Shown here in pieces: positions 1 through 64,000 of a DNA stretch of 64,000 bases. How positions within the stretch are numbered: position 1 is the first letter of the stretch; every line of letters begins with the position of its first letter. The notes below the pieces were generated by a model. That model was not told the origin of the DNA. It saw nothing but the letters and a program-made list of their open reading frames with translations, and did not search any database. A program made the translations under genes and the position numbers. This stretch comes from Bacteroidaceae bacterium. Its GTDB lineage: Bacteria > Bacteroidota > Bacteroidia > Bacteroidales > Bacteroidaceae. The stretch spans positions 62,001-126,000 of the forward strand of contig JAFTAJ010000014.1 of assembly GCA_017458585.1 (NCBI GenBank). Direction: 5' to 3'.

Positions 1-375
1 GGCGTGCTGATAACCTACTTCGTGCTGTTTCCCATTTCTTTCCGCTTCTTAGGCACGTACAGTGTGTCGCCGAAGATAGTTAGCAATATCACGCTCGACT
101 CTTACATCTCCACCTTCACCGTCCTCACCCTGCTGATGGGTGTAGTCTTCCAACTGCCCGTGATAGCTTGGTTTCTTGGCAAGATGGGCGTCGTCACGGC
201 CTCCGCTTTGGCGCGTTACCGTCGCCATGCCTTCATTATCATTGCCCTCGTGGCTGCCATAATTACGCCTCCCGATGTGATGACGCTTATTCTCGTCACC
301 ATTCCCCTTTATCTGCTCTACGAGGTCAGTATCCGTATACTGCGGCTTCAAAAGAAGCGTCGTGTAGAATCATAG
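1..375 (+). CDS. tatC: TatC, Sec-independent translocase subunit (3' part only)
   Basis: C-terminal 124 residues of the multi-spanning TatC protein, which receives twin-arginine signal peptides in the inner membrane. The gene is cut by the window edge and its frame is open from base 1. Recognisable TatC features are the conserved stretch with VSPKI and LDSYISTF, then a hydrophobic span (LTLLMGVVFQLPVIAWFL), a cytosolic loop with RYRRHAF, the motif AAIITPPD and a final span. The basic tail LQKKRRVES ends the protein. TatA/TatB partners would have to lie upstream, outside the window. htpG follows 85 bp downstream. Confidence 0.93.
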   Translation, partial: GVLITYFVLFPISFRFLGTYSVSPKIVSNITLDSYISTFTVLTLLMGVVFQLPVIAWFLGKMGVVTASALARYRRHAFIIIALVAAIITPPDVMTLILVTIPLYLLYEVSIRILRLQKKRRVES

Positions 376-404
376 AGCCATTGCGTGGATACGAGATGTG
401 GCTT

Positions 405-420
405 TGGCACACTTTATGCA
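405..420 (+). promoter_or_regulatory. Sigma-54-like promoter motif upstream of htpG
   Basis: TGGCAC-N5-ATGCA with GG and GC separated by exactly 10 bp, as in -24/-12 promoters. One base differs from the consensus TTGC box. It lies about 40 bp before the htpG start codon, so the leader would be roughly 30 nt. A TACATTTG box at 450-457 is too close to the ATG to serve a leadered transcript. The assignment is inference from the motif only. Confidence 0.45.
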
Positions 421-460
421 TACCAAGATTATTGAAAATCGAACATAAAATACATTTGTT

Positions 461-2524
461 ATGCAAAAAGGTAATATAGGTGTAACGACGGAAAACATCT
501 TTCCGGTTATCAAGAAGTTTCTCTACAGTGATCATGAGATTTTTCTGCGCGAGATAATCTCCAATGCAGTTGATGCCACGCAGAAGATGAAGACCCTGCA
601 GTCGCAGGGCGAGTTTACGGACGACCTCGGCGACCTCACCATCCGTGTGAGCCTTGACGCTAAGAAGAAGACTCTTACCGTCAGCGACCGCGGCATTGGC
701 ATGACGGCAGAAGAGATTGACAAGTATATCAACCAGATAGCCTTCAGCGGTGCCACTGACTTCCTCGAGAAGTTCAAGGACAATGCCAACGCCATCATCG
801 GTCATTTCGGTTTGGGCTTCTACTCTGCCTTCATGGTAAGCAAGAAGGTGGAGATTATCTCCCTCAGTTACAAGGCAGGCAGCAAGGCTGTGAAGTGGAC
901 TTGCGACGGTACGCCCGAGTACAAGATGGAGGAGTGCAAGAAGGCTGACCGAGGCACTGATATCGTGATGCATATCGACGATGAGTGCAAGGAGTATCTC
1001 GAGAAATACAAGATTGAGCAGCTGCTCAAGAAATACTGCCGTTTCTTGCCTGTGAGCATTGCTTTTGGCAAGAAGACGGAGTGGAAGGATGGTAAGGAAG
1101 TTGAGACAGATGAGGACAATATCATCAACGACACCGACCCCATCTGGCGTCGTAAGCCAGCTGACCTCAAGGACGAGGACTATCAGAAGTTCTACCGCGC
1201 CCTCTACCCGGGCTACGAAGAGCCTCTGTTCTGGATTCACCTCAATGTGGACTACCCGTTCAATCTGACGGGTGTGCTCTTCTTCCCCAAGATAAAGAAC
1301 GACCTCGACCTGCGTCGCAATAAGATACAGCTCTACTGCAACCAGGTATTTGTGACTGACAGTGTGGAGAATATCGTGCCCGATTTCCTCACCCTGCTCC
1401 ACGGCGTGATTGACTCGCCCGACATCCCGCTCAATGTGAGCCGCTCCTATTTGCAGAGTGATGCCAATGTGAAGAAAATATCCAAGTATATTACCAAGAA
1501 AGTGAGCGACCGCCTCGAGTCTATCTTCAAGGAGGACCGCAAGGCCTACGAGCAGAAGTGGGACGACCTCAAGCTCTTCATCCACTATGGTCTGCTCAGC
1601 GAGCCCGACTTCTGGGAGAAAGGAAGCAAGGTTACGCTGCTAAAGGACACTGATGGTAAGTATTTCACCCTTGATGAGTACAAGACCCTCATCCGCGACA
1701 ACCAGACCGATAAGAACAAGACGTTAGTCTATCTCTACGCTACTGACGCTACGCAGCAATACACCTACATCCAAAACGCCAAGGAGAAGGGCTACAGCGT
1801 GCTGCTGATGGACGGTCAGCTCGATATCCCTCTCGTGGGAATGCTTGAGTCTAAGCTCGGAGACGGCGATAAGGAGCGTGTCCGCTTCAGCCGTGTGGAC
1901 AGCGACACCGTGAGCCGCCTCATCCCTAAGGAAGAGGATGCACAGGAAGTGCTTGACGCTGATGAGAGCGCCAACCTCAGCTCGAGCTTCAAGAGTCAGA
2001 TCCCCAAGATAGACAAGGCCGAGTTTATGGTGGAGGTGCAGCCCCTGGGTGCCGACGAAGCCCCTGCCGTCATCACGCAGAGCGAATATATGCGCCGCAT
2101 GAAGGAGATGAGCAAGTTGCAGTCTGGCATGAGCTTCTATGGAGAAATGCCTGATATGTACACACTTATCCTCAACAGCGACCATCCTGCAGTGAGCAAG
2201 CTCAATGCAGAGCTCAAGACTCAGACCGCCGAGGCCATCAAGCCGATAGAGGCCGAGCTCAAGGGGCTCCGTGCGCGACAGGCAGCACTGCGCGACGAGC
2301 AGAGCAAGGAAGGTGACAAATTACCCGAGCAACAAAAGAAAGACCTTGAGCAGACCAACGCCGACATCAAGGCGCAGGAGGACAAGAAAGAGACTGTTCT
2401 CGCCGACTTTGCCAAGGGGCAGGACAAGGTGCGCCATCTCATCGACCTCGCCCTGCTGCAAAACGGCATGTTGCGCGGTGAAGCGCTCAACAACTTTGTC
2501 AGACGCTCAGTTCAGATGCTATGA
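461..2524 (+). CDS. htpG: Molecular chaperone HtpG (Hsp90)
   Basis: 687-residue cytosolic ATP-dependent chaperone. The GHKL ATPase domain is clear: Asn35 in EIISNAVDA, the DRGIGM motif near residue 76, and the GHFGLGFYS lid motif at 114-122. The middle domain contains the catalytic-loop region with SRSYLQSD. A long charged, coiled-coil-like stretch lies near residues 590-650 before the dimerisation end. The start MQKGNIGVTTENIF matches Bacteroidota homologues. The stop overlaps the start of the next gene by 4 bp (ATGA), which suggests translational coupling. A sigma-54-like motif lies just upstream, shared in kind with clpC in this window. Confidence 0.97.
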   Translation: MQKGNIGVTTENIFPVIKKFLYSDHEIFLREIISNAVDATQKMKTLQSQGEFTDDLGDLTIRVSLDAKKKTLTVSDRGIGMTAEEIDKYINQIAFSGATDFLEKFKDNANAIIGHFGLGFYSAFMVSKKVEIISLSYKAGSKAVKWTCDGTPEYKMEECKKADRGTDIVMHIDDECKEYLEKYKIEQLLKKYCRFLPVSIAFGKKTEWKDGKEVETDEDNIINDTDPIWRRKPADLKDEDYQKFYRALYPGYEEPLFWIHLNVDYPFNLTGVLFFPKIKNDLDLRRNKIQLYCNQVFVTDSVENIVPDFLTLLHGVIDSPDIPLNVSRSYLQSDANVKKISKYITKKVSDRLESIFKEDRKAYEQKWDDLKLFIHYGLLSEPDFWEKGSKVTLLKDTDGKYFTLDEYKTLIRDNQTDKNKTLVYLYATDATQQYTYIQNAKEKGYSVLLMDGQLDIPLVGMLESKLGDGDKERVRFSRVDSDTVSRLIPKEEDAQEVLDADESANLSSSFKSQIPKIDKAEFMVEVQPLGADEAPAVITQSEYMRRMKEMSKLQSGMSFYGEMPDMYTLILNSDHPAVSKLNAELKTQTAEAIKPIEAELKGLRARQAALRDEQSKEGDKLPEQQKKDLEQTNADIKAQEDKKETVLADFAKGQDKVRHLIDLALLQNGMLRGEALNNFVRRSVQML

Positions 2525-3342
2525 GAAAGTTATTCTGCGAAATATGTCCCTTCACCTATCGCCTGTCGATGGAGAAGGAGATACTGAAGCGTAAGATAAA
2601 GGATATGCTTCATCATACGCAATTTGCCAAGCAACGGACAGAGTCATCTCTGCCCGTGCTTGTGTACAAACACAACTCCCTTATCCGTCGCCGTCTGGGT
2701 AATGTCAATATGCAGCTCCAAGAGAACAAAGCCACCAATCTCTCACTGGCTGTCACCCATATTGACGGACTCATTCTCCGTCCCGGCGACACTTTCTCCG
2801 TATGGCGGCAGATAGGCCGCACCACCCGGCGCAAGGGCTACAAGGAGGGACTCACCATTCAGCACGGCCGGCCCTCGCAGGGCATTGGCGGCGGCATGTG
2901 CCAGTTGTCCAATCTTATTCACTGGATGGTGCTCCATAGTGACCTTACCATCACCGAGCATCATCACCACGATGCACTCGATCTCTTCCCCGACTTTGGC
3001 CGCCAGATACCCTTTGGCACAGGCACCAGCATTTCATACAACTATATCGACTATCGCATAAAGAACGAGACCTCCAACACCTATCAGCTCCGCCTCTGGG
3101 TGGACGATGAATACCTCTGCGGAGAGCTACGCGCGGCAGAGGCACAGCCCCACACCTTCCACATACATGCTGAGAACGAGTATTTCTCTCGCGAGGAAGG
3201 GGTGGTGTATCGCAACGGAGAGGTGTATCGCGATGTCATCGATTGCGTAACCGGGGATCGTCTGGAGAGCCAGCTCATACGCACAAATCATGCAAGGGTT
3301 ATGTATGAATGTCCTCCCGATATGGAGATCATAGAAAAATAA
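2521..3342 (+). CDS. VanW family protein
   Basis: 273-residue protein of the VanW family, named after an accessory gene of vancomycin-resistance clusters whose biochemical role is unresolved. The family core spans about residues 60-190 and includes LRPGDTFSVWRQIG and the glycine-rich GIGGGMCQLSNLIHWM, followed by a histidine cluster (EHHHHDALD). No signal peptide is visible. It starts on the ATGA overlap with htpG, so it is probably co-translated with it. Nothing else in the neighbourhood suggests a glycopeptide-resistance cluster, so resistance should not be inferred. Confidence 0.85.
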   Translation: MRKLFCEICPFTYRLSMEKEILKRKIKDMLHHTQFAKQRTESSLPVLVYKHNSLIRRRLGNVNMQLQENKATNLSLAVTHIDGLILRPGDTFSVWRQIGRTTRRKGYKEGLTIQHGRPSQGIGGGMCQLSNLIHWMVLHSDLTITEHHHHDALDLFPDFGRQIPFGTGTSISYNYIDYRIKNETSNTYQLRLWVDDEYLCGELRAAEAQPHTFHIHAENEYFSREEGVVYRNGEVYRDVIDCVTGDRLESQLIRTNHARVMYECPPDMEIIEK

Positions 3343-3389
3343 TGTGTAAATTTACAGTTGAAGCAATAACCTACAAAACACCCAAAATA

Positions 3390-5402
3390 ATGAAAAAGAT
3401 TCTCTTTGTGTTAGCCATGTCATTCGCTTATATGGCAGGCATGGCACAGATTGACAGGGCCAACCTCGACCTGAGTGTAAAACCTGGCGACAACTTCTGG
3501 CAGTACGCTGTAGGCGGCTGGCTGGAGGCCAATCCTCTAGACAAGCAGCATGCTGAGAATGGTGCCTTCACCGATTTGGAGGAGCTTAACAAAGACCGCA
3601 TCAACGAACTCATCATGGAGTATGCCGGCAAGCAGTTGCCTCAGGGCACCGATGGCCAGAAGATAGGCGCCCTCTATCGTCTGTATATGGACAGCGTAGC
3701 CCGCAACAACCTCGGCTTTGAGCCCATCAAGCCTTACCTGGAGCAGGTGCGCCAGTTGCAGACTCGCGACGACTTGCTCAAGCTGATGTATGAGTTTGAC
3801 TCCAAGGGCTTTAACACCACACCGTTTGGCATCAGCCTAACCCTTAATCCCTTCAACTCGTCAGAGTTTATGATGAGGGTGGGACATGGAGGAGCGTCGC
3901 TGCCGCAGGAGTACTATGCTGATCCCAACGAGCAGCAGGCTGCCGTGGTGGCTGCCATCAAGAGTCTCAACAAAGATCTTCTCAAGATGGTGGGTTACAC
4001 CGACGAGGTGGCTGAGCGGATGATGGAGGCAGAGTGGGCCATCGAGCACAAAATCGGTGTCAAGACACTCGATCAGGTGGCAAGTCGCAACCCTATGGCC
4101 ACCATTCACTTCATGCCGTGGACTCAGTTGGTTGACGAGTATAAGGGCATTGACTGGGAGAGCTACCGCGCTGCCATCAACTATCCGAAGGACATCGACA
4201 CAGTCAATGTTTCGCAGCTCGACCCTCTCCACGAGGTGGAAGATGTGCTGGCCAACACATCGCTCGAAGACCTCAAGGCCTATATGGAGATACATGTTAT
4301 CAAGGCATACGCCAGTTTCCTCTCCGACGACTTCAACGACCGCATGTTTGAGGCCACCAAGGCCATTGCCGGTGTGCAGGAACAGCAGCCGCGTTGGAAA
4401 CGAGCCGTCAGCACCATCAGTGGTAATTTGGGCGAGACCATCGGCAAGCTATATGTGCAGAAATATTTCCCCGAGACCAGCAAGCAGCGTGTAGTCAAGC
4501 TGGTCAAGGACTTGCAGCAGGCCTTTGAGGACCGCCTGAAAGAAAACACCTGGATGAGTGATGCAACCAAAGCAAAAGCGCTGGAGAAGCTCCACGCCAT
4601 GTATATCAATGTGGGCTACCCCGACAAGTGGGAAGACCTGGAGAAGTTTATCGATATCCGCGAGAATGAAAACCTCGTTGAGAACTTTATCCGCATCACC
4701 CAGGAGGCAGAGCAGGCTCAGCTTCGCAAATACTGGCACCAGCCCGTCGACAAGACTATGATGGGCATGCCGCCGCAGACTGTCAACGCCTTCTACAATC
4801 CGATGTTCAATAGCATCAACTTCCCCGCAGCCATCCTGCAGCCGCCATTCTTTGATCCCGATGCTGACTATGCCAGCAACTACGGTGCCATCGGTGTGGT
4901 GATGGGCCACGAGATGACTCACGGCTTCGATGACCAGGGTTGTCAGTTTGACAAGGACGGCAATCTCACCAACTGGTGGACACCTGAGGACAAGGCCAAC
5001 TATGACAAGCGCACCAAGGTCATCGCCGACTGGTTCAGCCAGCAGGAGGCAGTGCCCGGACTCAATGTCAATGGCGAGAAAACCCTCGGCGAGAATGTCA
5101 GCGACAATGGTGGACTGAAGATAGCCTATCGCGCATTTGAGAACCGGATGGGCAGCGAGCCGCTCAGCACTATCGACGGCTTCACTCCCGCGCAGCGTTT
5201 CTATCTGGCTTACGCTCGCGTTTGGGCAAGCAATAGCACACCCGAATACATCGCGTACCTTGTTAATACTGACGTGCACTCGCCCGCACGCATACGCGTG
5301 AATGCTGCTCTGCCGATGATCGACACATGGTATGACGCCTTTGGCATCAAGAAGAATGCCAAGATGTATATACCAAAGAAGCAGCGAGCATTAGTATGGT
5401 AG
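3390..5402 (+). CDS. M13 family zinc metallopeptidase (PepO/neprilysin type)
   Basis: 670-residue secreted or periplasmic endopeptidase. The start at 3390 gives a clean signal peptide (MKKILFVLAMSFAYMAGMAQ). A longer in-frame start at 3309 would run into the end of the VanW gene and mask the signal. The N-terminal M13 domain begins with DLSVKPGDNFWQYAVGGWL. The catalytic domain has the zinc motif HEMTH in MGHEMTHGFDDQG and the third-ligand region ENVSDNGGLKIAY. The C-terminus ends near LVW, similar to the CxxW tail of the family but without the cysteine. The gene ends at a strong bidirectional terminator shared with panB. Confidence 0.95.
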   Translation: MKKILFVLAMSFAYMAGMAQIDRANLDLSVKPGDNFWQYAVGGWLEANPLDKQHAENGAFTDLEELNKDRINELIMEYAGKQLPQGTDGQKIGALYRLYMDSVARNNLGFEPIKPYLEQVRQLQTRDDLLKLMYEFDSKGFNTTPFGISLTLNPFNSSEFMMRVGHGGASLPQEYYADPNEQQAAVVAAIKSLNKDLLKMVGYTDEVAERMMEAEWAIEHKIGVKTLDQVASRNPMATIHFMPWTQLVDEYKGIDWESYRAAINYPKDIDTVNVSQLDPLHEVEDVLANTSLEDLKAYMEIHVIKAYASFLSDDFNDRMFEATKAIAGVQEQQPRWKRAVSTISGNLGETIGKLYVQKYFPETSKQRVVKLVKDLQQAFEDRLKENTWMSDATKAKALEKLHAMYINVGYPDKWEDLEKFIDIRENENLVENFIRITQEAEQAQLRKYWHQPVDKTMMGMPPQTVNAFYNPMFNSINFPAAILQPPFFDPDADYASNYGAIGVVMGHEMTHGFDDQGCQFDKDGNLTNWWTPEDKANYDKRTKVIADWFSQQEAVPGLNVNGEKTLGENVSDNGGLKIAYRAFENRMGSEPLSTIDGFTPAQRFYLAYARVWASNSTPEYIAYLVNTDVHSPARIRVNAALPMIDTWYDAFGIKKNAKMYIPKKQRALVW

Positions 5403-5407
5403 TAGAT

Positions 5408-5449
5408 TAATAAATTAAGAGCGGCGATTTCGCCGCTCTTAATTTATTA
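5408..5449. terminator. Bidirectional terminator between M13 peptidase gene and panB
   Basis: Near-perfect inverted repeat of about 20 bp per arm around AGAGCGGCGA/TCGCCGCTCT, with A/T-rich outer arms that give a U-tract on both strands. It fills the gap between two convergent genes, and the panB stop codon lies inside the right arm. Confidence 0.93.
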
Positions 5450-6268
5450 GTACTCTTCCTGATCGTTGGGGAAGGTTACGTTCTTAACATCGATTATGTA
5501 TTGCCCGACGGCCTCATTGATGATATTGCTCAGGTCGGCGTAGCGTCGTAGGAACTTAGGCGAGAACCCGCGGTCCATGCCCAGCATGTCCTGCAACACC
5601 AGCACCTGGCCGTCCACCCCGTGGCCCGCACCGATGCCAATCACCGGAATGCTCAGTTCGCTCGCTACCTTCGTAGCCAACTCGGCAGGCACCTTCTCTA
5701 TCACCAATGCGCAGCAGCCTGCTTCTTCCAGCAAGTGAGCGTCGTTGATAAGCTTGTCAGCCTCATCCTTGTCTTGGGCACGCACGGCGAAGGTGCCATA
5801 TTTGTTGATGCTCTGCGGACGCAGGCCGAGGTGACCCATTATAGGTATGCCCACATCGAGGATTTTCTTTACCGTGTCGATAATCTCTTCACCGCCTTCC
5901 AGCTTGAGGCAGTCGCATCCCGTCTCCTTCATGATGCGGATGGCGTTCATGGCACCCTCGGTGGGATTGACCTGATACGAGCCGAACGGCATGTCGCACA
6001 CCACCAGGGCGCGCTTCGTGGCCCTCGTCACAGCCTTGGCATGGTAAATCATCTGGTCAAGGGTGATAGGCAGAGTGGTTGTGTTACCGGCAATCACATT
6101 GCTGGCGGAGTCGCCCACAAGGATAACATCCACACCGGCCTCGTCAACAAGCTTGGCCATAGTATAGTCGTAAGAAGTGAGCATGGCAATCTTCTTGCCC
6201 TGTTCTTTCATCTCTTTCAGTCGCAGGGTGGTCACCTTGCGAGTGTCGTCAATAAGATATTTGGACAT
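5447..6268 (-). CDS. panB: 3-methyl-2-oxobutanoate hydroxymethyltransferase
   Basis: 273 residues, the usual PanB length. The enzyme transfers a hydroxymethyl group from methylenetetrahydrofolate to 2-oxoisovalerate, giving ketopantoate for pantothenate and CoA synthesis in the cytosol. Conserved elements are [10 protein letters not shown] (metal and substrate site), the [10 protein letters not shown] motif, [25 protein letters not shown] with the catalytic Glu, and [15 protein letters not shown]. It lies 7 bp downstream of the CapA-like gene, so the two are probably co-transcribed. Their functions have no obvious link. Confidence 0.97.
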
Positions 6269-6275
6269 AGCTAGT

Positions 6276-7400
6276 TCAGTTTTTCAATTCTTCAATATTG
6301 ATGTTGTGTTTGCTGAATAGGTTGCGTGCTGTTTTAGCGAAGAAATCGCGCATCATTCGCTCCCGTCCATTGAGTAGCGAGTCTGCTATCTCGATAGGAT
6401 AGACGCGGTGTGTCTTGTGGCCGCTTACGCCGGGACGGCTGGTCCACACGAGAGAATAATCGGTAGCGCTCACTCTTGTGGTGCTGTCTTTCTCCAGTTT
6501 CAGTGTTACCATCAGTCCGCCATAGGTGGTGTCCTTGGTCATATTGCTGATGTAGTTGCCGAGGCTCCATACCACAAGATTGGTGGAGTCTCTGAACTCT
6601 ATCGGCTCTACCACGTGCGGGTGACCGCCTATCACGTGATCCACGCCGTGAGCCAGCAGCCAGTCAGCCTGCCAACGCTGCGAGCTTACAGGGGTGAGCA
6701 CATACTCTGTACCCCAGTGGATGATGGCTATGATAGCGTCGGGGCGCATCGACTTGGCGCGGGCAATGTCCTGCTTTATCTGTGTCGTGTCAATAAGGTT
6801 TACGATATAAGGCTCAGGCACCGGCAGTCCGTTTGTGCCGTAGGTGCATGCAAGCAGGGCGATGCGAAAACCATTCTTTTCCACGAGCAACGGGTAGCGC
6901 TGGGCGCGGTCCTTTGTGTCGCGGTAGGTGCCCAGTGAGGGTATGCCCAGTGAGTCGAGCACGCGGAGTGTGCGACCGAGACCACGACGCCCTGTATCGC
7001 AGCAATGGTTGTTGGAGGTTGTCAGGATATCAAACCCTGCGTCCTTTATGGCGATGGCAAACTCGTCGGGGGCGCAGAACATCGGGTAGCCCGTGTAGGG
7101 CTTGCCGCCGAGCGTGACCTCGAGGTTTGCGATGGCGATGTCAGCGGCGGATATCTGGTCTTTCACATATGTGAAGCACTCGCTGTAGTCGTGGGTGCCG
7201 TCAGCGCACTGCGCTGCCTTGATCTGTCCTGCGTGCTGCATCATGTCGCCAGCGAAGAGTAGGGTGAGGGTAGTAGTGCTATCTTTCTTGGCAGCCAGAG
7301 AGTCGGCTTCTGCACTACCTCTCTGCGCCTTGGCGGCGCAAGATGCGAGAGAAGTGGCAAGTAATATGCAACAAATAATATTTGATAGAGCTAATCGCAT
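6276..7400 (-). CDS. CapA family lipoprotein (poly-gamma-glutamate capsule-type metallophosphatase fold)
   Basis: 374 residues from the start at 7400. A start 12 codons upstream (7436) would precede the signal and overlap the promoter. The N-terminus is a lipoprotein signal with lipobox SLASC. The CapA/PGA_cap domain (about residues 45-320) shows [36 protein letters not shown] and GGHPHVVEP, a metal-ligand layout like calcineurin-type phosphoesterases. CapA proteins are tied to poly-gamma-glutamate anchoring, but no capBC genes are here, so the substrate is unknown. The C-terminal codons fall in a TTCAAT-rich stretch (6283-6300) resembling spacer repeats elsewhere in the window. Confidence 0.85.
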
Positions 7401-7433
7401 ATAGAAAAGGTGTGATGTACTTAAAAAACGCTG

Positions 7434-7465
7434 CAAAGGTTGCTATTTATTTTGGTTTACGCAAA
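7434..7465 (-). promoter_or_regulatory. Bacteroidota-type promoter for the capA-like gene and panB
   Basis: On the minus strand, TTTG (7462-7465) is followed 20 bp later by AACCTTTG (7434-7441), which fits the Bacteroidota -33/-7 layout. It lies about 35 bp before the start codon and supports the shorter start at 7400. Confidence 0.6.
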
Positions 7466-7504
7466 TAAACGGGTATAAAAAGCGCGTTTTTCAAATAAAA
7501 TGAC

Positions 7505-7512
7505 TATCTTTG
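7505..7512 (+). promoter_or_regulatory. -7 promoter box for the tolC-macAB operon
   Basis: TATCTTTG matches TAnnTTTG and lies 38 bp before the tolC start. It is divergent from the capA-like promoter within a 149-bp intergenic region. No clear -33 TTTG was found at the expected spacing. Confidence 0.55.
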
Positions 7513-7549
7513 CGGCTAATAAGTGTCTAACAATAACAAAGGAAAGAAT

Positions 7550-8896
7550 ATGAACATGACCAGATACGTACTAATCGGTTTGGCTGTCCTTATGGGTATG
7601 ACAGCAGGCCGAGCGCAGGACGACGCTGGCTCCGGCAGTATCAGAAAGTGGACTCTCAAGGAGTGTATAGACTACGCTGAGCAAAACAGCAGCGACATCG
7701 CAAAGGCTCATGCCCGGGCCGATCAGGCCAAGGTGGAAGTGCTACAGTCTAAGGCAGAGTGGTTGCCATCGCTGTCGGCAAGCACAAGTCATAGCGTTAA
7801 CTATACGCCGTTCATCAAGGAGCAGGCAGGCATAGATGTTGACAAGGCTAGCTACAACGGCAGTTACGGTGTCAATGCCGGCTGGACAGTGTGGAATGGC
7901 AACCAGACAGCTAACAACATACGCCTGGCCAAACTCTCAGCCGAGCAGAGCGAACTGCAGAGCGAACAGATCCTCAACAGCATCAAGGAGCAGGCTACTC
8001 AGCTCTATGTGCAGATTCTCTATACTGAGGAGGCGCTGAAAGTCAATCGTGAGCTATTGGAGCAGGACGAAGTCCTCTACCGCCGCGGCGAGGAGTTGCT
8101 TAAGCAGGGACAGATTGCCAAGTACGAATTGTTGGAGTTGCAGACACAGGTTGCCAACGGGCAGTACGACATTGTGAGCACTCAGACTCAGATAGATCAG
8201 TATAAGCTACAACTCAAGTATCTGATAGATTTGCCAGGCGATATGCCATTTGATGTGGCAACCGTCACTATCAGCGATGAGCAAGCCCTCGCAGCCATAC
8301 CCGCGACAGCCACTGTCCATGAGAAGGCGTTGATGGTGCGTCCCGAGGTTAGGGATGCCGACCTTGCCATCAAGCAGTCGGAGCTCAGCTACTCTATCGC
8401 CAAGGCTGGCTATCTGCCTACCGTGTCCATGAGCGCCGGTCTGGGCACCAACCACAGCAGTGGCAATCACAGCGACTATTTCGAGCAGATGAAGCGCAGC
8501 TTTGATGCCTCTATTGGAGTGAGCGTCAGTGTGCCCATCCTCGACAATCGTCGCAACAAGTCCAACGTACAGAAGGCCGACATCAGCCGCACCCTCGCCA
8601 AGCTAGACCGCGAAGATGTGGATTATGACCTCTACAATACAATTGCCAATTACCGTCTGCAAGCCGTCAATAATCAGCAGAAATTCCAGGCAGGCCTTGC
8701 GCGCCTAAGATATAATAAGGAGAACTATGCTGCTATCTTTGAGAAAGCACGTATTGGTACAATGAACATAGTGGAGACCTTTAATGCTCGCACCAATCTC
8801 CTTAATGCACAGCAGGATGTGCTGCAGAGCAAATACCTCACCGTATATAATATGCAGATGTTGCGTCTGTACAGTGGCGAAGAGATAACACTGTAA
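7550..8896 (+). CDS. TolC family outer membrane efflux protein
   Basis: 448-residue outer-membrane channel of a tripartite exporter. The start at ATG 7550 follows AAAGGAAAG and opens a signal peptide (MTRYVLIGLAVLMGMTAGRAQ). A GTG at 7523 would add nine polar residues. Two OEP repeats of alternating helix and strand are visible. The first begins WTLKECIDYAEQNSSDIAKA and the second lies around residues 250-445 with the helical LAKLDREDVDYDLYNTIANYR. It is the first gene of an operon with a periplasmic adaptor and MacB-type ATPase and permease, so a role in drug, peptide or lipid export is likely. The substrate cannot be read from the sequence. Confidence 0.93.
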   Translation: MNMTRYVLIGLAVLMGMTAGRAQDDAGSGSIRKWTLKECIDYAEQNSSDIAKAHARADQAKVEVLQSKAEWLPSLSASTSHSVNYTPFIKEQAGIDVDKASYNGSYGVNAGWTVWNGNQTANNIRLAKLSAEQSELQSEQILNSIKEQATQLYVQILYTEEALKVNRELLEQDEVLYRRGEELLKQGQIAKYELLELQTQVANGQYDIVSTQTQIDQYKLQLKYLIDLPGDMPFDVATVTISDEQALAAIPATATVHEKALMVRPEVRDADLAIKQSELSYSIAKAGYLPTVSMSAGLGTNHSSGNHSDYFEQMKRSFDASIGVSVSVPILDNRRNKSNVQKADISRTLAKLDREDVDYDLYNTIANYRLQAVNNQQKFQAGLARLRYNKENYAAIFEKARIGTMNIVETFNARTNLLNAQQDVLQSKYLTVYNMQMLRLYSGEEITL

Positions 8897-8898
8897 AC

Positions 8899-8952
8899 CT
8901 CACATTTCATATTTCTAATTTCTAATTCCTAATTTCTAATTTCACATTTCCT
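8899..8952. repeat. Spacer array of 7-bp CTAATTT/CACATTT units
   Basis: Spacer between tolC and the adaptor gene, made of degenerate repeats (TTTCTAA, TTCCTAA, CACATTT). The CTAATT-type units recur at 16376-16418 and 21531-21575, and in reverse orientation as TTAGGAG units at 33247-33308. No promoter or terminator is evident. Confidence 0.8.
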
Positions 8953-8959
8953 TTATATT

Positions 8960-10264
8960 ATGAAACTTAACAAAAAGAAGACAATTACTTATGCAATAAT
9001 TGCTGCAGTAGTGTTGATAGCACTGCTATTCCTTTTTGGCGGCAAGAACAGCATGCCCAAGGTGGAGTATGTGATGGCCAAGGTTGAGACTACCGACATC
9101 AGTACCACCGTTACGGCTACCGGCACCATAGAACCCGTTACCTCGGTGGATGTGGGTACTCAGGTCAGTGGTATCGTAAGCAAGTTGTATGTTGATTACA
9201 ACAGCGTGGTAAAGGCCGGCCAGGTGATAGCCGAGCTTGACAAAAGCAACCTCACCAGTGAACTCAACAGCGCTCGCGCTAATCTGGCCTCTGCCAAGGC
9301 GAGCCTAGCTAGTCTGGAGTCGGAGCTCAGCTACCAGAAGGAGAACTATCAACGCCAAAAGACGCTGCACGACAAGGGTCTCATTAGCGACGATGCCTTC
9401 GATCAGGCATACAAGAGCTATGTGCAGTCAACGCAGAGCGTTAGCCAACAGCGCCAGATGGTGGTGCAGAGCGGTGAGAATGTTAAGAAGGCCACCACCA
9501 ACCTTGGCTACGCCACCATCACCAGTCCTATCGACGGCGTGGTGCTCAGCAAGGAGGTTGAGGAGGGTCAGACGGTTGCTGCCAGCTTCAATACCCCTAC
9601 GCTGTTTAAGATTGCCCGCGACCTCACCGATATGCGCGTGATTGCTGATGTTGACGAGGCTGACATAGGCACTGTGCAGGTAAGCCAGCGTGTGGAGTTC
9701 ACCGTTGATGCCTATCCCGACGATGTGTTTGAGGGACAAGTAACCCAGGTGCGCCAGCAGGCCACTACGGAGAACAATGTGGTGACATATCAGGTTGTTA
9801 TCTCCGCTCCCAATGAGGATCTCAAACTCAAGCCTGGTCTCACAGCCAATGTCACTATCTACACCTCCGAGAAGAAGGGCGTGCTTGCCATCCCGTCAAA
9901 GGCCTTGCGCTTTGCTCCCAATGAGGCACTGATAGCTGACGACGAGACGATAGAAAACAAAGATGTGCCAGTGAAGGTTTGGATGAAGGACGGCAAGGTG
10001 TTCAAGGCACTGCCCATCGTTACGGGTCTCACCAACGGCACTGTTACTGAAGTGGTTAGCGGACTGAAGGAAGGCCAGGAGATAATCAGCGAGTTTGTGA
10101 TGCATGGCGAGGATGAGGCAATGGGCGACGGCAATCCATTTATGCCGAAGTTCAAGAATCGTAACGCCGATAAGAAGCAGGGCGCATCTTCTGGTTCAGG
10201 CGGCGCATCCGCAGGTCAGGGCGGCGCATCCGGCAACAGCAAACCCGCAGCTCCAAAGCAATAA
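8960..10264 (+). CDS. MacA/HlyD-type periplasmic adaptor (RND/ABC efflux membrane fusion protein)
   Basis: 434 residues. One N-terminal membrane anchor (about residues 10-27, ITYAIIAAVVLIALLFLFGG) is followed by a lipoyl/barrel-sandwich half (VDVGTQVSGIVSKLYVDYNS), an alpha-helical hairpin rich in Ala/Ser/Glu (about residues 95-165), the second lipoyl half (TSPIDGVVLSKEVEEGQTV) and a beta-barrel domain. The tail (about 405-434) is low-complexity Gly/Ala/Ser and probably disordered. The protein should bridge the MacB-like pump and TolC. The ATPase gene starts 7 bp downstream. Confidence 0.93.
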   Translation: MKLNKKKTITYAIIAAVVLIALLFLFGGKNSMPKVEYVMAKVETTDISTTVTATGTIEPVTSVDVGTQVSGIVSKLYVDYNSVVKAGQVIAELDKSNLTSELNSARANLASAKASLASLESELSYQKENYQRQKTLHDKGLISDDAFDQAYKSYVQSTQSVSQQRQMVVQSGENVKKATTNLGYATITSPIDGVVLSKEVEEGQTVAASFNTPTLFKIARDLTDMRVIADVDEADIGTVQVSQRVEFTVDAYPDDVFEGQVTQVRQQATTENNVVTYQVVISAPNEDLKLKPGLTANVTIYTSEKKGVLAIPSKALRFAPNEALIADDETIENKDVPVKVWMKDGKVFKALPIVTGLTNGTVTEVVSGLKEGQEIISEFVMHGEDEAMGDGNPFMPKFKNRNADKKQGASSGSGGASAGQGGASGNSKPAAPKQ

Positions 10265-10271
10265 CACTCAG

Positions 10272-11024
10272 ATGGAAGAGAGAAAAGTAGTAATAGAGCT
10301 CGACAAGGTCAGACGCGACTTTAAGGTAGGCGAGGAGATAGTCCACGCCTTGCGCGGAGTCACCTTCAAGATTTACGAAGGTGAGTTCGTGACCATCATG
10401 GGCTCCTCCGGCTCAGGCAAGAGTACACTGCTCAACCAGTTGGGATGTCTCGACACACCCACCAGCGGCGAATATTTCCTTGACGGAATCCCTGTGCGCA
10501 AGATGAAGAAGAACGAACGTGCCTTGCTTCGCAACCGCAAGATAGGCTTCGTCTTCCAGAACTATAATCTGTTGCCTAAGACTACGGCGGTGGAGAATGT
10601 GGAACTGCCGTTGATGTACAACAGCCGTTATTCTGCCCGCCAGCGAAAGGAAGCAGCCATCGAGGCACTAAAGGCAGTCGGGCTTGGTGACCGTCTCTAC
10701 CATAAGAGCAACCAGATGAGTGGTGGACAGATGCAGCGCGTTGCCATAGCCCGTGCACTCGTCAACAACCCTACCATCATTCTCGCTGACGAAGCCACGG
10801 GTAACCTCGACACGCGAACTTCCTTCGAGATGCTTGTGCTGTTCCAAAAGCTCTACAATGAAGGGCGCACCATCATTTTCGTTACTCATAATCCCGAGAT
10901 AGCAAGATACTCCAGCCGCAATATCACACTGCGCGACGGCAAGATACGTGAGGATGTCGTTAATACCGATATCCAGTCCGCAGCCGAGGCTCTCGCAGCG
11001 TTGCCCGTAAATCAAGACGATTGA
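10272..11024 (+). CDS. MacB/LolD-type ABC transporter ATP-binding protein
   Basis: 250-residue nucleotide-binding subunit. It has Walker [10 protein letters not shown], a Q-loop in [12 protein letters not shown], the signature [15 protein letters not shown], Walker [14 protein letters not shown] and an H-switch in IIFVTHNPE. The start [17 protein letters not shown] fits the family. An upstream in-frame extension would overlap the adaptor gene. In MacB of Proteobacteria the ATPase and permease are fused. Here they are separate genes, as is common in Bacteroidota, but they are split by an unrelated AT-rich gene and its repeat-rich flanks. Confidence 0.95.
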
Positions 11025-11027
11025 TAC

Positions 11028-11066
11028 TATGTAAAATGTTATATGTAAAATGTAATAATTACATAA
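11028..11066. repeat. AT-rich left flank of the four-helix-bundle gene
   Basis: Contains two TATGTAAAATG words. The copy ATATGTAAAATGT at 11041-11053 is a perfect 13-bp inverted match to 11479-11491 on the other side of the next gene. ATTACATAA at 11058-11066 is a 9-bp direct repeat of 11490-11498. Confidence 0.8.
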
Positions 11067-11450
11067 ATGAACGATAAAGACAGATATAGTGATTTCTTTA
11101 AGGAAAAATGTATGTGTTTTTCTATCAGGATAGTTAAGTTGTATAATTATCTGAGAGATAAGAAAAAAGAAACAACTATATCTAAACAACTTCTACGATG
11201 TGGAACGAGCATAGGTGCAAATTATGCCGAAGCATTAAATGGTATTAGTGAAGCTGATTTTCTTGCCAAGTGTTATATTGCATTAAAGGAGGCAAATGAA
11301 TCACAATATTGGATAGAATTACTATATCGAACTGAATATTTGACAGAAAAAGAATACCAGTCGCTAATATATGATTGTGAGGAATTAATTAAACTGTTAA
11401 CTAGTAGCATAAAAACAATTAAACAAAAGAATATTCGCGGGTCTTCTTAA
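11067..11450 (+). CDS. Four-helix-bundle protein (23S rRNA intervening-sequence protein family)
   Basis: 127 residues of the S23/IVS-protein family, a helical bundle first known from ORFs inside intervening sequences of bacterial 23S rRNA and related in fold to Avd of diversity-generating retroelements. Family marks are FSIRIVKLYNYL, QLLRCGTSIGANYAEA, SEADFLAKCYIALKEANE and a C-terminal helix EELIKLLTSSIKTIK. It is much more AT-rich than its neighbours, interrupts the MacB ATPase-permease pair, and has a 13-bp inverted repeat on its two sides. This looks like a late insertion. No reverse transcriptase or rRNA is nearby. Its molecular function is not known. Confidence 0.85.
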   Translation: MNDKDRYSDFFKEKCMCFSIRIVKLYNYLRDKKKETTISKQLLRCGTSIGANYAEALNGISEADFLAKCYIALKEANESQYWIELLYRTEYLTEKEYQSLIYDCEELIKLLTSSIKTIKQKNIRGSS

Positions 11451-11498
11451 ACATTTCACATTTCACATTTCACATTTCACATTTTACATATTACATAA
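11451..11498. repeat. CACATTT tandem array, right flank of the four-helix-bundle gene
   Basis: About five heptamers of CACATTT type, ending in ACATTTTACATAT (11479-11491), the inverted partner of 11041-11053, and in ATTACATAA (11490-11498), the direct repeat of 11058-11066. The permease start codon follows at 11504. Confidence 0.85.
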
Positions 11499-11503
11499 TA
11501 TAG

Positions 11504-12721
11504 ATGAATTATTTGAATCTGTTAAAAGTTGCCGTCAAGGCAATAGCCAGCAATAAGTTCCGCTCGTTCCTCTCAATGCTCGGAATTATTATAGGTGTGG
11601 CTGCCGTAATCATAATGATGGCTATAGGGCAGGGCTCCAAGGAGAGCGTGCGCCAGAACATCAGCCAGATGGGTACCAACCTTATCATGGTGCGCCCGGG
11701 GGCCGATATGCGTGGTGGCGTAAGGCAGGACCCCTCTGCCATGCAGACCCTTAAGCAGGATGACTACGAGGCCATCGTGCAGAATAAGAAATATGTCACC
11801 TATGTCAGCCCCGAGGTCAGCGCCGGCGGGCAGGTAATCTATGGAGCCAATAACACTACCACTACCATCTATGGCGAGAGCCTCGAATACTTCGACATCA
11901 AACAGTGGACCGTAGAGCAGGGCGACAGCTTCTCCGAAGAGGACATACGTAAGGCCGCCAAGGTATGCGTGGTCGGCAAGACCATTATCGACGAGCTGAT
12001 GCCTAATGTCGGCGAACCGCTGGGCAAGACCATCCGCTTTAAGGCCATCCCCTTCCGCATCATCGGCGTGCTCAAGAGTAAGGGCTACAACTCATGGGGC
12101 ATGGATCAGGACAATGTCATCATCGCGCCCTACACCACCGTCATGAAGCGTATCCTGGCGCAGACCTACTTCAGTGGCATCAACTGCTCCGCCATCACCG
12201 AAGAGCTCACCGACAATGCCATCGATGAGCTTACCGACATACTCCGGCAGCGCCACAAGATAAAGGACGGCGAAGAAGACGATTTCACTATCCGTTCGCA
12301 GCAGGAGATGATGGACACCATGTCGAGCACAATGGACTCCATCACGATTATCCTGGTCGTGGCTGCCGCCTTCTCGCTCATTGTGGCAGGTATCGGTATC
12401 ATGAATATCATGCTCGTCAGTGTCACCGAGCGCACCAAGGAGATTGGTCTGCGCATGTCGGTGGGCGCCCGAGGCATCGATATCAGCAGCCAGTTCCTAA
12501 TAGAGAGTATAATGATTAGTGTCACGGGTGGCGTGCTGGGCATACTGGTGGGCTGGCTGGGCACCGTCATCTGCGCCAATTTCGGCTTGCCCGTCAGCAT
12601 ACCGATGTGGAGCATCTTCCTTAGCTTCGCGGTCTGCACTGTCATCGGCATCCTGTTTGGCTTCTTCCCCGCCAAGAAGGCCGCTACCATGGATCCCATC
12701 GAGGCTATACGCTACGAGTAG
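11504..12721 (+). CDS. MacB-type ABC transporter permease (FtsX family)
   Basis: 405 residues. One N-terminal membrane span (about 20-42, FLSMLGIIIGVAAVIIMMAI) is followed by a large periplasmic MacB core domain (about 45-270) and three C-terminal FtsX spans (around 283-305, 330-355 and 368-390). The cytosolic loop SVTERTKEIGLRMSVGAR couples to the ATPase. The ending AATMDPIEAIRYE is typical of MacB permeases. It works with the ATPase at 10272, the adaptor at 8960 and the TolC protein at 7550. Confidence 0.95.
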   Translation: MNYLNLLKVAVKAIASNKFRSFLSMLGIIIGVAAVIIMMAIGQGSKESVRQNISQMGTNLIMVRPGADMRGGVRQDPSAMQTLKQDDYEAIVQNKKYVTYVSPEVSAGGQVIYGANNTTTTIYGESLEYFDIKQWTVEQGDSFSEEDIRKAAKVCVVGKTIIDELMPNVGEPLGKTIRFKAIPFRIIGVLKSKGYNSWGMDQDNVIIAPYTTVMKRILAQTYFSGINCSAITEELTDNAIDELTDILRQRHKIKDGEEDDFTIRSQQEMMDTMSSTMDSITIILVVAAAFSLIVAGIGIMNIMLVSVTERTKEIGLRMSVGARGIDISSQFLIESIMISVTGGVLGILVGWLGTVICANFGLPVSIPMWSIFLSFAVCTVIGILFGFFPAKKAATMDPIEAIRYE

Positions 12722-12728
12722 ATGTGAG

Positions 12729-12762
12729 ATTTGAAGAACTCTTGAACTCTTGACCTCTTGAA
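12729..12762. repeat. CTTGAACT-type spacer repeat
   Basis: Units GAACTCTT, GAACTCTT, GACCTCTT, GAACCCT in tandem. The last unit appears to supply the TTG start codon of the amylase gene. The same words occur at 23028-23098. Confidence 0.75.
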
Positions 12763-14419
12763 CCCTAAGATAGTTATATACCAGCTCTTGCCGAGACTGT
12801 TTGGCAACAGGGTGACCAATCCTGTGTTCAACGGCAGCAAGGAGCAGAACGGCTGTGGGCGTATCAACGACCTCACCCTCCTGGCGCTCCGCAAGATAAA
12901 GGCGATGGGCGTGACACATATCTGGCCGACGGGTCTGCTGGAGCACTCCACGCAGACCGATTACTCCGCCTACGGCATACCCCGTGACCATAGCGCCATG
13001 GTAAAAGGTCGAGCTGGCTCACCTTACGCTATCAAGGACTATTACAGTATTGACCCCGACCTCGCCACCCGCCCCGACAAGCGAATGGCGGAGTTTGAGG
13101 CTCTGCTGGCGCGAGTACACAAGGCGGAGATGAAGCTGGTGATGGACTTCGTGCCCAACCATGTGAGCCGTCAGTATCGCGGTGACCTCGGCAAGAAAGA
13201 CAACACCCTGCAGGCGTTCAGTCCGCAAAACAATTTCTATTATATCCCGGGCCAACGCCTGGCGTGCCGCTTCGATATGACGGGCACCGAGACAGAGCCC
13301 TACCGCGAGATGCCTGCTAAGGCCACGGGCAACGACTGTTTCAGTGCGCAGCCCGACCGCAACGACTGGTATGAGACCGTCAAGCTTAACTACGGTGTCG
13401 ATTACTGTGCCGGTGGGGTGAAGCACTTCACTCCCGTGCCCGACACATGGCACAAGATGTTGCAAATACTGCGTTTCTGGGCTGCAAAAGGCGTTGATGC
13501 CTTTCGCTGCGATATGGCGGAGATGGTGCCGGTGGAGTTCTGGGACTGGGCTCTGCGCCAGGTGAAGGATGAGTTTCCGCAGGTGCAGTTTATTGGCGAG
13601 GTGTATAACCCGAGCCTTTATCGCGAGTTTATCTACCGCGCACACTTCGATTACCTATACGATAAGGTGGGACTCTACGACTGCCTGCGCTCAGTGATAA
13701 GGCAGGAGCGCGGTGCGGGCGACATCACTGGATGCTGGCAGAGTGTGGACGACATACGCAGCCACATGCTCTACTTTCTGGAGAATCACGACGAGCAGCG
13801 ACTGGCCAGCGATTTCTTTGCTGGCGATGGCCGCAAGGGAATTCCGGCTCTCGCCGTCGAGGCTCTGATGGGCGGTAATCCCTTTATGCTTTATTTCGGC
13901 CAGGAGTTTGGCGAGCGGGGAATGGAGCGCGAGGGCTTCAGCGGCGAGGACGGGCGCACCACCATCTTCGACTACTGGCGTGTACCAACGGTGCAGCAGT
14001 GGTGGAACGGTGGCAAGTGTTGCTCAAAGCATATCGATGCCGACGCCCGCAGTCTCTACACGCAGTACAAAAAGATACTGCGTCTCGCCACCTCTGAGGA
14101 GGCATTCACCGATGGCAAGTTCTACGACCTCCAGTATGTGAACTATGACAATGCCCTTATGGACCCCAACCGTGTCTATGCCTTCATGCGCTCCGCTGCC
14201 GACAGCCACTGGCTGGTGGTGTGCAACTTCAGTGACAGCGAGCGCGAGGTGGGAGTCAACATACCGCAGCATGCCCTGGACTTTATGCAGATTATGCCCG
14301 CCACCTATGAGGCCCACGACATCCTGAGTGGCAAACGCTACGCTCTGACCATGTCCCCTCAGCAGCCCGCCCTGGTTAGGGTAGGGGCGTGGAGCGCAGC
14401 AATACTCAATCTGAATTAA
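12758..14419 (+). CDS. Glycoside hydrolase family 13 alpha-amylase-type protein
   Basis: 553 residues with a (beta/alpha)8 GH13 catalytic domain. Expected residues are visible: VMDFVPNHVSR (region I), AFRCDMAEM with the nucleophile Asp (II), GEVYNPSLY with the acid/base Glu (III) and FLENHDEQRL (IV). A C-terminal beta domain follows from about residue 460. No signal peptide is visible, so a cytosolic enzyme acting on maltodextrin or glycogen is likely. The start is a TTG inside the preceding repeat. The next ATG is far into the domain, and the N-terminus PKIVIYQLLPRLFGN supports the TTG. No SusC/SusD genes accompany it. Confidence 0.9.
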   Translation: MNPKIVIYQLLPRLFGNRVTNPVFNGSKEQNGCGRINDLTLLALRKIKAMGVTHIWPTGLLEHSTQTDYSAYGIPRDHSAMVKGRAGSPYAIKDYYSIDPDLATRPDKRMAEFEALLARVHKAEMKLVMDFVPNHVSRQYRGDLGKKDNTLQAFSPQNNFYYIPGQRLACRFDMTGTETEPYREMPAKATGNDCFSAQPDRNDWYETVKLNYGVDYCAGGVKHFTPVPDTWHKMLQILRFWAAKGVDAFRCDMAEMVPVEFWDWALRQVKDEFPQVQFIGEVYNPSLYREFIYRAHFDYLYDKVGLYDCLRSVIRQERGAGDITGCWQSVDDIRSHMLYFLENHDEQRLASDFFAGDGRKGIPALAVEALMGGNPFMLYFGQEFGERGMEREGFSGEDGRTTIFDYWRVPTVQQWWNGGKCCSKHIDADARSLYTQYKKILRLATSEEAFTDGKFYDLQYVNYDNALMDPNRVYAFMRSAADSHWLVVCNFSDSEREVGVNIPQHALDFMQIMPATYEAHDILSGKRYALTMSPQQPALVRVGAWSAAILNLN

Positions 14420-14449
14420 CCCTTAACCCTTAACCCTTAACCCTTAACC
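14418..14449. repeat. (CCCTTAA)n spacer array
   Basis: Four and a half tandem CCCTTAA heptamers directly after the amylase stop, ending 5 bp before the nitroreductase start. A short version (CTTAACCCTTAA) occurs before the acyltransferase gene near 35407-35418. Confidence 0.9.
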
Positions 14450-14454
14450 TTTAT

Positions 14455-14979
14455 ATGTCATTCAAAGAATTAGCACAAAGGAGGCGCAGCATCCGCACCT
14501 TCACCGAACAGCCCATTACCCAAGAGCAGCGCAAGCAATTGATGACCGCCGCACTGATGGCCCCCACAGGCAAGAACTGCAGGGCGTGGGAGTTTATCCT
14601 CGTTGACGACAAAGAGAAATTGCAGCTCCTCTCAGAGAGCAAAGCCAATGGTGCACAGCTTATTGCCGGTGCGCCGCTGGCGGTGATAGTCACTGTTGAC
14701 AAGGAAGCCAGCGAGACATGGGTGGAGGATGCCAGTGTGGCCTGCACCATGCTCATGCTGCAGGCAGAGGACATGGGGCTCGGCTCCTGCTGGGTGGAGA
14801 TGGCCGGTCGCAAGCGCGAGGACGGCACTCTGGCGGAAGATATCATCCGTGAGGCGTTTGGCATCCCTGGCCAGTATGGTGTGCTGGCGGTGGTGGCCGT
14901 AGGCTACAAGGCTCAGGAGCGCAAGCCGCAGAATGAAGACAAACTCCTGTGGGAGAAGGTGCATGTCAACAAGTGGTAA
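14455..14979 (+). CDS. Nitroreductase family protein
   Basis: 174-residue FMN-dependent oxidoreductase of the nitroreductase superfamily. The N-terminal FMN phosphate-binding motif is RRRSIRTFTEQPI. AALMAPTGKNCRAWEFILV is the usual active-site helix start, and a C-terminal MGLGSCWVEMAGRK segment contributes to the flavin site. The length is at the short end of the family. Physiological substrates of such enzymes are rarely predictable. The ATG at 14455 lies just after the CCCTTAA array, with no strong Shine-Dalgarno, as is common in Bacteroidota. Confidence 0.9.
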   Translation: MSFKELAQRRRSIRTFTEQPITQEQRKQLMTAALMAPTGKNCRAWEFILVDDKEKLQLLSESKANGAQLIAGAPLAVIVTVDKEASETWVEDASVACTMLMLQAEDMGLGSCWVEMAGRKREDGTLAEDIIREAFGIPGQYGVLAVVAVGYKAQERKPQNEDKLLWEKVHVNKW

Positions 14980-15026
14980 TCTTCAATCTTCAATTTTTCA
15001 ATTTTTCAATTTTTCAATTCTTCAAT
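14980..15026. repeat. TTCAATTT spacer array
   Basis: About five units (TTCAATC, TTCAATTT, TTCAATTT, TTCAATTC, TTCAATG). The start codon of the next gene is formed inside the last unit (CAATG). Confidence 0.85.
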
Positions 15027-15783
15027 GAATATCGTCATTCTCGGATCCGGCAATGTGGCAAGTCACTTGGCTCGTGCCTTCTGTGGTGCGAGTCATAAGG
15101 TCGCGGTGTGGAATCGCAGCGAAACTGCTCTCAAGCAGATAGCTTATGAGCTGGCTTGCCCATGCACCACCGATATGGGGACACTGCCTAAAGATGCGGA
15201 CGCCTATATCATCTCCGTGAAAGATGATGCGGTGGACTCTGTGGCGGAGCAGTTGGCTCACACTTTGGGCAAGACTAAAGCCACCGTGGCCCACACGGCA
15301 GGCAGCCTGCCTAAGAGTCTGCTCGACAAGCATTTTGAGCACGGCGGAGTGCTGTATCCTATGCAGACATTCAGTCGCGACAAGGCTTTGGACTACAGCA
15401 AGATACATTTCTTTGTTGAAGAGCAGGGTGATGTTCTGAAGAGTCTTGCTCTGACCGTGTCAGAGCATGTCTTTAGTCTCACCAGCGAGCAGCGCAAGGT
15501 GCTGCATCTGGCCAGCGTGTTCGCTTGCAATTTTGCCAACCACTGCTACACGATTGCCGAGGATATACTCAGGCAAATAGACATACCATTCTCCACTCTA
15601 CTGCCGCTCATCAATGAGACAACGAGTAAACTGGAAGTGCTGTCGCCTCGCGAGGCACAGACGGGCCCTGCTGTGAGAGAGGATGACACAGTGCTCGGCA
15701 GCCAGATACATCTGCTCGACACTCGGCCCGACCTCCGCGACATCTACATCCGTATGAGCAACAGTATCATTAATTATAAATAG
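15025..15783 (+). CDS. Rossmann-like / DUF2520 domain protein (ProC-like NADP-dependent oxidoreductase fold)
   Basis: 252 residues. The N-terminus has a dinucleotide-binding motif GSGNVASHLA followed by VWNRSE at the end of the second strand, which suggests NADP preference. The DUF2520 helical domain starts near residue 110 (YPMQTFSR is a family signature) and runs to the C-terminus with LASVFACNFANHCY. The family resembles pyrroline-5-carboxylate reductase and 6-phosphogluconate dehydrogenase folds, but its reaction is not established. In Bacteroidales it often sits beside kdsC-like and maf genes, as here. Confidence 0.88.
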   Translation: MNIVILGSGNVASHLARAFCGASHKVAVWNRSETALKQIAYELACPCTTDMGTLPKDADAYIISVKDDAVDSVAEQLAHTLGKTKATVAHTAGSLPKSLLDKHFEHGGVLYPMQTFSRDKALDYSKIHFFVEEQGDVLKSLALTVSEHVFSLTSEQRKVLHLASVFACNFANHCYTIAEDILRQIDIPFSTLLPLINETTSKLEVLSPREAQTGPAVREDDTVLGSQIHLLDTRPDLRDIYIRMSNSIINYK

Positions 15784-15845
15784 ACTATCTACCTCTACCT
15801 ACCTCTATCTACCTCTATCTACCTCTATCTACTTTTATCTACCTT
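15784..15845. repeat. CTATCTACCT spacer array (10-bp period)
   Basis: About six degenerate decamers. The reverse complement of this family (AGGTAGATAG, AGGTAGAAGT) fills spacers at 23512-23664, 29358-29432 and 37232-37268. Confidence 0.88.
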
Positions 15846-15852
15846 ATAAACT

Positions 15853-16371
15853 ATGATTGACTACGACTTGAAGAAGATCAAAGCGTTCGTCTTTGATGTT
15901 GACGGCGTGCTGAGCACAGAGACAATACCCGTGGGACTTGACGGCATACCGCAGCGCAGCGTGAATATTAAGGACGGCTATGCCATACAGCTGGCGGTGA
16001 AACTGGGACTGCACGTGGTTATTATCACTGGCGGTAATTCGCCTGCCATCTCCCGTCGCTACGAAGGCCTCGGAGTGAAGGAGGTTCATCTGTCGGCTGG
16101 CGTAAAGATAGAGAAATACCGCGAGGTGGTGGAGCGTCTTGGCCTCAATGACGAAGAGGTACTCTATATGGGCGACGATATTCCCGACTATGAGGTGATG
16201 CAGGTCTGCGGTCTGCCGTGCTGTCCGCAGGATGCCGCTCCTGAGATACAGGATATCTCGCGCTATGTGTCGCCAAAGACTGGCGGCAACGGATGTGTTC
16301 GCGATGTGATAGAGCAGGTGCTGCGTGCTCAGGACCTGTGGAATATGGACAAGACGGCCTTCGGCTGGTAA
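15853..16371 (+). CDS. kdsC: 3-deoxy-D-manno-octulosonate 8-phosphate phosphatase (KdsC-type HAD)
   Basis: 172-residue HAD phosphatase without a cap domain, which fits KdsC. Motif I is FDVDGVL with the nucleophile Asp15 and Asp17, motif II is IITGGNS, a Lys follows in GVKIEK, and motif IV is YMGDDIPDYEVM. It removes the 8-phosphate from KDO-8-P for lipid A-KDO synthesis. Substrate specificity is assigned from length and motif spacing and could be a related sugar phosphate. It lies between the DUF2520 gene and maf. Confidence 0.88.
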   Translation: MIDYDLKKIKAFVFDVDGVLSTETIPVGLDGIPQRSVNIKDGYAIQLAVKLGLHVVIITGGNSPAISRRYEGLGVKEVHLSAGVKIEKYREVVERLGLNDEEVLYMGDDIPDYEVMQVCGLPCCPQDAAPEIQDISRYVSPKTGGNGCVRDVIEQVLRAQDLWNMDKTAFGW

Positions 16372-16375
16372 AAGA

Positions 16376-16418
16376 AAAACTCACATTTCACATTCCTAAC
16401 TCCTAATTCCTAATTTTA
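16376..16418. repeat. CACATTT/CTAATTC spacer array
   Basis: Heptameric units (TCACATT, TCACATT, CCTAACT, CCTAATT, CCTAATT) between kdsC and maf, the same mixture as at 8899-8952. Confidence 0.82.
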
Positions 16419-16419
16419 C

Positions 16420-16986
16420 ATGTCCACTATCTGGCTTATCAGTCATTCGCCGCGCAGGGTGCAGTTGCTCCGCGACCTCGGTCTGGAGTTCAGCATAGGC
16501 GAGGCACACGTGGAGGAAGTCTATCCCGCGGAGTTGGCTCCCGAGGAGATTCCTGTCTATCTGTCTAAGCTTAAGGCGGATGCCGCCGTGGTGCCGATGA
16601 CTGACGAGACGCTTATCATCACAGCCGACACCATTGTGTGGGCGGAAGGCAAGGTACTGGGCAAGCCCGCTGACGAGGTCGAGGCTCGCGCCATGCTGCA
16701 GTTGCTCAGTGGCAAGACTCATCAGGTGATAACTGGCGTTACGCTCCGCACCAAGGACAGCAGCAAGTCCTTCTACGAGAGCACCGACGTTACTTTTGCC
16801 ACACTTAGCGCAGAGGACATCGATTATTATGTCAGCCACTACCGCCCCTTCGACAAGGCTGGTGCCTATGGCATTCAGGAGTGGATAGGGATGGTTGGCG
16901 TGGAGTCGATAAAAGGATGCTTCTACAATGTGATGGGCCTGCCAGTGCATCGTCTCTACGAGGAAATCCAGGGCTTTTTACATTAA
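16420..16986 (+). CDS. Maf-like nucleotide pyrophosphatase
   Basis: 188 residues. Maf proteins hydrolyse non-canonical or regular NTPs to monophosphates and have been linked to nucleotide-pool sanitation and septum control. The N-terminal SHSPRRVQLLRDLG corresponds to the S-x-R-R motif. ITADTIVW holds the catalytic Asp. GKTHQVITGVTL and the C-terminal GAYGIQEWIG with VMGLPVHRLY are typical. Whether it acts on dTTP/UTP or on m7GTP cannot be decided by eye. Confidence 0.92.
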   Translation: MSTIWLISHSPRRVQLLRDLGLEFSIGEAHVEEVYPAELAPEEIPVYLSKLKADAAVVPMTDETLIITADTIVWAEGKVLGKPADEVEARAMLQLLSGKTHQVITGVTLRTKDSSKSFYESTDVTFATLSAEDIDYYVSHYRPFDKAGAYGIQEWIGMVGVESIKGCFYNVMGLPVHRLYEEIQGFLH

Positions 16987-17024
16987 AAAGGTGCAAAACC
17001 CCCGTTGTTATAAAAAGAAAGTAG

Positions 17025-17032
17025 TATATTCG
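17025..17032 (+). promoter_or_regulatory. -7 promoter box upstream of the small lipoprotein gene
   Basis: TATATTCG followed by CA, a TAnnTTCG variant of the Bacteroidota -7 box, 25 bp before the start codon. A weak GTTG lies 17 bp upstream. Confidence 0.5.
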
Positions 17033-17057
17033 CAACTCAAAAGTTAAGAAAACAGGT

Positions 17058-17543
17058 ATGAAGAATCTATTTGCTATTCTCGCCGTGCTGACTGCCGGCT
17101 TGATATTTGTGTCGTGCGACAATGACGACGATTATAAGGTGGTGCTGCCTCTCTACGAGGACGTGGTGTTCACTCAGCAAGGTGCGCAGGTTAATGCTCG
17201 CAGCATCGTCGCTGGTAAGCAAGTTACTGCCACTCTGGTGCAGGTAAAGAAGGGTAGCGGCATCTATCGCTACAGCTATAAATGGACGGCTGACAGTGAG
17301 CAACTGGGCCTTGCCACCTACGTGAAGGATATGCTGGACAATGCTGACGCTACCTGCACATTCACTCCCTCCACACCGGGCGACTACACGCTGACTATCG
17401 ACGTGGATTATAACTACGGCTCCAGTGGTACTCCCGACAAGCCTTCGTGTGAAATACCCAACGGCTCTGTAGTCTATACCATGGGCGGTGCAATAAAGAG
17501 TCAGGCGAAAATCACCAAACAAATAAGGATAGTGCACCCGTGA
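17058..17543 (+). CDS. Hypothetical lipoprotein with PKD/Ig-like layout
   Basis: 161 residues not assigned to a named family. The N-terminus is a lipoprotein signal (MKNLFAILAVLTAGLIFVSC) followed by an acidic DNDDD stretch, which in Bacteroidota favours surface export. The rest is beta-rich. A segment with FTPSTPGDYTLTIDVDY resembles the last strands of a PKD/Ig-like fold. The stop overlaps the GTG start of the following DUF3472 gene by 4 bp, so the two are probably translated together and may act at the same envelope site. Confidence 0.75.
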   Translation: MKNLFAILAVLTAGLIFVSCDNDDDYKVVLPLYEDVVFTQQGAQVNARSIVAGKQVTATLVQVKKGSGIYRYSYKWTADSEQLGLATYVKDMLDNADATCTFTPSTPGDYTLTIDVDYNYGSSGTPDKPSCEIPNGSVVYTMGGAIKSQAKITKQIRIVHP

Positions 17544-18826
17544 GTGCTAAGCGGATAATATGGAGCTTTGTTGTTGCTACTGCATTTTGCGTTTCGATAG
17601 CAGCAGATAAGGGAGACAAGCATGTCATTCCCCTCAGCGGCAACACGTACTACGACGAGATGAGTCGTGCTAATTTCGGCTTCTATTTTGGCAGGGACAA
17701 AGTGCTGACTCTCTCTCAGGAGAAGGGATTATCTGCCACATCCTACATATATTTCGCTGCGGGAGAGCAGCCCCATTTCACCTTGACCGCCGAGGGCAAG
17801 GGCGAGGTGGAGCTGAGTGTGCCAGACCAAAAGGCTGCTGTGGTTAAGATTGACAGCCACCAGCCTAAGGACTATAAGGTTGCCACTTTCCGTAGCACAA
17901 AGGATGGCTATATGGTACTGCATTTCCGTCTGTTGAAACCGAGCGACAAGGTGCAAATCAGTAGCCTGACGGTGAGCGGAGTAAACATGACCCCTGTCTT
18001 CATCCACGAGAAAGCAAACACTTATTTTGGCCTCCGCGGCCCTTCGTGCCACCTCAACTACAGCGTGGGCAACAGGCGCACCGAGATAGACTGGGCCACC
18101 ATTAGTGTTACTGTCCCCACAGAGTACGATCAGGAGGGCTCCTACTATATGGCGCTGGGGTTCGGCGGAGGTTATTTCGGTATCCAGAATAATGGCCGTG
18201 GCAAGCGCAACGCATTGTTTTCTGTCTGGAACACAGAGAACAGCGATGACCCCAACGCGGTGGCTGCAGAGAACAGAGTGCGGGTCATTGACCATGGCGA
18301 GGGAGTCACCGCCAAGGACTTCGGCAACGAGGGCAGTGGCAAGCAGTCGTTTATCGATGCTGGCTGGCAGCCCGATCACACCTATCGTTTCCTTCTCCAT
18401 GCTGCCAGGGTTGACAGCAATGCCGTTGACTACAGCGCCTGGATGTATAACAGCGACACGGGTAAGTGGATATATCTCTCCACTCTGCGCCGTCCCAATA
18501 CCCAGCAGTTGCTGACGGGTCTCCACTCATTCCTTGAGAACTTCTCGCCGGCGCAGGGCAATAAGACCCGCAAGGCGTACTACCACGACGGATGGGCGCA
18601 CCGCGTCGATGGCGAATGGGTGCCCTTCAAGCGGGCATATCTCACATGCGATGACACCGGCAACAAGGGCAAGCGCCTTGACTTCAACGGTGGGGTAGAG
18701 CAGGGGCGTTTCTTTCTTACCAACGGTGGCTACTTCGACCGTGCGGAGCAAATCGACCGCCTGCTGTCTGTGGGCGATGATGTGGGGGACGCTCCCGACA
18801 TAGACCTCTCGCAGTTTAACCACTAA
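17540..18826 (+). CDS. Secreted DUF3472 domain protein
   Basis: 428 residues beginning at GTG on a GTGA overlap with the upstream lipoprotein gene. The signal peptide is about residues 5-22. A DUF5077-like beta domain (about 25-150) is followed by DUF3472 (about 160-400), with IDWATISVTVPTEYDQ, YYMALGFGGGYFGIQNN and FSVWNTE. DUF3472 proteins are mostly secreted and their activity is unknown. A carbohydrate- or glycan-linked role is often guessed from context. A much larger DUF3472 protein is encoded at 43235-46936. Confidence 0.82.
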   Translation: MSAKRIIWSFVVATAFCVSIAADKGDKHVIPLSGNTYYDEMSRANFGFYFGRDKVLTLSQEKGLSATSYIYFAAGEQPHFTLTAEGKGEVELSVPDQKAAVVKIDSHQPKDYKVATFRSTKDGYMVLHFRLLKPSDKVQISSLTVSGVNMTPVFIHEKANTYFGLRGPSCHLNYSVGNRRTEIDWATISVTVPTEYDQEGSYYMALGFGGGYFGIQNNGRGKRNALFSVWNTENSDDPNAVAAENRVRVIDHGEGVTAKDFGNEGSGKQSFIDAGWQPDHTYRFLLHAARVDSNAVDYSAWMYNSDTGKWIYLSTLRRPNTQQLLTGLHSFLENFSPAQGNKTRKAYYHDGWAHRVDGEWVPFKRAYLTCDDTGNKGKRLDFNGGVEQGRFFLTNGGYFDRAEQIDRLLSVGDDVGDAPDIDLSQFNH

Positions 18827-18830
18827 CTCT

Positions 18831-18868
18831 CGAACTTTGGAACTCTCGAACTTTGGAACTTTAAATCT
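18831..18868. repeat. CTCGAACTTTGGAACT spacer repeat
   Basis: Two 16-bp units (CTCTCGAACTTTGGAA) plus a partial third, before glmM. The GGAACTTT word is shared with 23028-23098. Confidence 0.8.
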
Positions 18869-18878
18869 CAAATAAACT

Positions 18879-20267
18879 ATGACACTTATCAAATCAATCT
18901 CCGGTATTCGCGGAACCATCGGCGGCAAGGTAGATGAGTCGCTCACCCCGCTTGACATCGTAAAAATCGTAACAGCCTATGCCATCCAGCGTCGTCGTGT
19001 ATCCAACCTCCCCAGCAACGCTATTGTCCTCGGACGTGATGCCCGTATCTCGGGCGACATGGTCCACATGATAGTCTGCGGCACTCTGCAGGGCATGGGT
19101 TTCGACGTTATTAACATCGGCTTGGCCACTACGCCAACCACCGAGATAGCTGTCACCATGTCAGAGGCCTGCGGCGGTATCATCCTTACCGCCAGCCATA
19201 ACCCGCGCCAGTGGAATGCCCTTAAGCTGCTTAACGAGAAGGGCGAGTTCCTGACGGCTGAGGAGGCGCACGAGGTAGTGACTCTGGCCGAGCAGACCAG
19301 CCTCTTTGAGTATGCCGACGTTGACAGCTTGGGCAAGTACTACAAAGACCTCAGCTTCGGACAGAAGCATATCAATCTGGTAAAGAACCTGGAGCTCGTG
19401 GACATCGAGGCTATCCGCAATGCCCACTTCAAGGTGGCCCTTGACTGCGTCAACTCAGTAGGCGGCATCATCCTTCCTAACCTGCTCAAGCAGCTGGGCG
19501 TGGAGAAGATCACCAGTCTCTATGCCGACCCCACCGGCAACTTCGGCCATAACCCCGAGCCGCTGGAGAAGAACCTCACCGATATCAAGAATCTTATGAA
19601 GTTGGGCGACCACGACCTGGCCTTCGTCGTTGACCCCGATGTTGACCGTCTGGCTATGATATGCGAGGACGGCACTATGTATGGCGAGGAGTACACCCTC
19701 GTGACTGTAGCCGACTATATCCTGCAGAACCAGCGCGGCAACGCTGTGAGCAACCTCAGCTCCACCCGTGCCCTGCGCGATGTGGCAGCCCGCTACGGTG
19801 CCACCTACACTCCTGCCGCTGTGGGCGAGGTGAATGTGGTGACCAAGATGAAGGAGACGGGTGCCATCATCGGTGGCGAGGGCAACGGCGGTGTCATCTA
19901 TCCCGCAGCCCACTATGGCCGCGACGCCTTGGTAGGTATTGCTCTCATCCTCACCTATCTTGCCAAGAAGAAGATGAAGCTCAGCCAGCTGCGTGCCACT
20001 TATCCCCCGTATGAAATCGTTAAGCACCGTATCGACCTGCAGCCCAGTATGGACATCGACGCCATCCTGCAGTCGGTTAAGGAATACTTCAAGAAGGAGA
20101 AGGTCACCGACATCGACGGTGTTAAGATTGACTTCCCCACTTCTTGGGTTCATCTGCGCCGCTCCAACACCGAGCCCATCATCCGCGTCTATGCAGAGGC
20201 TGCTACTGAGGAGGAGGCCAATGCTCTTGCGGAGAATGTCATCAATCAGGTGAAGGCGCTGATATAA
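18879..20267 (+). CDS. glmM: Phosphoglucosamine mutase
   Basis: 462 residues of the alpha-D-phosphohexomutase family. It converts glucosamine-6-P to glucosamine-1-P for UDP-GlcNAc, peptidoglycan and lipid A. The start MTLIKSISGIRGTIGGK is typical of Bacteroidota GlmM. The phosphoserine loop is ILTASHNPRQWNALK, the metal-binding loop FVVDPDVDRLAM, the sugar-binding loop GGEGNGG, and the phosphate-binding loop RRSNTEPIIRVYAE. Phosphomannomutase activity is an alternative for this family, but the N-terminus and length favour GlmM. Confidence 0.9.
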   Translation: MTLIKSISGIRGTIGGKVDESLTPLDIVKIVTAYAIQRRRVSNLPSNAIVLGRDARISGDMVHMIVCGTLQGMGFDVINIGLATTPTTEIAVTMSEACGGIILTASHNPRQWNALKLLNEKGEFLTAEEAHEVVTLAEQTSLFEYADVDSLGKYYKDLSFGQKHINLVKNLELVDIEAIRNAHFKVALDCVNSVGGIILPNLLKQLGVEKITSLYADPTGNFGHNPEPLEKNLTDIKNLMKLGDHDLAFVVDPDVDRLAMICEDGTMYGEEYTLVTVADYILQNQRGNAVSNLSSTRALRDVAARYGATYTPAAVGEVNVVTKMKETGAIIGGEGNGGVIYPAAHYGRDALVGIALILTYLAKKKMKLSQLRATYPPYEIVKHRIDLQPSMDIDAILQSVKEYFKKEKVTDIDGVKIDFPTSWVHLRRSNTEPIIRVYAEAATEEEANALAENVINQVKALI

Positions 20268-20276
20268 ATCAGGATA

Positions 20277-21530
20277 ATGAGCCGCAAGCTTGGTCTGCTG
20301 ATTGCGCTCTTGTGGTCAGTGACGCTCTTCGCCCAGCGCCCGGAGATTCTCAATAGCGACATCCACACATTGAAGGTGGAGCGCAACGGGCACTGGAACT
20401 CACTGCCCTGCATAGAGCTCGGCACTCGTGACCGACTGCACATCTCCTTTGATGTGATGGGTCACGAGTACCGCCGTCTGCGCTACCGTGTGGAACCGAT
20501 GACGTGGGACTGGAAGCTCAACGAGCGCCTGCTCACCTCTGAGTTTCTCAAGCGTGGCATAGGCGACGACCCGATAGAGGATTTTGAGGAGTCGATCAAC
20601 ACTACGGTGCTCTACACCAATTATCGTTTCCATTTCCCCAATCAGCAGACAGCCATTGAGCTTTCCGGCAATTACCGCCTCGTTATCTACGACGACGATG
20701 AGGGCGAGGACATGCTGGTCATCCCCTTCTATGTGCTGGAGGATGGGGCGCGTATAGCAGCGCAGGTATCCTCCGACACGGAGATAGACTTCAATGCCCA
20801 TCATCATCAGCTCTCCTACACGGTGCAGCCGCTGCCAAGCCTCAATGTCCATTATCCTGAGAGCGAGATACACACCGTGGCGATGCAAAACAAGCGTCAG
20901 TCCTCGGCTGTCTTCGATCCCAAGCCCGACTACATCACGCCCTCCGGCTTGCAGTGGGAGCATTGCCACGAGCTTATCTTCCCTGCGGGCAACGAGTACC
21001 ACAAGTTTGAGATGACCACTCTGAAGCATGGCGGTATCGGCATGGACAATCTGCGATGGTTCGACCCTTACTATCACGCCACGCTCTTCACCGACAAGGT
21101 AGGCCGCAACTACATCTACGATGAGGAACAGAACGGCTCGTTCTATATCAACGACATCGAGCACTCCGAGCCCGACATAGAGGCCGACTATGTCTTCGTC
21201 CATTTCGGATTGGAGGCTCCCGCCGACCTGAAGGGCGACATCTACCTCAACGGAGAGTTTACCTACGACTGCTTCACGCCCGAGTTTAAGATGGAGTACA
21301 ACTCGGACAGCGGATTGTATGAGAACACCCAGCTCCTCAAGATGGGCTACTACAACTATCAGTACCTCTATCTGCCTGCTGGGAGCCGCACCCTCTCTAC
21401 GGCTGAGATACAGGGCGATTTCTATCAGACTGAGAATCGCTATACCGTCCTCGTCTATTACTCCCAGCGCGGCTCACGCTACGACCGCCTCATCGGCCTC
21501 AGCGACTTCCAGTTCGCACGAACAAAATAA
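20277..21530 (+). CDS. DUF5103 / type IX secretion system plug-domain protein
   Basis: 417 residues. The signal peptide is about 1-18 (LLIALLWSVTLFAQ). The beta-rich DUF5103 region spans most of the protein, with VYDDDEGEDMLVIPFYV-like and LRWFDPYYHATL segments and conserved aromatic strands near the C-terminus (YYNYQYLYLP). Family members include the Plug protein that closes the lateral gate of the SprA translocon in the type IX system, so the organism probably exports CTD proteins. It starts 9 bp after glmM and is probably co-transcribed with it. Confidence 0.85.
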   Translation: MSRKLGLLIALLWSVTLFAQRPEILNSDIHTLKVERNGHWNSLPCIELGTRDRLHISFDVMGHEYRRLRYRVEPMTWDWKLNERLLTSEFLKRGIGDDPIEDFEESINTTVLYTNYRFHFPNQQTAIELSGNYRLVIYDDDEGEDMLVIPFYVLEDGARIAAQVSSDTEIDFNAHHHQLSYTVQPLPSLNVHYPESEIHTVAMQNKRQSSAVFDPKPDYITPSGLQWEHCHELIFPAGNEYHKFEMTTLKHGGIGMDNLRWFDPYYHATLFTDKVGRNYIYDEEQNGSFYINDIEHSEPDIEADYVFVHFGLEAPADLKGDIYLNGEFTYDCFTPEFKMEYNSDSGLYENTQLLKMGYYNYQYLYLPAGSRTLSTAEIQGDFYQTENRYTVLVYYSQRGSRYDRLIGLSDFQFARTK

Positions 21531-21575
21531 CTCCTAACTCCTAATTTCTAACTCCTAACTCCTAATTTCTAATTT
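21531..21575. repeat. CTCCTAA/CTAATTT spacer array
   Basis: Six or seven tandem heptamers between the DUF5103 gene and ispE. These are the same words as at 8899-8952 and the reverse complement of those at 33247-33308. Confidence 0.88.
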
Positions 21576-21577
21576 AA

Positions 21578-22453
21578 GTGTACTCCCTCCCTAATGCCAA
21601 GATAAATATCGGCCTCCGCGTGGTCGGCAAGCGCCCCGACGGCTACCACAACCTGCAGACCATCTTCTATCCCATTCCCCTCACCGACTCCCTCGAGGTG
21701 AAGCGGGCCAAACACCTGCGGCAGCCCTATGAGTTCATCCTCTCCGGCCTCCCCATTCCCGGTGGCGGCAACGCCGACGACAATCTCGTGGTGCGCGTCT
21801 TTATGAGCATGCGTGACGAGTTCAGTCTTCCTCCCACCAGCATCTTCCTCTGCAAGCATATCCCCGTGGGAGCGGGCCTCGGCGGAGGCAGCAGCGATGC
21901 CGCCGCCATGATGCTGTTGCTCTGCGACTATTATGAGCTCGACCTCACCGACGCCGAGATAGAGCAGCGCCTCGCCGCCTTCGGAGCCGACTGTCCCTTC
22001 TTCGTGCGCAACAAGCCTGTCTATGCCGAGGGCATCGGCAACCAGTTCACCCCCATCGACTTCACCCTCAAGGGCATGTACCTCGTCCTTGTCAAGCCCC
22101 CCATCCATATCTCCACCGCCGAAGCCTATGCAGGGTTGGAAATAAAAGACCCACCCCCAGCCCCTCCCATAAATGGAGGGGAGCAGATAGCAATTTCTCA
22201 ATTAATACAGGACATTTCGCTCTCCCCCTTCACGGGGGAGCGGGGAGGGGGTCTGCTTATCAACGACTTTGAGCCCTCCGTCTTCCGCCGCTATCCTCAG
22301 ATAGCCGCCATTAAGCAGACGCTCTACGACATGGGCGCCACCTATGCCTCCATGAGCGGCAGCGGCTCCGCAGTCTATGGCCTCTTCACTCGCCCCATAG
22401 ACAACGCCCCCACCATCTTCCCCGATTGCTTTACCTTCGCAGGCAAGTTGTAA
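21578..22453 (+). CDS. ispE: 4-diphosphocytidyl-2-C-methyl-D-erythritol kinase with in-frame repeat insertion
   Basis: 291-residue GHMP kinase of the non-mevalonate isoprenoid pathway. It has the N-terminal NAKINIGLRVVGKRPDGYH, the ATP loop PVGAGLGGGSSDAA and the C-terminal MSGSGSAVYGLF. The start is GTG at 21578. Between the conserved AEAYAGL (about residue 186) and LLINDFEPSVF (about residue 226) lies a stretch not expected in the family (DPPPAPPINGGEQIAISQ and SPFTGERGGG). It is encoded by a GC-rich palindromic element, described separately. The frame is kept, so the enzyme is probably functional. Confidence 0.93.
   Translation: MYSLPNAKINIGLRVVGKRPDGYHNLQTIFYPIPLTDSLEVKRAKHLRQPYEFILSGLPIPGGGNADDNLVVRVFMSMRDEFSLPPTSIFLCKHIPVGAGLGGGSSDAAAMMLLLCDYYELDLTDAEIEQRLAAFGADCPFFVRNKPVYAEGIGNQFTPIDFTLKGMYLVLVKPPIHISTAEAYAGLEIKDPPPAPPINGGEQIAISQLIQDISLSPFTGERGGGLLINDFEPSVFRRYPQIAAIKQTLYDMGATYASMSGSGSAVYGLFTRPIDNAPTIFPDCFTFAGKL
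22144..22256. repeat. GC-rich palindromic element inserted in frame in ispE
   Basis: About 110 bp bounded by AGACCC and GGGTCT. The outer arms are C-rich on the left and G-rich on the right. Each side also holds a small hairpin (CCCCTCCC with GGAGGGG; CTCCCCC with GGGGGAG). Similar C/G hairpins occur at 34351-34390 and 53470-53510. Confidence 0.75.
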
Positions 22454-22492
22454 GTACCAAAATATAAGTACAAAATAAGCATCGCCCATAAT

Positions 22493-22537
22493 CACTCACC
22501 CTCGAAAGTCTCGGACTCTCGAGGGTGGAGTGTTTTT
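22493..22537 (+). terminator. Rho-independent terminator after ispE
   Basis: Stem with CCCTCGA/TCGAGGG at its core, extended by CACTCA-type outer pairs with one bulge and an inner AGTC/GACT, followed by TTTTT. Confidence 0.88.
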
Positions 22538-22562
22538 GTGCGGTTTCCCCAATTTTACACAT

Positions 22563-22688
22563 ACTTCACCAAAACAAACGCAGCCCTCGCCAAATCTTAC
22601 GCACCCCTTGCTGAATCTTACGCAGACTTCGACAAAACTTACGCAGACTTCGCCGAATTTTAAGCAGACTTAATCGAAAAAAAAGCTG
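22563..22688. repeat. 21-bp tandem repeat array, left arm
   Basis: Six degenerate units with exact 21-bp period, starting at 22563, 22584, 22605, 22626, 22647 and 22668. The consensus is close to ACTTCGCCAAATCTTACGCAG. A seventh partial unit begins at 22689. The units are the reverse complement type of those in the right arm. Confidence 0.88.
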
Positions 22689-22695
22689 ACTTCCC

Positions 22696-22792
22696 CGTCG
22701 TATCTCGGCCGAAACACTGATTTGTATCGGCCGAAACAAGGGCGAGTTCTCGCCGATACACGGTTGTGTTTCCGCCGAAATAAATTCAGGAA
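22696..22792. other. Centre of the facing 21-bp arrays
   Basis: Holds CGGCCGAAACA twice, 22 bp apart (22706-22716 and 22728-22738), and the inverted pair TGTATCGGC (22723-22731) / GCCGATACA (22752-22760). No reading frame or promoter is seen. Together with its two flanking arrays this explains most of the 660-bp gap between ispE and the DUF1573 gene. Confidence 0.6.
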
Positions 22793-22931
22793 GTCGCGCT
22801 TTTTTCTGACGAAGTCAGCTTAAAATTGCACGAAGTCGCTATAAGATTGTACGAGGTCGCGCTAAAATTGCGTGAAGTCGCGCTAAAAATCGGCGAAGTG
22901 GCTCTTAGTTTTCATTAAGTTGTGTTAAAAA
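22793..22931. repeat. 21-bp tandem repeat array, right arm
   Basis: Six full units of exactly 21 bp, starting at 22793, 22814, 22835, 22856, 22877 and 22898, plus a partial one. The consensus is close to GTCGCGCTAAAATTGCACGAA. The orientation is opposite to the left arm, so the arms could pair across the centre. The family also occurs at 32431, 51237 and 53609. Confidence 0.88.
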
Positions 22932-22999
22932 ACGGCCAGAGTGGGGATAGTTTCTTTGAAAAAAAACTGCGGAACGGGCGTCAGTTAAAAATATTTCTC

Positions 23000-23007
23000 T
23001 AATTTTG
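23000..23007 (+). promoter_or_regulatory. -7 promoter box upstream of the DUF1573 gene
   Basis: TAATTTTG followed by CAG, an exact TAnnTTTG match. It gives a leader of about 100 nt that includes the GGAACTTT array. No -33 box was found at the normal distance. Confidence 0.55.
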
Positions 23008-23027
23008 CAGCAAAATTAATGTTTACA

Positions 23028-23098
23028 ACTTTGGGACTCTTGAACCCTTGAACTTTGGAACTTTAGAACTTTGGAACTTTAGAACTTTGGAACTTTAA
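23028..23098. repeat. GGAACTTT/AGAACTTT leader array
   Basis: About nine degenerate octamers (TTGGGACTC, TTGAACCC, TTGAACTT, TGGAACTT, TAGAACTT and so on) between the -7 box and the DUF1573 start, so it is probably transcribed in the 5' leader. It shares CTTGAACCCTTGAAC-like words with 12729-12762. Confidence 0.85.
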
Positions 23099-23113
23099 AA
23101 ACTTAGTTATATT

Positions 23114-23512
23114 ATGAAACGTACATTATTATCTCTGCTTCTGCTGTGTGTATGCTTCGCCCCGATGATGGCTGAGGAGCCCCAGGCAGAAATCAAGTTT
23201 GACAAGATCTTGCACGACTTCGGTCAGTTTACCGAGGATAACGCTCAGGTGAGCTGCACCTTTACGTTCACCAATGTGGGCGATGCTCCGCTGGTGATCA
23301 CTCAGTGCGTGGCTTCGTGCGGCTGCACGGTGCCCACTTACTCCGACAAGCCTATTGAGCCGGGCAAGACTGGTCAGATTAAGGTGACTTACAACGGCAA
23401 GGGCCGCGTGTTTGGTCCCTTCACCAAGGTCATCACGGTGATGAGTAACGCGAAGACGAAGATGACGCGACTCAGCATCAAGGGTGAGATGGTTGAGAAG
23501 GAGAAGAAGTAG
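23114..23512 (+). CDS. Exported DUF1573 domain protein
   Basis: 132 residues. The signal peptide is about 1-20 (MKRTLLSLLLLCVCFAPMMA). A single DUF1573 Ig-like domain follows, with FDKILHDFGQF, CTFTFTNVGDAPLVI and ASCGCTVPTYS. The paired cysteines in the SCGC motif are characteristic. Such proteins are abundant in Bacteroidota and are probably periplasmic or surface beta-sandwich modules of unknown binding role. It ends in EKEKK directly before a long decamer array. Confidence 0.9.
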   Translation: MKRTLLSLLLLCVCFAPMMAEEPQAEIKFDKILHDFGQFTEDNAQVSCTFTFTNVGDAPLVITQCVASCGCTVPTYSDKPIEPGKTGQIKVTYNGKGRVFGPFTKVITVMSNAKTKMTRLSIKGEMVEKEKK

Positions 23513-23664
23513 GTAGAAGGAGGTAGAAGTAGATAGAAGTAGGTAGAAGTAGGTAGAGGTAGGTAGAAGTAGGTAGAGGTAGGTAGAGGTAGGTAGAGGT
23601 AGGTAGAAGGAGATAGAAGTAGGTAGAGGTAGGTAGAAGTAGGTAGAAGTAGGTAAAGGTAGAA
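23512..23664. repeat. Long (GTAGGTAGAA)n array
   Basis: About fifteen degenerate decamers (AGGTAGAAGT, AGGTAGAGGT, AGATAGAAGT), the longest short-period array in the window. It fills the gap between the DUF1573 gene and the guanylyltransferase gene completely. Confidence 0.93.
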
Positions 23665-23665
23665 T

Positions 23666-24715
23666 ATGTCCACTCATGTGGTGATAATGGCAGGCGGCAT
23701 AGGCAGCAGGTTTTGGCCTATGAGCAGCGAGAGTGTGCCCAAGCAGTTTCTTGACGTGCTGGGCACTGGCAAATCGCTGTTGCAGATGACGTTGGAGCGT
23801 TTCCAGGGTATCTGCAGTCTGCAAAACACATGGGTGGTGACATCCAAGGCTTTCAGCGATCAGGTGCGCGAACAGCTGCCGGAGTTGCCGCCGCAGAATA
23901 TTCTGCTGGAGCCGTGCCGCCGCAACACGGCGCCGTGTATCGCCTACGTGAGTTGGGTGATTAAGTCGCTCGACCCGACGGCTAACATCGTGGTGAGTCC
24001 CAGCGACCATGCCATTACTGACGTGGAGAAGTTCCGAAAGGCTATTGCCGGGGCTTTGGCGTTTACGGCGGAGAGTGATGCCATTGTGACTCTGGGTATG
24101 CGTCCCGACCGCCCCGAGACGGGCTACGGCTACATCGAGGCTGACCTGAGCTATGCCACGCTGACCAACGAGAATATCTACCGCGTGGACTCGTTTAAGG
24201 AGAAGCCCAATCTGGAGGTGGCGCAGGAGTATATACAGAAGCCTAACTTCTTCTGGAACTCGGGCATCTTTATATGGAATGTATCTACGATTGTGAATGC
24301 CTTCCGTGTCTATCAGCCGCAGATGGCTGCTATCTTCGAGGGGCTGCGCGACAAATACCGCACTCCTGAGGAGCAGGACCTGATTGACGAGCTGTTTCCC
24401 AAGTGCGAGAATATCTCGGTGGACTATGCCATCATGGAGAACGCTGACGAGATATACGTCTATCCCGACGAGTTTGGTTGGAGCGACGTGGGCAGTTGGT
24501 CGTCGCTGCACAAGCTGATGCCCAAGGATGAATATAACAATGCGTTGATTGGCCCCAATATCCGTTGCTACGAGACGAGCAACTGTATCATCCACACTAC
24601 CTCGGAGCAAGAGGTGGTGGTGCAGGGCCTTGACGGCTATATAGTGGTGGAGAAGGAAGGCACGCTGCTGATTACCCGAATGGAGGAGGAGCAGCGGATA
24701 AAACTTTTCCATTAA
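23666..24715 (+). CDS. manC: Mannose-1-phosphate guanylyltransferase
   Basis: 349-residue nucleotidyltransferase that makes GDP-mannose from mannose-1-P and GTP, a precursor for GDP-fucose and surface glycans. It has the N-terminal IMAGGIGSRFWPMSSES pyrophosphorylase signature, then PSDHAI, GYGYIE and FKEKPN motifs and WSDVGSWSSL near residue 270. It lacks the C-terminal isomerase domain of bifunctional ManC/AlgA, in line with its length. The start ATG follows the decamer array with no leader of its own. It ends at a terminator shared with clpC. Confidence 0.93.
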   Translation: MSTHVVIMAGGIGSRFWPMSSESVPKQFLDVLGTGKSLLQMTLERFQGICSLQNTWVVTSKAFSDQVREQLPELPPQNILLEPCRRNTAPCIAYVSWVIKSLDPTANIVVSPSDHAITDVEKFRKAIAGALAFTAESDAIVTLGMRPDRPETGYGYIEADLSYATLTNENIYRVDSFKEKPNLEVAQEYIQKPNFFWNSGIFIWNVSTIVNAFRVYQPQMAAIFEGLRDKYRTPEEQDLIDELFPKCENISVDYAIMENADEIYVYPDEFGWSDVGSWSSLHKLMPKDEYNNALIGPNIRCYETSNCIIHTTSEQEVVVQGLDGYIVVEKEGTLLITRMEEEQRIKLFH

Positions 24716-24720
24716 GAAAG

Positions 24721-24754
24721 AAAAAAATAGAGGACGTCGGTCCTCTATTTTTTT
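24721..24754. terminator. Bidirectional terminator between manC and clpC
   Basis: Perfect 15-bp stem, A7TAGAGGAC / GTCCTCTAT7, with a 4-nt loop. The A/T arms act as U-tracts on either strand between convergent genes. Confidence 0.95.
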
Positions 24755-24766
24755 GTTTGGGATGTG

Positions 24767-27388
24767 TTACTCAAACACCAATTCCTCGTTTTTGGCTTTG
24801 CGGGTGATGCGTATCACTCCGCTGTCGTTCTTGGGAATGCTCTCGTCGAGGATGTAGTCGCTGATGCCGTCCTCCACGTATGTCTGCAGGGCACGCTTGA
24901 GCGGACGGGCGCCATACTTCTTGTCGTAGCTCTTGTCGATAAGGAACTCTTTGGCTTTCTTGTCTATCTCAAGGGTGTAGCCGAGTGCAGCGAGGCGCAG
25001 GTTGAGCATGGCGAGCTCGTTGTCGATTATCTGGCCTATGGCCTCACGGCTGAGCTGGTCGAAGAGAATGATGTCGTCGATGCGGTTGATAAACTCGGGG
25101 GCGAACTGACGGTTGAGCTCCTTCATTATTATCTGCTCGGCGTAGGCTTTGTTGTCGCCGTCCTGCGAGCCGAAGCCGATGGCGTTGCCGAAGTCCTGCA
25201 GGCTGCGCGAGCCAACGTTGGAGGTGAGTATGATAATGGTGTTGCGGAAATCGACTGTCACTCCGTTGCTGTCGGTGAGGCGTCCTTCGTCCATCACCTG
25301 CAGCAGGAGGTTGAAGACATCTTTGTTGGCCTTCTCTATCTCGTCAAGCAGCACGATGGAGTAGGGGCGGCGGCGCACTTTCTCGGTGAGCTGTCCTCCC
25401 TCCTCGTAGCCGACATATCCCGGAGGTGCGCCGACAAGGCGACTGGTGGTGAACTTCTCCATATATTCGCTCATATCGATGCGAATGAGTGCCTCTTCGC
25501 TGCCAAACATATATTCGGCAAGTTTTTTGGCGAGGAATGTCTTGCCCACGCCGGTGGGACCGAGAAACATAAAGGTGCCGATGGGCTTGTTGGGGTCGCG
25601 CAGTCCGATACGGTTGCGGGTGATGGCCTTGATGAGCTTCTCGATGGCTTTGTCCTGTGCTATGATGGTGTGGGAGAGGTCGGTCTTGAGTTCCTTGAGC
25701 TTGATATTCTCGGCCTGCGCCATCTTGTGGACGGGCACACCGCTCATGATGCTGACCACCTGCTCCACGTCTTTCTCGTCAACGATGCTGGGGTTCTCTT
25801 TCAGTTTGAGCAGCCACTCGGTCTTCTTGAGAGTGAACTGTGCCTTGAGTCCGGCGAGCTGGGTGCGTGCCTTGCCTGCCTCGGCGTATTTCTTCTGTTC
25901 GGCGAGCAGGGCTTTCTCGGCGCGCAGCACGTCTATCTGCTGCTCGAGCTCCTTCAGCTCGGCGGGCATCTCCACGTCGAAGAGGTGCTTGCGTGAGCCA
26001 GCCTCGTCGAGGGCGTCGATGGCCTTGTCGGGCAGTTTGCGGTCGGAGATGTAGCGCTCGGTGAGTTTGACGCATGCCTCAAGGGCACGGTCTGTGTATT
26101 TCACATTGTGATGGTTCTCGTAGTTGCTCTTGATATTGGAGAGTATCTCGAGGGTGTCCTCCATGCTGGTGGGGTTGATCATCACCTTTTGGAAGCGGCG
26201 CTCCAGGGCTCCGTCTTTCTCTATCGACTTGCGGTATTCGTCAACGGTGGTGGCACCGATGCATTGCAGCTGTCCTCTGGAGAGGGCAGGCTTGAGCATG
26301 TTGGCGGCGTCCATGGTGCCTGATGCTGAGCCGGCACCGATGATGGTGTGTATCTCGTCGATGAAGAGGATGACCTCGGGGTGTTCGCGCAACTCTTTCA
26401 TGATGCCTTGCAGGCGTTCCTCAAACTGGCCGCGGTACTTGGTGCCAGCCACTACGCCGGGCATGTCGAGGGCAATGAGTCGCTTGTCGAGCAGGGTGAC
26501 GGGCACACTGCCTGCCACGATGCGCTGGGCCAGGCCTTCCACGATGGCTGTCTTGCCCACGCCGGCTTCGCCTATGAGGATGGGGTTGTTTTTCTTGCGG
26601 CGGCAGAGTATCTGTGCTACGCGCTCTATCTCTATTTTGCGTCCCACCACGGGGTCGAGCTTGCCCTTTAGGGCGAGGGCTGTGAAGTCGGTGCCAAACT
26701 TGGTGAGGAACTGCAGCGGCTTCTTGTTGCTCTTGCCTTTGGCTTTGTTGCCGTCGGTGGCAGCATACTCCTCAGCGTAGGAGCGGCCGTCGCCGTCGTC
26801 ATCTTCATCATCGTCTTCGTCATCCTCGTAGTTGTCGGCGGTGTGGGAGGTGTTCTCAAAGCGCAGCTCGCTGCTGCTCCACATGCCACCGTTTTTGTCT
26901 TGCTCGTCCTGGCCTTCCTCGTCGAGGCTGTCCTCCACGTGGTACATCTCGCGCAGCTGTTCGCGCAGCTGGTCATACTCCAGTCCTGCCTCGGCCAGTG
27001 TCTTGCCGACGAAGTTGTCGCGCTTGCGTATTAGCGCCAGCAGCAGGTGGGGTGACATCACCTTGTCGCAATGCACCACCGATGCCTCCATCATACTGTT
27101 TTGCAGGGCGGCGCCTGCCACAGCATCGAGTGAGATGGCCCCGTTGGGCATGTCGAAAGGCAGCACCTCGGCCTTGTCGTAGGTCTTTATCCTGTTGAGC
27201 ATGAGCACACGCAGCTCCTCCAAGTCCTTGAAGTGGCGGACGAGGATCTCGTATGAGTCGTTGTTGGGCTCTCTCAACATTCCGAGGATGAAATGCTCGG
27301 GCCTGATGAGCTTGTCGCCGGTGCGCATGGCCTCGGCGCGGCTCTGTATCAATACGCGCTTAAATTCAGCGGAATAGATCTTCTTCAT
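24767..27388 (-). CDS. clpC: ATP-dependent Clp protease ATP-binding subunit ClpC
   Basis: 873-residue Hsp100 unfoldase. An N-terminal Clp repeat domain (about 1-150) is followed by an acidic linker with runs of Asp/Glu near residue 190, AAA+ D1 with Walker [10 protein letters not shown], a coiled-coil M domain near 430-480, and AAA+ D2 with Walker [14 protein letters not shown] and sensor arginines. The start at 27388 ([12 protein letters not shown]) is chosen. An upstream start at 27469 would add 27 residues unlike the family and cover the promoter. ClpP is not in the window. A sigma-54-like promoter lies about 36 bp upstream. Confidence 0.95.
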
Positions 27389-27423
27389 ATTATAATATAA
27401 ATAAGGAGTTGTTCCTTCTCGTT

Positions 27424-27439
27424 TGCAAGAACTATGCCA
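27424..27439 (-). promoter_or_regulatory. Sigma-54-like promoter motif upstream of clpC
   Basis: On the minus strand TGGCAT-N5-TTGCA, a full match to TGGCAY-N5-TTGCW with GG-N10-GC spacing. The 3' GC lies about 36 bp before the clpC start codon. This is motif-only evidence. Confidence 0.5.
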
Positions 27440-27457
27440 GAGTGTACTTTTAAGGCT

Positions 27458-27498
27458 AAAAAAATACACAAGCTCTTCGAGTGGGAGAGCCTGTGTAT
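27458..27498 (-). terminator. Terminator after rpmH
   Basis: 13-bp stem (minus strand ATACACAGGCTCT / AGAGCTTGTGTAT, one G-U pair) with a 9-nt loop, followed on the minus strand by a run of seven T. Confidence 0.9.
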
Positions 27499-27523
27499 AT
27501 AGTTATGTAGCGACGCTGTGGGG

Positions 27524-27682
27524 CTACTTCTTGCCGTGTACCTCGTCGCTTACAGTAAGCTTCTTGCGGCCTTTGGCGCGGCGCATGGCAAGCACGCGGC
27601 GACCGTTCTTGGTTGACATACGCTGACGGAAGCCGTGCTTATTGTTGCGCTTTCTGTTGTGGGGCTGGAATGTTCTCTTCAT
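27524..27682 (-). CDS. rpmH: 50S ribosomal protein L34
   Basis: 52-residue, strongly basic ribosomal protein L34 that sits near the 23S rRNA domain III region of the large subunit. The sequence [20 protein letters not shown] and the following [19 protein letters not shown] are diagnostic. The start at 27682 fits the family. An upstream start would add 27 unrelated residues. Unlike in many bacteria, rnpA does not follow; a terminator and clpC do. Confidence 0.97.
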
Positions 27683-27723
27683 GATTGTATGTGTTTTTTC
27701 AGATTTCTGCTTTAATGCGGCTG

Positions 27724-27731
27724 CGAAGTTA
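27724..27731 (-). promoter_or_regulatory. -7 promoter box upstream of rpmH
   Basis: TAACTTCG followed by CAG on the minus strand, a TAnnTTCG-type box about 40 bp before the rpmH start. Confidence 0.5.
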
Positions 27732-27847
27732 AACATTTTTTTTGTTACAGCGATGTTTCTCAACTAAAAAATGCGTTAAAAATGTGTTTTTTTGTTGTTA
27801 TGTGTCGTTTTTGGCTGTCAATTTAGGGTGTTTTGAGATATTTTTAG

Positions 27848-27855
27848 TATCTTCG
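27848..27855 (+). promoter_or_regulatory. -7 promoter box upstream of efp
   Basis: TATCTTCG followed by CAG, about 44 bp before the efp start. The upstream -33 position is only weakly matched (TTTA). Confidence 0.5.
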
Positions 27856-27898
27856 CAGCAATTATTCAATTAATAACAAATCACAAAAACATATCATT

Positions 27899-28462
27899 AT
27901 GATCAAATCACAAGACATCAAGAAAGGTACTTGCATCCGTATGGACGGCAAGCTGTATTTCTGCATCGACTTCCTTCACGTGAAGCCGGGAAAAGGTAAC
28001 ACTATCATGCGCACCACTCTCAAGGATGTGGTAAGCGGCAATGTGCTGGAGCGTCGCTTCAATATCGGTGAGGCTCTGGAGGACGTACGCGTGGAGCGTC
28101 GCCCCTATCAGTTCAGCTATGCTGAGGGTGATGCGTTGCATTTCCTCAACCAGGAGACATGGGATGACGTGGTGATAGCCCGCGACCTTATCACCGGCGT
28201 TAACTTCATGAAGGAGTCGGACATCGTTGATGTGGTGAGCGATGCCGATACCGAGACTATCCTCTACGCTGAGATGCCTGTCAAGACTGTGCTCAAGGTT
28301 ACCTACACCGAGCCGGGCGAGAAGGGTAACACCGCTACCAACGCCACCAAGCCGGCTACCGTGGAGACCGGTGCCACCGTGCGTGTGCCGCTCTTCATCA
28401 ACGAGGGCGAGCTCATCGAGGTGGACACCCGCGACGGCTCCTATGTTAATAGGGCAAAATAA
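27899..28462 (+). CDS. efp: Elongation factor P
   Basis: 187 residues, the standard EF-P length. The protein relieves ribosome stalling at polyproline stretches. Domain I holds the tip loop HVKPGKGNTIMRT. The lysine there is the usual site of modification in other bacteria. OB-fold domains II and III follow and end VDTRDGSYVNRAK. No modification enzymes are seen in the window. The Zn-peptidase gene follows after 20 bp. Confidence 0.97.
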   Translation: MIKSQDIKKGTCIRMDGKLYFCIDFLHVKPGKGNTIMRTTLKDVVSGNVLERRFNIGEALEDVRVERRPYQFSYAEGDALHFLNQETWDDVVIARDLITGVNFMKESDIVDVVSDADTETILYAEMPVKTVLKVTYTEPGEKGNTATNATKPATVETGATVRVPLFINEGELIEVDTRDGSYVNRAK

Positions 28463-28482
28463 GTAGTTAAAAGCTGATATTT

Positions 28483-29358
28483 ATGAAACTGAAAGGACGA
28501 CGCGAAAGCACCAATGTGGACGACCGCCGTGGCTTGACCGGCATGCAGAAGGCCGGCCTTGGCGGATTAGGTGGTATAATAGTAGCTGTGGTTATGATGC
28601 TGCTCAGCGGCGGCGACCTCAGCAGTATTATCTCTTCGGTGGATCTTGGCAGCCTCACCAGTGGGGCGCAGGAGACCAATACTAATCCGCGCGAATTCAC
28701 CGCTGAGGAGCAGGAGCTGGCCAAGTTCTCTAAGCAAATACTGGCGGGCACCGAGGATGTGTGGGCCGAACAGTTCAAAAAACTCGGCAAGACCTACACT
28801 CCGCCCAAGATGGTGCTCTACACCGGCAGCGTGCAGACTCGCTGCGGCAACGGCATGTCGAGCATGGGTCCGTTCTATTGCTCTGGCGACCAGTGTCTGT
28901 ATATCGACCTCTCGTTCTTCAGCTCAATGAAGAAGCAACTGGGGGCTGACGGCGATTTCGCTTACGCCTACGTCATCGCCCATGAGGTGGGCCACCATGT
29001 AGAGTATCTGCTCGGCACCCTTGGCAAGGCTCACGAGCAGATGTCGAAGGTTAGTAAGACCGATGCCAACCGTATCAGCGTGCGACTGGAACTGCTCGCT
29101 GACTTCTATGCCGGCGTGTGGGCCCACCATGATAATAAGATGTTTGCCTCGCTGGAGGATGGCGACCTTGAGGAAGCCATCCGTTGTGCGCAGGTTATTG
29201 GCGACAACTATCTGCAGGAGAAGGCGCAGGGCTACTCGCAGCCTGAGACCTTTACCCACGGCACCTCAGCCCAGCGCATGAAGTGGCTCAAGCTCGGCTT
29301 CACCACCGGTGACGTAAGGCGCGGCAACACCTTCCAGCTGAGCGACAGCGAGCTGTAG
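28483..29358 (+). CDS. YpfJ-type neutral zinc metallopeptidase
   Basis: 291 residues. A short cytosolic N-terminus rich in charged residues (MKLKGRRESTNVDDRRG, a family hallmark) is followed by one membrane span (about residues 27-47), then the peptidase domain with the zinc motif HEVGHHVEYL and the downstream EL...ADFYAGVWAHH region. The family (PF04228) is annotated as putative neutral zinc metallopeptidase, and its physiological substrate is unknown. It should sit in the inner membrane with its catalytic domain outside. The stop codon runs straight into a decamer repeat. Confidence 0.9.
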   Translation: MKLKGRRESTNVDDRRGLTGMQKAGLGGLGGIIVAVVMMLLSGGDLSSIISSVDLGSLTSGAQETNTNPREFTAEEQELAKFSKQILAGTEDVWAEQFKKLGKTYTPPKMVLYTGSVQTRCGNGMSSMGPFYCSGDQCLYIDLSFFSSMKKQLGADGDFAYAYVIAHEVGHHVEYLLGTLGKAHEQMSKVSKTDANRISVRLELLADFYAGVWAHHDNKMFASLEDGDLEEAIRCAQVIGDNYLQEKAQGYSQPETFTHGTSAQRMKWLKLGFTTGDVRRGNTFQLSDSEL

Positions 29359-29432
29359 GTAGAAGTAGGTAGAAGTAGGTAGAAGTAGGTAGAGGTAGAT
29401 AGAGGTAGATAGAGGTCGATAAAGGTAGATAA
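29358..29432. repeat. (AGGTAGAAGT)n spacer array
   Basis: Seven to eight decamers of the family seen at 23512-23664, filling the gap to the flavodoxin gene. Confidence 0.9.
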
Positions 29433-29437
29433 AGAAG

Positions 29438-30238
29438 ATGAAAAAGCTATTACTTTCAGTGGCAGCGATGGCAATAGTCACCGCTGCCACTGCGCAGAAA
29501 ATACTGGTGTTCTACTACTCTGAGACAGGCACCACAAAGGCTGTGGCTGAAGAGCTGCAGCGCCAGCTCGGTGCAGACATCGAGGCAGTGGAGGCCGTGG
29601 TGCCCTATACCGGAAATTTCCAAGAGACTATAGAGCGCTCCCGTCGTGAGCGCGAGAGCGGCGAGTTGCCCGCCATCAAGCCGCTTAAGTCGCGGATAGC
29701 CGACTACGACGTCGTCTTTTTGGGCTATCCCATCTGGTTCGGCACATACGCCATGCCTATTGCTACGCTCGTGAAGGAGCAGGACTTCGCCGGCAAGACC
29801 ATCGTGCCCTTCTGCACCTTTGGCAGCGGTGGACTCAACAGCTCTGCCGACGCCCTGCGCAGCGCATTGCCTAAGGCGAAGATACAGCGCGGCTATGGCG
29901 TGCGTGCGGCCCGAGTGGCAGCAGCCCCAAAGGAGCTTGACCGTTTCCTCAAGGAGAACGGCTATAAGAAAGGCAAGGTAAAGAAACTGCGCGACTACTC
30001 CGCCCAGCGGCCCGTGACTGCCGAGGAGCGTGCCATCTTCGATGCCGCCTGCTCCAACTACCAGTTCCCCCTTGGCACACCGCAGACGGTGGGCAAGCGC
30101 CGCACTCCCGACGGCACCGATTATAAGTTTACGGTGAAGGGTCGCGGCATGAACGGTGAGGAAAGCACCTCCACCATCTACGTCACAGTAGGGAAGGCAC
30201 CAGGCGCCAAGCCCGAGTTCACGGAAGTAGTGAGATAG
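29438..30238 (+). CDS. Exported flavodoxin-like protein
   Basis: 266 residues. The signal peptide is about 1-19 (MKKLLLSVAAMAIVTAATAQ), followed by a flavodoxin fold with the FMN phosphate loop YYSETGTTKAVAEEL and the loops LGYPIWFGTYAMP and CTFGSGGLNSSADAL. About 100 extra residues after the flavodoxin fold include a beta-rich end (DYKFTVKGRGMNGEESTST). Flavodoxins usually work in the cytosol. An exported one, here followed by a GH92 gene, is unusual, and its electron partner is unknown. The C-terminal extension was not recognised. Confidence 0.82.
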   Translation: MKKLLLSVAAMAIVTAATAQKILVFYYSETGTTKAVAEELQRQLGADIEAVEAVVPYTGNFQETIERSRRERESGELPAIKPLKSRIADYDVVFLGYPIWFGTYAMPIATLVKEQDFAGKTIVPFCTFGSGGLNSSADALRSALPKAKIQRGYGVRAARVAAAPKELDRFLKENGYKKGKVKKLRDYSAQRPVTAEERAIFDAACSNYQFPLGTPQTVGKRRTPDGTDYKFTVKGRGMNGEESTSTIYVTVGKAPGAKPEFTEVVR

Positions 30239-30263
30239 TATTATAAATAAGGTTATAGAAAGA

Positions 30264-32288
30264 ATGACAAGGGCGATTTGCATTGCTTTCTTCTTATGCC
30301 TTTCTTCGGTGGTGGGCGCCCAGCAAGGCAGTGTGCTCGATAAGGTAAACCTCTACATCGGCACGGCCGATGACTACGGCCAGATGGCGCCTGGGGCTAC
30401 GGTTCCCTACAGTCAGATACAGGTATGTCCCGACAGCAAGCCACGCCAGCATCCGGGCTACGACTACGAGGTGCCCAGCATCTCGGGCTTCAGCATCAAC
30501 CGCCTCTCCGGTGTGGGTGGCAGCGGCTGCGGCGGCAACGTCTCGCTCATGCCCGATGCATCGGGAGAGGATGTGCGGCTCCTGAAGGAGACGGAGCAGG
30601 CTACACCAGGCTATTACAGCGTGCAGCTGAACAACGGCGTGAGCTTCGCCGCCACTGCCGACCATCGTATGGCCGTGGAGCGTTTCTCTTTCCCCGACGC
30701 ATCGAAGGCCGTCCTGCTCCTCAATCCCCGTTCGGCGTTCGACAAGGTCTTCGCCGCCCGGTTCGGCCAACGGTCGCCGACGATGGGACAAGGCTTTGCC
30801 GAGTGTGCCAACACCTGTGGCCGCGGACGCTATCATCTCCACTACCGACTCTACACGAGCACGCCTTTCGCACTCGACACCATAGCCGACGGACGGTTGA
30901 GGCTGAAGTTTACGGATTCAGGTTTCAAGTCACAGATAGAGGTGCGCATCGTGGTCTCTACGGGTCTCGCCGATGAGCTGGACAGGATGACAGAGCAGGC
31001 CGTGTGGCAAACAGACTTCCAGACGATGGTGGAGCGCGCACGCCTCCAGTGGGAACGCCTGCTCTCGGCTGTCGAGGTTGAAGGCGGCACGCAGGATCAG
31101 CAGACACTTTTCTACACCTCTTTATATAGGACCTTCCACAGTCCGTTTCAGGTCACCGACGGCCTGATGACCCACTATCTCGGCACCGACGGCAAGACCC
31201 ACGAGGCAAAGGACTGGACGTACTACAGCTCGTGGTCGCTGTGGGACACCTACCGCACTAAGTTCCCGCTCATCACCCTGATTGACGACGTCCACTCATC
31301 CGACATCATGCAGTCGTTGGCACAGCTCTACCTGACCGGCAAGAAGGACTGGAGCACCGACAAGGAGTGTGTGCCGACGGTGCGCACCGAGCATGCCATT
31401 GCCACCCTACTGGATGCCTATCGTCAAGACATCAGCATCCCGTCGCTCCGCGATGCCTATCCCGGGATGGTGGCGGAGGTGGAGCGCCTCAGCCTGAAGA
31501 GTCCTGACCAGTGCTTGGAGGCGAGCGGTGATTTCTGGGCTTTGGGACAGTTGGCAGGCGAGCTGGGCATGAGTGACGAGGCCGCCCGCTGGACGAAACG
31601 GGGCGAGGCCATCTTCGACAGCATCTGGCCACGGGAGTTCCAGCACATCGACGATACCTTCACCAAGATGAAAGGCAACGGTCTCTATCAGGGCACGCGT
31701 TGGCAGTATCGCTGGGGTGCGCCCATGTACCTGCCGCGTATGATGGACCTTGTCGGCAAGCGGACGCTCGGCGAGCAGCTGCAGACCTTCTTCCGCGAGG
31801 AACTCTACAACCAGGGCAACGAGCCCGACATCCATGTGCCCTTCCTCTTCGGTCGGCTCGGCATGCCGAAGGCGACAGGTGCTGTCGTCCGCAGTCTCAC
31901 CACAGAGAGAATCACTCATCGTTACGGCGGCAACGATGCCTATCCCACACCCTTCGTTGGCTGCGCCTTTGTCAACCAGCCTCGCGGCTACTGTCCGGAG
32001 ATGGACGAGGACGACGGCGCCATGAGTGCCTGGTATGTCTTTGCCAGCATGGGCATGTACCCGCTGGTGGTCGGCGAAGCCGTCTATGAACTCTTCCCGC
32101 CGCTCTTCGACAAGGTGACCCTCCACCTCGGTGCCGACCGTCAGACGACTGTCGTTGTCCGAACCCAAGGCCGCACATCAGGGCAGCAGCCGCTGAAGCG
32201 TGTCACCTGGAACGGCAAGCGTTTGCGCAGCCATTCTATTTCCGTCCATGAACTCAAGAAAGGCGGCGAACTCGTATTCCATTTTTGA
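30264..32288 (+). CDS. GH92 family glycosidase (alpha-1,2-mannosidase type)
   Basis: 674 residues. The signal peptide is about 1-19. GH92 enzymes are calcium-dependent exo-alpha-mannosidases that trim host or yeast N-glycans and mannans. Family marks include the N-terminal YIGTADDYGQMAPGATVPYS, GYDYEVPSISGFS, the central WSLWDTYRTKFPL and the C-terminal DEDDGAMSAWYVFASMGMYP with catalytic acidic residues. Mannosidase specificity beyond alpha-1,2 cannot be read. No SusC/D or regulator lies next to it, so it is not in a classical utilisation locus. A strong terminator follows. Confidence 0.93.
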   Translation: MTRAICIAFFLCLSSVVGAQQGSVLDKVNLYIGTADDYGQMAPGATVPYSQIQVCPDSKPRQHPGYDYEVPSISGFSINRLSGVGGSGCGGNVSLMPDASGEDVRLLKETEQATPGYYSVQLNNGVSFAATADHRMAVERFSFPDASKAVLLLNPRSAFDKVFAARFGQRSPTMGQGFAECANTCGRGRYHLHYRLYTSTPFALDTIADGRLRLKFTDSGFKSQIEVRIVVSTGLADELDRMTEQAVWQTDFQTMVERARLQWERLLSAVEVEGGTQDQQTLFYTSLYRTFHSPFQVTDGLMTHYLGTDGKTHEAKDWTYYSSWSLWDTYRTKFPLITLIDDVHSSDIMQSLAQLYLTGKKDWSTDKECVPTVRTEHAIATLLDAYRQDISIPSLRDAYPGMVAEVERLSLKSPDQCLEASGDFWALGQLAGELGMSDEAARWTKRGEAIFDSIWPREFQHIDDTFTKMKGNGLYQGTRWQYRWGAPMYLPRMMDLVGKRTLGEQLQTFFREELYNQGNEPDIHVPFLFGRLGMPKATGAVVRSLTTERITHRYGGNDAYPTPFVGCAFVNQPRGYCPEMDEDDGAMSAWYVFASMGMYPLVVGEAVYELFPPLFDKVTLHLGADRQTTVVVRTQGRTSGQQPLKRVTWNGKRLRSHSISVHELKKGGELVFHF

Positions 32289-32380
32289 ACTCACGCCGCT
32301 TTGGAGGCTTTGCATGGGATGTGACGGATGACGACATAGAATAGTGTAGCGAAGAGTCCCCAGACGATACCGAAATATAG

Positions 32381-32424
32381 TAATCCCGATGCGAAAACCA
32401 TTTTTCGCGTCGGGATTATTTTTT
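32381..32424 (+). terminator. Terminator after the GH92 gene
   Basis: 17-bp stem (TAATCCCGATGCGAAAA with TTTTCGCGTCGGGATTA, one G-U pair) and the tail TTTTTT. Confidence 0.92.
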
Positions 32425-32430
32425 AGCGCG

Positions 32431-32467
32431 ACTTGCCGAAAACTTAGCGCAGACTTCGCAAGATGTG
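32431..32467. repeat. Short 21/22-bp repeat array
   Basis: Two units of the 21-bp family (ACTTGCCGAAAACTTAGCGCAG, then ACTTCGCAAGATGTG), directly after the terminator. Orientation is as in the left arm at 22563. Confidence 0.7.
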
Positions 32468-32512
32468 ATAAAATATTCCCTATCTGTTATGCTTTTTATG
32501 CTAAAAAATTAG

Positions 32513-32520
32513 TAATTTCG
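32513..32520 (+). promoter_or_regulatory. -7 promoter box upstream of the PASTA gene
   Basis: TAATTTCG followed by CA, a TAnnTTCG-type box 22 bp before the start codon. Confidence 0.5.
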
Positions 32521-32542
32521 CAACATAAATTCGGTTTGCTGT

Positions 32543-33247
32543 ATGTTGACAGACAAAGATAAGGATTTTTCTGGTGCTGAATCCAAGCCCGTCTCTACCA
32601 AGGAAGGTAAGGACGGCAAGGTGGACGCGCCCAAAAAGAAACAGAAGAAATACCCGCTGTGGAAGAACGTGCTGGCCATGGTTGTATTGGTGGCTTTGTT
32701 CATCACAGGTGCTTACTGGGCAAGTATCTTCTACACTCGCCATGGCAAGGAGGTGGCTGTGCCCGACCTCAAGGGCCTTACGGTGAGGCAGGCTTACGAG
32801 CGCCTCGACGCGCTGGAGCTCTATGGCGAGGTGCGCGACTCTATCTATAACCGCAACATCCCTCCCGGCGTTATATGCGACCAGAGCGTGCATGCCGGCA
32901 ACTATGTAAAGATAGGGCGCACCATAGGTCTCACCGTCAACTCCGACCATGCTCCCACACTGGTGCTGCCCGATGTGGCCGACAATATGTCATACCGCGA
33001 GGCGACGGCCAAGCTGCGCTCCATGGGCTTTACCCTCGGCGACCCCGAGTATATCGAGGGCGAGAGAGACTGGGTGTATTCGGTGAAGTATAAGGGCTAC
33101 AATGTGTCGGTGGGCACGCGCATCGACATCAACGAGCCCATCACTCTCGTGGTCGGCGACGGCCACTACATGATGGACGAGCTGGAGTTTGACGCCTACG
33201 GCGATACCATCGGCTCTGTCTATGGCGATATACTGGAGATATTCTAG
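32543..33247 (+). CDS. Membrane-anchored PASTA domain protein
   Basis: 234 residues. A basic cytosolic N-terminus (about 1-42, many Lys) is followed by one membrane span (about 45-65, VLAMVVLVALFITGAYWASI) and two PASTA domains outside the membrane (VPDLKGLTVRQAYERL and LPDVADNMSYREATAKLRSM) plus a further related segment. PASTA modules bind peptidoglycan fragments or beta-lactams in other proteins. There is no kinase or transpeptidase domain, so it may be a peptidoglycan sensor or scaffold. It precedes rluD and ddl, a common Bacteroidota order. Confidence 0.88.
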   Translation: MLTDKDKDFSGAESKPVSTKEGKDGKVDAPKKKQKKYPLWKNVLAMVVLVALFITGAYWASIFYTRHGKEVAVPDLKGLTVRQAYERLDALELYGEVRDSIYNRNIPPGVICDQSVHAGNYVKIGRTIGLTVNSDHAPTLVLPDVADNMSYREATAKLRSMGFTLGDPEYIEGERDWVYSVKYKGYNVSVGTRIDINEPITLVVGDGHYMMDELEFDAYGDTIGSVYGDILEIF

Positions 33248-33308
33248 GAGTGAGGAGTTAGGAGTTAGGAGTGAGGAGTTAGGTGTTAGGAGTTAGGAGT
33301 TAGGAGTG
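33247..33308. repeat. (AGTTAGG)n spacer array
   Basis: Eight or nine heptamers (GGAGTTA, GGAGTGA, GGTGTTA), the reverse complement of the CTCCTAA family at 21531-21575. Confidence 0.9.
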
Positions 33309-33316
33309 ACAGAACA

Positions 33317-34381
33317 TTGGCTGAAGAACTTCAGATATTAGAGGAGGATGCCCTATACGAACATTTCCGTGTGGTGGCCGACAAAGGGCAGAGCCTGCTG
33401 AGAGTTGACAAGTTTCTCTTTGACCATCTGCAGGATGTGTCGCGCAACCGCATACAGAAAGCTGCCGATGCAGGCTTCATCCATGTGAACGGTAAGCCCG
33501 TCAAGAGCAACTATAAGGTCAAGCCCCTCGACGTGGTGAGCGTGATGCTCGACCGTCCGCGCTACGAGACAACCATAGAGCCCGAGGATATCCCCCTCGA
33601 CGTGGTGTATGAAGACGACGACCTCATGGTGGTCAACAAGCCAGCCGGACTGGTGGTGCACCCGGGCTGCGGCAACTACACCGGCACACTGGTCAACGCG
33701 CTGGCGTGGCATCTCAAGGACAATCCTGCCTTTGATGCCAACGACCCCGAGGTGGGGCTCGTCCACCGCATAGACAAAGACACCAGCGGACTGCTCGTGA
33801 TAGCCAAGACACCCCTGGCCAAGACCAGGCTCGGCGTGCAGTTTTTCAACAAGACAACCTCGCGCCTCTACCACGCGCTGGTGTGGGGCGACTTCGACAA
33901 TATGGAGGGCCGCATAGAGGGCAATATCGGCCGCGACCCCAGAGACAGACTTAAGATGGCAGTCTTTGACCCCCATTCGGATGTGGGCAAGAGTGCTGTC
34001 ACTCATTGGAGGGTGCTGAGGCGCTACAACTATGTCACCCTCGTGGAGTGTAGGCTTGAGACGGGCCGCACCCATCAGATACGTGCCCACATGCAGCATA
34101 TCGGCCATCCGCTGTTCTGCGACGAGCGCTACGGCGGCGACCAGATACTGCGCGGCACGCGCGACAGCAGCTACACCCAGTTTGTGCGCCGATGCTTCGA
34201 GGCTTGTCCGCGGCAGGCACTACACGCCAAGACGCTCGGCTTTGAGCATCCCACCACGCGCCAGCCGATGCACTTCGACTCTCCCTGGGCGGCTGACTTT
34301 GGGCAGCTGATAGACATGTGGGAGGAGTACTCGAGATTGAAGATTGACACACCCCATCCCCCTTGCGGGGACTTCCCCTAA
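33317..34381 (+). CDS. rluD: RluD-type 23S rRNA pseudouridine synthase
   Basis: 354 residues. An N-terminal S4 RNA-binding domain (about 20-80, LRVDKFLFDHLQDVSRNRIQKA) is followed by the RluA/RluD catalytic domain with VHRIDKDTSGLLV containing the catalytic Asp, and the RTHQIRAHMQHIGHP motif. It should modify U residues of helix 69. The start is TTG at 33317, because no in-frame ATG precedes the S4 domain. The last residues (TPHPPCGDFP) are encoded by a GC-rich repeat and extend the normal C-terminus. It lies between the PASTA and ddl genes. Confidence 0.93.
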   Translation: MAEELQILEEDALYEHFRVVADKGQSLLRVDKFLFDHLQDVSRNRIQKAADAGFIHVNGKPVKSNYKVKPLDVVSVMLDRPRYETTIEPEDIPLDVVYEDDDLMVVNKPAGLVVHPGCGNYTGTLVNALAWHLKDNPAFDANDPEVGLVHRIDKDTSGLLVIAKTPLAKTRLGVQFFNKTTSRLYHALVWGDFDNMEGRIEGNIGRDPRDRLKMAVFDPHSDVGKSAVTHWRVLRRYNYVTLVECRLETGRTHQIRAHMQHIGHPLFCDERYGGDQILRGTRDSSYTQFVRRCFEACPRQALHAKTLGFEHPTTRQPMHFDSPWAADFGQLIDMWEEYSRLKIDTPHPPCGDFP

Positions 34382-34408
34382 CTTAGGGGCAGAAAGATTG
34401 AAAATTGA
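34333..34408. repeat. GC-rich hairpin element flanked by GATTGAA words
   Basis: GATTGAAGATTGA (34333-34346) and GATTGAAAATTGA (34394-34406) flank a core with CCCC, GCGGGG and the hairpin CCCCTA-act-TAGGGG (34375-34389). The core resembles those inside ispE and at 53462-53510. It covers the end of rluD and the rluD-ddl spacer. Confidence 0.75.
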
Positions 34409-34422
34409 ACATTTTATAAATA

Positions 34423-35418
34423 ATGAAAAAGATTATAGCAATAGTATGCGGTGGCGACAGCTCCGAGCACGATGTGTCGCTACGCAGTGCACAAGGCATA
34501 TACTCCTTCGTTGACAAAGACATCTACGACTGCTACATAGTGGAGATGAAAGGTCTCGTATGGGAGGCGCTGCTGCCCGATGGCAGTCGCACCGCCGTCG
34601 ATCGCAATGACTTCTCCTTCCAGTGCGGCGGCGCAAAGGTGGTGCCCGACTTCGCCTACATCACCATCCACGGCACGCCAGGCGAGAACGGTATCCTGCA
34701 GGGCTACTTCGACCTAATACGCATGCCATACTCCACCAGTGGGGTGCTGATAGAGGCATTGACATTCAATAAGTTTGCCCTCAACAACTATTTGCGTTCC
34801 TTCGGAGTTACGGTGGCAGAGAGCATGCTTATACGCCGCGGGCAGGAGCACGCCATCACCGATGACGAGATAATCGACAAGATAGGGCTCCCGTGCTTTG
34901 TCAAGCCCTCCGACGACGGCAGCAGCTACGGCGTCACCAAGGTCAAGACCAAGGAGCAACTGCGCCCCGCCCTCGAGGTGGCCTTTGCTGAGGATAACGA
35001 CGTGATGATTGAGGCATTTCTCGACGGCACCGAGATAACCTGCGGCTGCTACAAGACACGCAAAGGCAGCCATGTCTTTCCCATCACAGAGGTGGTGACC
35101 AGCCAGGAGTTTTTCGACTACGATGCCAAGTACAATGGCAAGGTCGATGAGATAACCCCTGCCCGCATCGACCCGAAGACTGCGGAGCGCGTAAGCAAGC
35201 TTACCTCTGCCATCTACGACATCCTCGGATGCCGCGGCATTATACGCATCGACTATATCCTCACCGGTCCCAAAGGCAAGGAGACCATCAACATGCTTGA
35301 GGTCAACACCACCCCCGGTATGACGGCCACCAGCTTTATACCCCAGCAGATACGCGCTGCCGGCCGTGAGCCCGGCGAGGTGATAGCCGACATAATTGAA
35401 GACACTCTTAACCCTTAA
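34423..35418 (+). CDS. ddl: D-alanine--D-alanine ligase
   Basis: 331 residues of the ATP-grasp family. The enzyme makes D-Ala-D-Ala for peptidoglycan. Visible motifs are the N-terminal IVCGGDSSEHDVSLRSA, HGTPGENGILQGYFDL, LPCFVKPSDDGSSYGVTKVK for ATP binding, and the metal site LEVNTTPGMTATSFIPQQ. D-Ala-D-Lac specificity is not indicated. It starts after an AT-rich gap and is followed 8 bp later by an acyltransferase gene. Confidence 0.96.
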   Translation: MKKIIAIVCGGDSSEHDVSLRSAQGIYSFVDKDIYDCYIVEMKGLVWEALLPDGSRTAVDRNDFSFQCGGAKVVPDFAYITIHGTPGENGILQGYFDLIRMPYSTSGVLIEALTFNKFALNNYLRSFGVTVAESMLIRRGQEHAITDDEIIDKIGLPCFVKPSDDGSSYGVTKVKTKEQLRPALEVAFAEDNDVMIEAFLDGTEITCGCYKTRKGSHVFPITEVVTSQEFFDYDAKYNGKVDEITPARIDPKTAERVSKLTSAIYDILGCRGIIRIDYILTGPKGKETINMLEVNTTPGMTATSFIPQQIRAAGREPGEVIADIIEDTLNP

Positions 35419-35426
35419 AGTTTCCC

Positions 35427-36584
35427 ATGAATACTAAAGTTTTTGATGATATCCGCCCCTTCACAGCCGAAGAGCTGCCAGCGGCCATAGAGCAGTTGCT
35501 CGCTGATCCCCACTTCCGCGAAGTGATTAGCGTGGTGTTTCCCCAGATGACCTTCGACGACTTCGCCGCACAGGCACGCAGTTGCAAGACACCCCTCGAG
35601 TTTCAGAAAGCGTTCTGCTATCACTTCCTCAAACAGCTCGTCGCCACCAAGAGCAGCGGACTCACCATGGACAGCAGCGCCATTGACAAGACAGGCAACT
35701 ACACCTTCATCAGCAATCACCGCGACATAGTGCTCGACAGCGCCTTCCTCAGCATCCTGCTACTCGACAATGGCTTCAGCAACACCACCGAGATAGCCAT
35801 TGGCGACAACCTGCTTATCTATCCCTGGATAGAGACGCTGGTGCGCATCAACAAATCGTTTATTGTGCATCGCGGACTGACCATCCGTCAGCAACTCGCT
35901 TCCAGCATCCAGATAAGCAGTTATATGCACTATGCCATACAAGAGAAAAAAGAAAACATCTGGATAGCACAGCGGCAGGGTAGGGCGAAAGACTCCAACG
36001 ATATCACACAGCGCAGTGTGATCAAGATGTTTGGCATGGGCGGTGAAGGCACACTCATTGAACGCTTGCAGCAACTCAACCTTGTGCCCACAGCCATCTC
36101 CTATGAGTTCGACCCATGCGATTACCTCAAAGCAAAAGAGATGCAGCAGAAGCGTGACAATCCCGACCATCAGAAAGCACCCGACGATGACCTCATCAAC
36201 ATGCAGACCGGCATCTACGGATGGAAAGGCGAGATACACTATAAGGCAGCGCCATGCCTCAACGAGTGGCTCGGCACACTTAATGCCGATACGCCCAACA
36301 ACGACATCTTCCTTATGCTGCGCGATAAGATAAACGTAGAGATACACAAAAACTACAAGCTCTATCCCAACAACTACATCGCTGCCGACATGCTCGAGGG
36401 CAACACAGCGTGGGGCGAGCGCGGACACTATGGTGAGAACGACAAGGCGGCCTTTGAACAATACCTCAACGAGCGCGTAGCTCTGGTCGAGCTGCCCAAT
36501 CCCGACCGCTATTACCTCTGCCGTCAGATACTGCTGATGTACGCCAACCCCCTGTACAATTATAACAAAGCCATTGAAAGCTAG
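35427..36584 (+). CDS. 1-acylglycerol-3-phosphate acyltransferase-like protein
   Basis: 385 residues with a PlsC-type acyltransferase core beginning near residue 88. The block-I motif appears as ISNHRDIVLDSAFLS (NHRD in place of the common NHxxxxD). FIVHRGLTIRQQ and IWIAQRQGRAKDSND (block III with the EGxR-like QGR) follow. The N-terminal ~85 residues and the C-terminal ~110 are family-specific in Bacteroidota. It probably acylates a lipid precursor at the inner membrane. Substrate is not certain. Its end overlaps the next gene by 11 bp. Confidence 0.82.
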   Translation: MNTKVFDDIRPFTAEELPAAIEQLLADPHFREVISVVFPQMTFDDFAAQARSCKTPLEFQKAFCYHFLKQLVATKSSGLTMDSSAIDKTGNYTFISNHRDIVLDSAFLSILLLDNGFSNTTEIAIGDNLLIYPWIETLVRINKSFIVHRGLTIRQQLASSIQISSYMHYAIQEKKENIWIAQRQGRAKDSNDITQRSVIKMFGMGGEGTLIERLQQLNLVPTAISYEFDPCDYLKAKEMQQKRDNPDHQKAPDDDLINMQTGIYGWKGEIHYKAAPCLNEWLGTLNADTPNNDIFLMLRDKINVEIHKNYKLYPNNYIAADMLEGNTAWGERGHYGENDKAAFEQYLNERVALVELPNPDRYYLCRQILLMYANPLYNYNKAIES

Positions 36585-37230
36585 ACTATATATATTGTGT
36601 GTATTGATGGCTGCGCTGCTGACAGCATCATGCTCCGACGACGAGTCGTGGGCACCGCCATTCCTTACCGACTTTGCCGAACTGGGCACTGACGGCAACG
36701 GAGTCATTGCCAGTATGACACTGGACAACGGCGTTAGGTATGAGAGTGCCAGGCTGGTTGTCAAGTGCGCAGAAGGAGACGGACTCACGCCTGACAGCAT
36801 TTATCGTGCAGTGTGTGTATATACGCGCATGGATAATGTTGCCACTCTATATAACTATACTAGGGCTTTCGCTCCTGAGCCCATAAGTCCTGATGTGCTG
36901 GCCAACGGGGAAATAAAGACCGACCCTTGCATAATCCAAAGTATCTGGCGTGGCGGCGACTATATCAATGCCCTTATGCTTGTGCAGGGTAAGAATCAGC
37001 CACACATTGTGGGGTTTATAGATGAGGGGATTGCCGGCGAGGAGTATAAGGAACTGACTATTCGGCTCTATCACGACCAAAATAAAGACCCCGAGGCGTT
37101 CACTCGTACCATTTATCTCTCCTGTCCTCTGCGTCAATATGCCGGACAGCTGGTGAGTGGCCGCGATAGCATCGCCTTTGTAGTTAATGAGCAAGACAAG
37201 GGAATGGCAACCTACAAGTTGCCGTATTAA
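36574..37230 (+). CDS. NigD-like lipoprotein
   Basis: 218 residues starting at TTG 36574, inside the end of the acyltransferase gene. The start gives a lipoprotein signal with lipobox LLTASC followed by acidic SDDES. The beta-rich remainder resembles the N- and C-terminal OB/beta domains of NigD-like proteins (VYTRMDNVATLYNYTRA, KTDPCIIQSIWRGGDYINA). NigD was named from a bacteriocin-region gene. Members occur widely in Bacteroidales without bacteriocin genes, and their role is unknown. Confidence 0.8.
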   Translation: MKARLYILCVLMAALLTASCSDDESWAPPFLTDFAELGTDGNGVIASMTLDNGVRYESARLVVKCAEGDGLTPDSIYRAVCVYTRMDNVATLYNYTRAFAPEPISPDVLANGEIKTDPCIIQSIWRGGDYINALMLVQGKNQPHIVGFIDEGIAGEEYKELTIRLYHDQNKDPEAFTRTIYLSCPLRQYAGQLVSGRDSIAFVVNEQDKGMATYKLPY

Positions 37231-37231
37231 A

Positions 37232-37268
37232 AAGGGAGATAGAGGTAGATAGAGGTAGATAGAAGTAG
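37232..37268. repeat. (AGGTAGATAG)n array between convergent genes
   Basis: Three to four decamers (AGATAGAGGT) of the 23512-23664 family, in the gap between the NigD-like and LuxR-type genes. No stem-loop terminator was found here. Confidence 0.85.
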
Positions 37269-37270
37269 AA

Positions 37271-37888
37271 CTATCTTATTTCTTCGGGTAGGATATAGCC
37301 GTGCTGCACGGCATAGATTGCAAGTTTGGAGAGAGACTGCGAGCGAAGTTTATGCATGATGTGTTTGCGGTGTGTGATGGCGGTATTGACGGAGATATGA
37401 AGTTTGTCCGCAATCTCTTTGTTGATCATTCCCTTTGCCAGTAGCGTCAACACTTCTTTCTCTCGCTTGGTTAGTGGCGGTTCTTCTTTTGCGGCAGCCT
37501 GCTTTATTTCGCTGGGATAGTTGCTATAGTGACGATGGCCTATCTGCTGCACATGTAGTATCTGCCGCAGAATATCCTCGCGTGGCTGTAGCATGTTTAT
37601 GCTGGGAGTAGGGAGGTTAGGAGCGAGGAGTAGGGAGTCGGTAATTGGCTCACTTTCAATAAGTACGATAGTCTTGCGTCTATGCTTTGTGTAAAAATCT
37701 CTGTTCGCGATATAGTCTGCCGCACTGACGAAGTAGTGAAAGAAGAGGCGGCTATCGTGCTCATTGCACATGAGGGGGGTACTACTGAAAGTGTGGAATG
37801 TAGCAAAGGGCATGACTTCTTCCAGCAATGCCTTAAGGCCGTGCATCATCAGGGAGTTTTTGCCTATCAGTGCTATCAGCGGCTGCAT
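37271..37888 (-). CDS. LuxR/NarL-type transcriptional regulator with degenerate receiver
   Basis: 205 residues. The C-terminal LuxR helix-turn-helix (about 138-200) has LTKREKEVLTLLAKGMINKE and ISVNTAITHRKHIMHKL. The N-terminal ~120 residues have the size of a receiver domain, but the usual acidic pocket and phospho-Asp are not apparent, so phosphorylation is unlikely. The stretch SLLLAPNLPTPS near residue 85 is encoded by TTAGGAG-like repeats (37607-37640) and looks like an insertion. No sensor kinase is adjacent. The target is unknown. Confidence 0.83.
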   Translation of the reverse strand: MQPLIALIGKNSLMMHGLKALLEEVMPFATFHTFSSTPLMCNEHDSRLFFHYFVSAADYIANRDFYTKHRRKTIVLIESEPITDSLLLAPNLPTPSINMLQPREDILRQILHVQQIGHRHYSNYPSEIKQAAAKEEPPLTKREKEVLTLLAKGMINKEIADKLHISVNTAITHRKHIMHKLRSQSLSKLAIYAVQHGYILPEEIR

Positions 37889-37909
37889 TGACGTTGCTTT
37901 TTTTTATTC

Positions 37910-38554
37910 TTAATTAAGGTAGGGGTTGTAGCGGCGTTCACGCTCTATGGTGGTGGTGTTGCCGTGGCCGGGATATACTTTGGTGGAGTCGGAGAGTTTC
38001 ATGACTTTGTCGCGGAGGCTACTGACGAGGTGGAGTGCGTTGCCGCCAGGGAAATCGGTGCGGCCGATAGACTGCTCGAAGAGGTTGTCGCCGGAGAAGA
38101 GGGCTCCCTCTTCCTTGCAATAGAAGCAGATGCCGCCAGGGGTGTGGCCGGGTGTCTCAATCACTTTAAAGCAGTGGTTGCCGAAGGTGATAGTGTCGCC
38201 TTCCTTGAGCATGTTGCCGAGGGGTGCGACATCGACCTTGAGGCGGTAGCCGAGTATGCTCTGCACCTGGAGGGAGAGGTTGGTGTAGAGCTCGGCATCG
38301 TTGGCATGCATCTGTGGCTTGAGGCCGTAGGCGGCATAGAGATGGGCGTTGCCCATGGTGTGGTCGAAGTGGGCGTGGGTGTTGAGTACATGCTTGAGTG
38401 TCAGCCCTTCTCGCTGGATATATTCATCTATTGCTTGATGTTCGCCACGTATGCATGCGCCGTCGTCGATGATGACGGCTTCTTTGGTTTCATCGCTGAC
38501 TACATAGCAGTTTTCTTCTACCATGTTGACTACAAAACACTTGATGTTTAGCAT
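37910..38554 (-). CDS. MBL-fold metallo-hydrolase (glyoxalase II-like)
   Basis: 214 residues of the metallo-beta-lactamase fold. The metal-binding motif is THAHFDHTMG, with further ligands in ETPGHTPGG, FSGDNLFEQSIGRTDF and YPGHGNTTT. The size and GRTDF pattern match small glyoxalase II-like hydrolases found in many bacteria. The thioester substrate is not known. Its start overlaps the end of rsmG, so it belongs to the rsmG-glyA run. Confidence 0.92.
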   Translation of the reverse strand: MLNIKCFVVNMVEENCYVVSDETKEAVIIDDGACIRGEHQAIDEYIQREGLTLKHVLNTHAHFDHTMGNAHLYAAYGLKPQMHANDAELYTNLSLQVQSILGYRLKVDVAPLGNMLKEGDTITFGNHCFKVIETPGHTPGGICFYCKEEGALFSGDNLFEQSIGRTDFPGGNALHLVSSLRDKVMKLSDSTKVYPGHGNTTTIERERRYNPYLN

Positions 38555-39171
38555 GGGATGTAAAGGATTTTCTTTGTTTCGAAGTAGGGGTGGTTGAAGT
38601 AGTCGGTGATAGGTGTGATCTCGTACCAGCAGTGCAAGTGGGCGAGTTCGTCGGTGAGGTCGCCGCCCTTAAGGCAGATGAGTCCGTTGGGTATGGCGTT
38701 GTGTTGGGTGCGGCTGATGTTTCTCTGCACGAGTTGGAGCAGTTCGGGGGCTGTCATGACGGCACGGCTGACGACGTAGTCGTATCGGCCTCGCTCTTCC
38801 TTGGCGTTGCGGTGGGTGCAGGTGACGTTGGTGAGACCGAGGGCTGTGGCTACCTCAGTAGCTACGCGTATCTTCTTGCCGATGCTGTCAATGAGGTGGA
38901 AGCGGCTCTCGGGGAAGAGTATGGCAAGTGGTATGCCAGGGAAGCCTCCGCCGGTGCCGACATCGAGGATAGTGGTGCCCGGGGTGAAATGGATGTATTT
39001 ACCAATGCTCAGCGAGTGGAGCACGTGGTGCAGGTAAAGGTTGTCGATATCCTTGCGCGAAATGACATTGATCTTGCTGTTCCATTCGCGGTAGAGCTCA
39101 TCGAGCATGGCAAACTGCGCCACTTGCTCCTCGCTGAGCAGGGGAAAGTATTCTAGTATTCTAGTAAGCAA
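38548..39171 (-). CDS. rsmG: 16S rRNA (guanine-527-N7)-methyltransferase
   Basis: 207 residues of the RsmG/GidB family. The SAM-dependent methyltransferase modifies G527 in the 530 loop of 16S rRNA. It has the N-terminal [21 protein letters not shown], the SAM loop [17 protein letters not shown], then [12 protein letters not shown] and the C-terminal KGG motif. Its start overlaps glyA by 11 bp and its end overlaps the MBL gene, consistent with one transcript. Confidence 0.96.
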
Positions 39172-40441
39172 AGAGCGGGTAGTTCTTCATGGTGGCGTTT
39201 ACTTCACCGCGCACCTTGGCAATAACTTGCTCGTTCTCGGGATCGTTGAGCACTTCTTCTATCCATGCTGCTATCTGGAGCATGAGGTCTTCCTTTGCTC
39301 CGCGTGTAGTGATGGCGGGTGTGCCAAGGCGTATGCCGGAGGTCTGGAATGCGCTGCGGCTGTCGAAGGGCACCATGTTCTTGTTGACAGTGATGTCGGC
39401 TGCCACGAGTGCGTTTTCAGCTACTTTGCCGGTGAGCTCGGGATACTTGGGTCTGAGGTCGATGAGCATGGAGTGGTTGTCGGTGCCTCCGCTTACTACT
39501 CCGAAGCCACGCTTTACTAGTTCGTCGGCTAATACTGCAGCGTTCTTCTTCACTTGCTTTGCGTATTCCTTAAACTCAGGCTGGAGTATCTCGCCAAAGG
39601 CAACGGCTTTGGCTGCGATGACATGCTCGAGCGGTCCGCCCTGTATGCCTGGGAAGACAGCGCTGTTGAGTATCTGGCTCATCATCTTGACGGCGCCCTT
39701 AGGTGTGGTGAGTCCCCAAGGATTCTCAAAGTCTTTGCCCATGAGGATGATACCTCCGCGCGGACCGCGCAGTGTCTTGTGGGTGGTGGAGGTGACGATG
39801 TGTGCGTACTTGACGGGGTTGTCGAGGAGTCCGGCAGCGATGAGGCCTGCGGGGTGTGCCATGTCAACCATGAAGATGGCACCTACTTTGTCGGCTATCT
39901 GGCGCATGCGTGCGTAGTCCCATTCGCGGCTATAGGCTGAGCCTCCGCCTACGATGAGCTTGGGCTTGTGCTGGAGAGCGAGCTGCTCCATCTCGTCGTA
40001 ATCGACGCGGCCTGTCTCGCGGTTGAGGTTGTAGCCCACGGGGTTGTAGAGGATGCCGGAGGTATTAACCTTAGAACCGTGGCTGAGATGGCCTCCGTGG
40101 TCAAGGTTGAGTCCCATGAAGGTGTCGCCGGGCTTAAGCACAGCGAAGAACACGGCTGCGTTGGCTTGTGCGCCGGAGTGGGGCTGCACATTGGCGTACT
40201 CTGCATCAAAGATTTTCTTGATGCGTTCGATGGCGATGGTCTCGCTTTGGTCAACGTTGACGCAGCCGCCATAGTAGCGTTTGCCGGGGTAGCCCTCGGC
40301 GTACTTGTTGGTTAGGCAGGAGCCCATGGCTTCCATTACCTGGTCGCTTACGAAGTTTTCAGAGGCGATGAGTTCTACGCCTTTGAGCTGGCGCTGGTGT
40401 TCGGCCTCGATGATGTTGAAGATTTCTTTGTCGCGGATCAT
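39161..40441 (-). CDS. glyA: Serine hydroxymethyltransferase
   Basis: 426-residue PLP enzyme that interconverts serine and glycine with tetrahydrofolate, the main source of one-carbon units. It has the start [42 protein letters not shown], and the PLP lysine in [12 protein letters not shown]. Lies 35 bp after pyrI in the same direction. It links functionally to purine and thymidylate synthesis beside the pyrimidine genes. Confidence 0.97.
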
Positions 40442-40476
40442 GATGTTAATTTATAATTTAATGATTTACTGTTGTT

Positions 40477-40932
40477 TTATTTTAGTTTGGCATCTTTTAT
40501 GCGCTGCTCTTTCTCGCAGTAGTGGCATTTCATGATGCCTTGGTGTTTGTCGATGACATGGAAGATGGTGCGCATAGGCTCGTTGTTGGTGATGCACTTG
40601 GGGTTGGCGCATTTGACGATGTTGCATAGCTCTTCGGGCATCTCAACGCGCTTTTTCTCTACCACTTCATAGTTGCGGATAATGCAGAGGGTGACATCGG
40701 GAGCTATGACGGAGAGTTGGTTGAGTTCTTCATCGGTGAAGTAGCGGTCGGCGACCTTAATGATAGACTTCTTGCCCACTTTCTCGCTGTTGAGGTTGAT
40801 ACCTATCATGACGGTGGAGGTGAGCAGATGTAGCTTCAGCAGTGTGACCACATCGTTGGTGCGGTCGCAGGGAATATGGTCTATGACGGTGCCGTTTTCA
40901 ATGGCTGACACGAGGAGTTTGCGATTGTTCAT
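40477..40932 (-). CDS. pyrI: Aspartate carbamoyltransferase regulatory chain
   Basis: 151 residues. The allosteric nucleotide-binding domain (about 1-95) has [18 protein letters not shown]. The zinc domain has the four cysteines in CANPKCIT and KCHYCEK. It binds CTP/ATP and regulates the PyrB catalytic trimers. The start overlaps the pyrB stop by 4 bp (ATGA), in the usual order pyrB-pyrI. Confidence 0.97.
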
Positions 40933-41879
40933 GAGATGATGGTTTGGTCGTTGGTGATGTCGTCGAGAGTGTAGTTGAGCACGTCGCTGATGAGTGCTTC
41001 ACGTGCGTAGAGCCCGTTCTGGGCTTGCTGGAAGTAGTAGGCATGTGGATTGTCGTCAACGTCGGCTTTTATCTCGTTGATGCGGGGCAGGGGATGGAGT
41101 ATCTTCATGTTGTCTTTGGCCTTGGTGAGCATGTCGGCGCTGAGGATGTATGCGTCCTTGACGCGCTCGTATTCCATGAGGTCGGTGAAGCGCTCTTTCT
41201 GCACGCGTGTCATATAGAGGATGTCGGCGGTGCTTATCACGTCTTCGTTGAGGTCGGTGCCTTCGGTGAATCGTATGTTTTGTTGGTGGCAGTAAATCTT
41301 GTATTCCTCTGGCATCTCAAGTTCCTTGGGTGCGATGAAATGGAAGGTGGGGTTGAAGTGGCGCATGGCCATGAGCAGTGAGTGGACGGTGCGGCCGTAC
41401 TTGAGGTCTCCCACGAGGTGGATGTGCAGGTTGTCGAGGGTGCCTTGCGTCTTGAAGATTGAGTACATGTCGAGCATGGTCTGCGAGGGGTGTTGGTTGC
41501 TGCCGTCGCCGGCATTGATGATGGGCACATCGGTGACCTCGCTGGCGTAGCGGGCTGCTCCCTCAAGGTAGTGGCGCATGATGATGACGTCGGCATAGTT
41601 GCTGACCATCTTGATGGTGTCCTTAAGGCTCTCGCCCTTGGTGCCGCTGGTTATCTTGGGGTCGGCAAAGCCTATGACACGAGCACCGAGACGGTTGGCG
41701 GCAGTCTCAAAGCTAAGGCGGGTACGAGTGGAGGGCTCAAAGAAGAGGGTAGCGACAACCTTGCCCTCAAGCATTCGACGATTGGGATGACGCTCAAACT
41801 CGGTGGCCATCTGCAGGAGGTATTCTATCTTTTCTCTTGTTAGATTGGCCAGGGTTATTACACTTCTGTTTTCTGACAT
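40929..41879 (-). CDS. pyrB: Aspartate carbamoyltransferase catalytic chain
   Basis: 316 residues. It condenses carbamoyl phosphate and aspartate in pyrimidine synthesis. The carbamoyl-phosphate loop is [44 protein letters not shown] and [11 protein letters not shown] are all present. It starts 25 bp after the DUF3078 gene and is coupled to pyrI. Confidence 0.98.
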
Positions 41880-41904
41880 TATTTATGTGTTTTAGGTGGC
41901 GATA

Positions 41905-43233
41905 TTATTGGATATCAAAGGACCAGTCCAATCCCATTGACAGGTATTCCTTGAATTGTATCCTGGCGTGGCTCTTGTCACTGTGGTAGGCGTCGTCAAA
42001 GCGCGGGTAGAGATATAATGTGCTGGAAAGGAACTTGTTGATCTTGAAGCTAAAGGTGTTTTCCCACTCAGCCACTACGCTTTTGTAGTTGGTGAAGCAG
42101 AACAGGCGTGAGGTCCACGTAAGCTCCTTGCATATCTTCCAGTCGATGTTGCAGGTGATGTTGGAACCAATCTTCTCATAGCTATGATGGCGCCCGGGTA
42201 CTCCATAGCGGCCGGTGAGGTCGTGGCGACCTACAAAGATGAAGTCGTAGGACAGGGGCGCCAACACAAGGGTAAGGTTGTATTTTTGCTTGTTTTGCTT
42301 GTAGTCCATACCAAGTGAGAGGATGCTCTCAAAGGGCGACATGAAGTCGGAGTAGATATAGTCGCTGTTGTTGGCGTACTTGCGGTAGAACTGTGTCCAG
42401 CTTTGAAGTGATACGGTGTAGTACCAATGTCCACTGGCCCTAATGCCCAATTTGTTGGTCATGCGCAGAAGGTCGGTATTGGTCTTGAATTTGTGGAACT
42501 GGTCATCTTTGTTGGTCTGGAAGCCTAGATTCATCTCCAGTTTGTTGTCCCACTGCACTTTCTGTTTGTTGTTGTAGTTGGCCCAGAATGTGGAGTTGTA
42601 AATCATGGAGTTGCTGCTCGACCCACCTTTATACCAGTTGTCGCTGATATAATTCTGCATCAGCTGCAGCTTCAGTTTGCCGCCGAAAGACCAGAAATTA
42701 GGTTTGCGACTTATGGCCACGATAGGTTCTACCACGCCTTCCACCTCTTGTACCTTTACTTTGTCGGAAACAGTGGCCTTGTAGTCAACTTTTTTCTCTA
42801 TGTCCTTGCGTATGCCTCCCTCACGATCGAGGTCTGCGTCGGTGTAGCGAACCAGATGGGGGTGCTGGGTGTACATATCGAGGAAGAAGCGGTTGATGGC
42901 GCTGTTAAGTTTCAAGTTGCCGGAGCTGGCGGTATGACCTTTGGGAATGTCCATCGCCTCCTTGAGTGAGCTGCGATAGAGCATGGGTGGCACAAAGAGA
43001 CGATAGTAGTAGGGATTGATGAGAAGGTCGCCGCTCTGATTTATATTCCGTGTGTTGGCAATGGAGTCGAAGACGGCCCTCATATTATGCAGCGTGTCTA
43101 TATATTGCTGCGCAATACTCTCTGCCTGCAGCGCAAATGGAGAGTGCATGTCATGGGAGTCAGGAGCACTCTGCGCGTTGGCCTCCAGTGCCGCTACAAG
43201 GGATAATATGATGGTTATTTTGTATAGCTTCAT
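41905..43233 (-). CDS. DUF3078 outer-membrane-like protein
   Basis: 442 residues. The signal peptide is about 1-20 (MKLYKITIILSLVAALEANA). The C-terminal two thirds are beta-rich with alternating aromatic strands (FWSFGGKLKLQLMQNYISDN, NSMIYNSTFWANYNN, LPLSYDFIFVG-like segments) as in beta-barrel outer-membrane proteins. The DUF3078 family is Bacteroidota-specific and its function is unknown. Starts 1 bp after the stop of the large DUF3472 gene. Confidence 0.82.
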   Translation of the reverse strand: MKLYKITIILSLVAALEANAQSAPDSHDMHSPFALQAESIAQQYIDTLHNMRAVFDSIANTRNINQSGDLLINPYYYRLFVPPMLYRSSLKEAMDIPKGHTASSGNLKLNSAINRFFLDMYTQHPHLVRYTDADLDREGGIRKDIEKKVDYKATVSDKVKVQEVEGVVEPIVAISRKPNFWSFGGKLKLQLMQNYISDNWYKGGSSSNSMIYNSTFWANYNNKQKVQWDNKLEMNLGFQTNKDDQFHKFKTNTDLLRMTNKLGIRASGHWYYTVSLQSWTQFYRKYANNSDYIYSDFMSPFESILSLGMDYKQNKQKYNLTLVLAPLSYDFIFVGRHDLTGRYGVPGRHHSYEKIGSNITCNIDWKICKELTWTSRLFCFTNYKSVVAEWENTFSFKINKFLSSTLYLYPRFDDAYHSDKSHARIQFKEYLSMGLDWSFDIQ

Positions 43234-43234
43234 T

Positions 43235-46200
43235 CTATTGATTCTTAATCACTTTTCCGTCTTGGATAAAGATACCCTTTGGCGATTTGTTATTAAGTTT
43301 GCGGCCTTGCAAATCGTAACATTGACCATTGACCATTGAGGATTGAGAATTGACTTCTTGTACGGCAGTCGGTTCGTCGCTAAACTCAAGGTTGAGCATG
43401 CCGGTCGGTGCGTCGTCTCCAAATTGTAGGTAGGCACTGTTTTCGGGTATATTGCCTGAGGTGACCTTGGTGAAACGTCCTCCGCCAAGAGTGTTGAGGG
43501 CGTAGATGGTACCCTTGAGTCCGTTGCGGGCAAAGTAGGTGCCCTTGAGCATATTGTCGGCTATTGGCCTGCCGGAGGGTGCAGCTATCTGGAGTGTGAG
43601 CTGCTGGCTGTCTTCGCCGCGGATGATGGCGGGAGTACCGGCTGGCAGACGGTCATAGACACGCAGGAAGCACAGCTTGTTGCCGTCGAGGTGGTCGGCC
43701 ACATATACCTGCAGGTCTTCGGGCACGATGATATCGAAGGCGTAGTTGATGGTTTTCATTCCCGCGGAGTTGAGGGTGACATTGATATTATCTACGAGCT
43801 GCAACTGGAACTGTGAGTTGGTGTTGCCGTAGTAGGCCGTGGTGTTGTTGTAGAGTGCAGAGAGAGCCATTCCGCCCTGCTGCGTGGTGGAGATGGAGAA
43901 TACGCCGGGCTTGTCTTCTGTGACATAGTAGCGCCCTGCCTGCTTAGTGCCGCGGCGTGCATGATTGACAGTGTTGCCGGCATTGTCGGGGAGGCGTCCG
44001 AGGCTTACATCCTGGCTGGTGGGGCTGAGTGCCTCGCCATTGGTGGGGAAGCCCCATATCTGTGCCACGTTGTTGGCGGTGAGCGCTTTGTATTGCGTTG
44101 ATGGCTGGTCGGTGGCAGTGAGGATGGGCGTGGAGCTCTGATTGCTGGCCATTGACTGTATGCGATAGACATAGGTAGTGGGGTCGAAGGGTATGCGGTT
44201 GCATCCGTCAACAGCTTTGTAGAGCTCGCTGCGCTGGTCGATAGAGATGCTGCCATTGTTGTATAGCTGGGTGAGGTAGTCGCGCTCTTCGCCCTGGGGG
44301 ACAGAGCCCACCAATCCCTCGGACACCTTGAGGATGTCGCGCAGCCGAGCTACATAGGTGTCAAACTTGGCATAATCAACACATTTATTAATAATGTACT
44401 TAGCCTCGGCATCGGTGGGAGTGAGGTAGTAGTTGTCATAGAGGTCGAAGTAGCTGGCCTCGTTGCCGATAGAGAGAGCCTTGACGGGCTGGTCGGCATC
44501 GGCGGGGTCGAGGGTGATGTATTTACCGCGACTGGTGATGAGGAACGATGACTGACGGTACATATAGTCGATGCTTACCTCGGCGGGAGTCTCGCTGAGA
44601 CAGTTCTGGGCATCGGCATCCACATAGCGGCGTATGCCTGGATTGTAGAGGTAGTATTTGTCGTAGCCTTCAGCCTTGATAATCATCCAGTTGTTGCGGA
44701 GGTTGGTGACATCCACATTCTTCTTGTACTCATCAATAGCACCGTTTGTGGTTGCCTGTCCGACGCTAAGGTGGTTGTCGGCGTCGGCAACGAGCTTGCC
44801 GTAGCCGTAGTGGCTGCTGAGCTGGTAGCGGTGGGTGGTTATGATGGCGTTTTTGTTGATGGCGTGTCCGAACTTAAGTAGTGAGCTGGTATTGTTGAGG
44901 TCAGTGATTGCTTGTGCTATCTCATCGATGTCACCCTGCCCGTTGTTGTATACACGGCGCAGTGCGGGTAGATCGCGAATGGGGTAGGAGTTGAAGCATC
45001 CTGCGTTGTCGAGCAGCTCGGCAGCGTATTGGTATATCTTGTTGGAGCTGAGGTCAGTGGCCAATGTCAGTTCGTTGATGTAGAGCATCACGCCGTGGCC
45101 CTCGGTGAACTCTATCTTGAAGTACTGCGAGTTGATGCGCTGGGGCAGTTGTGTGGTGGTTGTAGCAGCGCGTGCGATGAGCAGCGTGTCGGTGGCTTGT
45201 GTCCATGTGTTGCCGTCCTCAGAGGTAAAGATGACAGCCTTTGCGGGCCAATAGAGATAGGACTTCTTGTCAATAGTCAGGCTCATCTCGCTGATGCTCA
45301 CCCTGGTGGGAGCCTTCAGGGCAATCCAATGAGGATAGAGCATGCCGCCGTTTTTCCACTTATTGCGCCAATAGCTCTTGGGGTCGCCGTCGATAGCCTG
45401 CGAGGCACGGCCGTAGTCGCCATCGCCCTCCTCTTCCTGGTCGGAGAATCCGAGAAGGGTCCATTTGGTCAGGTCGTATGTCTCGCCAGTTGATTTGAGG
45501 CGAGCCTGAGCTTGGCGGGCGGCATCTTTCTTTATGGCCTCGTTGACGCGAGCTACTTTGGCGTCAATGTTTATAGTGTCAACGCATGAGTGGTCGAGAG
45601 GTACGCCTACATAGTGTGAGGAGTCGTTGACGGTAGAGGTGTATCCGCCATGCTCCATATAATATGCATTGGGAGTGGCATCGGTGGCTCCTCTACCGAA
45701 GTCGTGGCGCGAGGTGCGAGCCGAGCCGCCGTCGTTGTTGGTGAAGCTGTAGCCGGAGATGCTATACCACTTGCCGCTACCGGCGGAGCGCAGAAAGCCC
45801 TTTCGCCAATAGGCACGGGTGTATATCTCGCCGCAATCGCCATAGTTCTCGAGGAAGGAATAGAAGGTGGAGAAGAGGTATGACTTGCCGGAGGCGCGGT
45901 GGGTGGCCAGATAGGTCCAGTCGGGGTCGCTGGCCATCTTGTACCATGCCGTGACGATGCTGTTCTCATAGACAAAGGTAGAGTCCTTGCCGTTGGCATC
46001 CTTTACGACAACGTTGACCTGCTCGGGTCTGGTGTTGAAGAGGAACTGCACCCACTGGTCGGGCTTCCACCATTGTCCGTGGTGATACATGGCCTGAATG
46101 CCGGTCTTCTCTCCGCCAAAGCGTGCGATGGTAATGTTGGGATCGTGGTCAAGGTTGCCAGAGCGCATATATTCGGGCAGGTTGGGATCGCTGTCCACGT

Positions 46201-46936
46201 CGCCGTTATCCCACATGGAGAAGATGACCTTATAGTTTTTCTCAGCGTTATAATCGCCGTCGTACTGTATGCCCATATATCCGCCCATCACGCCCATCGA
46301 CTCAACGTAGGTAGCGACACGCAGGTACTGTGAGGGGTACATCACCTCCTGGTACGACCAGTCGTAGCTCTCTCCGCTTGGTGCCATGGGGTCAACGGGC
46401 TTGTAGTTCCACAGATGTGTGGAGGCAGCCATGAAGCGGTTGGAGGTCACGATTTGCTGGGTTGACTCGCGCTTGAACTCCAATTTGTTGATGGCTGCAA
46501 CGCTGGAGGGCTTGCTGGAGGTAAACTCAAAGCGATACCATTTGTCTTCAGGGAACTGCACGTCTTTTATCATCTCCAGTTCAGCATTGGAATTGCTGCC
46601 GGTGGATGCTACCTCATTCTCAAAGATAAGGGCGTGGGTGTCGGGGTCAGTGACTCTGAGTCGTATCGGGGCCGCCGTCTTGGTATTGACAAACGCTGTC
46701 ATAGAAATATATCCCTCAGGCACATGCAGATAGTAGCATACCTGTGCATCGCTGCGTGATGGCCAAGAGTAAGAGCCAGTGCCGTTTTTGTCGCCAGTGG
46801 TATAGTGCTTGCCGTTAACTTCTACAAAGCAGCGCTGGCCGTAGATTACATCTGTCGTTGACTGATAGTTCTGCGATAAGGCCGACGCTGCGGTGAACAG
46901 TGCGGCCACGATGGTGGAGATATTTCTGATATTCAT
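43235..46936 (-). CDS. Large secreted multidomain protein with DUF5077, DUF3472 and discoidin-like domains
   Basis: 1233 residues from the start at 46936 (signal MNIRNISTIVAALFTAASA). A start 59 codons upstream would bury the signal and overlap the DUF4468 gene. Likely domains are DUF5077-like (about 25-150), DUF3472 (about 165-420, with YMGIQYDGDYNAEKNYKVIF and WYSISGYSFTNNDGG), an F5/8 type C-like carbohydrate-binding domain (about 490-640), then repeats of unknown type. The tail CYDLQGRKLNNKSPKGIFI resembles C-terminal segments common on Prevotella exported proteins. Just before it, VNSQSSMVNGQ is encoded by ATTGA heptamers (43319-43353). Probably a surface glycan-binding or degrading protein. 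Activity unknown. Confidence 0.8.
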   Translation of the reverse strand: MNIRNISTIVAALFTAASALSQNYQSTTDVIYGQRCFVEVNGKHYTTGDKNGTGSYSWPSRSDAQVCYYLHVPEGYISMTAFVNTKTAAPIRLRVTDPDTHALIFENEVASTGSNSNAELEMIKDVQFPEDKWYRFEFTSSKPSSVAAINKLEFKRESTQQIVTSNRFMAASTHLWNYKPVDPMAPSGESYDWSYQEVMYPSQYLRVATYVESMGVMGGYMGIQYDGDYNAEKNYKVIFSMWDNGDVDSDPNLPEYMRSGNLDHDPNITIARFGGEKTGIQAMYHHGQWWKPDQWVQFLFNTRPEQVNVVVKDANGKDSTFVYENSIVTAWYKMASDPDWTYLATHRASGKSYLFSTFYSFLENYGDCGEIYTRAYWRKGFLRSAGSGKWYSISGYSFTNNDGGSARTSRHDFGRGATDATPNAYYMEHGGYTSTVNDSSHYVGVPLDHSCVDTINIDAKVARVNEAIKKDAARQAQARLKSTGETYDLTKWTLLGFSDQEEEGDGDYGRASQAIDGDPKSYWRNKWKNGGMLYPHWIALKAPTRVSISEMSLTIDKKSYLYWPAKAVIFTSEDGNTWTQATDTLLIARAATTTTQLPQRINSQYFKIEFTEGHGVMLYINELTLATDLSSNKIYQYAAELLDNAGCFNSYPIRDLPALRRVYNNGQGDIDEIAQAITDLNNTSSLLKFGHAINKNAIITTHRYQLSSHYGYGKLVADADNHLSVGQATTNGAIDEYKKNVDVTNLRNNWMIIKAEGYDKYYLYNPGIRRYVDADAQNCLSETPAEVSIDYMYRQSSFLITSRGKYITLDPADADQPVKALSIGNEASYFDLYDNYYLTPTDAEAKYIINKCVDYAKFDTYVARLRDILKVSEGLVGSVPQGEERDYLTQLYNNGSISIDQRSELYKAVDGCNRIPFDPTTYVYRIQSMASNQSSTPILTATDQPSTQYKALTANNVAQIWGFPTNGEALSPTSQDVSLGRLPDNAGNTVNHARRGTKQAGRYYVTEDKPGVFSISTTQQGGMALSALYNNTTAYYGNTNSQFQLQLVDNINVTLNSAGMKTINYAFDIIVPEDLQVYVADHLDGNKLCFLRVYDRLPAGTPAIIRGEDSQQLTLQIAAPSGRPIADNMLKGTYFARNGLKGTIYALNTLGGGRFTKVTSGNIPENSAYLQFGDDAPTGMLNLEFSDEPTAVQEVNSQSSMVNGQCYDLQGRKLNNKSPKGIFIQDGKVIKNQ
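43319..43353. repeat. ATTGA heptamer array inside a coding region
   Basis: Five tandem 7-bp units: ACATTGA, CCATTGA, CCATTGA, GGATTGA, GAATTGA. On the minus strand they encode VNSQSSMVNGQ just before the C-terminal tail. Confidence 0.88.
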
Positions 46937-46955
46937 TTTTGTTTTTTGTATTATG

Positions 46956-47732
46956 TTATTCTTTAATTCTCTGTTCAATGCGTGCAAAGAGTTGTTTAAC
47001 GTAGTCGATAGTCTTCTTGCGGAATTTACCGTTGGCCTTGCGTAGGGCAGCCTTGTCTTTGGTGAGAGCATATTTGTCGGTAATCCATTCTTCGGCCTTG
47101 TAGTTGAATCCAATCTCTTCGTAGCTGTAGGAGATGAGCCATACGCGTAGCTTAGCCATGCCCTCGGTTACGCTTGCGAGATACTGATAGCGTATAAGCG
47201 CGGAGTCAGTCTCCCATTTAGACTTCTTGAAATATATTGGTTCGCAAATGGTAGCGATGAGCGTGTCGGTGCTCTCCTGCATGATGCGCGATATTTCGTG
47301 GGCGGCATTAGGGCTGTCGATAATGTCCTGGGCCGTCTGCTTCATAATGTCGAAGGCCTGCTGCTTGCTCTTGCCGGCGGTGTTGAAAGTCTGCTCAAAG
47401 CATACAATACCCTCGGTGGTGGTGGGCACAGCACCGGCCAGATAAGGTACATCCATATTGGCTTCAATGTCTGCGGCTTTCTCCTTTGTGGTGACGCTAC
47501 CATCTTTGGCCTTGACGTAGTAGGTTGCCTGTCCCTTCTGCGGCTTAGCCTGCGTGACGCCCTGTTTCTTTAGAGCTTTGCGTTCCTTTCGGGCAGCCTT
47601 GCGAGCGGCGGCTTTCTGCGCAGTCTTGGAGTTCTTGTAGTTTTCGCGCAGATAGGAGTTGTCGGTAGTCATTTGCGCCTGTATGCCTATCGTGGCTACA
47701 AGGGCAACAAGCAGAAGTATTATTTGTCTCAT
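46956..47732 (-). CDS. Exported DUF4468-like protein
   Basis: 258 residues. The signal peptide is about 1-20 (MRQIILLLVALVATIGIQAQ). A very basic Lys/Ala-rich segment (about 30-60) is followed by a domain with FEQTFNTAGKSKQQAFDIM and YQYLASVTEGMAKLRVWLIS that resembles DUF4468. The C-terminus is helical and basic. Function unknown. The next gene starts 19 bp downstream. A promoter sits in the loop of the preceding kor terminator. Confidence 0.7.
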   Translation of the reverse strand: MRQIILLLVALVATIGIQAQMTTDNSYLRENYKNSKTAQKAAARKAARKERKALKKQGVTQAKPQKGQATYYVKAKDGSVTTKEKAADIEANMDVPYLAGAVPTTTEGIVCFEQTFNTAGKSKQQAFDIMKQTAQDIIDSPNAAHEISRIMQESTDTLIATICEPIYFKKSKWETDSALIRYQYLASVTEGMAKLRVWLISYSYEEIGFNYKAEEWITDKYALTKDKAALRKANGKFRKKTIDYVKQLFARIEQRIKE

Positions 47733-47759
47733 AGGTGCGGTGTTTTTGATTCTAATTTT

Positions 47760-47800
47760 ACAAAATAAAAAGTAACTGCCTACAAAGTTAGCAATTACTT
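47760..47800 (-). terminator. Terminator after the kor operon, with a promoter box in its loop
   Basis: On the minus strand AAGTAATTGC-N11-GCAGTTACTT (10-bp stem, one G-U pair) followed by TTTATTTTG. The loop carries TAACTTTG, the -7 box of the downstream gene. Confidence 0.8.
47783..47790 (-). promoter_or_regulatory. -7 promoter box for the DUF4468-DUF3472-DUF3078 run
   Basis: TAACTTTG on the minus strand, about 50 bp before the DUF4468 start and inside the loop of the kor terminator. No -33 TTTG at the usual spacing. Confidence 0.55.
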
Positions 47801-47842
47801 TTCAATATCACGTGCTTTCGTAACAACTTTCAGTTGTTTAAC

Positions 47843-48385
47843 CTATCTTTGTACGATTATCTGCATACCTTTGAGCATTGCCTGCTCGTTAACGGGTATA
47901 AGATTGTGGTGTCTCTCTGGGAGCGTCTTGGCTAGTGCTTTCTTGATATTCTCAATCGACACTATTGGGTTTATCTTGATAAGTCCGCCCAGCACAATCA
48001 TGTTAAAGGTCTTGATATTGTGCATCTCTGCGGCGGCTTCCATGGCGTCCATGCTATAGATGCGTATATCATCGCGCTCTGGCGGAGTGATAATGCTACT
48101 GCTGTCATAGATGAGGGCACCGCCTGGCTTAACTGTGGGTAGGAATTTATCTACCGATGCTTGGTTGAGCAGGATGGCTGTGGCATATTGGCTCACGATA
48201 GGGGATGGTATCTTGTTGTCACTAACAATCACTGTGCAGTTGGCTGTTCCGCCACGCTGCTCAGGGCCGTATGCTGGCAACCACGACACTTCTTTGCCTT
48301 CCATCATTGCAGCGTATGCAAGCAGTTTGCCCATAGAGAGCACACCCTGACCGCCGAAACCGGAAATAATTATTTCTTCTTTCAT
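47843..48385 (-). CDS. korC: 2-oxoacid:ferredoxin oxidoreductase, gamma subunit
   Basis: 180 residues of the gamma family of pyruvate/2-oxoglutarate ferredoxin oxidoreductases. It begins IISGFGGQGVLSMGKLLAYAA and has VSWLPAYGPEQRGGTANCTV, a family signature. With KorA and KorB it forms the complex that converts a 2-oxoacid and CoA to acyl-CoA, CO2 and reduced ferredoxin. Last gene of the operon. A terminator follows. 2-Oxoglutarate is the likely substrate, but branched 2-oxoacids are possible. Confidence 0.92.
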   Translation of the reverse strand: MKEEIIISGFGGQGVLSMGKLLAYAAMMEGKEVSWLPAYGPEQRGGTANCTVIVSDNKIPSPIVSQYATAILLNQASVDKFLPTVKPGGALIYDSSSIITPPERDDIRIYSMDAMEAAAEMHNIKTFNMIVLGGLIKINPIVSIENIKKALAKTLPERHHNLIPVNEQAMLKGMQIIVQR

Positions 48386-48393
48386 TGTATTTT

Positions 48394-49161
48394 TTAGTGT
48401 TGGATGTCTTTCAAGTCTCCGACTTTATAGAACTTAAACATATTTTCTTCCATCCACTCGTTAGCCTGTACTGGAGTGGTCTTCCATCCTGCAGAGCAGG
48501 TAGAAACGATTTCCACCATGTTGGAGCCGATGCCGTTGATACTGTTTTCAAAAGCATGGCGTATGGCGCGCTTGGCCTTGCGGATGGCAGCCACGGTGTG
48601 CACACTCTGGCGCGACACAAAGGCGGTGCCTTCCAGGTTTGCCGCCAGGTCGGTAATGTTTAGCGGATAGCCATGCAGCTTGACATCGCGGCCATAGGGA
48701 CATGTCGCAGTCTTCATACCCACCAGTGTGGTTGGTGCCATCTGGCCGCCGGTCATGCCGTATATGGCGTTGTTGATAAAGATGACGGTAATATTCTCGC
48801 CACGGTTGAGGGCGTGGATAGTCTCGCAGGCTCCTATGCAGGCCAGGTCACCGTCGCCCTGATAAGTGAACACGAGGCGGTCGGGCCACAGATGCTTTAT
48901 CGCGGTGGCTACAGCAGGTGCACGACCATGGGCAGCCTCCTGCCAGTCAATGTCCAGGTAGCGGTATGCGAACACGGCGCAACCCACGGGGCAGATGCCT
49001 ACGGTCCTTTCCTCGAGTTGCATCTCCTCAATTACCTCGGCTATTATTTTATGTACCATGCCGTGCGAGCAGCCCGGGCAATAGTGCATTGGCTCATTAT
49101 TCATGAGGGTTGGCTTGCCACAAACCAGATTTTCCGGCATTAAAAGTTCTTCTTTCGTCAT
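48394..49161 (-). CDS. korB: 2-oxoacid:ferredoxin oxidoreductase, beta (thiamine-PP) subunit
   Basis: 255 residues. The TPP-binding motif is GDGDLACIGACETIHALNRG with the downstream NNAIYGMTGGQMAPTT. The N-terminal HYCPGCSHGMVHKII and GICPVGCAVF cysteines match KorB/VorA-type subunits. It supplies the carbanion chemistry on the 2-oxoacid. Separated from korA by a small membrane-protein gene. Confidence 0.94.
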   Translation of the reverse strand: MTKEELLMPENLVCGKPTLMNNEPMHYCPGCSHGMVHKIIAEVIEEMQLEERTVGICPVGCAVFAYRYLDIDWQEAAHGRAPAVATAIKHLWPDRLVFTYQGDGDLACIGACETIHALNRGENITVIFINNAIYGMTGGQMAPTTLVGMKTATCPYGRDVKLHGYPLNITDLAANLEGTAFVSRQSVHTVAAIRKAKRAIRHAFENSINGIGSNMVEIVSTCSAGWKTTPVQANEWMEENMFKFYKVGDLKDIQH

Positions 49162-49178
49162 ATCTCTCTTCTCTGTTT

Positions 49179-49373
49179 CTATTTCTTGTATGTTATGCGA
49201 ATCATTACTTCGGCCATTTTTACTATCACAGCCGCGCTGCCTACCGCGAATATCACAACGCGCCTGTTGGACTCATTGTAAAAGAAGAATATCAGAATCG
49301 TTGCAACAGCCAGCACCATGAATATGATGTTCAGCCAGTTGCGCAGCCTTAGATTTCGCGGTCTTTCCTTCAT
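49179..49373 (-). CDS. Small two-span membrane protein inside the kor operon
   Basis: 64 residues, unrecognised. Basic N-terminus (MKERPRNLRLR), two hydrophobic segments (about 13-31, LNIIFMVLAVATILIFFFY, and 38-56, VVIFAVGSAAVIVKMAEVMI) and a basic end ITYKK. The start overlaps the korA stop by 4 bp (ATGA), and korB starts 17 bp after its stop, so it is translated with the complex. It could tether the oxidoreductase or its ferredoxin to the membrane. This is inference from position only. Confidence 0.7.
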   Translation of the reverse strand: MKERPRNLRLRNWLNIIFMVLAVATILIFFFYNESNRRVVIFAVGSAAVIVKMAEVMIRITYKK

Positions 49374-50461
49374 ACCTGATTTTCAATGATTCTCTTTGCT
49401 TTCTTCACCACTTCGGCAGGGTCGGGCACCATACCGCCCAAACGGCCGAGGTGTTCGCAAGGTATGTCACAATTCACAGCCAGTCGCACATCCTTAATCA
49501 TTTGTCCGGCATTCATCTCGCAGACCATTATATTGCGGGCATGCTTGGCTGCCTCTCTCAGTTCTTTCTCTGGGAAGGGCCAGAGGGTGATGGGGCGTAG
49601 CAGGCCTACCTTGTGGCCTTCGTTCCTCAGCAGGTGCATCGCCTCTTCGGCAATGCGCGCCATGCTACCGAATGCAACGAACAACAGCCCGGCATCGTCA
49701 CAGCAGAGTGCTTCTGCTCGGGTCTCGTTCTCCTTTACGCGGGCAAACTTGGCCTGCAGGGCTTCGTTGCGTTTTTCCATCAGTTCGGGCACAGACTCCA
49801 GTGAGCTGTGGAAGTTGGGCTTGCGGCTCTTGAGATGCATACCGTTGGTGGCCCAAGGGCACTCTGCGTAAATCTCATCATCCGTGCGGCGTGGCTTCTG
49901 CTCAGGCAGCTTGACGCGCTCCATCATCTGGCCAATGACGCCGTCCGAAAGTATGATGGCGGGCATCCTGTACTTAAACGCCAGATTGAAGGCTTCATCC
50001 ACGAAGTCGGCCATCTCTTGCACAGAGTTGGGGGCCAGTACGAGAGTGTTGTAGTCACCGTTGCCACCGCCGATGGTAGCCTGATAGTAGTCGCTCTGAC
50101 TGGGCTGGATAGTGCCCAGGCCGGGACCGCCTCGCTGCACATTTACGATTAGGGCGGGAATCTCGCAAGCGGCCATGTAGCTAAGGCCTTCTTGCATCAG
50201 TGCTACGCCGGGACTTGACGAGGAGGTCATTACTCTCTTGCCACTGCCGCCACCGCCGTAGAGCATGTTGATGGCTGCCACCTCGCTCTCAGCCTGCAGC
50301 ACCACCATACCGGTGGTCTCCCATGGTTTGAGCACCGACAGCGTTTCCAATATCTCCGACTGCGGAGTGATAGGGTATCCGAAGAAGCCGTCGCAACCAC
50401 AGCGGATAGCTGCGTGAGCGATAGCCTCGTTGCCCTTCATCAGTACATATTCGTCGTTCAT
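49370..50461 (-). CDS. korA: 2-oxoacid:ferredoxin oxidoreductase, alpha subunit
   Basis: 363 residues. The pyrimidine-binding and transketolase-C-like domains are recognised by MKGNEAIAHAAIRCGCDGFF, GYPITPQSEILE, SSSSPGVALMQEGLSYMA, VQRGGPGLGTIQPSQSDYYQ and a C-terminal LGRLGGMVPDPAEVV. Subunit naming in this family varies (KorA/VorB), and sequence alone does not fix the 2-oxoacid. It lies between the ferredoxin gene (2 bp away) and the small membrane protein. Confidence 0.94.
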   Translation of the reverse strand: MNDEYVLMKGNEAIAHAAIRCGCDGFFGYPITPQSEILETLSVLKPWETTGMVVLQAESEVAAINMLYGGGGSGKRVMTSSSSPGVALMQEGLSYMAACEIPALIVNVQRGGPGLGTIQPSQSDYYQATIGGGNGDYNTLVLAPNSVQEMADFVDEAFNLAFKYRMPAIILSDGVIGQMMERVKLPEQKPRRTDDEIYAECPWATNGMHLKSRKPNFHSSLESVPELMEKRNEALQAKFARVKENETRAEALCCDDAGLLFVAFGSMARIAEEAMHLLRNEGHKVGLLRPITLWPFPEKELREAAKHARNIMVCEMNAGQMIKDVRLAVNCDIPCEHLGRLGGMVPDPAEVVKKAKRIIENQV

Positions 50462-50463
50462 AT

Positions 50464-50694
50464 CTAGTCTTCTTTTTTTCTGTAAACACTAATACAGCCG
50501 TCGGGGCATACTACGGCACATGAGGTGCAACCCGTGCAGCGCTCCCAGTCGTGTTGCTGGATGTATGGGTATCCCCTTTGGTTTACCTTTTTCTCTACAA
50601 TGCTCAGCAAGTCCAGCGGACAAGCCACAATGCACAACTGGCAGCCTTTGCAGCGCTCAGTGTCGATAACTATTACACCTTTTATTTTTCCCAT
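50464..50694 (-). CDS. korD: 2[4Fe-4S] ferredoxin subunit of the 2-oxoacid oxidoreductase
   Basis: 76 residues from the start at 50694. A longer frame upstream would overlap the TPR gene and lacks homology. Two classical CxxCxxCxxxCP clusters are visible: CKGCQLCIVACP and CTGCTSCAVVCPDGC. It transfers electrons from KorAB to the ferredoxin pool. Confidence 0.94.
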   Translation of the reverse strand: MGKIKGVIVIDTERCKGCQLCIVACPLDLLSIVEKKVNQRGYPYIQQHDWERCTGCTSCAVVCPDGCISVYRKKED

Positions 50695-50717
50695 AATATT
50701 AAAATGGTCAATTATTT

Positions 50718-50954
50718 CTACTGCCCGTACACATCCTTGTTGTAAAATTCGAGGATCTCGTAGGCCATTTTCAGTTTCTCGCGAGCGGGACTCTCGCTGT
50801 TGAGTTCGCAAGCCTCCATGTAGTGCTGTATAGCTTCTTTCCAATCGCCTTTCTGGTAGTAGGCATTGCCAAGGCGATAGTGGAGCATGTGAGCATCGCA
50901 GTCTGTCTGGTTCAGCTGCTCAAGGAGTTCGCTTATCTGGTCGGCGTCCTGCAT
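50718..50954 (-). CDS. Small TPR-like protein at the head of the kor operon
   Basis: 78 residues from ATG 50954. An in-frame TTG at 50978 would lie at the promoter itself. One TPR-like helix pair (about 30-65: LHYRLGNAYYQKGDWKEAIQHYMEACEL) is seen. It may serve in assembly of the oxidoreductase, but only its position supports this. korD starts 23 bp after it. Confidence 0.78.
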   Translation of the reverse strand: MQDADQISELLEQLNQTDCDAHMLHYRLGNAYYQKGDWKEAIQHYMEACELNSESPAREKLKMAYEILEFYNKDVYGQ

Positions 50955-50975
50955 CGCAGATTGATTTTTGCTACG

Positions 50976-50983
50976 CAAAATTA
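50976..50983 (-). promoter_or_regulatory. -7 promoter box for the kor operon
   Basis: TAATTTTG followed by CG on the minus strand, 22 bp before the TPR gene start. Confidence 0.6.
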
Positions 50984-51236
50984 CATGATTTTTTGCTCAC
51001 GCCATAAGATATGTGCAATTTATTCGCTTGTTAACCTTTAATTAGAATTTATTAACATTTTCTTTTATTGCTAATTGTCAGTATTTCAGTACTAATATAT
51101 TGTGAAGTAATGGTTGCACAAAAAACTAACACACCGCAAATGCGTGCGCAATATTTAAAAGAGACTGCACTTTTTGGCCTTTCTTTGTGCATAAACACGG
51201 GGTAGTCCAGAGAAGGGCAGATTAGGCCCGAGCGCC
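50984..51236. other. AT-rich gap with no recognised feature
   Basis: Part of the ~350-bp gap between the DUF5106 gene and the kor operon. No reading frame, terminator stem or conserved box was found apart from the kor promoter at its left end and the 21-bp repeats at its right end. Confidence 0.5.
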
Positions 51237-51320
51237 GTCAGCTTTAAATCTCACGAAGTCAGCTTTAAATTCTACGAAGTCAGCGTTAGTTGCAGACGAA
51301 GTCAGCGTTAAATTTCGTGC
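51237..51320. repeat. 21-bp tandem repeat array overlapping the DUF5106 stop
   Basis: Units start at 51237, 51258, 51279 and 51301 (periods 21, 21, 22), each beginning GTCAGC and containing TTTAAAT-like and ACGAA parts. Same family as 22793-22931. The last unit runs into the final codons of the DUF5106 gene. Confidence 0.85.
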
Positions 51321-52147
51321 ATTTGGAGGTAATCGTTGAGGGCGTCGGGGTTGGTGTCCTTAAGGATTACTTGTCGGGAGGGGGAGAGGAGGTAGAGGGT
51401 GGGGAGGGTCTTAAGGTCGTATAGTGCGTTGGCATTGATGTCGGGGGCGTTATCGGGTATGATGGTGAGCAGGGCGAGTTGGTTGTTGGCGAGGGCCTGG
51501 GTGATGGCGGTGCTGTTGTGAAGCTGAGTGATGGTGTGCTGACATGACTCACATTCGGGGTCGTAGAAAAGGAGTAGGAGAGGCTTGCCTGGGGCGAAGG
51601 TGTAGAGGCTGTCGCGCTGTCCGTCGGGGAGTTCGAAGGCGAAGTTCTCGGCAGGTGTGCCGGGTTGATTGCGACTAATGAGTTGGCGGAGGTATTGGGC
51701 ATGTGTCTGCTCATATTCGCTGCCTGTGGGCAGAGATAGCATACTGTTGAGCACCTGGAGCAGGAGATCCTCGTTTCTGATTGGTGAGTCGGGATGGTAG
51801 AGGTATCGCTCAGCCTCCTTAGTGAAGAAGGAGTAACTCGTGTCGTTGGTGGCAGCGAGGGCTATCCACTTGTCTATGGCTTGCTGTTTTCCCTGCGGCG
51901 AGGCATAGGAAAGCAGCGCGATGAAGTTGGACAAGGCTTGCTCCGCATATTGGGGAATGGAGAGTAGGGTGGTGTCCTTAAAGTTGTAGGCTTCCCAGTA
52001 GTGCCCGACCATGTAGTCGGCACGCTGCTCCAGTTCAGTTATGCTGTCAGGAACAGTGGGCAGGGGGTAGTCCTCTGTCTGCTGTCCTTTGGCGGTGGGG
52101 CAGAGCAGCAGTATGGCAAGTGCTATTATCAGGGTCCTGCGGAGCAT
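51308..52147 (-). CDS. DUF5106 / thioredoxin-like exported protein
   Basis: 279 residues. The signal peptide is about 1-21 (LIIALAILLLCPTAKG). The helical DUF5106 domain spans about 30-150. A thioredoxin-like fold follows from about 165, with LLLLFYDPECESCQHTITQL, in which CESC occupies the redox-active CxxC position, and a cis-Pro region LKTLPTLYLL. It is probably a periplasmic or surface thiol-disulfide protein. Its last codons lie in a 21-bp repeat array. It starts 7 bp after the clostripain gene and is probably co-transcribed with it. Confidence 0.85.
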   Translation of the reverse strand: MLRRTLIIALAILLLCPTAKGQQTEDYPLPTVPDSITELEQRADYMVGHYWEAYNFKDTTLLSIPQYAEQALSNFIALLSYASPQGKQQAIDKWIALAATNDTSYSFFTKEAERYLYHPDSPIRNEDLLLQVLNSMLSLPTGSEYEQTHAQYLRQLISRNQPGTPAENFAFELPDGQRDSLYTFAPGKPLLLLFYDPECESCQHTITQLHNSTAITQALANNQLALLTIIPDNAPDINANALYDLKTLPTLYLLSPSRQVILKDTNPDALNDYLQMHEI

Positions 52148-52154
52148 CGAGAGT

Positions 52155-53387
52155 TTAAGGGTTTAAGGTTTTCGCCCACTCGGTAAGCAGCCATGTCTCG
52201 TTGAAGTCGCCGTATGGGCAGAGAGTAGCGTTGTCGGTGTATTTTTGCTGTGGCACAAACATTGAAACGGCGCAGAAGTCGTCGGCCAGGTAGAAGAAAC
52301 CGTCGCCCACTTCGCTGCTAGCATAGAAGGTCGGGGTGCCAGCTTTATAGACGATGCACTTGTCGAGCTGCTCGCGCCAGATGGCGGCATCGTCAGCGGG
52401 TAGTATGGCGCTCATGGCTGCAGCTGCGTCGAAGAAATCGGGGCGGTAGAATGTACGGTAGGTGTAGGCGTTGTAGGCTTGGACGTTGTCCATGGACCAT
52501 TGACCATTGACCATTGACAACTGGATATTATTCTTTTCGAGCAGCTGTTGGGTGAGGTTGGCGAGGCTGTCCAGCCCGGAGGTCTTTACTGCGGAGACGA
52601 CGATGCCGAGGGAGTAGGATGATGATACCCTGTCTATAACATCTGTATAATAGGTACGCGCGATGTCGGCTGGGTCGTCAGCAAAGAGTCCGTCGGTGAG
52701 CTGGTGAGTGTAGTATGCCCCGTCGGCTGTGGTGCTGATGGGTGCGCCAATGATGTAGTCGGCAGTGTGGCGCAGGGCATAGTCCACCTCAATGCACTGC
52801 ATGAGACATGCGTCGAAGAAGATGTATCGGAACTTCATGCCGCTGTTGCGCAGCACGGTGGCCAGATCTTCTATAGCCATCGAGGTGCCCCTGTCAAGGT
52901 CAAAGACATCGCCATCGTCTATGCCGAACGACTTGAGCCATTTGCGGCTTGCCGCACTCTGATAGTTGGTGTTGAGCGGCTGCAGCCATCCGTCGGCATG
53001 CGACCATAGCGTTAGTCCGTAGTCCAAGGCGGGGTAGTTCTCCTTCACCCATGCGAGCAGCCATGCCATCGTGGCGGGGTCTGACGAGTCGAGGTTGCTC
53101 TCCATAGTCATGGTGGGAGTGAGGTCTGCGTGGTTGCGGTCGAAGACGTATATCTCTGTGCCTTCTTTGCGGTCGAGATATACCACTACTGTCTCGCCCC
53201 GTTTCAGTGATGGTGCACCGGCGGCTATCTCGCTCAAGTCGCGCATAACATAGCTTCTCAGGCTGTTCTGTGCAGAGAAGTATATGATGGCGGTCTTCTG
53301 CTTGACGAGGTCATCGGGCGATATGCCGCTGTCGGAGCATGACACCAGCATCGTAGCGAGGAATAGTATTGAGATAATCTTTTTCAT
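52155..53387 (-). CDS. Clostripain family (C11) cysteine peptidase lipoprotein
   Basis: 410 residues. Lipoprotein signal with lipobox MLVSC, then SDSG. The C11 caspase-like fold has the catalytic His in LWSHADGW and Cys in YIFFDACLMQ. C11 peptidases cleave after Arg or Lys and are often autoprocessed. Near residue 297 the sequence LSMVNGQWSMDN is encoded by CCATTGA heptamers (52490-52517), probably a surface loop insertion. It follows the giant repeat-protein gene in the same direction but has its own promoter. Confidence 0.88.
   Translation of the reverse strand: MKKIISILFLATMLVSCSDSGISPDDLVKQKTAIIYFSAQNSLRSYVMRDLSEIAAGAPSLKRGETVVVYLDRKEGTEIYVFDRNHADLTPTMTMESNLDSSDPATMAWLLAWVKENYPALDYGLTLWSHADGWLQPLNTNYQSAASRKWLKSFGIDDGDVFDLDRGTSMAIEDLATVLRNSGMKFRYIFFDACLMQCIEVDYALRHTADYIIGAPISTTADGAYYTHQLTDGLFADDPADIARTYYTDVIDRVSSSYSLGIVVSAVKTSGLDSLANLTQQLLEKNNIQLSMVNGQWSMDNVQAYNAYTYRTFYRPDFFDAAAAMSAILPADDAAIWREQLDKCIVYKAGTPTFYASSEVGDGFFYLADDFCAVSMFVPQQKYTDNATLCPYGDFNETWLLTEWAKTLNP
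52490..52517. repeat. CCATTGA heptamer array inside the clostripain gene
   Basis: Four tandem 7-bp units (CCATGGA, then CCATTGA three times). They encode SMVNGQWSMDN on the minus strand. Confidence 0.9.
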
Positions 53388-53391
53388 AGTG

Positions 53392-53423
53392 CAAAGTTAC
53401 GACATTTCCCAGTTATTGCCAAA
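53392..53423 (-). promoter_or_regulatory. Bacteroidota-type promoter for the clostripain gene
   Basis: On the minus strand TTTG (53420-53423), 20 bp, then TAACTTTG (53392-53399), full consensus. The start codon is only about 5 bp after the -7 box, so the transcript may be nearly leaderless. Confidence 0.65.
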
Positions 53424-53461
53424 TAAATATGCGCATTTACATTTAACATCTATATCACACA

Positions 53462-53510
53462 CCTCCTCGGCCTGCGGCCACTCCCCCTAGTTTAGGGGGA
53501 GAATTAGGAT
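53462..53510. repeat. GC-rich hairpin element between the clostripain and giant genes
   Basis: Holds GGCC-tgc-GGCC and CTCCCCCTA-gtt-TAGGGGGAG (53481-53501). Related in form to the elements in ispE and at the end of rluD. It lies in the 334-bp gap before the giant gene's stop. Confidence 0.75.
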
Positions 53511-53608
53511 GGGCAGCAGCTGCTTTTGTTTTTTCCGGTTTTTGTTGAATTATCAAAGAAATGATTATCAAAAGTATGATAATTTATCGTGTCGAGATTT
53601 TATATTGT

Positions 53609-53692
53609 CGCGTCAAAAACTGAAAAAAGCGCGTCAAAAGCTGAAATTATCGCGTCAAAAACTGAAAAAAGCGCGTCAAATCTGTGGATTCA
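53609..53692. repeat. 21-bp tandem repeat array after the giant gene
   Basis: Four units starting at 53609, 53630, 53651 and 53672, exactly 21 bp apart. Consensus CGCGTCAAAAACTGAAAAAAG. It shares period and a GTCGCG...AAAA...TG pattern with the other arrays. Confidence 0.85.
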
Positions 53693-53700
53693 ACGCGCTT
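53669..53700 (-). terminator. Probable terminator of the giant gene
   Basis: AAGCGCGT/ACGCGCTT stem of 8 bp around a 16-nt loop, followed on the minus strand by TTTTTTCAGTTTTT. It overlaps the last 21-bp unit. Confidence 0.65.
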
Positions 53701-53721
53701 AGTTATAGGATTGTGTGGTTA

Positions 53722-56700
53722 TTAGTCATTCTTCTTGCCGATGACTACGTTGGTGTTGCCGGTTACCTCGGCCTGGTTGCCGCCACCGAAGACATTGCCA
53801 CGGATGTCAACGCCAACGACGTTCTTATCCGAATGGTTGGTATCCGACACATAGTTAATCTTTGTCAGCGTGCCGATGTTCACATTCGTGTCACCTTGCA
53901 CTTTTGCTGCATTACCGCCACCGAAGACGGTACCGATGGCACCTATCTTGCCCTTTTCGTGAGTGGGCACAGTCACGGTGGAGGTCACTAGGTTGGGATG
54001 ATCCGGGTCGTCCTTGAACTGGATGGTCCATCCCTTGAAGTTGCCGTTGGCATCAAAGTAATCGTCGGCGGTGAAGTTGCTAATGGTTGCCTTTGGGTCG
54101 TTATGCAGACCTAGCACCTCGTTCACGTTTACCGTCGGACTGCCCTTCACGACGGCCCTCGTTCCGAGTCCGCCGCCAAACACACGTCCAATGCTGGTGA
54201 ACGACTTGATATTAATGGTAGGCTGCTCGGTACCAGGTGTCTCATACGGAGCCTTGTTGCCACAACCGTAGAGCTCGCCGATGACTATTGGGTGACAGCC
54301 CGTCTCCTCGATGTTCACCGTGATGGAGCCGTGGATGGTACCGTCGATGTTGTTGCCGCCGAACACGCGCTCGAAGCGTCCGCTGGTGATGGTCAGCTCC
54401 ACGTTGCCTCCCACGTCAGCAGACTTGGCACCTGCGTAGAGAGTCTTCAAAGAGGTGATACATCCCAGCTTAATCTGCGAGCCGCCATACATCTCGGCCT
54501 CGTTACCACCGCCATAGACCTCGTTGATGACGAGCGGACAGGTGCTGGCTTCGTCAAGGTAGGCCACCGAGGCGTTGCGGATGTCGCCCTTGGTGTTCGA
54601 GCCACCGAAGACGTTGTGGATGGTACCGCCCATCACCTCGACCAAAGCTTCGCCCGTACCGTAGGTCGTCGTGCCGTCGGAGCGGTAGCCTACGTTGGCA
54701 CCCGGGTTTTCGTCCCATGCACCATTCTTGTAGATGCGGTCCTTACCGTTACCACCGCCGAAGAGGTAGTCCACCTCGTAGCAGCCCATCATGATAACAT
54801 CGGTCGATGGGGTGCAGGCAGCATTGCCGCCGCCATAGACATAGCGTATGCTGGCCTCGTCGCAGCCGTCAATGAGCACCTGCAGGGGACGATGGGTATT
54901 ACCCTCGGGGTTCTGGGTGTACTGGCCGTTGGCGTTGGTGTCCCACGGGTCGTATTCGGCCAGGTTACCGCCGCCATAGACAGCCTCCAGCTCGTAGGTG
55001 TCGGTGTCCTTGGTGGGCTTGGCGTCAACATCCTTGACGGTATAGGTGCCGTCGCCGTTGTCTGTCAGACCCCTGGTCTGAAGGACCTTCACCAGCACGG
55101 TGCCCTGTGGCGTACCGTTCAAGTTGTTGCAACCGAACACACGTCCGGAGGCAGGAATGTCGTTTTGCTGATCGTCCTTCTTGGTGGTGGGGTAGAATGC
55201 AGTACCGTTGAGCGTGACGGTTACGTCACCCATCACCAGAGCGGCAGCGTTGGCAATCTCTTCAGCCGAAGCTCCGCTGGGAGCTATCACACCCTGTCCG
55301 CCGCCGTATGCATCGCCCAGTATGATACCACCCGTCAGGTTGACCTCTGTCTTGGCATTGCCCCTATTGGCGTCGCCACAGTCGGTGCTGGTGACAGCTG
55401 CATTTCGTATGTCGTGTACATTGGAGTTGGCAATGGCGCCTCCGCCATAGACATCCTTTGCAATCAGACCGCCTTTGATGTTGACTGTGACGTCGTGGTT
55501 AACGAGACCGGCAGTAGGTGATGCCAGTGCGCCTGCACCGCCGCCATAGACGTTGCCGTCAATCTTTGCAGAACCATCGATGGTAACATCAGTGTTCTTT
55601 CTGACGTGGCCGGCATTACCGCCACCGAACACATTCTCAAAGACATGGGCACTGCCCTTGACGTTGACGAGGGTGTTCTTGACGTATGCCGCCTGCTTGT
55701 ACTCCTCCTTGGTGCTGGCCACACCGCGACCAGAGCCATAGACGGAGCCGTGGACGGCTGTCGTCGTGCCATCGATGACAACTCGGGTCAGACCGCTGGA
55801 GTAGGGGAACGGGTTGTTTGTAGTAGGATCGTCAGTGACATTCTTCTTGCTGTCGGCAGCCGTCTCGTCCGCTTCGCCTACCGAAGCTAAGGAGCCGCCG
55901 CCATATACATCGCGCCAGATGGTGCCGCCGGTGATGTTGACTGTGGTATTGCCGCGCACCTTACCGGCCGTCTCACTGATTTGCGCATGCGGATGATCGA
56001 CACCGCGTCCCGAGCCATATACATTGCCGATATATATGGTTGTGGTGTCCGCACGGCTGTACTGTGTCGGGTCACTGCCAATCTGACCGCCGCTGATGTT
56101 GATACGGGAATCCTGCCATAAGTGACCGTTCTCGCCCGAGCCGAAGACGCAGCCGAATATCTGGGTGTTGTCGCCGCTGATATTGGTTATGGTGGAGTGG
56201 GCATAACCCATCTGGCGGTACTGGATGTCAACCTGCTGGCCGCTTTCTACATATGTATCTGCCACCATACCGCAGCTGGAGCCGAACACGAAGCCGTTGT
56301 TGTCGCCCGGCACGAGGTATCCTGAGCCGAGGGCCGAGCCGTCGGTATTGACATTGCCCACGTAGCCGCCGGTGATAGTGATGGTGGCATTGCCGCCAGT
56401 GGCCTCATCCTCAATCATATCGACGATGTGCATGTCGTCATCCTTGTTCAAGCGGTACATACCGACGGAGGCCAACAGTCCGCCGCCGTAGATGGAACGG
56501 CGCACCACGCCGCCCGTCATCGTCACGTTGGTATGGCCATAGACACGGCCTGCCGACGAGCTTCGTTGCTCAGAAGTGCCGTGGTGAACGGGATCGACAC
56601 CACGTCCGCCGCCGAAGACATTGCCGCGGTAGGGGTTCTTGGTCGAACCGTCTTTTTCAGTTCTGTACACCTTGCCGTCAGACTCCTCCACGAGCGGCCA

Positions 56701-59700
56701 TCCGATGATGCCGCTATGAATCTTGACATCGGTGTCGGTCTTCACGTGACCGTTCTCACCGCCACCGAACACGGCACCATAGATATAAGGTGCATCAGTG
56801 CCAGCAGTGTAACTTGTCTGATTTTCTGTTCCGATGGTGACGAAGGTCTTGTTGACGTACTCCATGCTGGCGATATAGTCGCTTCGATTGGCCGACACAC
56901 CACGTCCGGCACCATATACGCGTCCGTTGTTGCGGCCTTCCTGACCTGAGGTGGTGTCACCGACAGTACCTCCGAGAATGCTCACCTTCACCGTGCCGGT
57001 GCCGTCCTTGAATACACCTGTCAGGTAGTTGATATCACTCTCGTCGGGATTATAGACGACATCGTTGACCAAGGTGCCGTTATTATCCACCACCTCATCG
57101 TGTACATGAGTGCCGGCAGGCTTAGCCTCAACCGTACCCACCGATGCCATAGCACCCGAGCCATAGACATTGTGCCATACATGGCCGCCAGTCATTTTCA
57201 GCTCAGCATTGCCATAGACGGCACCAGCCGACAGACTGTATCGGGCTTCTGTAGTGCCGCCACTCGATGTATAATATTGATCCACACCGCGTCCGCCTGC
57301 ATAGGCGTTGCCGCGGAACACAGGCTTCACGGCTACACCGTGGTCGTCGAAGCCCACTTCGTCGTCGAGAAGTGGCGTGCCGATGGAGCCGCCGCTGATT
57401 TCCACGTAGGTGTCGTTCTTCACGTGACCGTTGGCACCGCCACCGAAGACAGAGCCCTTGATGTCGGCTCCGTTTTCGATATATACTTTGGCATTATGCA
57501 CGTAGGCCATCTTGATAAGGTCGCTACTGGGTGCTGCCGACAGTCCGCGGCAGCCGCCATAGACGAAACCGCAGTTGAAGCCCTGCTTGGAAGCATTCTC
57601 ATCGGAAGTGTAGCCGATGATGCCGCCCTTGATGTGTACTTCAGCCAGGCCGGAGTCGTCGGGATAGGTGACCTCACCATTGGTGTCGATGACTTCCTGA
57701 CCGACGGAAGCCAGCGAGCCACCGCCAAAGATGTCGTGATAGACCTTACCACCGCTCACCTCAAGGAAGGTGTTGCCATAGACGCGTCCTGCGGTCAGCG
57801 AGAGGTTGCCGTCATCGCCAATGTCAATGCCTCGACCGCCGCCATAGACATTACCGCGGTAGAGGAGTCGGCCACGTCCGTTGTCGTCAATCACGTGCTC
57901 GGCATCGATCAACTCTGTACCGACAGTACCTCCTTTGACATAAACCCCAGTATTTACGCGCACGTGACCGTTCTCACCGCCACCGAAGACGGAGCCGGTG
58001 ACATTGGCTGTGCCCTCAATGTTGACGAGGGTGTTATTGGTGTAGGCCAATTGCACGATGGTGGAGTTGCCCACTGCGCCAGCAGCCATACCACGACCGG
58101 AGCCGAACACGAAGCCGTTTTCACGGCGGTTCTCACGGTCGGGGATGTTGGTCGAGTAGTTGTTAGCGGCCGCACCACCGTCGGTACCAATCTGTCCACC
58201 CTTGATGGTGACTGTGGCCAGACCGGTGAGGTAAGAGCCGTTTGACTGAGGAGTCTCATCGCGATTGCCGACACTGGCTAACGAGCCGCCGCCATAGACA
58301 TTACGATAGATGGTGCCGCCTTCAATGGTAACATTGGTGTTGCCAGCCACCTTGCCTGCGGTGATGCTGTAGTCGCCGCCTGAGGTCGGGTCAATACCAC
58401 GACCGCCACCATAGACGTTACCGCGATATATCATGTTATCGACGAGGTTCGCATCTGTCACATTGTCCAGCTGGATACCTACTGTGCCACTCTTAATCTT
58501 GACATCCGTGTCGTTATATACATGGCCGTTCTCACCGCCACCGAAGATGCATCCATAGACGGTGCCGCCATTGAGGGTGACATCAGAGTTATTCACAAAC
58601 GAATAGCCGGAATAGGTAGTACCTGCCTTACCGAGGCAGCCGCCGAAGACGAGGCCGTGGGTGTCGCTGAGGTCGTTCTGACCGATGGTGCCGCCAGTGA
58701 TGCTGATAGTAGCAAGACCAGTACCGTCTTCGTCCAATCCAGACACATCACCTTCAGCCAATTGGCCGGTGGCTGTTGTGGCGTAGGTGTAGGAGCCTAC
58801 CGATGCGAGCTCGCCACCGCCATAGACGTTGCCGTAGATGGTGGTGGGCTTGCTGTTGTCAGCCTGCGAGATGTTCACGGTGGTGTTCTTCACCAGACCG
58901 AGCTTCTGACTCTTGGCCCAGTCGTTCATCAGCGCACCCTTACTGCCACCAAAGACGTCGCCCACGCTGAATGAGTGACTGGCCATCGCTGCCTGGGTAC
59001 CTATGGTACCACCCGTGATATTGATAGTGACATTACCATGGTCGGTGCCAGTCTGCATCGCTCCGTAGTTGTCGCTTCCTGTACCTGTGGCAGGTGCCAG
59101 ATGGGTACCTACAGCAGCCATACGTCCGCCACCATAGACGGAGCCGAGAATCTTGGCATTCTCGCTGATATTAACCTCGATGTTACCGCAGATAACGCCT
59201 GCCGTGAGTGCCAGAGCCGAGAAACCACGGCCACCACCGAAGATGTTTCCGTCAACGCCCGAGGTACCGAAGGTACCTATGAGGGCATTGCCCTTGACGG
59301 TGGTTTTGGCATCGCCCAGCACGTGGCCGTCCTCACCTCCACCGAAGATGGAGCCGAAGATGACGGCATTCTCGTCGATGAAGACTTCTGCCTCACCTAC
59401 GTTGGCCCAGTTATAGAACATAGGACGCGGGTCGCCCATACCGGCACCGAAGATATAGCTGTTGACAGGACGTGCCTGGATGTCGGCCACCGAACGGGGC
59501 ACACCAACGGTACCGCCCGTCATCTTCACCGTACTCTTGCCAATCACATCAGTAATCTCATTACCGCCATAGACATTGGTCAAGATGTGTCCTCCGCTGA
59601 TTTCAACTGTAGTGTTACCCAGCACACGTCCGGCAGAACGACGCCACTTGCCGGCAGCAAACGGGTAGTAGCCTGAGCCGCCTCCGAAGACATGACCATA

Positions 59701-62700
59701 GTAGCTATGGCCGTCGCTACCGGGCTTGGCACCGCCCTGTGCGTCATATCCTGACGTGCCGGCATAGTAGTCATAGACATGGCGGTCGCCTTCAGGTCCG
59801 TAGGGCCATGCGTCGCACTGGTGGAAGCCGGCGGCATCGGCATCGGTGAAGGTGCCGGCCTTGATCTTATTTATGGCTGTAGTCCACTGTGTTTCAGTAT
59901 AGACAGGATCCCAGTGGTCAACATTGCTGCCGTCTTTATAGTGTCCGGAACCAATCTGGCCGCCTTTTATCTCTACTTTGGTATCGCCCAGCACCTGTCC
60001 GTTCTCTGAGCCGCCATAGGCAGAGGCAGCAACCAGTCCGCCAGTGATCTCCAAATGGGAAGAACCGGAAACGGCAAGCAGGTGTGCCTTATTGTATGTA
60101 AGGGAGTCGGCCACACCCTTGCCGGCGCAGAATACATAGCCATAGTCATCGTCGGAAGTTGGGTTGGCAGGATTAGGCATCAGCTGTCGGACAAGACCCA
60201 CCTGTCCGCCGCTGATCAGCACCTCAGTCTTGCCAGTGCCGTCCTTGACGGTCTTGGGCTCACCTACTGCATGGTAGGGATGCGATACCTCTGACGTATA
60301 TGTTTCGGTGAAGGTTCCCACTGAGCTCAGCTCGCCACCGCCGTAGATACTGCGGCAGATTTTACCTCCGGCCATGTTGACCTGGGTGTTGCCAGTGACG
60401 ATGGCTGCATTGGGGTTAGTTGCAACGCCCTTACCGGCACCATAGACAGTTCCGGAAATGAAAGCTCCGACAACCGTCTCTGTCGTGCCGGTTGATGTCA
60501 GGTTGATGCTCTGATTGACCTTGGTACCTACATTAACGGTCGTGTTACCATATACGGCAGCCTCGTTACCGCCGCCATAGACATCAACCAACACTCCCAG
60601 ATTATTGGGGTTGTCAGCGGAATTAAGACCCAGTGCTGTCATCTTGGCCGGAACGCCAACGGTAGAGTTGTTAGCAAACGTACCCTGAATCATGTTGATG
60701 TTCACAGTCGGGTTGGCATACATCGCAGCACCTTCACCCAGACCGCCACCAAACACCTTGCCGATGTACGTGCAGGAGATAACATTCAGGACGGGTTCGT
60801 TATAAGGAGCATCGTGATTGCCGGTGACTGCGGTATGCGTGTCGTCGGCAGATGTTCTGGGAGAATACTTGGTCCTGCCATCAGCAAGCGTGCCATCTGC
60901 ATAGTAGCCGTATCGTGAGTAGGCGGCTTCGTTACCGCCGAGGTAGAGTTCATCAATAGTGATAGGTGTTTCACAACTACCCGTCTCCTCGATGTTCACC
61001 TTGATATGTCCCTTGACAATACCACCTAAGTTGTTACCGCCAAACACCTTACCGTAGTTACCGCTGGTGATGGTCAGCTCAATATCACCGTCGACGTTGG
61101 CATTGTCGGCACCGGCAAACAGCAGAGGAATCTTGGCAGCAGGCTTACAGCCAAGCGTCATGATGACGTCGCCGTCGATATCAGCATTCTTACCGGCACC
61201 CACCATCTTGCCTAAGTCGAGTGTACATGAACCGCCGTCTTCTGCGTCTATATTTGCAGTACCGACAATCGTACCCTTCTGGTTGCTGCCGCCGTAGGCC
61301 TCATGAATCGTACCACCATAAATAAGTGTAGTGGCTATACCTGTACCATAGTTGGTTCCACCCTTTACACCCACGTCGGCACCCGGGTTGGTGTTCCATG
61401 TCGTACCGCCGTCCAGCGTGAACTGGTCTTTACCATTACCACCGCCGAATGAGTAGCCAATCTCGTAGCTTCCGAGTATCAGTACATCAGTCGATGGGGT
61501 AGGAGCAGCGTTACCGCCGCCATAGACGTATGCAATACTTGCCTCGTCGCAACCGTCGATGATTACCTGCAGCGGCTTCTTGGTATTATCATGCCCACCA
61601 GTGGTGTATTGACCGTTAGCGTTAGGATCAGCAGGATCGTAAGCTGCCAGGTTACCACCTCCATAGACGGCATTCATCTCGTAGTTGTAGGTAGTGATGG
61701 CGCCACTGGCATCATGCGCGCTCTTGGCGTGAGCACCGCCATCGGCACGAGCCGTCTTGTTCACCAGCACGAGCACCGTGCTCTTTGGCGAACCATTCAG
61801 GTTGTTGCAACCGAAGATGCGGCCTGATGTCACCACTGCCTGATTGTGATTGTCATTAATCGTAGCCGTGACAAAGGCTACGCCGTTCTGCGTCACCGTC
61901 ACGTTACCGTAAACGTTAGCAGCCACTGCCGAGACACCGCTTGATGCTTGACGTCCTAGACCGCCACCGTAGGCATCGCCATAGATGGTGCCCTTGTTCA
62001 GGTTCACGTGAGTATGCTTGGTGGCATCAGCGCTCGTTCCATTCACGCTTCCCAGAGCTGAGCCGCCATATACATCGCCGTAGATAGTAGCGCCGCCCGT
62101 CGTCTGTCCGGAAGTACCGATATTCACCTCCACATTACCGCTGGTTCCCGTGGCCTCACCGAAGCCGCCACCGAAGATACCGTCCGCCTTTGTAGTGCTC
62201 GAACCGACCGTACCGCCCGTTATGTTGACTACGATATTGCCATCCACTGTGCCGCTGGTGTTACAGCCGCCGTAGATACCACCCAGTACTTCGCCGCCAG
62301 ACATGGTTACATCGCCACCGCCTACACCAGCCTCATTGCCGCCGCCATAGACATTGTGGCTTACCGTACCATTGATAATATTGACATCGGGCGTTCCGCT
62401 ATAAGCGGCCAGATTACCGCCACCGAAGACGTTGCCAACGTACCAACCGCAGGTCTGAGCATTCTTATTGATGTTTACCTCTATGTCGCCATAAATGGTT
62501 CCGCTGGTATTGTTGCCACCAAATACGTTGGCCACCATACCGCTGTTAATATTAAGGACGATATTTGAAGGCTGTGAGGATGTACCGATATTGGCCTCGT
62601 TGGCTCCGCCATAGACGGTACCGATACCTTCAAGGGTAGTACCGATGTTTTCGGGATGAGCGGCATGACCATTATCTCCAGCAACAATAGCGCCGGTACA

Positions 62701-64000
62701 TCCAACGCTAATGCTTGTGGCATTGCCGGCGGCCAGGTTGCCACCACCATATACCTCGCGAATCTTCATGTCGCATGAGTTGTCACCCTTGTTGATGGAT
62801 AGAGTGTTGTTGGTGCCGGTGATGGTACCGTTGATATTGCTGCCGGCAAAGACGCGGTCGATAGTACCACCAGTAATAGTTACGGAAGCGTTACCATTAA
62901 CGTCGGCCACTTTGTCGCTGTGATCAGTGCCAAGTGCAGCCTTGTCACCATGACCACCGCCAAACACATCGTGGACGATGGTGCCGCCATCGATGGTGAC
63001 GTTGGTACCGCTTACGTCAGCAGCATTACCGCCGCCGTAGACATATCCCACGGAGGTGTTGCACTTGTTGATGACTTTTACAACAGGAGTGCCTATAACG
63101 TCACCGGCATCGCCGCCACCATAGACATCGCCAGTGACTACTGCCACAACATTGTTGTCGTTCAGTTTTGTGGCATCGCCGATGGTCACAACGGGATTAC
63201 CCGTCACCTGACCTTTGGTGTGGTCGTTGGGGTCGCCCTTACCGCCACCATAGACGTTTTCGGTCACGGTGCCGTTGAGGATGTTGACAGCCAAAGTCTT
63301 GCCACTAGGAATGGTATATTGTGCCAAGTTACCTGCTCCGAAGACACTGCCAAGATAATTGTATCCACACTGGTCAGTTCCAGTTTTCCAATTGACATCA
63401 ACTTGTATGCCTCCGCTGATGGAGCCACTTACATTGTTACCACCGAAGACGCGGTTTATGCTACCACCAGTGATGTTAAGAGTGATATCGCCAGTGATAT
63501 TGGCTTGATTTGCCCCGCCATAGACATCACCGATACCTTCAGTGTCGCCACCTGTGCAACCGATAGTGAGACTACCGGCTTGGCTTGCAGCCATATTACC
63601 GCCGCCATACACCTCATCGATGTGCATATCGCAGGCTGTTGATGAGCCATCAGGATCAGTATCACCACTCTGCTTCTGGACAGTTACGTTGATATCACCA
63701 CTAATAGTACCTTGACTATTCGAACCTCCGAATACCTTGCCGATGGTGCCGCCGTAGATTTTTGTCACGGCATTGCCATTCACGTTGGCTGCGGTCACAG
63801 TACCGTTACCACCACCGAAGACGTTGCCAATCTTGTTACCGCCCCATATCGTAACGTCGGTGGCAGAAACAGCGGCAGCATTACCACCGCCATAAACATA
63901 TTCGATACTGTTGTCGCAGTTATGTACGGTTACCTTCGGATAGCCATTGCCGTATGTGTAGTCAGCCTGGTTACCTCCACCATAGACGGCATAGAGAGCG
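53722..64000 (-). CDS. Giant glycine-rich repeat protein, probable surface protein (5' end outside window)
   Basis: At least 3425 residues, open to the window edge. The N-terminus, and any signal peptide, is missing. The protein consists of solenoid-like units, each a short beta segment (VTINITGG, VYGNTNVVI) followed by YGGGN, FGGGN, YGGGRG or FGSGRG, spaced about 20-35 residues. The centre (about 55.6-59.4 kb) holds longer modules repeating GSVFGGGENGHV, YRGNVYGGGRGVD, VYGGGSLASVG and GFVFGSGRG. A roughly 1.3-1.4-kb block near the C-terminus is a diverged copy of one about 6.67 kb upstream. The end (VVIGKKND) lacks any recognised sorting domain. A parallel beta-helix adhesin is the best guess. 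Confidence 0.8.
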   Translation of the reverse strand, partial: ALYAVYGGGNQADYTYGNGYPKVTVHNCDNSIEYVYGGGNAAAVSATDVTIWGGNKIGNVFGGGNGTVTAANVNGNAVTKIYGGTIGKVFGGSNSQGTISGDINVTVQKQSGDTDPDGSSTACDMHIDEVYGGGNMAASQAGSLTIGCTGGDTEGIGDVYGGANQANITGDITLNITGGSINRVFGGNNVSGSISGGIQVDVNWKTGTDQCGYNYLGSVFGAGNLAQYTIPSGKTLAVNILNGTVTENVYGGGKGDPNDHTKGQVTGNPVVTIGDATKLNDNNVVAVVTGDVYGGGDAGDVIGTPVVKVINKCNTSVGYVYGGGNAADVSGTNVTIDGGTIVHDVFGGGHGDKAALGTDHSDKVADVNGNASVTITGGTIDRVFAGSNINGTITGTNNTLSINKGDNSCDMKIREVYGGGNLAAGNATSISVGCTGAIVAGDNGHAAHPENIGTTLEGIGTVYGGANEANIGTSSQPSNIVLNINSGMVANVFGGNNTSGTIYGDIEVNINKNAQTCGWYVGNVFGGGNLAAYSGTPDVNIINGTVSHNVYGGGNEAGVGGGDVTMSGGEVLGGIYGGCNTSGTVDGNIVVNITGGTVGSSTTKADGIFGGGFGEATGTSGNVEVNIGTSGQTTGGATIYGDVYGGSALGSVNGTSADATKHTHVNLNKGTIYGDAYGGGLGRQASSGVSAVAANVYGNVTVTQNGVAFVTATINDNHNQAVVTSGRIFGCNNLNGSPKSTVLVLVNKTARADGGAHAKSAHDASGAITTYNYEMNAVYGGGNLAAYDPADPNANGQYTTGGHDNTKKPLQVIIDGCDEASIAYVYGGGNAAPTPSTDVLILGSYEIGYSFGGGNGKDQFTLDGGTTWNTNPGADVGVKGGTNYGTGIATTLIYGGTIHEAYGGSNQKGTIVGTANIDAEDGGSCTLDLGKMVGAGKNADIDGDVIMTLGCKPAAKIPLLFAGADNANVDGDIELTITSGNYGKVFGGNNLGGIVKGHIKVNIEETGSCETPITIDELYLGGNEAAYSRYGYYADGTLADGRTKYSPRTSADDTHTAVTGNHDAPYNEPVLNVISCTYIGKVFGGGLGEGAAMYANPTVNINMIQGTFANNSTVGVPAKMTALGLNSADNPNNLGVLVDVYGGGNEAAVYGNTTVNVGTKVNQSINLTSTGTTETVVGAFISGTVYGAGKGVATNPNAAIVTGNTQVNMAGGKICRSIYGGGELSSVGTFTETYTSEVSHPYHAVGEPKTVKDGTGKTEVLISGGQVGLVRQLMPNPANPTSDDDYGYVFCAGKGVADSLTYNKAHLLAVSGSSHLEITGGLVAASAYGGSENGQVLGDTKVEIKGGQIGSGHYKDGSNVDHWDPVYTETQWTTAINKIKAGTFTDADAAGFHQCDAWPYGPEGDRHVYDYYAGTSGYDAQGGAKPGSDGHSYYGHVFGGGSGYYPFAAGKWRRSAGRVLGNTTVEISGGHILTNVYGGNEITDVIGKSTVKMTGGTVGVPRSVADIQARPVNSYIFGAGMGDPRPMFYNWANVGEAEVFIDENAVIFGSIFGGGEDGHVLGDAKTTVKGNALIGTFGTSGVDGNIFGGGRGFSALALTAGVICGNIEVNISENAKILGSVYGGGRMAAVGTHLAPATGTGSDNYGAMQTGTDHGNVTINITGGTIGTQAAMASHSFSVGDVFGGSKGALMNDWAKSQKLGLVKNTTVNISQADNSKPTTIYGNVYGGGELASVGSYTYATTATGQLAEGDVSGLDEDGTGLATISITGGTIGQNDLSDTHGLVFGGCLGKAGTTYSGYSFVNNSDVTLNGGTVYGCIFGGGENGHVYNDTDVKIKSGTVGIQLDNVTDANLVDNMIYRGNVYGGGRGIDPTSGGDYSITAGKVAGNTNVTIEGGTIYRNVYGGGSLASVGNRDETPQSNGSYLTGLATVTIKGGQIGTDGGAAANNYSTNIPDRENRRENGFVFGSGRGMAAGAVGNSTIVQLAYTNNTLVNIEGTANVTGSVFGGGENGHVRVNTGVYVKGGTVGTELIDAEHVIDDNGRGRLLYRGNVYGGGRGIDIGDDGNLSLTAGRVYGNTFLEVSGGKVYHDIFGGGSLASVGQEVIDTNGEVTYPDDSGLAEVHIKGGIIGYTSDENASKQGFNCGFVYGGCRGLSAAPSSDLIKMAYVHNAKVYIENGADIKGSVFGGGANGHVKNDTYVEISGGSIGTPLLDDEVGFDDHGVAVKPVFRGNAYAGGRGVDQYYTSSGGTTEARYSLSAGAVYGNAELKMTGGHVWHNVYGSGAMASVGTVEAKPAGTHVHDEVVDNNGTLVNDVVYNPDESDINYLTGVFKDGTGTVKVSILGGTVGDTTSGQEGRNNGRVYGAGRGVSANRSDYIASMEYVNKTFVTIGTENQTSYTAGTDAPYIYGAVFGGGENGHVKTDTDVKIHSGIIGWPLVEESDGKVYRTEKDGSTKNPYRGNVFGGGRGVDPVHHGTSEQRSSSAGRVYGHTNVTMTGGVVRRSIYGGGLLASVGMYRLNKDDDMHIVDMIEDEATGGNATITITGGYVGNVNTDGSALGSGYLVPGDNNGFVFGSSCGMVADTYVESGQQVDIQYRQMGYAHSTITNISGDNTQIFGCVFGSGENGHLWQDSRINISGGQIGSDPTQYSRADTTTIYIGNVYGSGRGVDHPHAQISETAGKVRGNTTVNITGGTIWRDVYGGGSLASVGEADETAADSKKNVTDDPTTNNPFPYSSGLTRVVIDGTTTAVHGSVYGSGRGVASTKEEYKQAAYVKNTLVNVKGSAHVFENVFGGGNAGHVRKNTDVTIDGSAKIDGNVYGGGAGALASPTAGLVNHDVTVNIKGGLIAKDVYGGGAIANSNVHDIRNAAVTSTDCGDANRGNAKTEVNLTGGIILGDAYGGGQGVIAPSGASAEEIANAAALVMGDVTVTLNGTAFYPTTKKDDQQNDIPASGRVFGCNNLNGTPQGTVLVKVLQTRGLTDNGDGTYTVKDVDAKPTKDTDTYELEAVYGGGNLAEYDPWDTNANGQYTQNPEGNTHRPLQVLIDGCDEASIRYVYGGGNAACTPSTDVIMMGCYEVDYLFGGGNGKDRIYKNGAWDENPGANVGYRSDGTTTYGTGEALVEVMGGTIHNVFGGSNTKGDIRNASVAYLDEASTCPLVINEVYGGGNEAEMYGGSQIKLGCITSLKTLYAGAKSADVGGNVELTITSGRFERVFGGNNIDGTIHGSITVNIEETGCHPIVIGELYGCGNKAPYETPGTEQPTINIKSFTSIGRVFGGGLGTRAVVKGSPTVNVNEVLGLHNDPKATISNFTADDYFDANGNFKGWTIQFKDDPDHPNLVTSTVTVPTHEKGKIGAIGTVFGGGNAAKVQGDTNVNIGTLTKINYVSDTNHSDKNVVGVDIRGNVFGGGNQAEVTGNTNVVIGKKND

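Follow-up and report, generated by a model that had tools for sequence, protein, structure and literature searches.

The window analysed here is a 64,000-nucleotide stretch of a Bacteroidaceae genome. On its minus strand, positions 52155–53387 carry a gene for a clostripain-family (C11) cysteine peptidase of 410 residues, with a lipoprotein-type N terminus and a PF03415 match at E 9.8e-39. The top fold match in the PDB is a Bacteroides C11 protease (6n9j, E 2e-26), and His130 and Cys194 are invariant in an alignment of 21 homologues. The protein thus shows both the fold and the His-Cys pair that define clostripain (C11) peptidases, and the conservation of the pair in 21/21 homologues suggests that the enzyme is probably active. 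Within this gene, at 52486–52518, lies a coding (TCAATGG)n array on the minus strand (TRF: period 7, 4.7 copies, score 52), a simple sequence repeat with a unit in the range of 1–11 nt and more copies than chance. Its four units at 52490–52517 read CCATGGA, CCATTGA, CCATTGA and CCATTGA on the forward strand (three CCATTGA and one CCATGGA), and TCAATGG, TCAATGG, TCAATGG and TCCATGG on the minus strand. The array occupies codons 290–300 and encodes the peptide SMVNGQWSM, within LSMVNGQWSMDN. In an AlphaFold2 model (overall pLDDT 83.8) it forms a coil loop between a helix at 269–285 and a strand at 304–306, about 100 residues past Cys194 along the sequence; residues 286–303 are without secondary structure, and the block 291–300 has a mean pLDDT of 71.

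The same heptamer occurs in a second minus-strand gene of the window, at 43235–46936. Its product, of 1233 residues from the predicted start (the frame is open to 47113), matches DUF3472 (PF11958, E 1.8e-45) and F5/8 type C (PF00754, E 1e-10) and ends in a C-terminal tail that reads YDLQGRKL...KGIFIQDGKVIK. A (TCAATGG)n coding array at 43319–43354, on the minus strand, fills codons 1195–1206 and sits in the linker immediately ahead of this tail (YDLQGRKL...KGIFIQDGKVIKNQ). Five units, two of them perfect, make up the forward strand at 43319–43353: ACATTGA, CCATTGA, CCATTGA, GGATTGA and GAATTGA. They encode SQSSMVNGQ, within NSQSSMVNGQC, near the C terminus. A paralogue at L076:14998-15097 (G000 C34) carries one array as the linker before its C-terminal tail and another within the tail (YDLHGRKVNGQSSMVNGQILIIDGQKVKK).

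A sequence-only reading of the window had noted CCATTGA-type heptamers at 52490–52517 in the peptidase gene and the same heptamer, encoding SSMVNGQ, at 43319–43353 in the 1233-residue protein; it had called the two proteins unrelated and concluded that the repeat, not the protein, had moved or expanded. Both sets of coordinates and peptides are correct, and Pfam places the hosts in unrelated families (PF03415 as against PF11958 with F5/8 type C). Both arrays are far beyond chance: the window holds six 14-mer matches with at most two mismatches where 0.54 are expected, and none of 100 shuffles reached six. Identical peptides make a weaker argument than they seem to, however. Since 7 equals 1 modulo 3, (TCAATGG)n encodes the cyclic heptapeptide SMVNGQW in all three frames, while the opposite strand, (CCATTGA)n, gives PLTIDH-stop in all three, with a stop every 21 nt. 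The SMVNGQW peptide is thus bound to appear in every gene where the open strand is tolerated. By itself the peptide match of two proteins is silent on movement, but it removes the need for a common protein domain.

The two nearest C11 orthologues, in G006 (75% identity) and G015 (72%), have a loop of identical length. The loop DNA of G015 reads TCAATTA, TCAATGG, CCAATGG and CCATTGG, and that of G006 retains only TCAATGG and GCAATGG. More distant homologues, from array-free genomes, have a shorter loop: the nearest array-free relative, G008 (60%), is a net five residues shorter, and the homologues in G002 and G017 are two residues shorter. A loop conserved in repeat-free genomes would have spoken against the earlier reading; the two genomes with the same-length loop both carry the repeat elsewhere, at 1 (G006) and 11 (G015) exact places. 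One scan of genome contigs yielded just three relatives of the C11 protein. We read the C11 loop as an old array, which would have been born before the three species split and is now decaying; a clean recent insertion is not the picture. Its peptide is most likely without function as a motif, and the loop merely tolerated.

Across the whole genome, three CCATTGA units in exact succession occur at 25 places, and 215 places lie within one mismatch of a CCATTGA dimer; the reversed control gave 0 in both searches. We took a census over 946 kb of the 2.40-Mb genome, comprising the window, a set A around known hits and a set B of 400 kb away from hits. One detector for periods 5–12 and one simple gene caller were used, so that genes are predictions, and an array was called coding when at least 80% of it lay inside a predicted gene. 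The 189 seven-mer arrays divide into 82 coding, 81 intergenic and 26 edge arrays, and 21 of the 51 eight-mer arrays are coding, so that about 40% of the sampled 7- and 8-mer arrays are coding. Periods 7 and 8 account for 103 coding arrays, compared with 5 for periods 5, 6 and 9–12 combined. The same detector found no arrays in two order-3 Markov simulated genomes. About 75 of the 735 sampled predicted genes, roughly a tenth, contain a 7- or 8-mer array (57/422 in set A and 18/313 in set B). Arrays of stop-free words have a coding to intergenic ratio of 94:63, as against 9:43 for closed words (Fisher p 7e-8); most arrays whose word has stops on both strands lie between genes.

Among the 98 placed coding arrays, 65 are internal, 15 fall in the first 35 residues (some of these in signal peptides) and 18 in the last 60. 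From sequence and family knowledge, we take the internal hosts to include MurF, HisRS, IleRS, SpoT/RelA, LigA, RuvA, AtpG, AroB, QueA, RsmE, TilS, MenA, NadE, MetH and an Mrp ATPase. The identity of MurF, which carries three arrays, was confirmed through solved relatives; in its model, arrays 1 and 3 lie largely in stretches with pLDDT below 50 and array 2 lies in a hairpin turn. The arrays stand in the open orientation, mostly internally and also in signal peptides and tail linkers, and both their word and their place are species-specific. An array in UDG (HPSPLSAH) was set aside after orthologue comparison as a conserved protein motif and not an invasion. Arrays within likely signal peptides are found at L069:2019-2049, L104:12201, L206:12845-12877 and L210:13773-13806 (e.g., MKKILFFLFILMVNGQWSMVNGQT), where the repeat would supply part of the hydrophobic core or cleavage region.

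Orthologues were collected from congeners by two joined-query searches, with one genome per species; the counts come from short stretches and describe a pattern, not a rate. At the positions of MurF arrays 1 and 3, six relatives lack any array. Array 3 is exactly 42 nt (six heptamers) longer than in G006, where the matching site reads CAATGTT CAATGGT (CAATGTTCAATGGT), and NnrD is 21 nt longer than in three relatives. The HisRS array is present in G000 and G006 and absent from G008 and G015; four of the five sites that differ between G000 and G006 are synonymous (pN/pS 0.06). In RuvA, DgkA, IleRS and the DUF3472 tail, one loop holds different words in different species; the DUF3472 orthologues have a linker with other or decayed words, or without any in G016. 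SpoT, MenA and C11 are of equal length, with the repeat partly decayed and pN/pS of 0.3 to 0.8 (SpoT 0.81). Compared with the close relative G007, array-bearing genes (82 to 88% DNA identity) show gaps of 3 to 117 nt, several of them within arrays and nearly all in frame. Net length changes are +6 residues in HisRS, +9 in IorA and +6 in IleRS, and near 0 in Mrp, LigA and NadE; such changes are often not multiples of seven codons, so growth purely by added units cannot explain everything. These alignments support local in-frame growth followed by decay at fixed length: several arrays have grown in place relative to sister species, and older ones hold their length while the DNA repeat decays.

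Three other accounts of the arrays were weighed. SMVNGQ might be a peptide motif with a function of its own that unrelated proteins gained through selection, in keeping with shared arrays that hold their peptide as the DNA changes, as in HisRS. Yet the DNA word dictates the peptide whatever the frame, other shared arrays such as that of SpoT vary more freely, and arrays at similar sites encode unrelated peptides (EELGVRS, KFESSRV, RPNDQTTK); we consider such a motif highly improbable. Still less credible is an assembly or binning artefact of this metagenome-assembled genome. The genome does consist of 47 contigs, and the assemblies of its relatives are fragmented, but arrays of 20–80 nt are below the usual read length, the reading frame is kept on both sides of them, and related arrays recur, with substitutions, at orthologous sites in separately assembled genomes. 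Arrays could also act as contingency switches: adding or losing one 7-nt unit would throw the gene out of frame and silence it. A single-unit change is a frameshift by arithmetic, and heptanucleotide tracts are already known as a class of simple repeat (PMC2651432, PMC4692102). The hosts nevertheless include the housekeeping genes MurF, HisRS, IleRS and AtpG, for which an off state would be lethal or costly; the examined alleles are in frame, and the arrays are short and many interrupted. Phase variation is therefore very unlikely.

We consider it likely that the C11 array belongs, as one of the coding members, to a population of non-triplet (7- and 8-mer) microsatellites spread through the genome, whose seeds lengthen, are filtered for frame and then decay. 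The start would be a short seed, either one or two imperfect units or a decayed array, which slipped-strand or template-switch synthesis could lengthen in steps of 7 or 8 nt. Selection would retain an allele only when its total length can be divided by three and its site tolerates a flexible peptide, and substitutions would afterwards convert the repeat to ordinary protein sequence. Several other origins were considered and rejected. Loss of mismatch repair does not account for the arrays, since MutS and MutL, the only two genes compared, are present in the array-rich genomes and in most array-poor congeners. Seeding of words by their genome frequency fails because TCAATGG is not enriched outside arrays (observed/expected 1.04 for singletons), and a search for a plasmid origin of the word returned three unrelated matches only. 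A palindromic or hairpin element was likewise dismissed at the sites examined: neither window gene has an inverted repeat of at least 14 nt within 200 nt, and folding z-scores at four array sites range from -1.25 to 1.24, indicating no hairpin.

The choice of word is harder to account for. TCAATGG arrays number 34 coding to 4 intergenic, near the 90% coding share of the genome, and this one word class makes up 34 of the 82 coding 7-mer arrays; other TCAATNN words are also dominant among coding arrays, and the core TCAAT occurs in 52/82 coding and 12/81 intergenic 7-mer arrays. While TCAATGG singletons are not enriched, decayed dimers are: they number 302, compared with 13 in the reversed control. 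The word thus persists in array form, which speaks for copying from array to array or for a strong bias in word choice. Slippage on random seeds does not explain such dominance of one heptamer without singleton enrichment. Arrays may instead serve as templates that are copied to new sites by microhomology-guided template switching or gene conversion, with TCAATGG spreading and slippage secondary. The prevalence of the word class despite its unenriched singletons, the skew of the TCAAT core towards genes and net gains that are not multiples of 21 nt all speak for such dispersal. MurF growth directly on a local seed, the lack of an inverted repeat or palindrome at the two window sites, and intergenic arrays that mostly consist of other words speak against it, and we regard it as a serious possibility that falls somewhat short of even. 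The earlier claim that the repeat moved or expanded is accordingly upheld in part. The DNA repeat did change and expand, with at least 34 coding arrays of the word counted in the census and with orthologues that show growth in place, but movement from site to site is only suggested, through the one common word, which is not enriched outside arrays.

Most intergenic arrays in the window begin at or a few bases from the stop codon of the upstream gene (11451, 14416, 14980, 18825, 21528 and 33245), each gap having its own word. Ten-mer arrays at 15785–15844, 23505–23655, 29355–29431 and 37233–37269 (CTATCTACCT, AGAAGTAGGT, GTAGATAGAG) start at gene 3' ends and remain intergenic; none of the 16 ten-mer arrays in the 946 kb is coding (one overlaps a gene edge), though some are stop-free on one strand. 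Twenty-one-mer arrays are found at 53609–53680, adjoining the end of a giant open reading frame (53722–63798 or beyond, more than 3350 residues), and at 51237–51313, near 51308. A second type of in-frame insert, PPLTPPMKGGE / PPKLGGVPEGGEG, is found repeatedly in conserved proteins and resembles a dispersed GC-rich element that contains reading frames; its hosts are MurF (L065, residues 62–75), RuvA (L063), a TrmH-like protein (L106), an RluD-like protein (L061) and MetH (L073).

Long simple sequence repeats of prokaryotes have been described (Mrazek 2007, as cited in PMC4679880), and heptamer arrays are known from Beggiatoaceae, Cyanobacteria, Xanthomonas and Bacteroidetes (PMC4679880, PMC4692102). 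The arrays described here resemble the published ones in being tandem, word-specific, genome-wide and patchy among related species. In those systems coding arrays are rare: a few TAACTGA arrays are coding, in the stop-free orientation and with one frame-invariant cyclic peptide, LSVISYQ; a Beggiatoaceae genome has 24 coding sets, mostly at ORF ends or in hypothetical proteins (PMC4679880); and 7–11% of Xanthomonas heptamers are intragenic (PMC4692102). Here about 40% of the sampled 7- and 8-mer arrays are coding, and many arrays lie inside conserved essential enzymes. Nor do they belong to the TAACTGA family, with its unit TAACTGA and its position mostly just upstream of start codons (PMC4679880), as the dominant coding words are TCAATGG and other TCAATNN. 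Tandem repeats in archaeal Borg elements also evolve rapidly, are genome-specific and give rise to new protein segments; about half of them lie in ORFs, but all ORF repeats there have units divisible by three (PMC9879509). Our coding units, by contrast, measure 7 or 8 nt, and genes hold almost none of 6, 9 or 12. Rickettsia palindromic elements (Ogata 2000, reviewed in PMC2229807) likewise place repeated DNA in frame inside unrelated conserved proteins and between genes, but they are elements of 105–146 bp with terminal inverted repeats and a long stem-loop, unlike the 7–8 bp units here, which have no palindrome or hairpin. A tree-of-life survey of intragenic repeats covers the same sequence class and finds units of 6–9 bp enriched in some prokaryotic phyla, but there it is tri- and hexanucleotide repeats that are enriched in coding regions (PMC12699852). 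A partial literature search found no paper on non-triplet arrays in many essential genes of one bacterium.

Four-unit TCAATNN arrays are present in 111 of 301 genomes of the family and in 15 of 30 genera, with 0 to more than 150 places per genome within one genus; 13 of the 19 genomes of this genus have no exact repeats. Ten of 21 seven-mer arrays are coding in G003 and 15 of 21 in G007. The array-rich genomes G204, G170, G183 and G237, from other genera, have 0, 0, 2 and 1 coding seven-mer arrays in 92, 60, 60 and 60 kb. Invasion of genes is thus at its heaviest in this genus (G000, G003, G007), and array-rich genomes outside it show little. The host is a rumen-type gut bacterium, and in-frame repeat growth also occurs in some of its relatives. 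Tentatively, and with more doubt than belief, we suggest that this lineage of gut Bacteroidales may be undergoing a genome-wide, frame-filtered invasion of protein genes by non-triplet microsatellites: an undescribed process would copy a few heptamer words between sites, where they become new loops in conserved enzymes, making repeats of a non-coding type a steady source of new protein sequence. Peptides common to unrelated proteins in this group are no evidence of homology. Published surveys expect coding repeat units divisible by three, whereas the coding arrays here are chiefly 7- and 8-mers and extend into essential enzymes. Frame-invariant arrays let new protein loops be followed from birth through fixation to decay across sister species, so that how enzymes acquire insertions becomes directly testable in living relatives.
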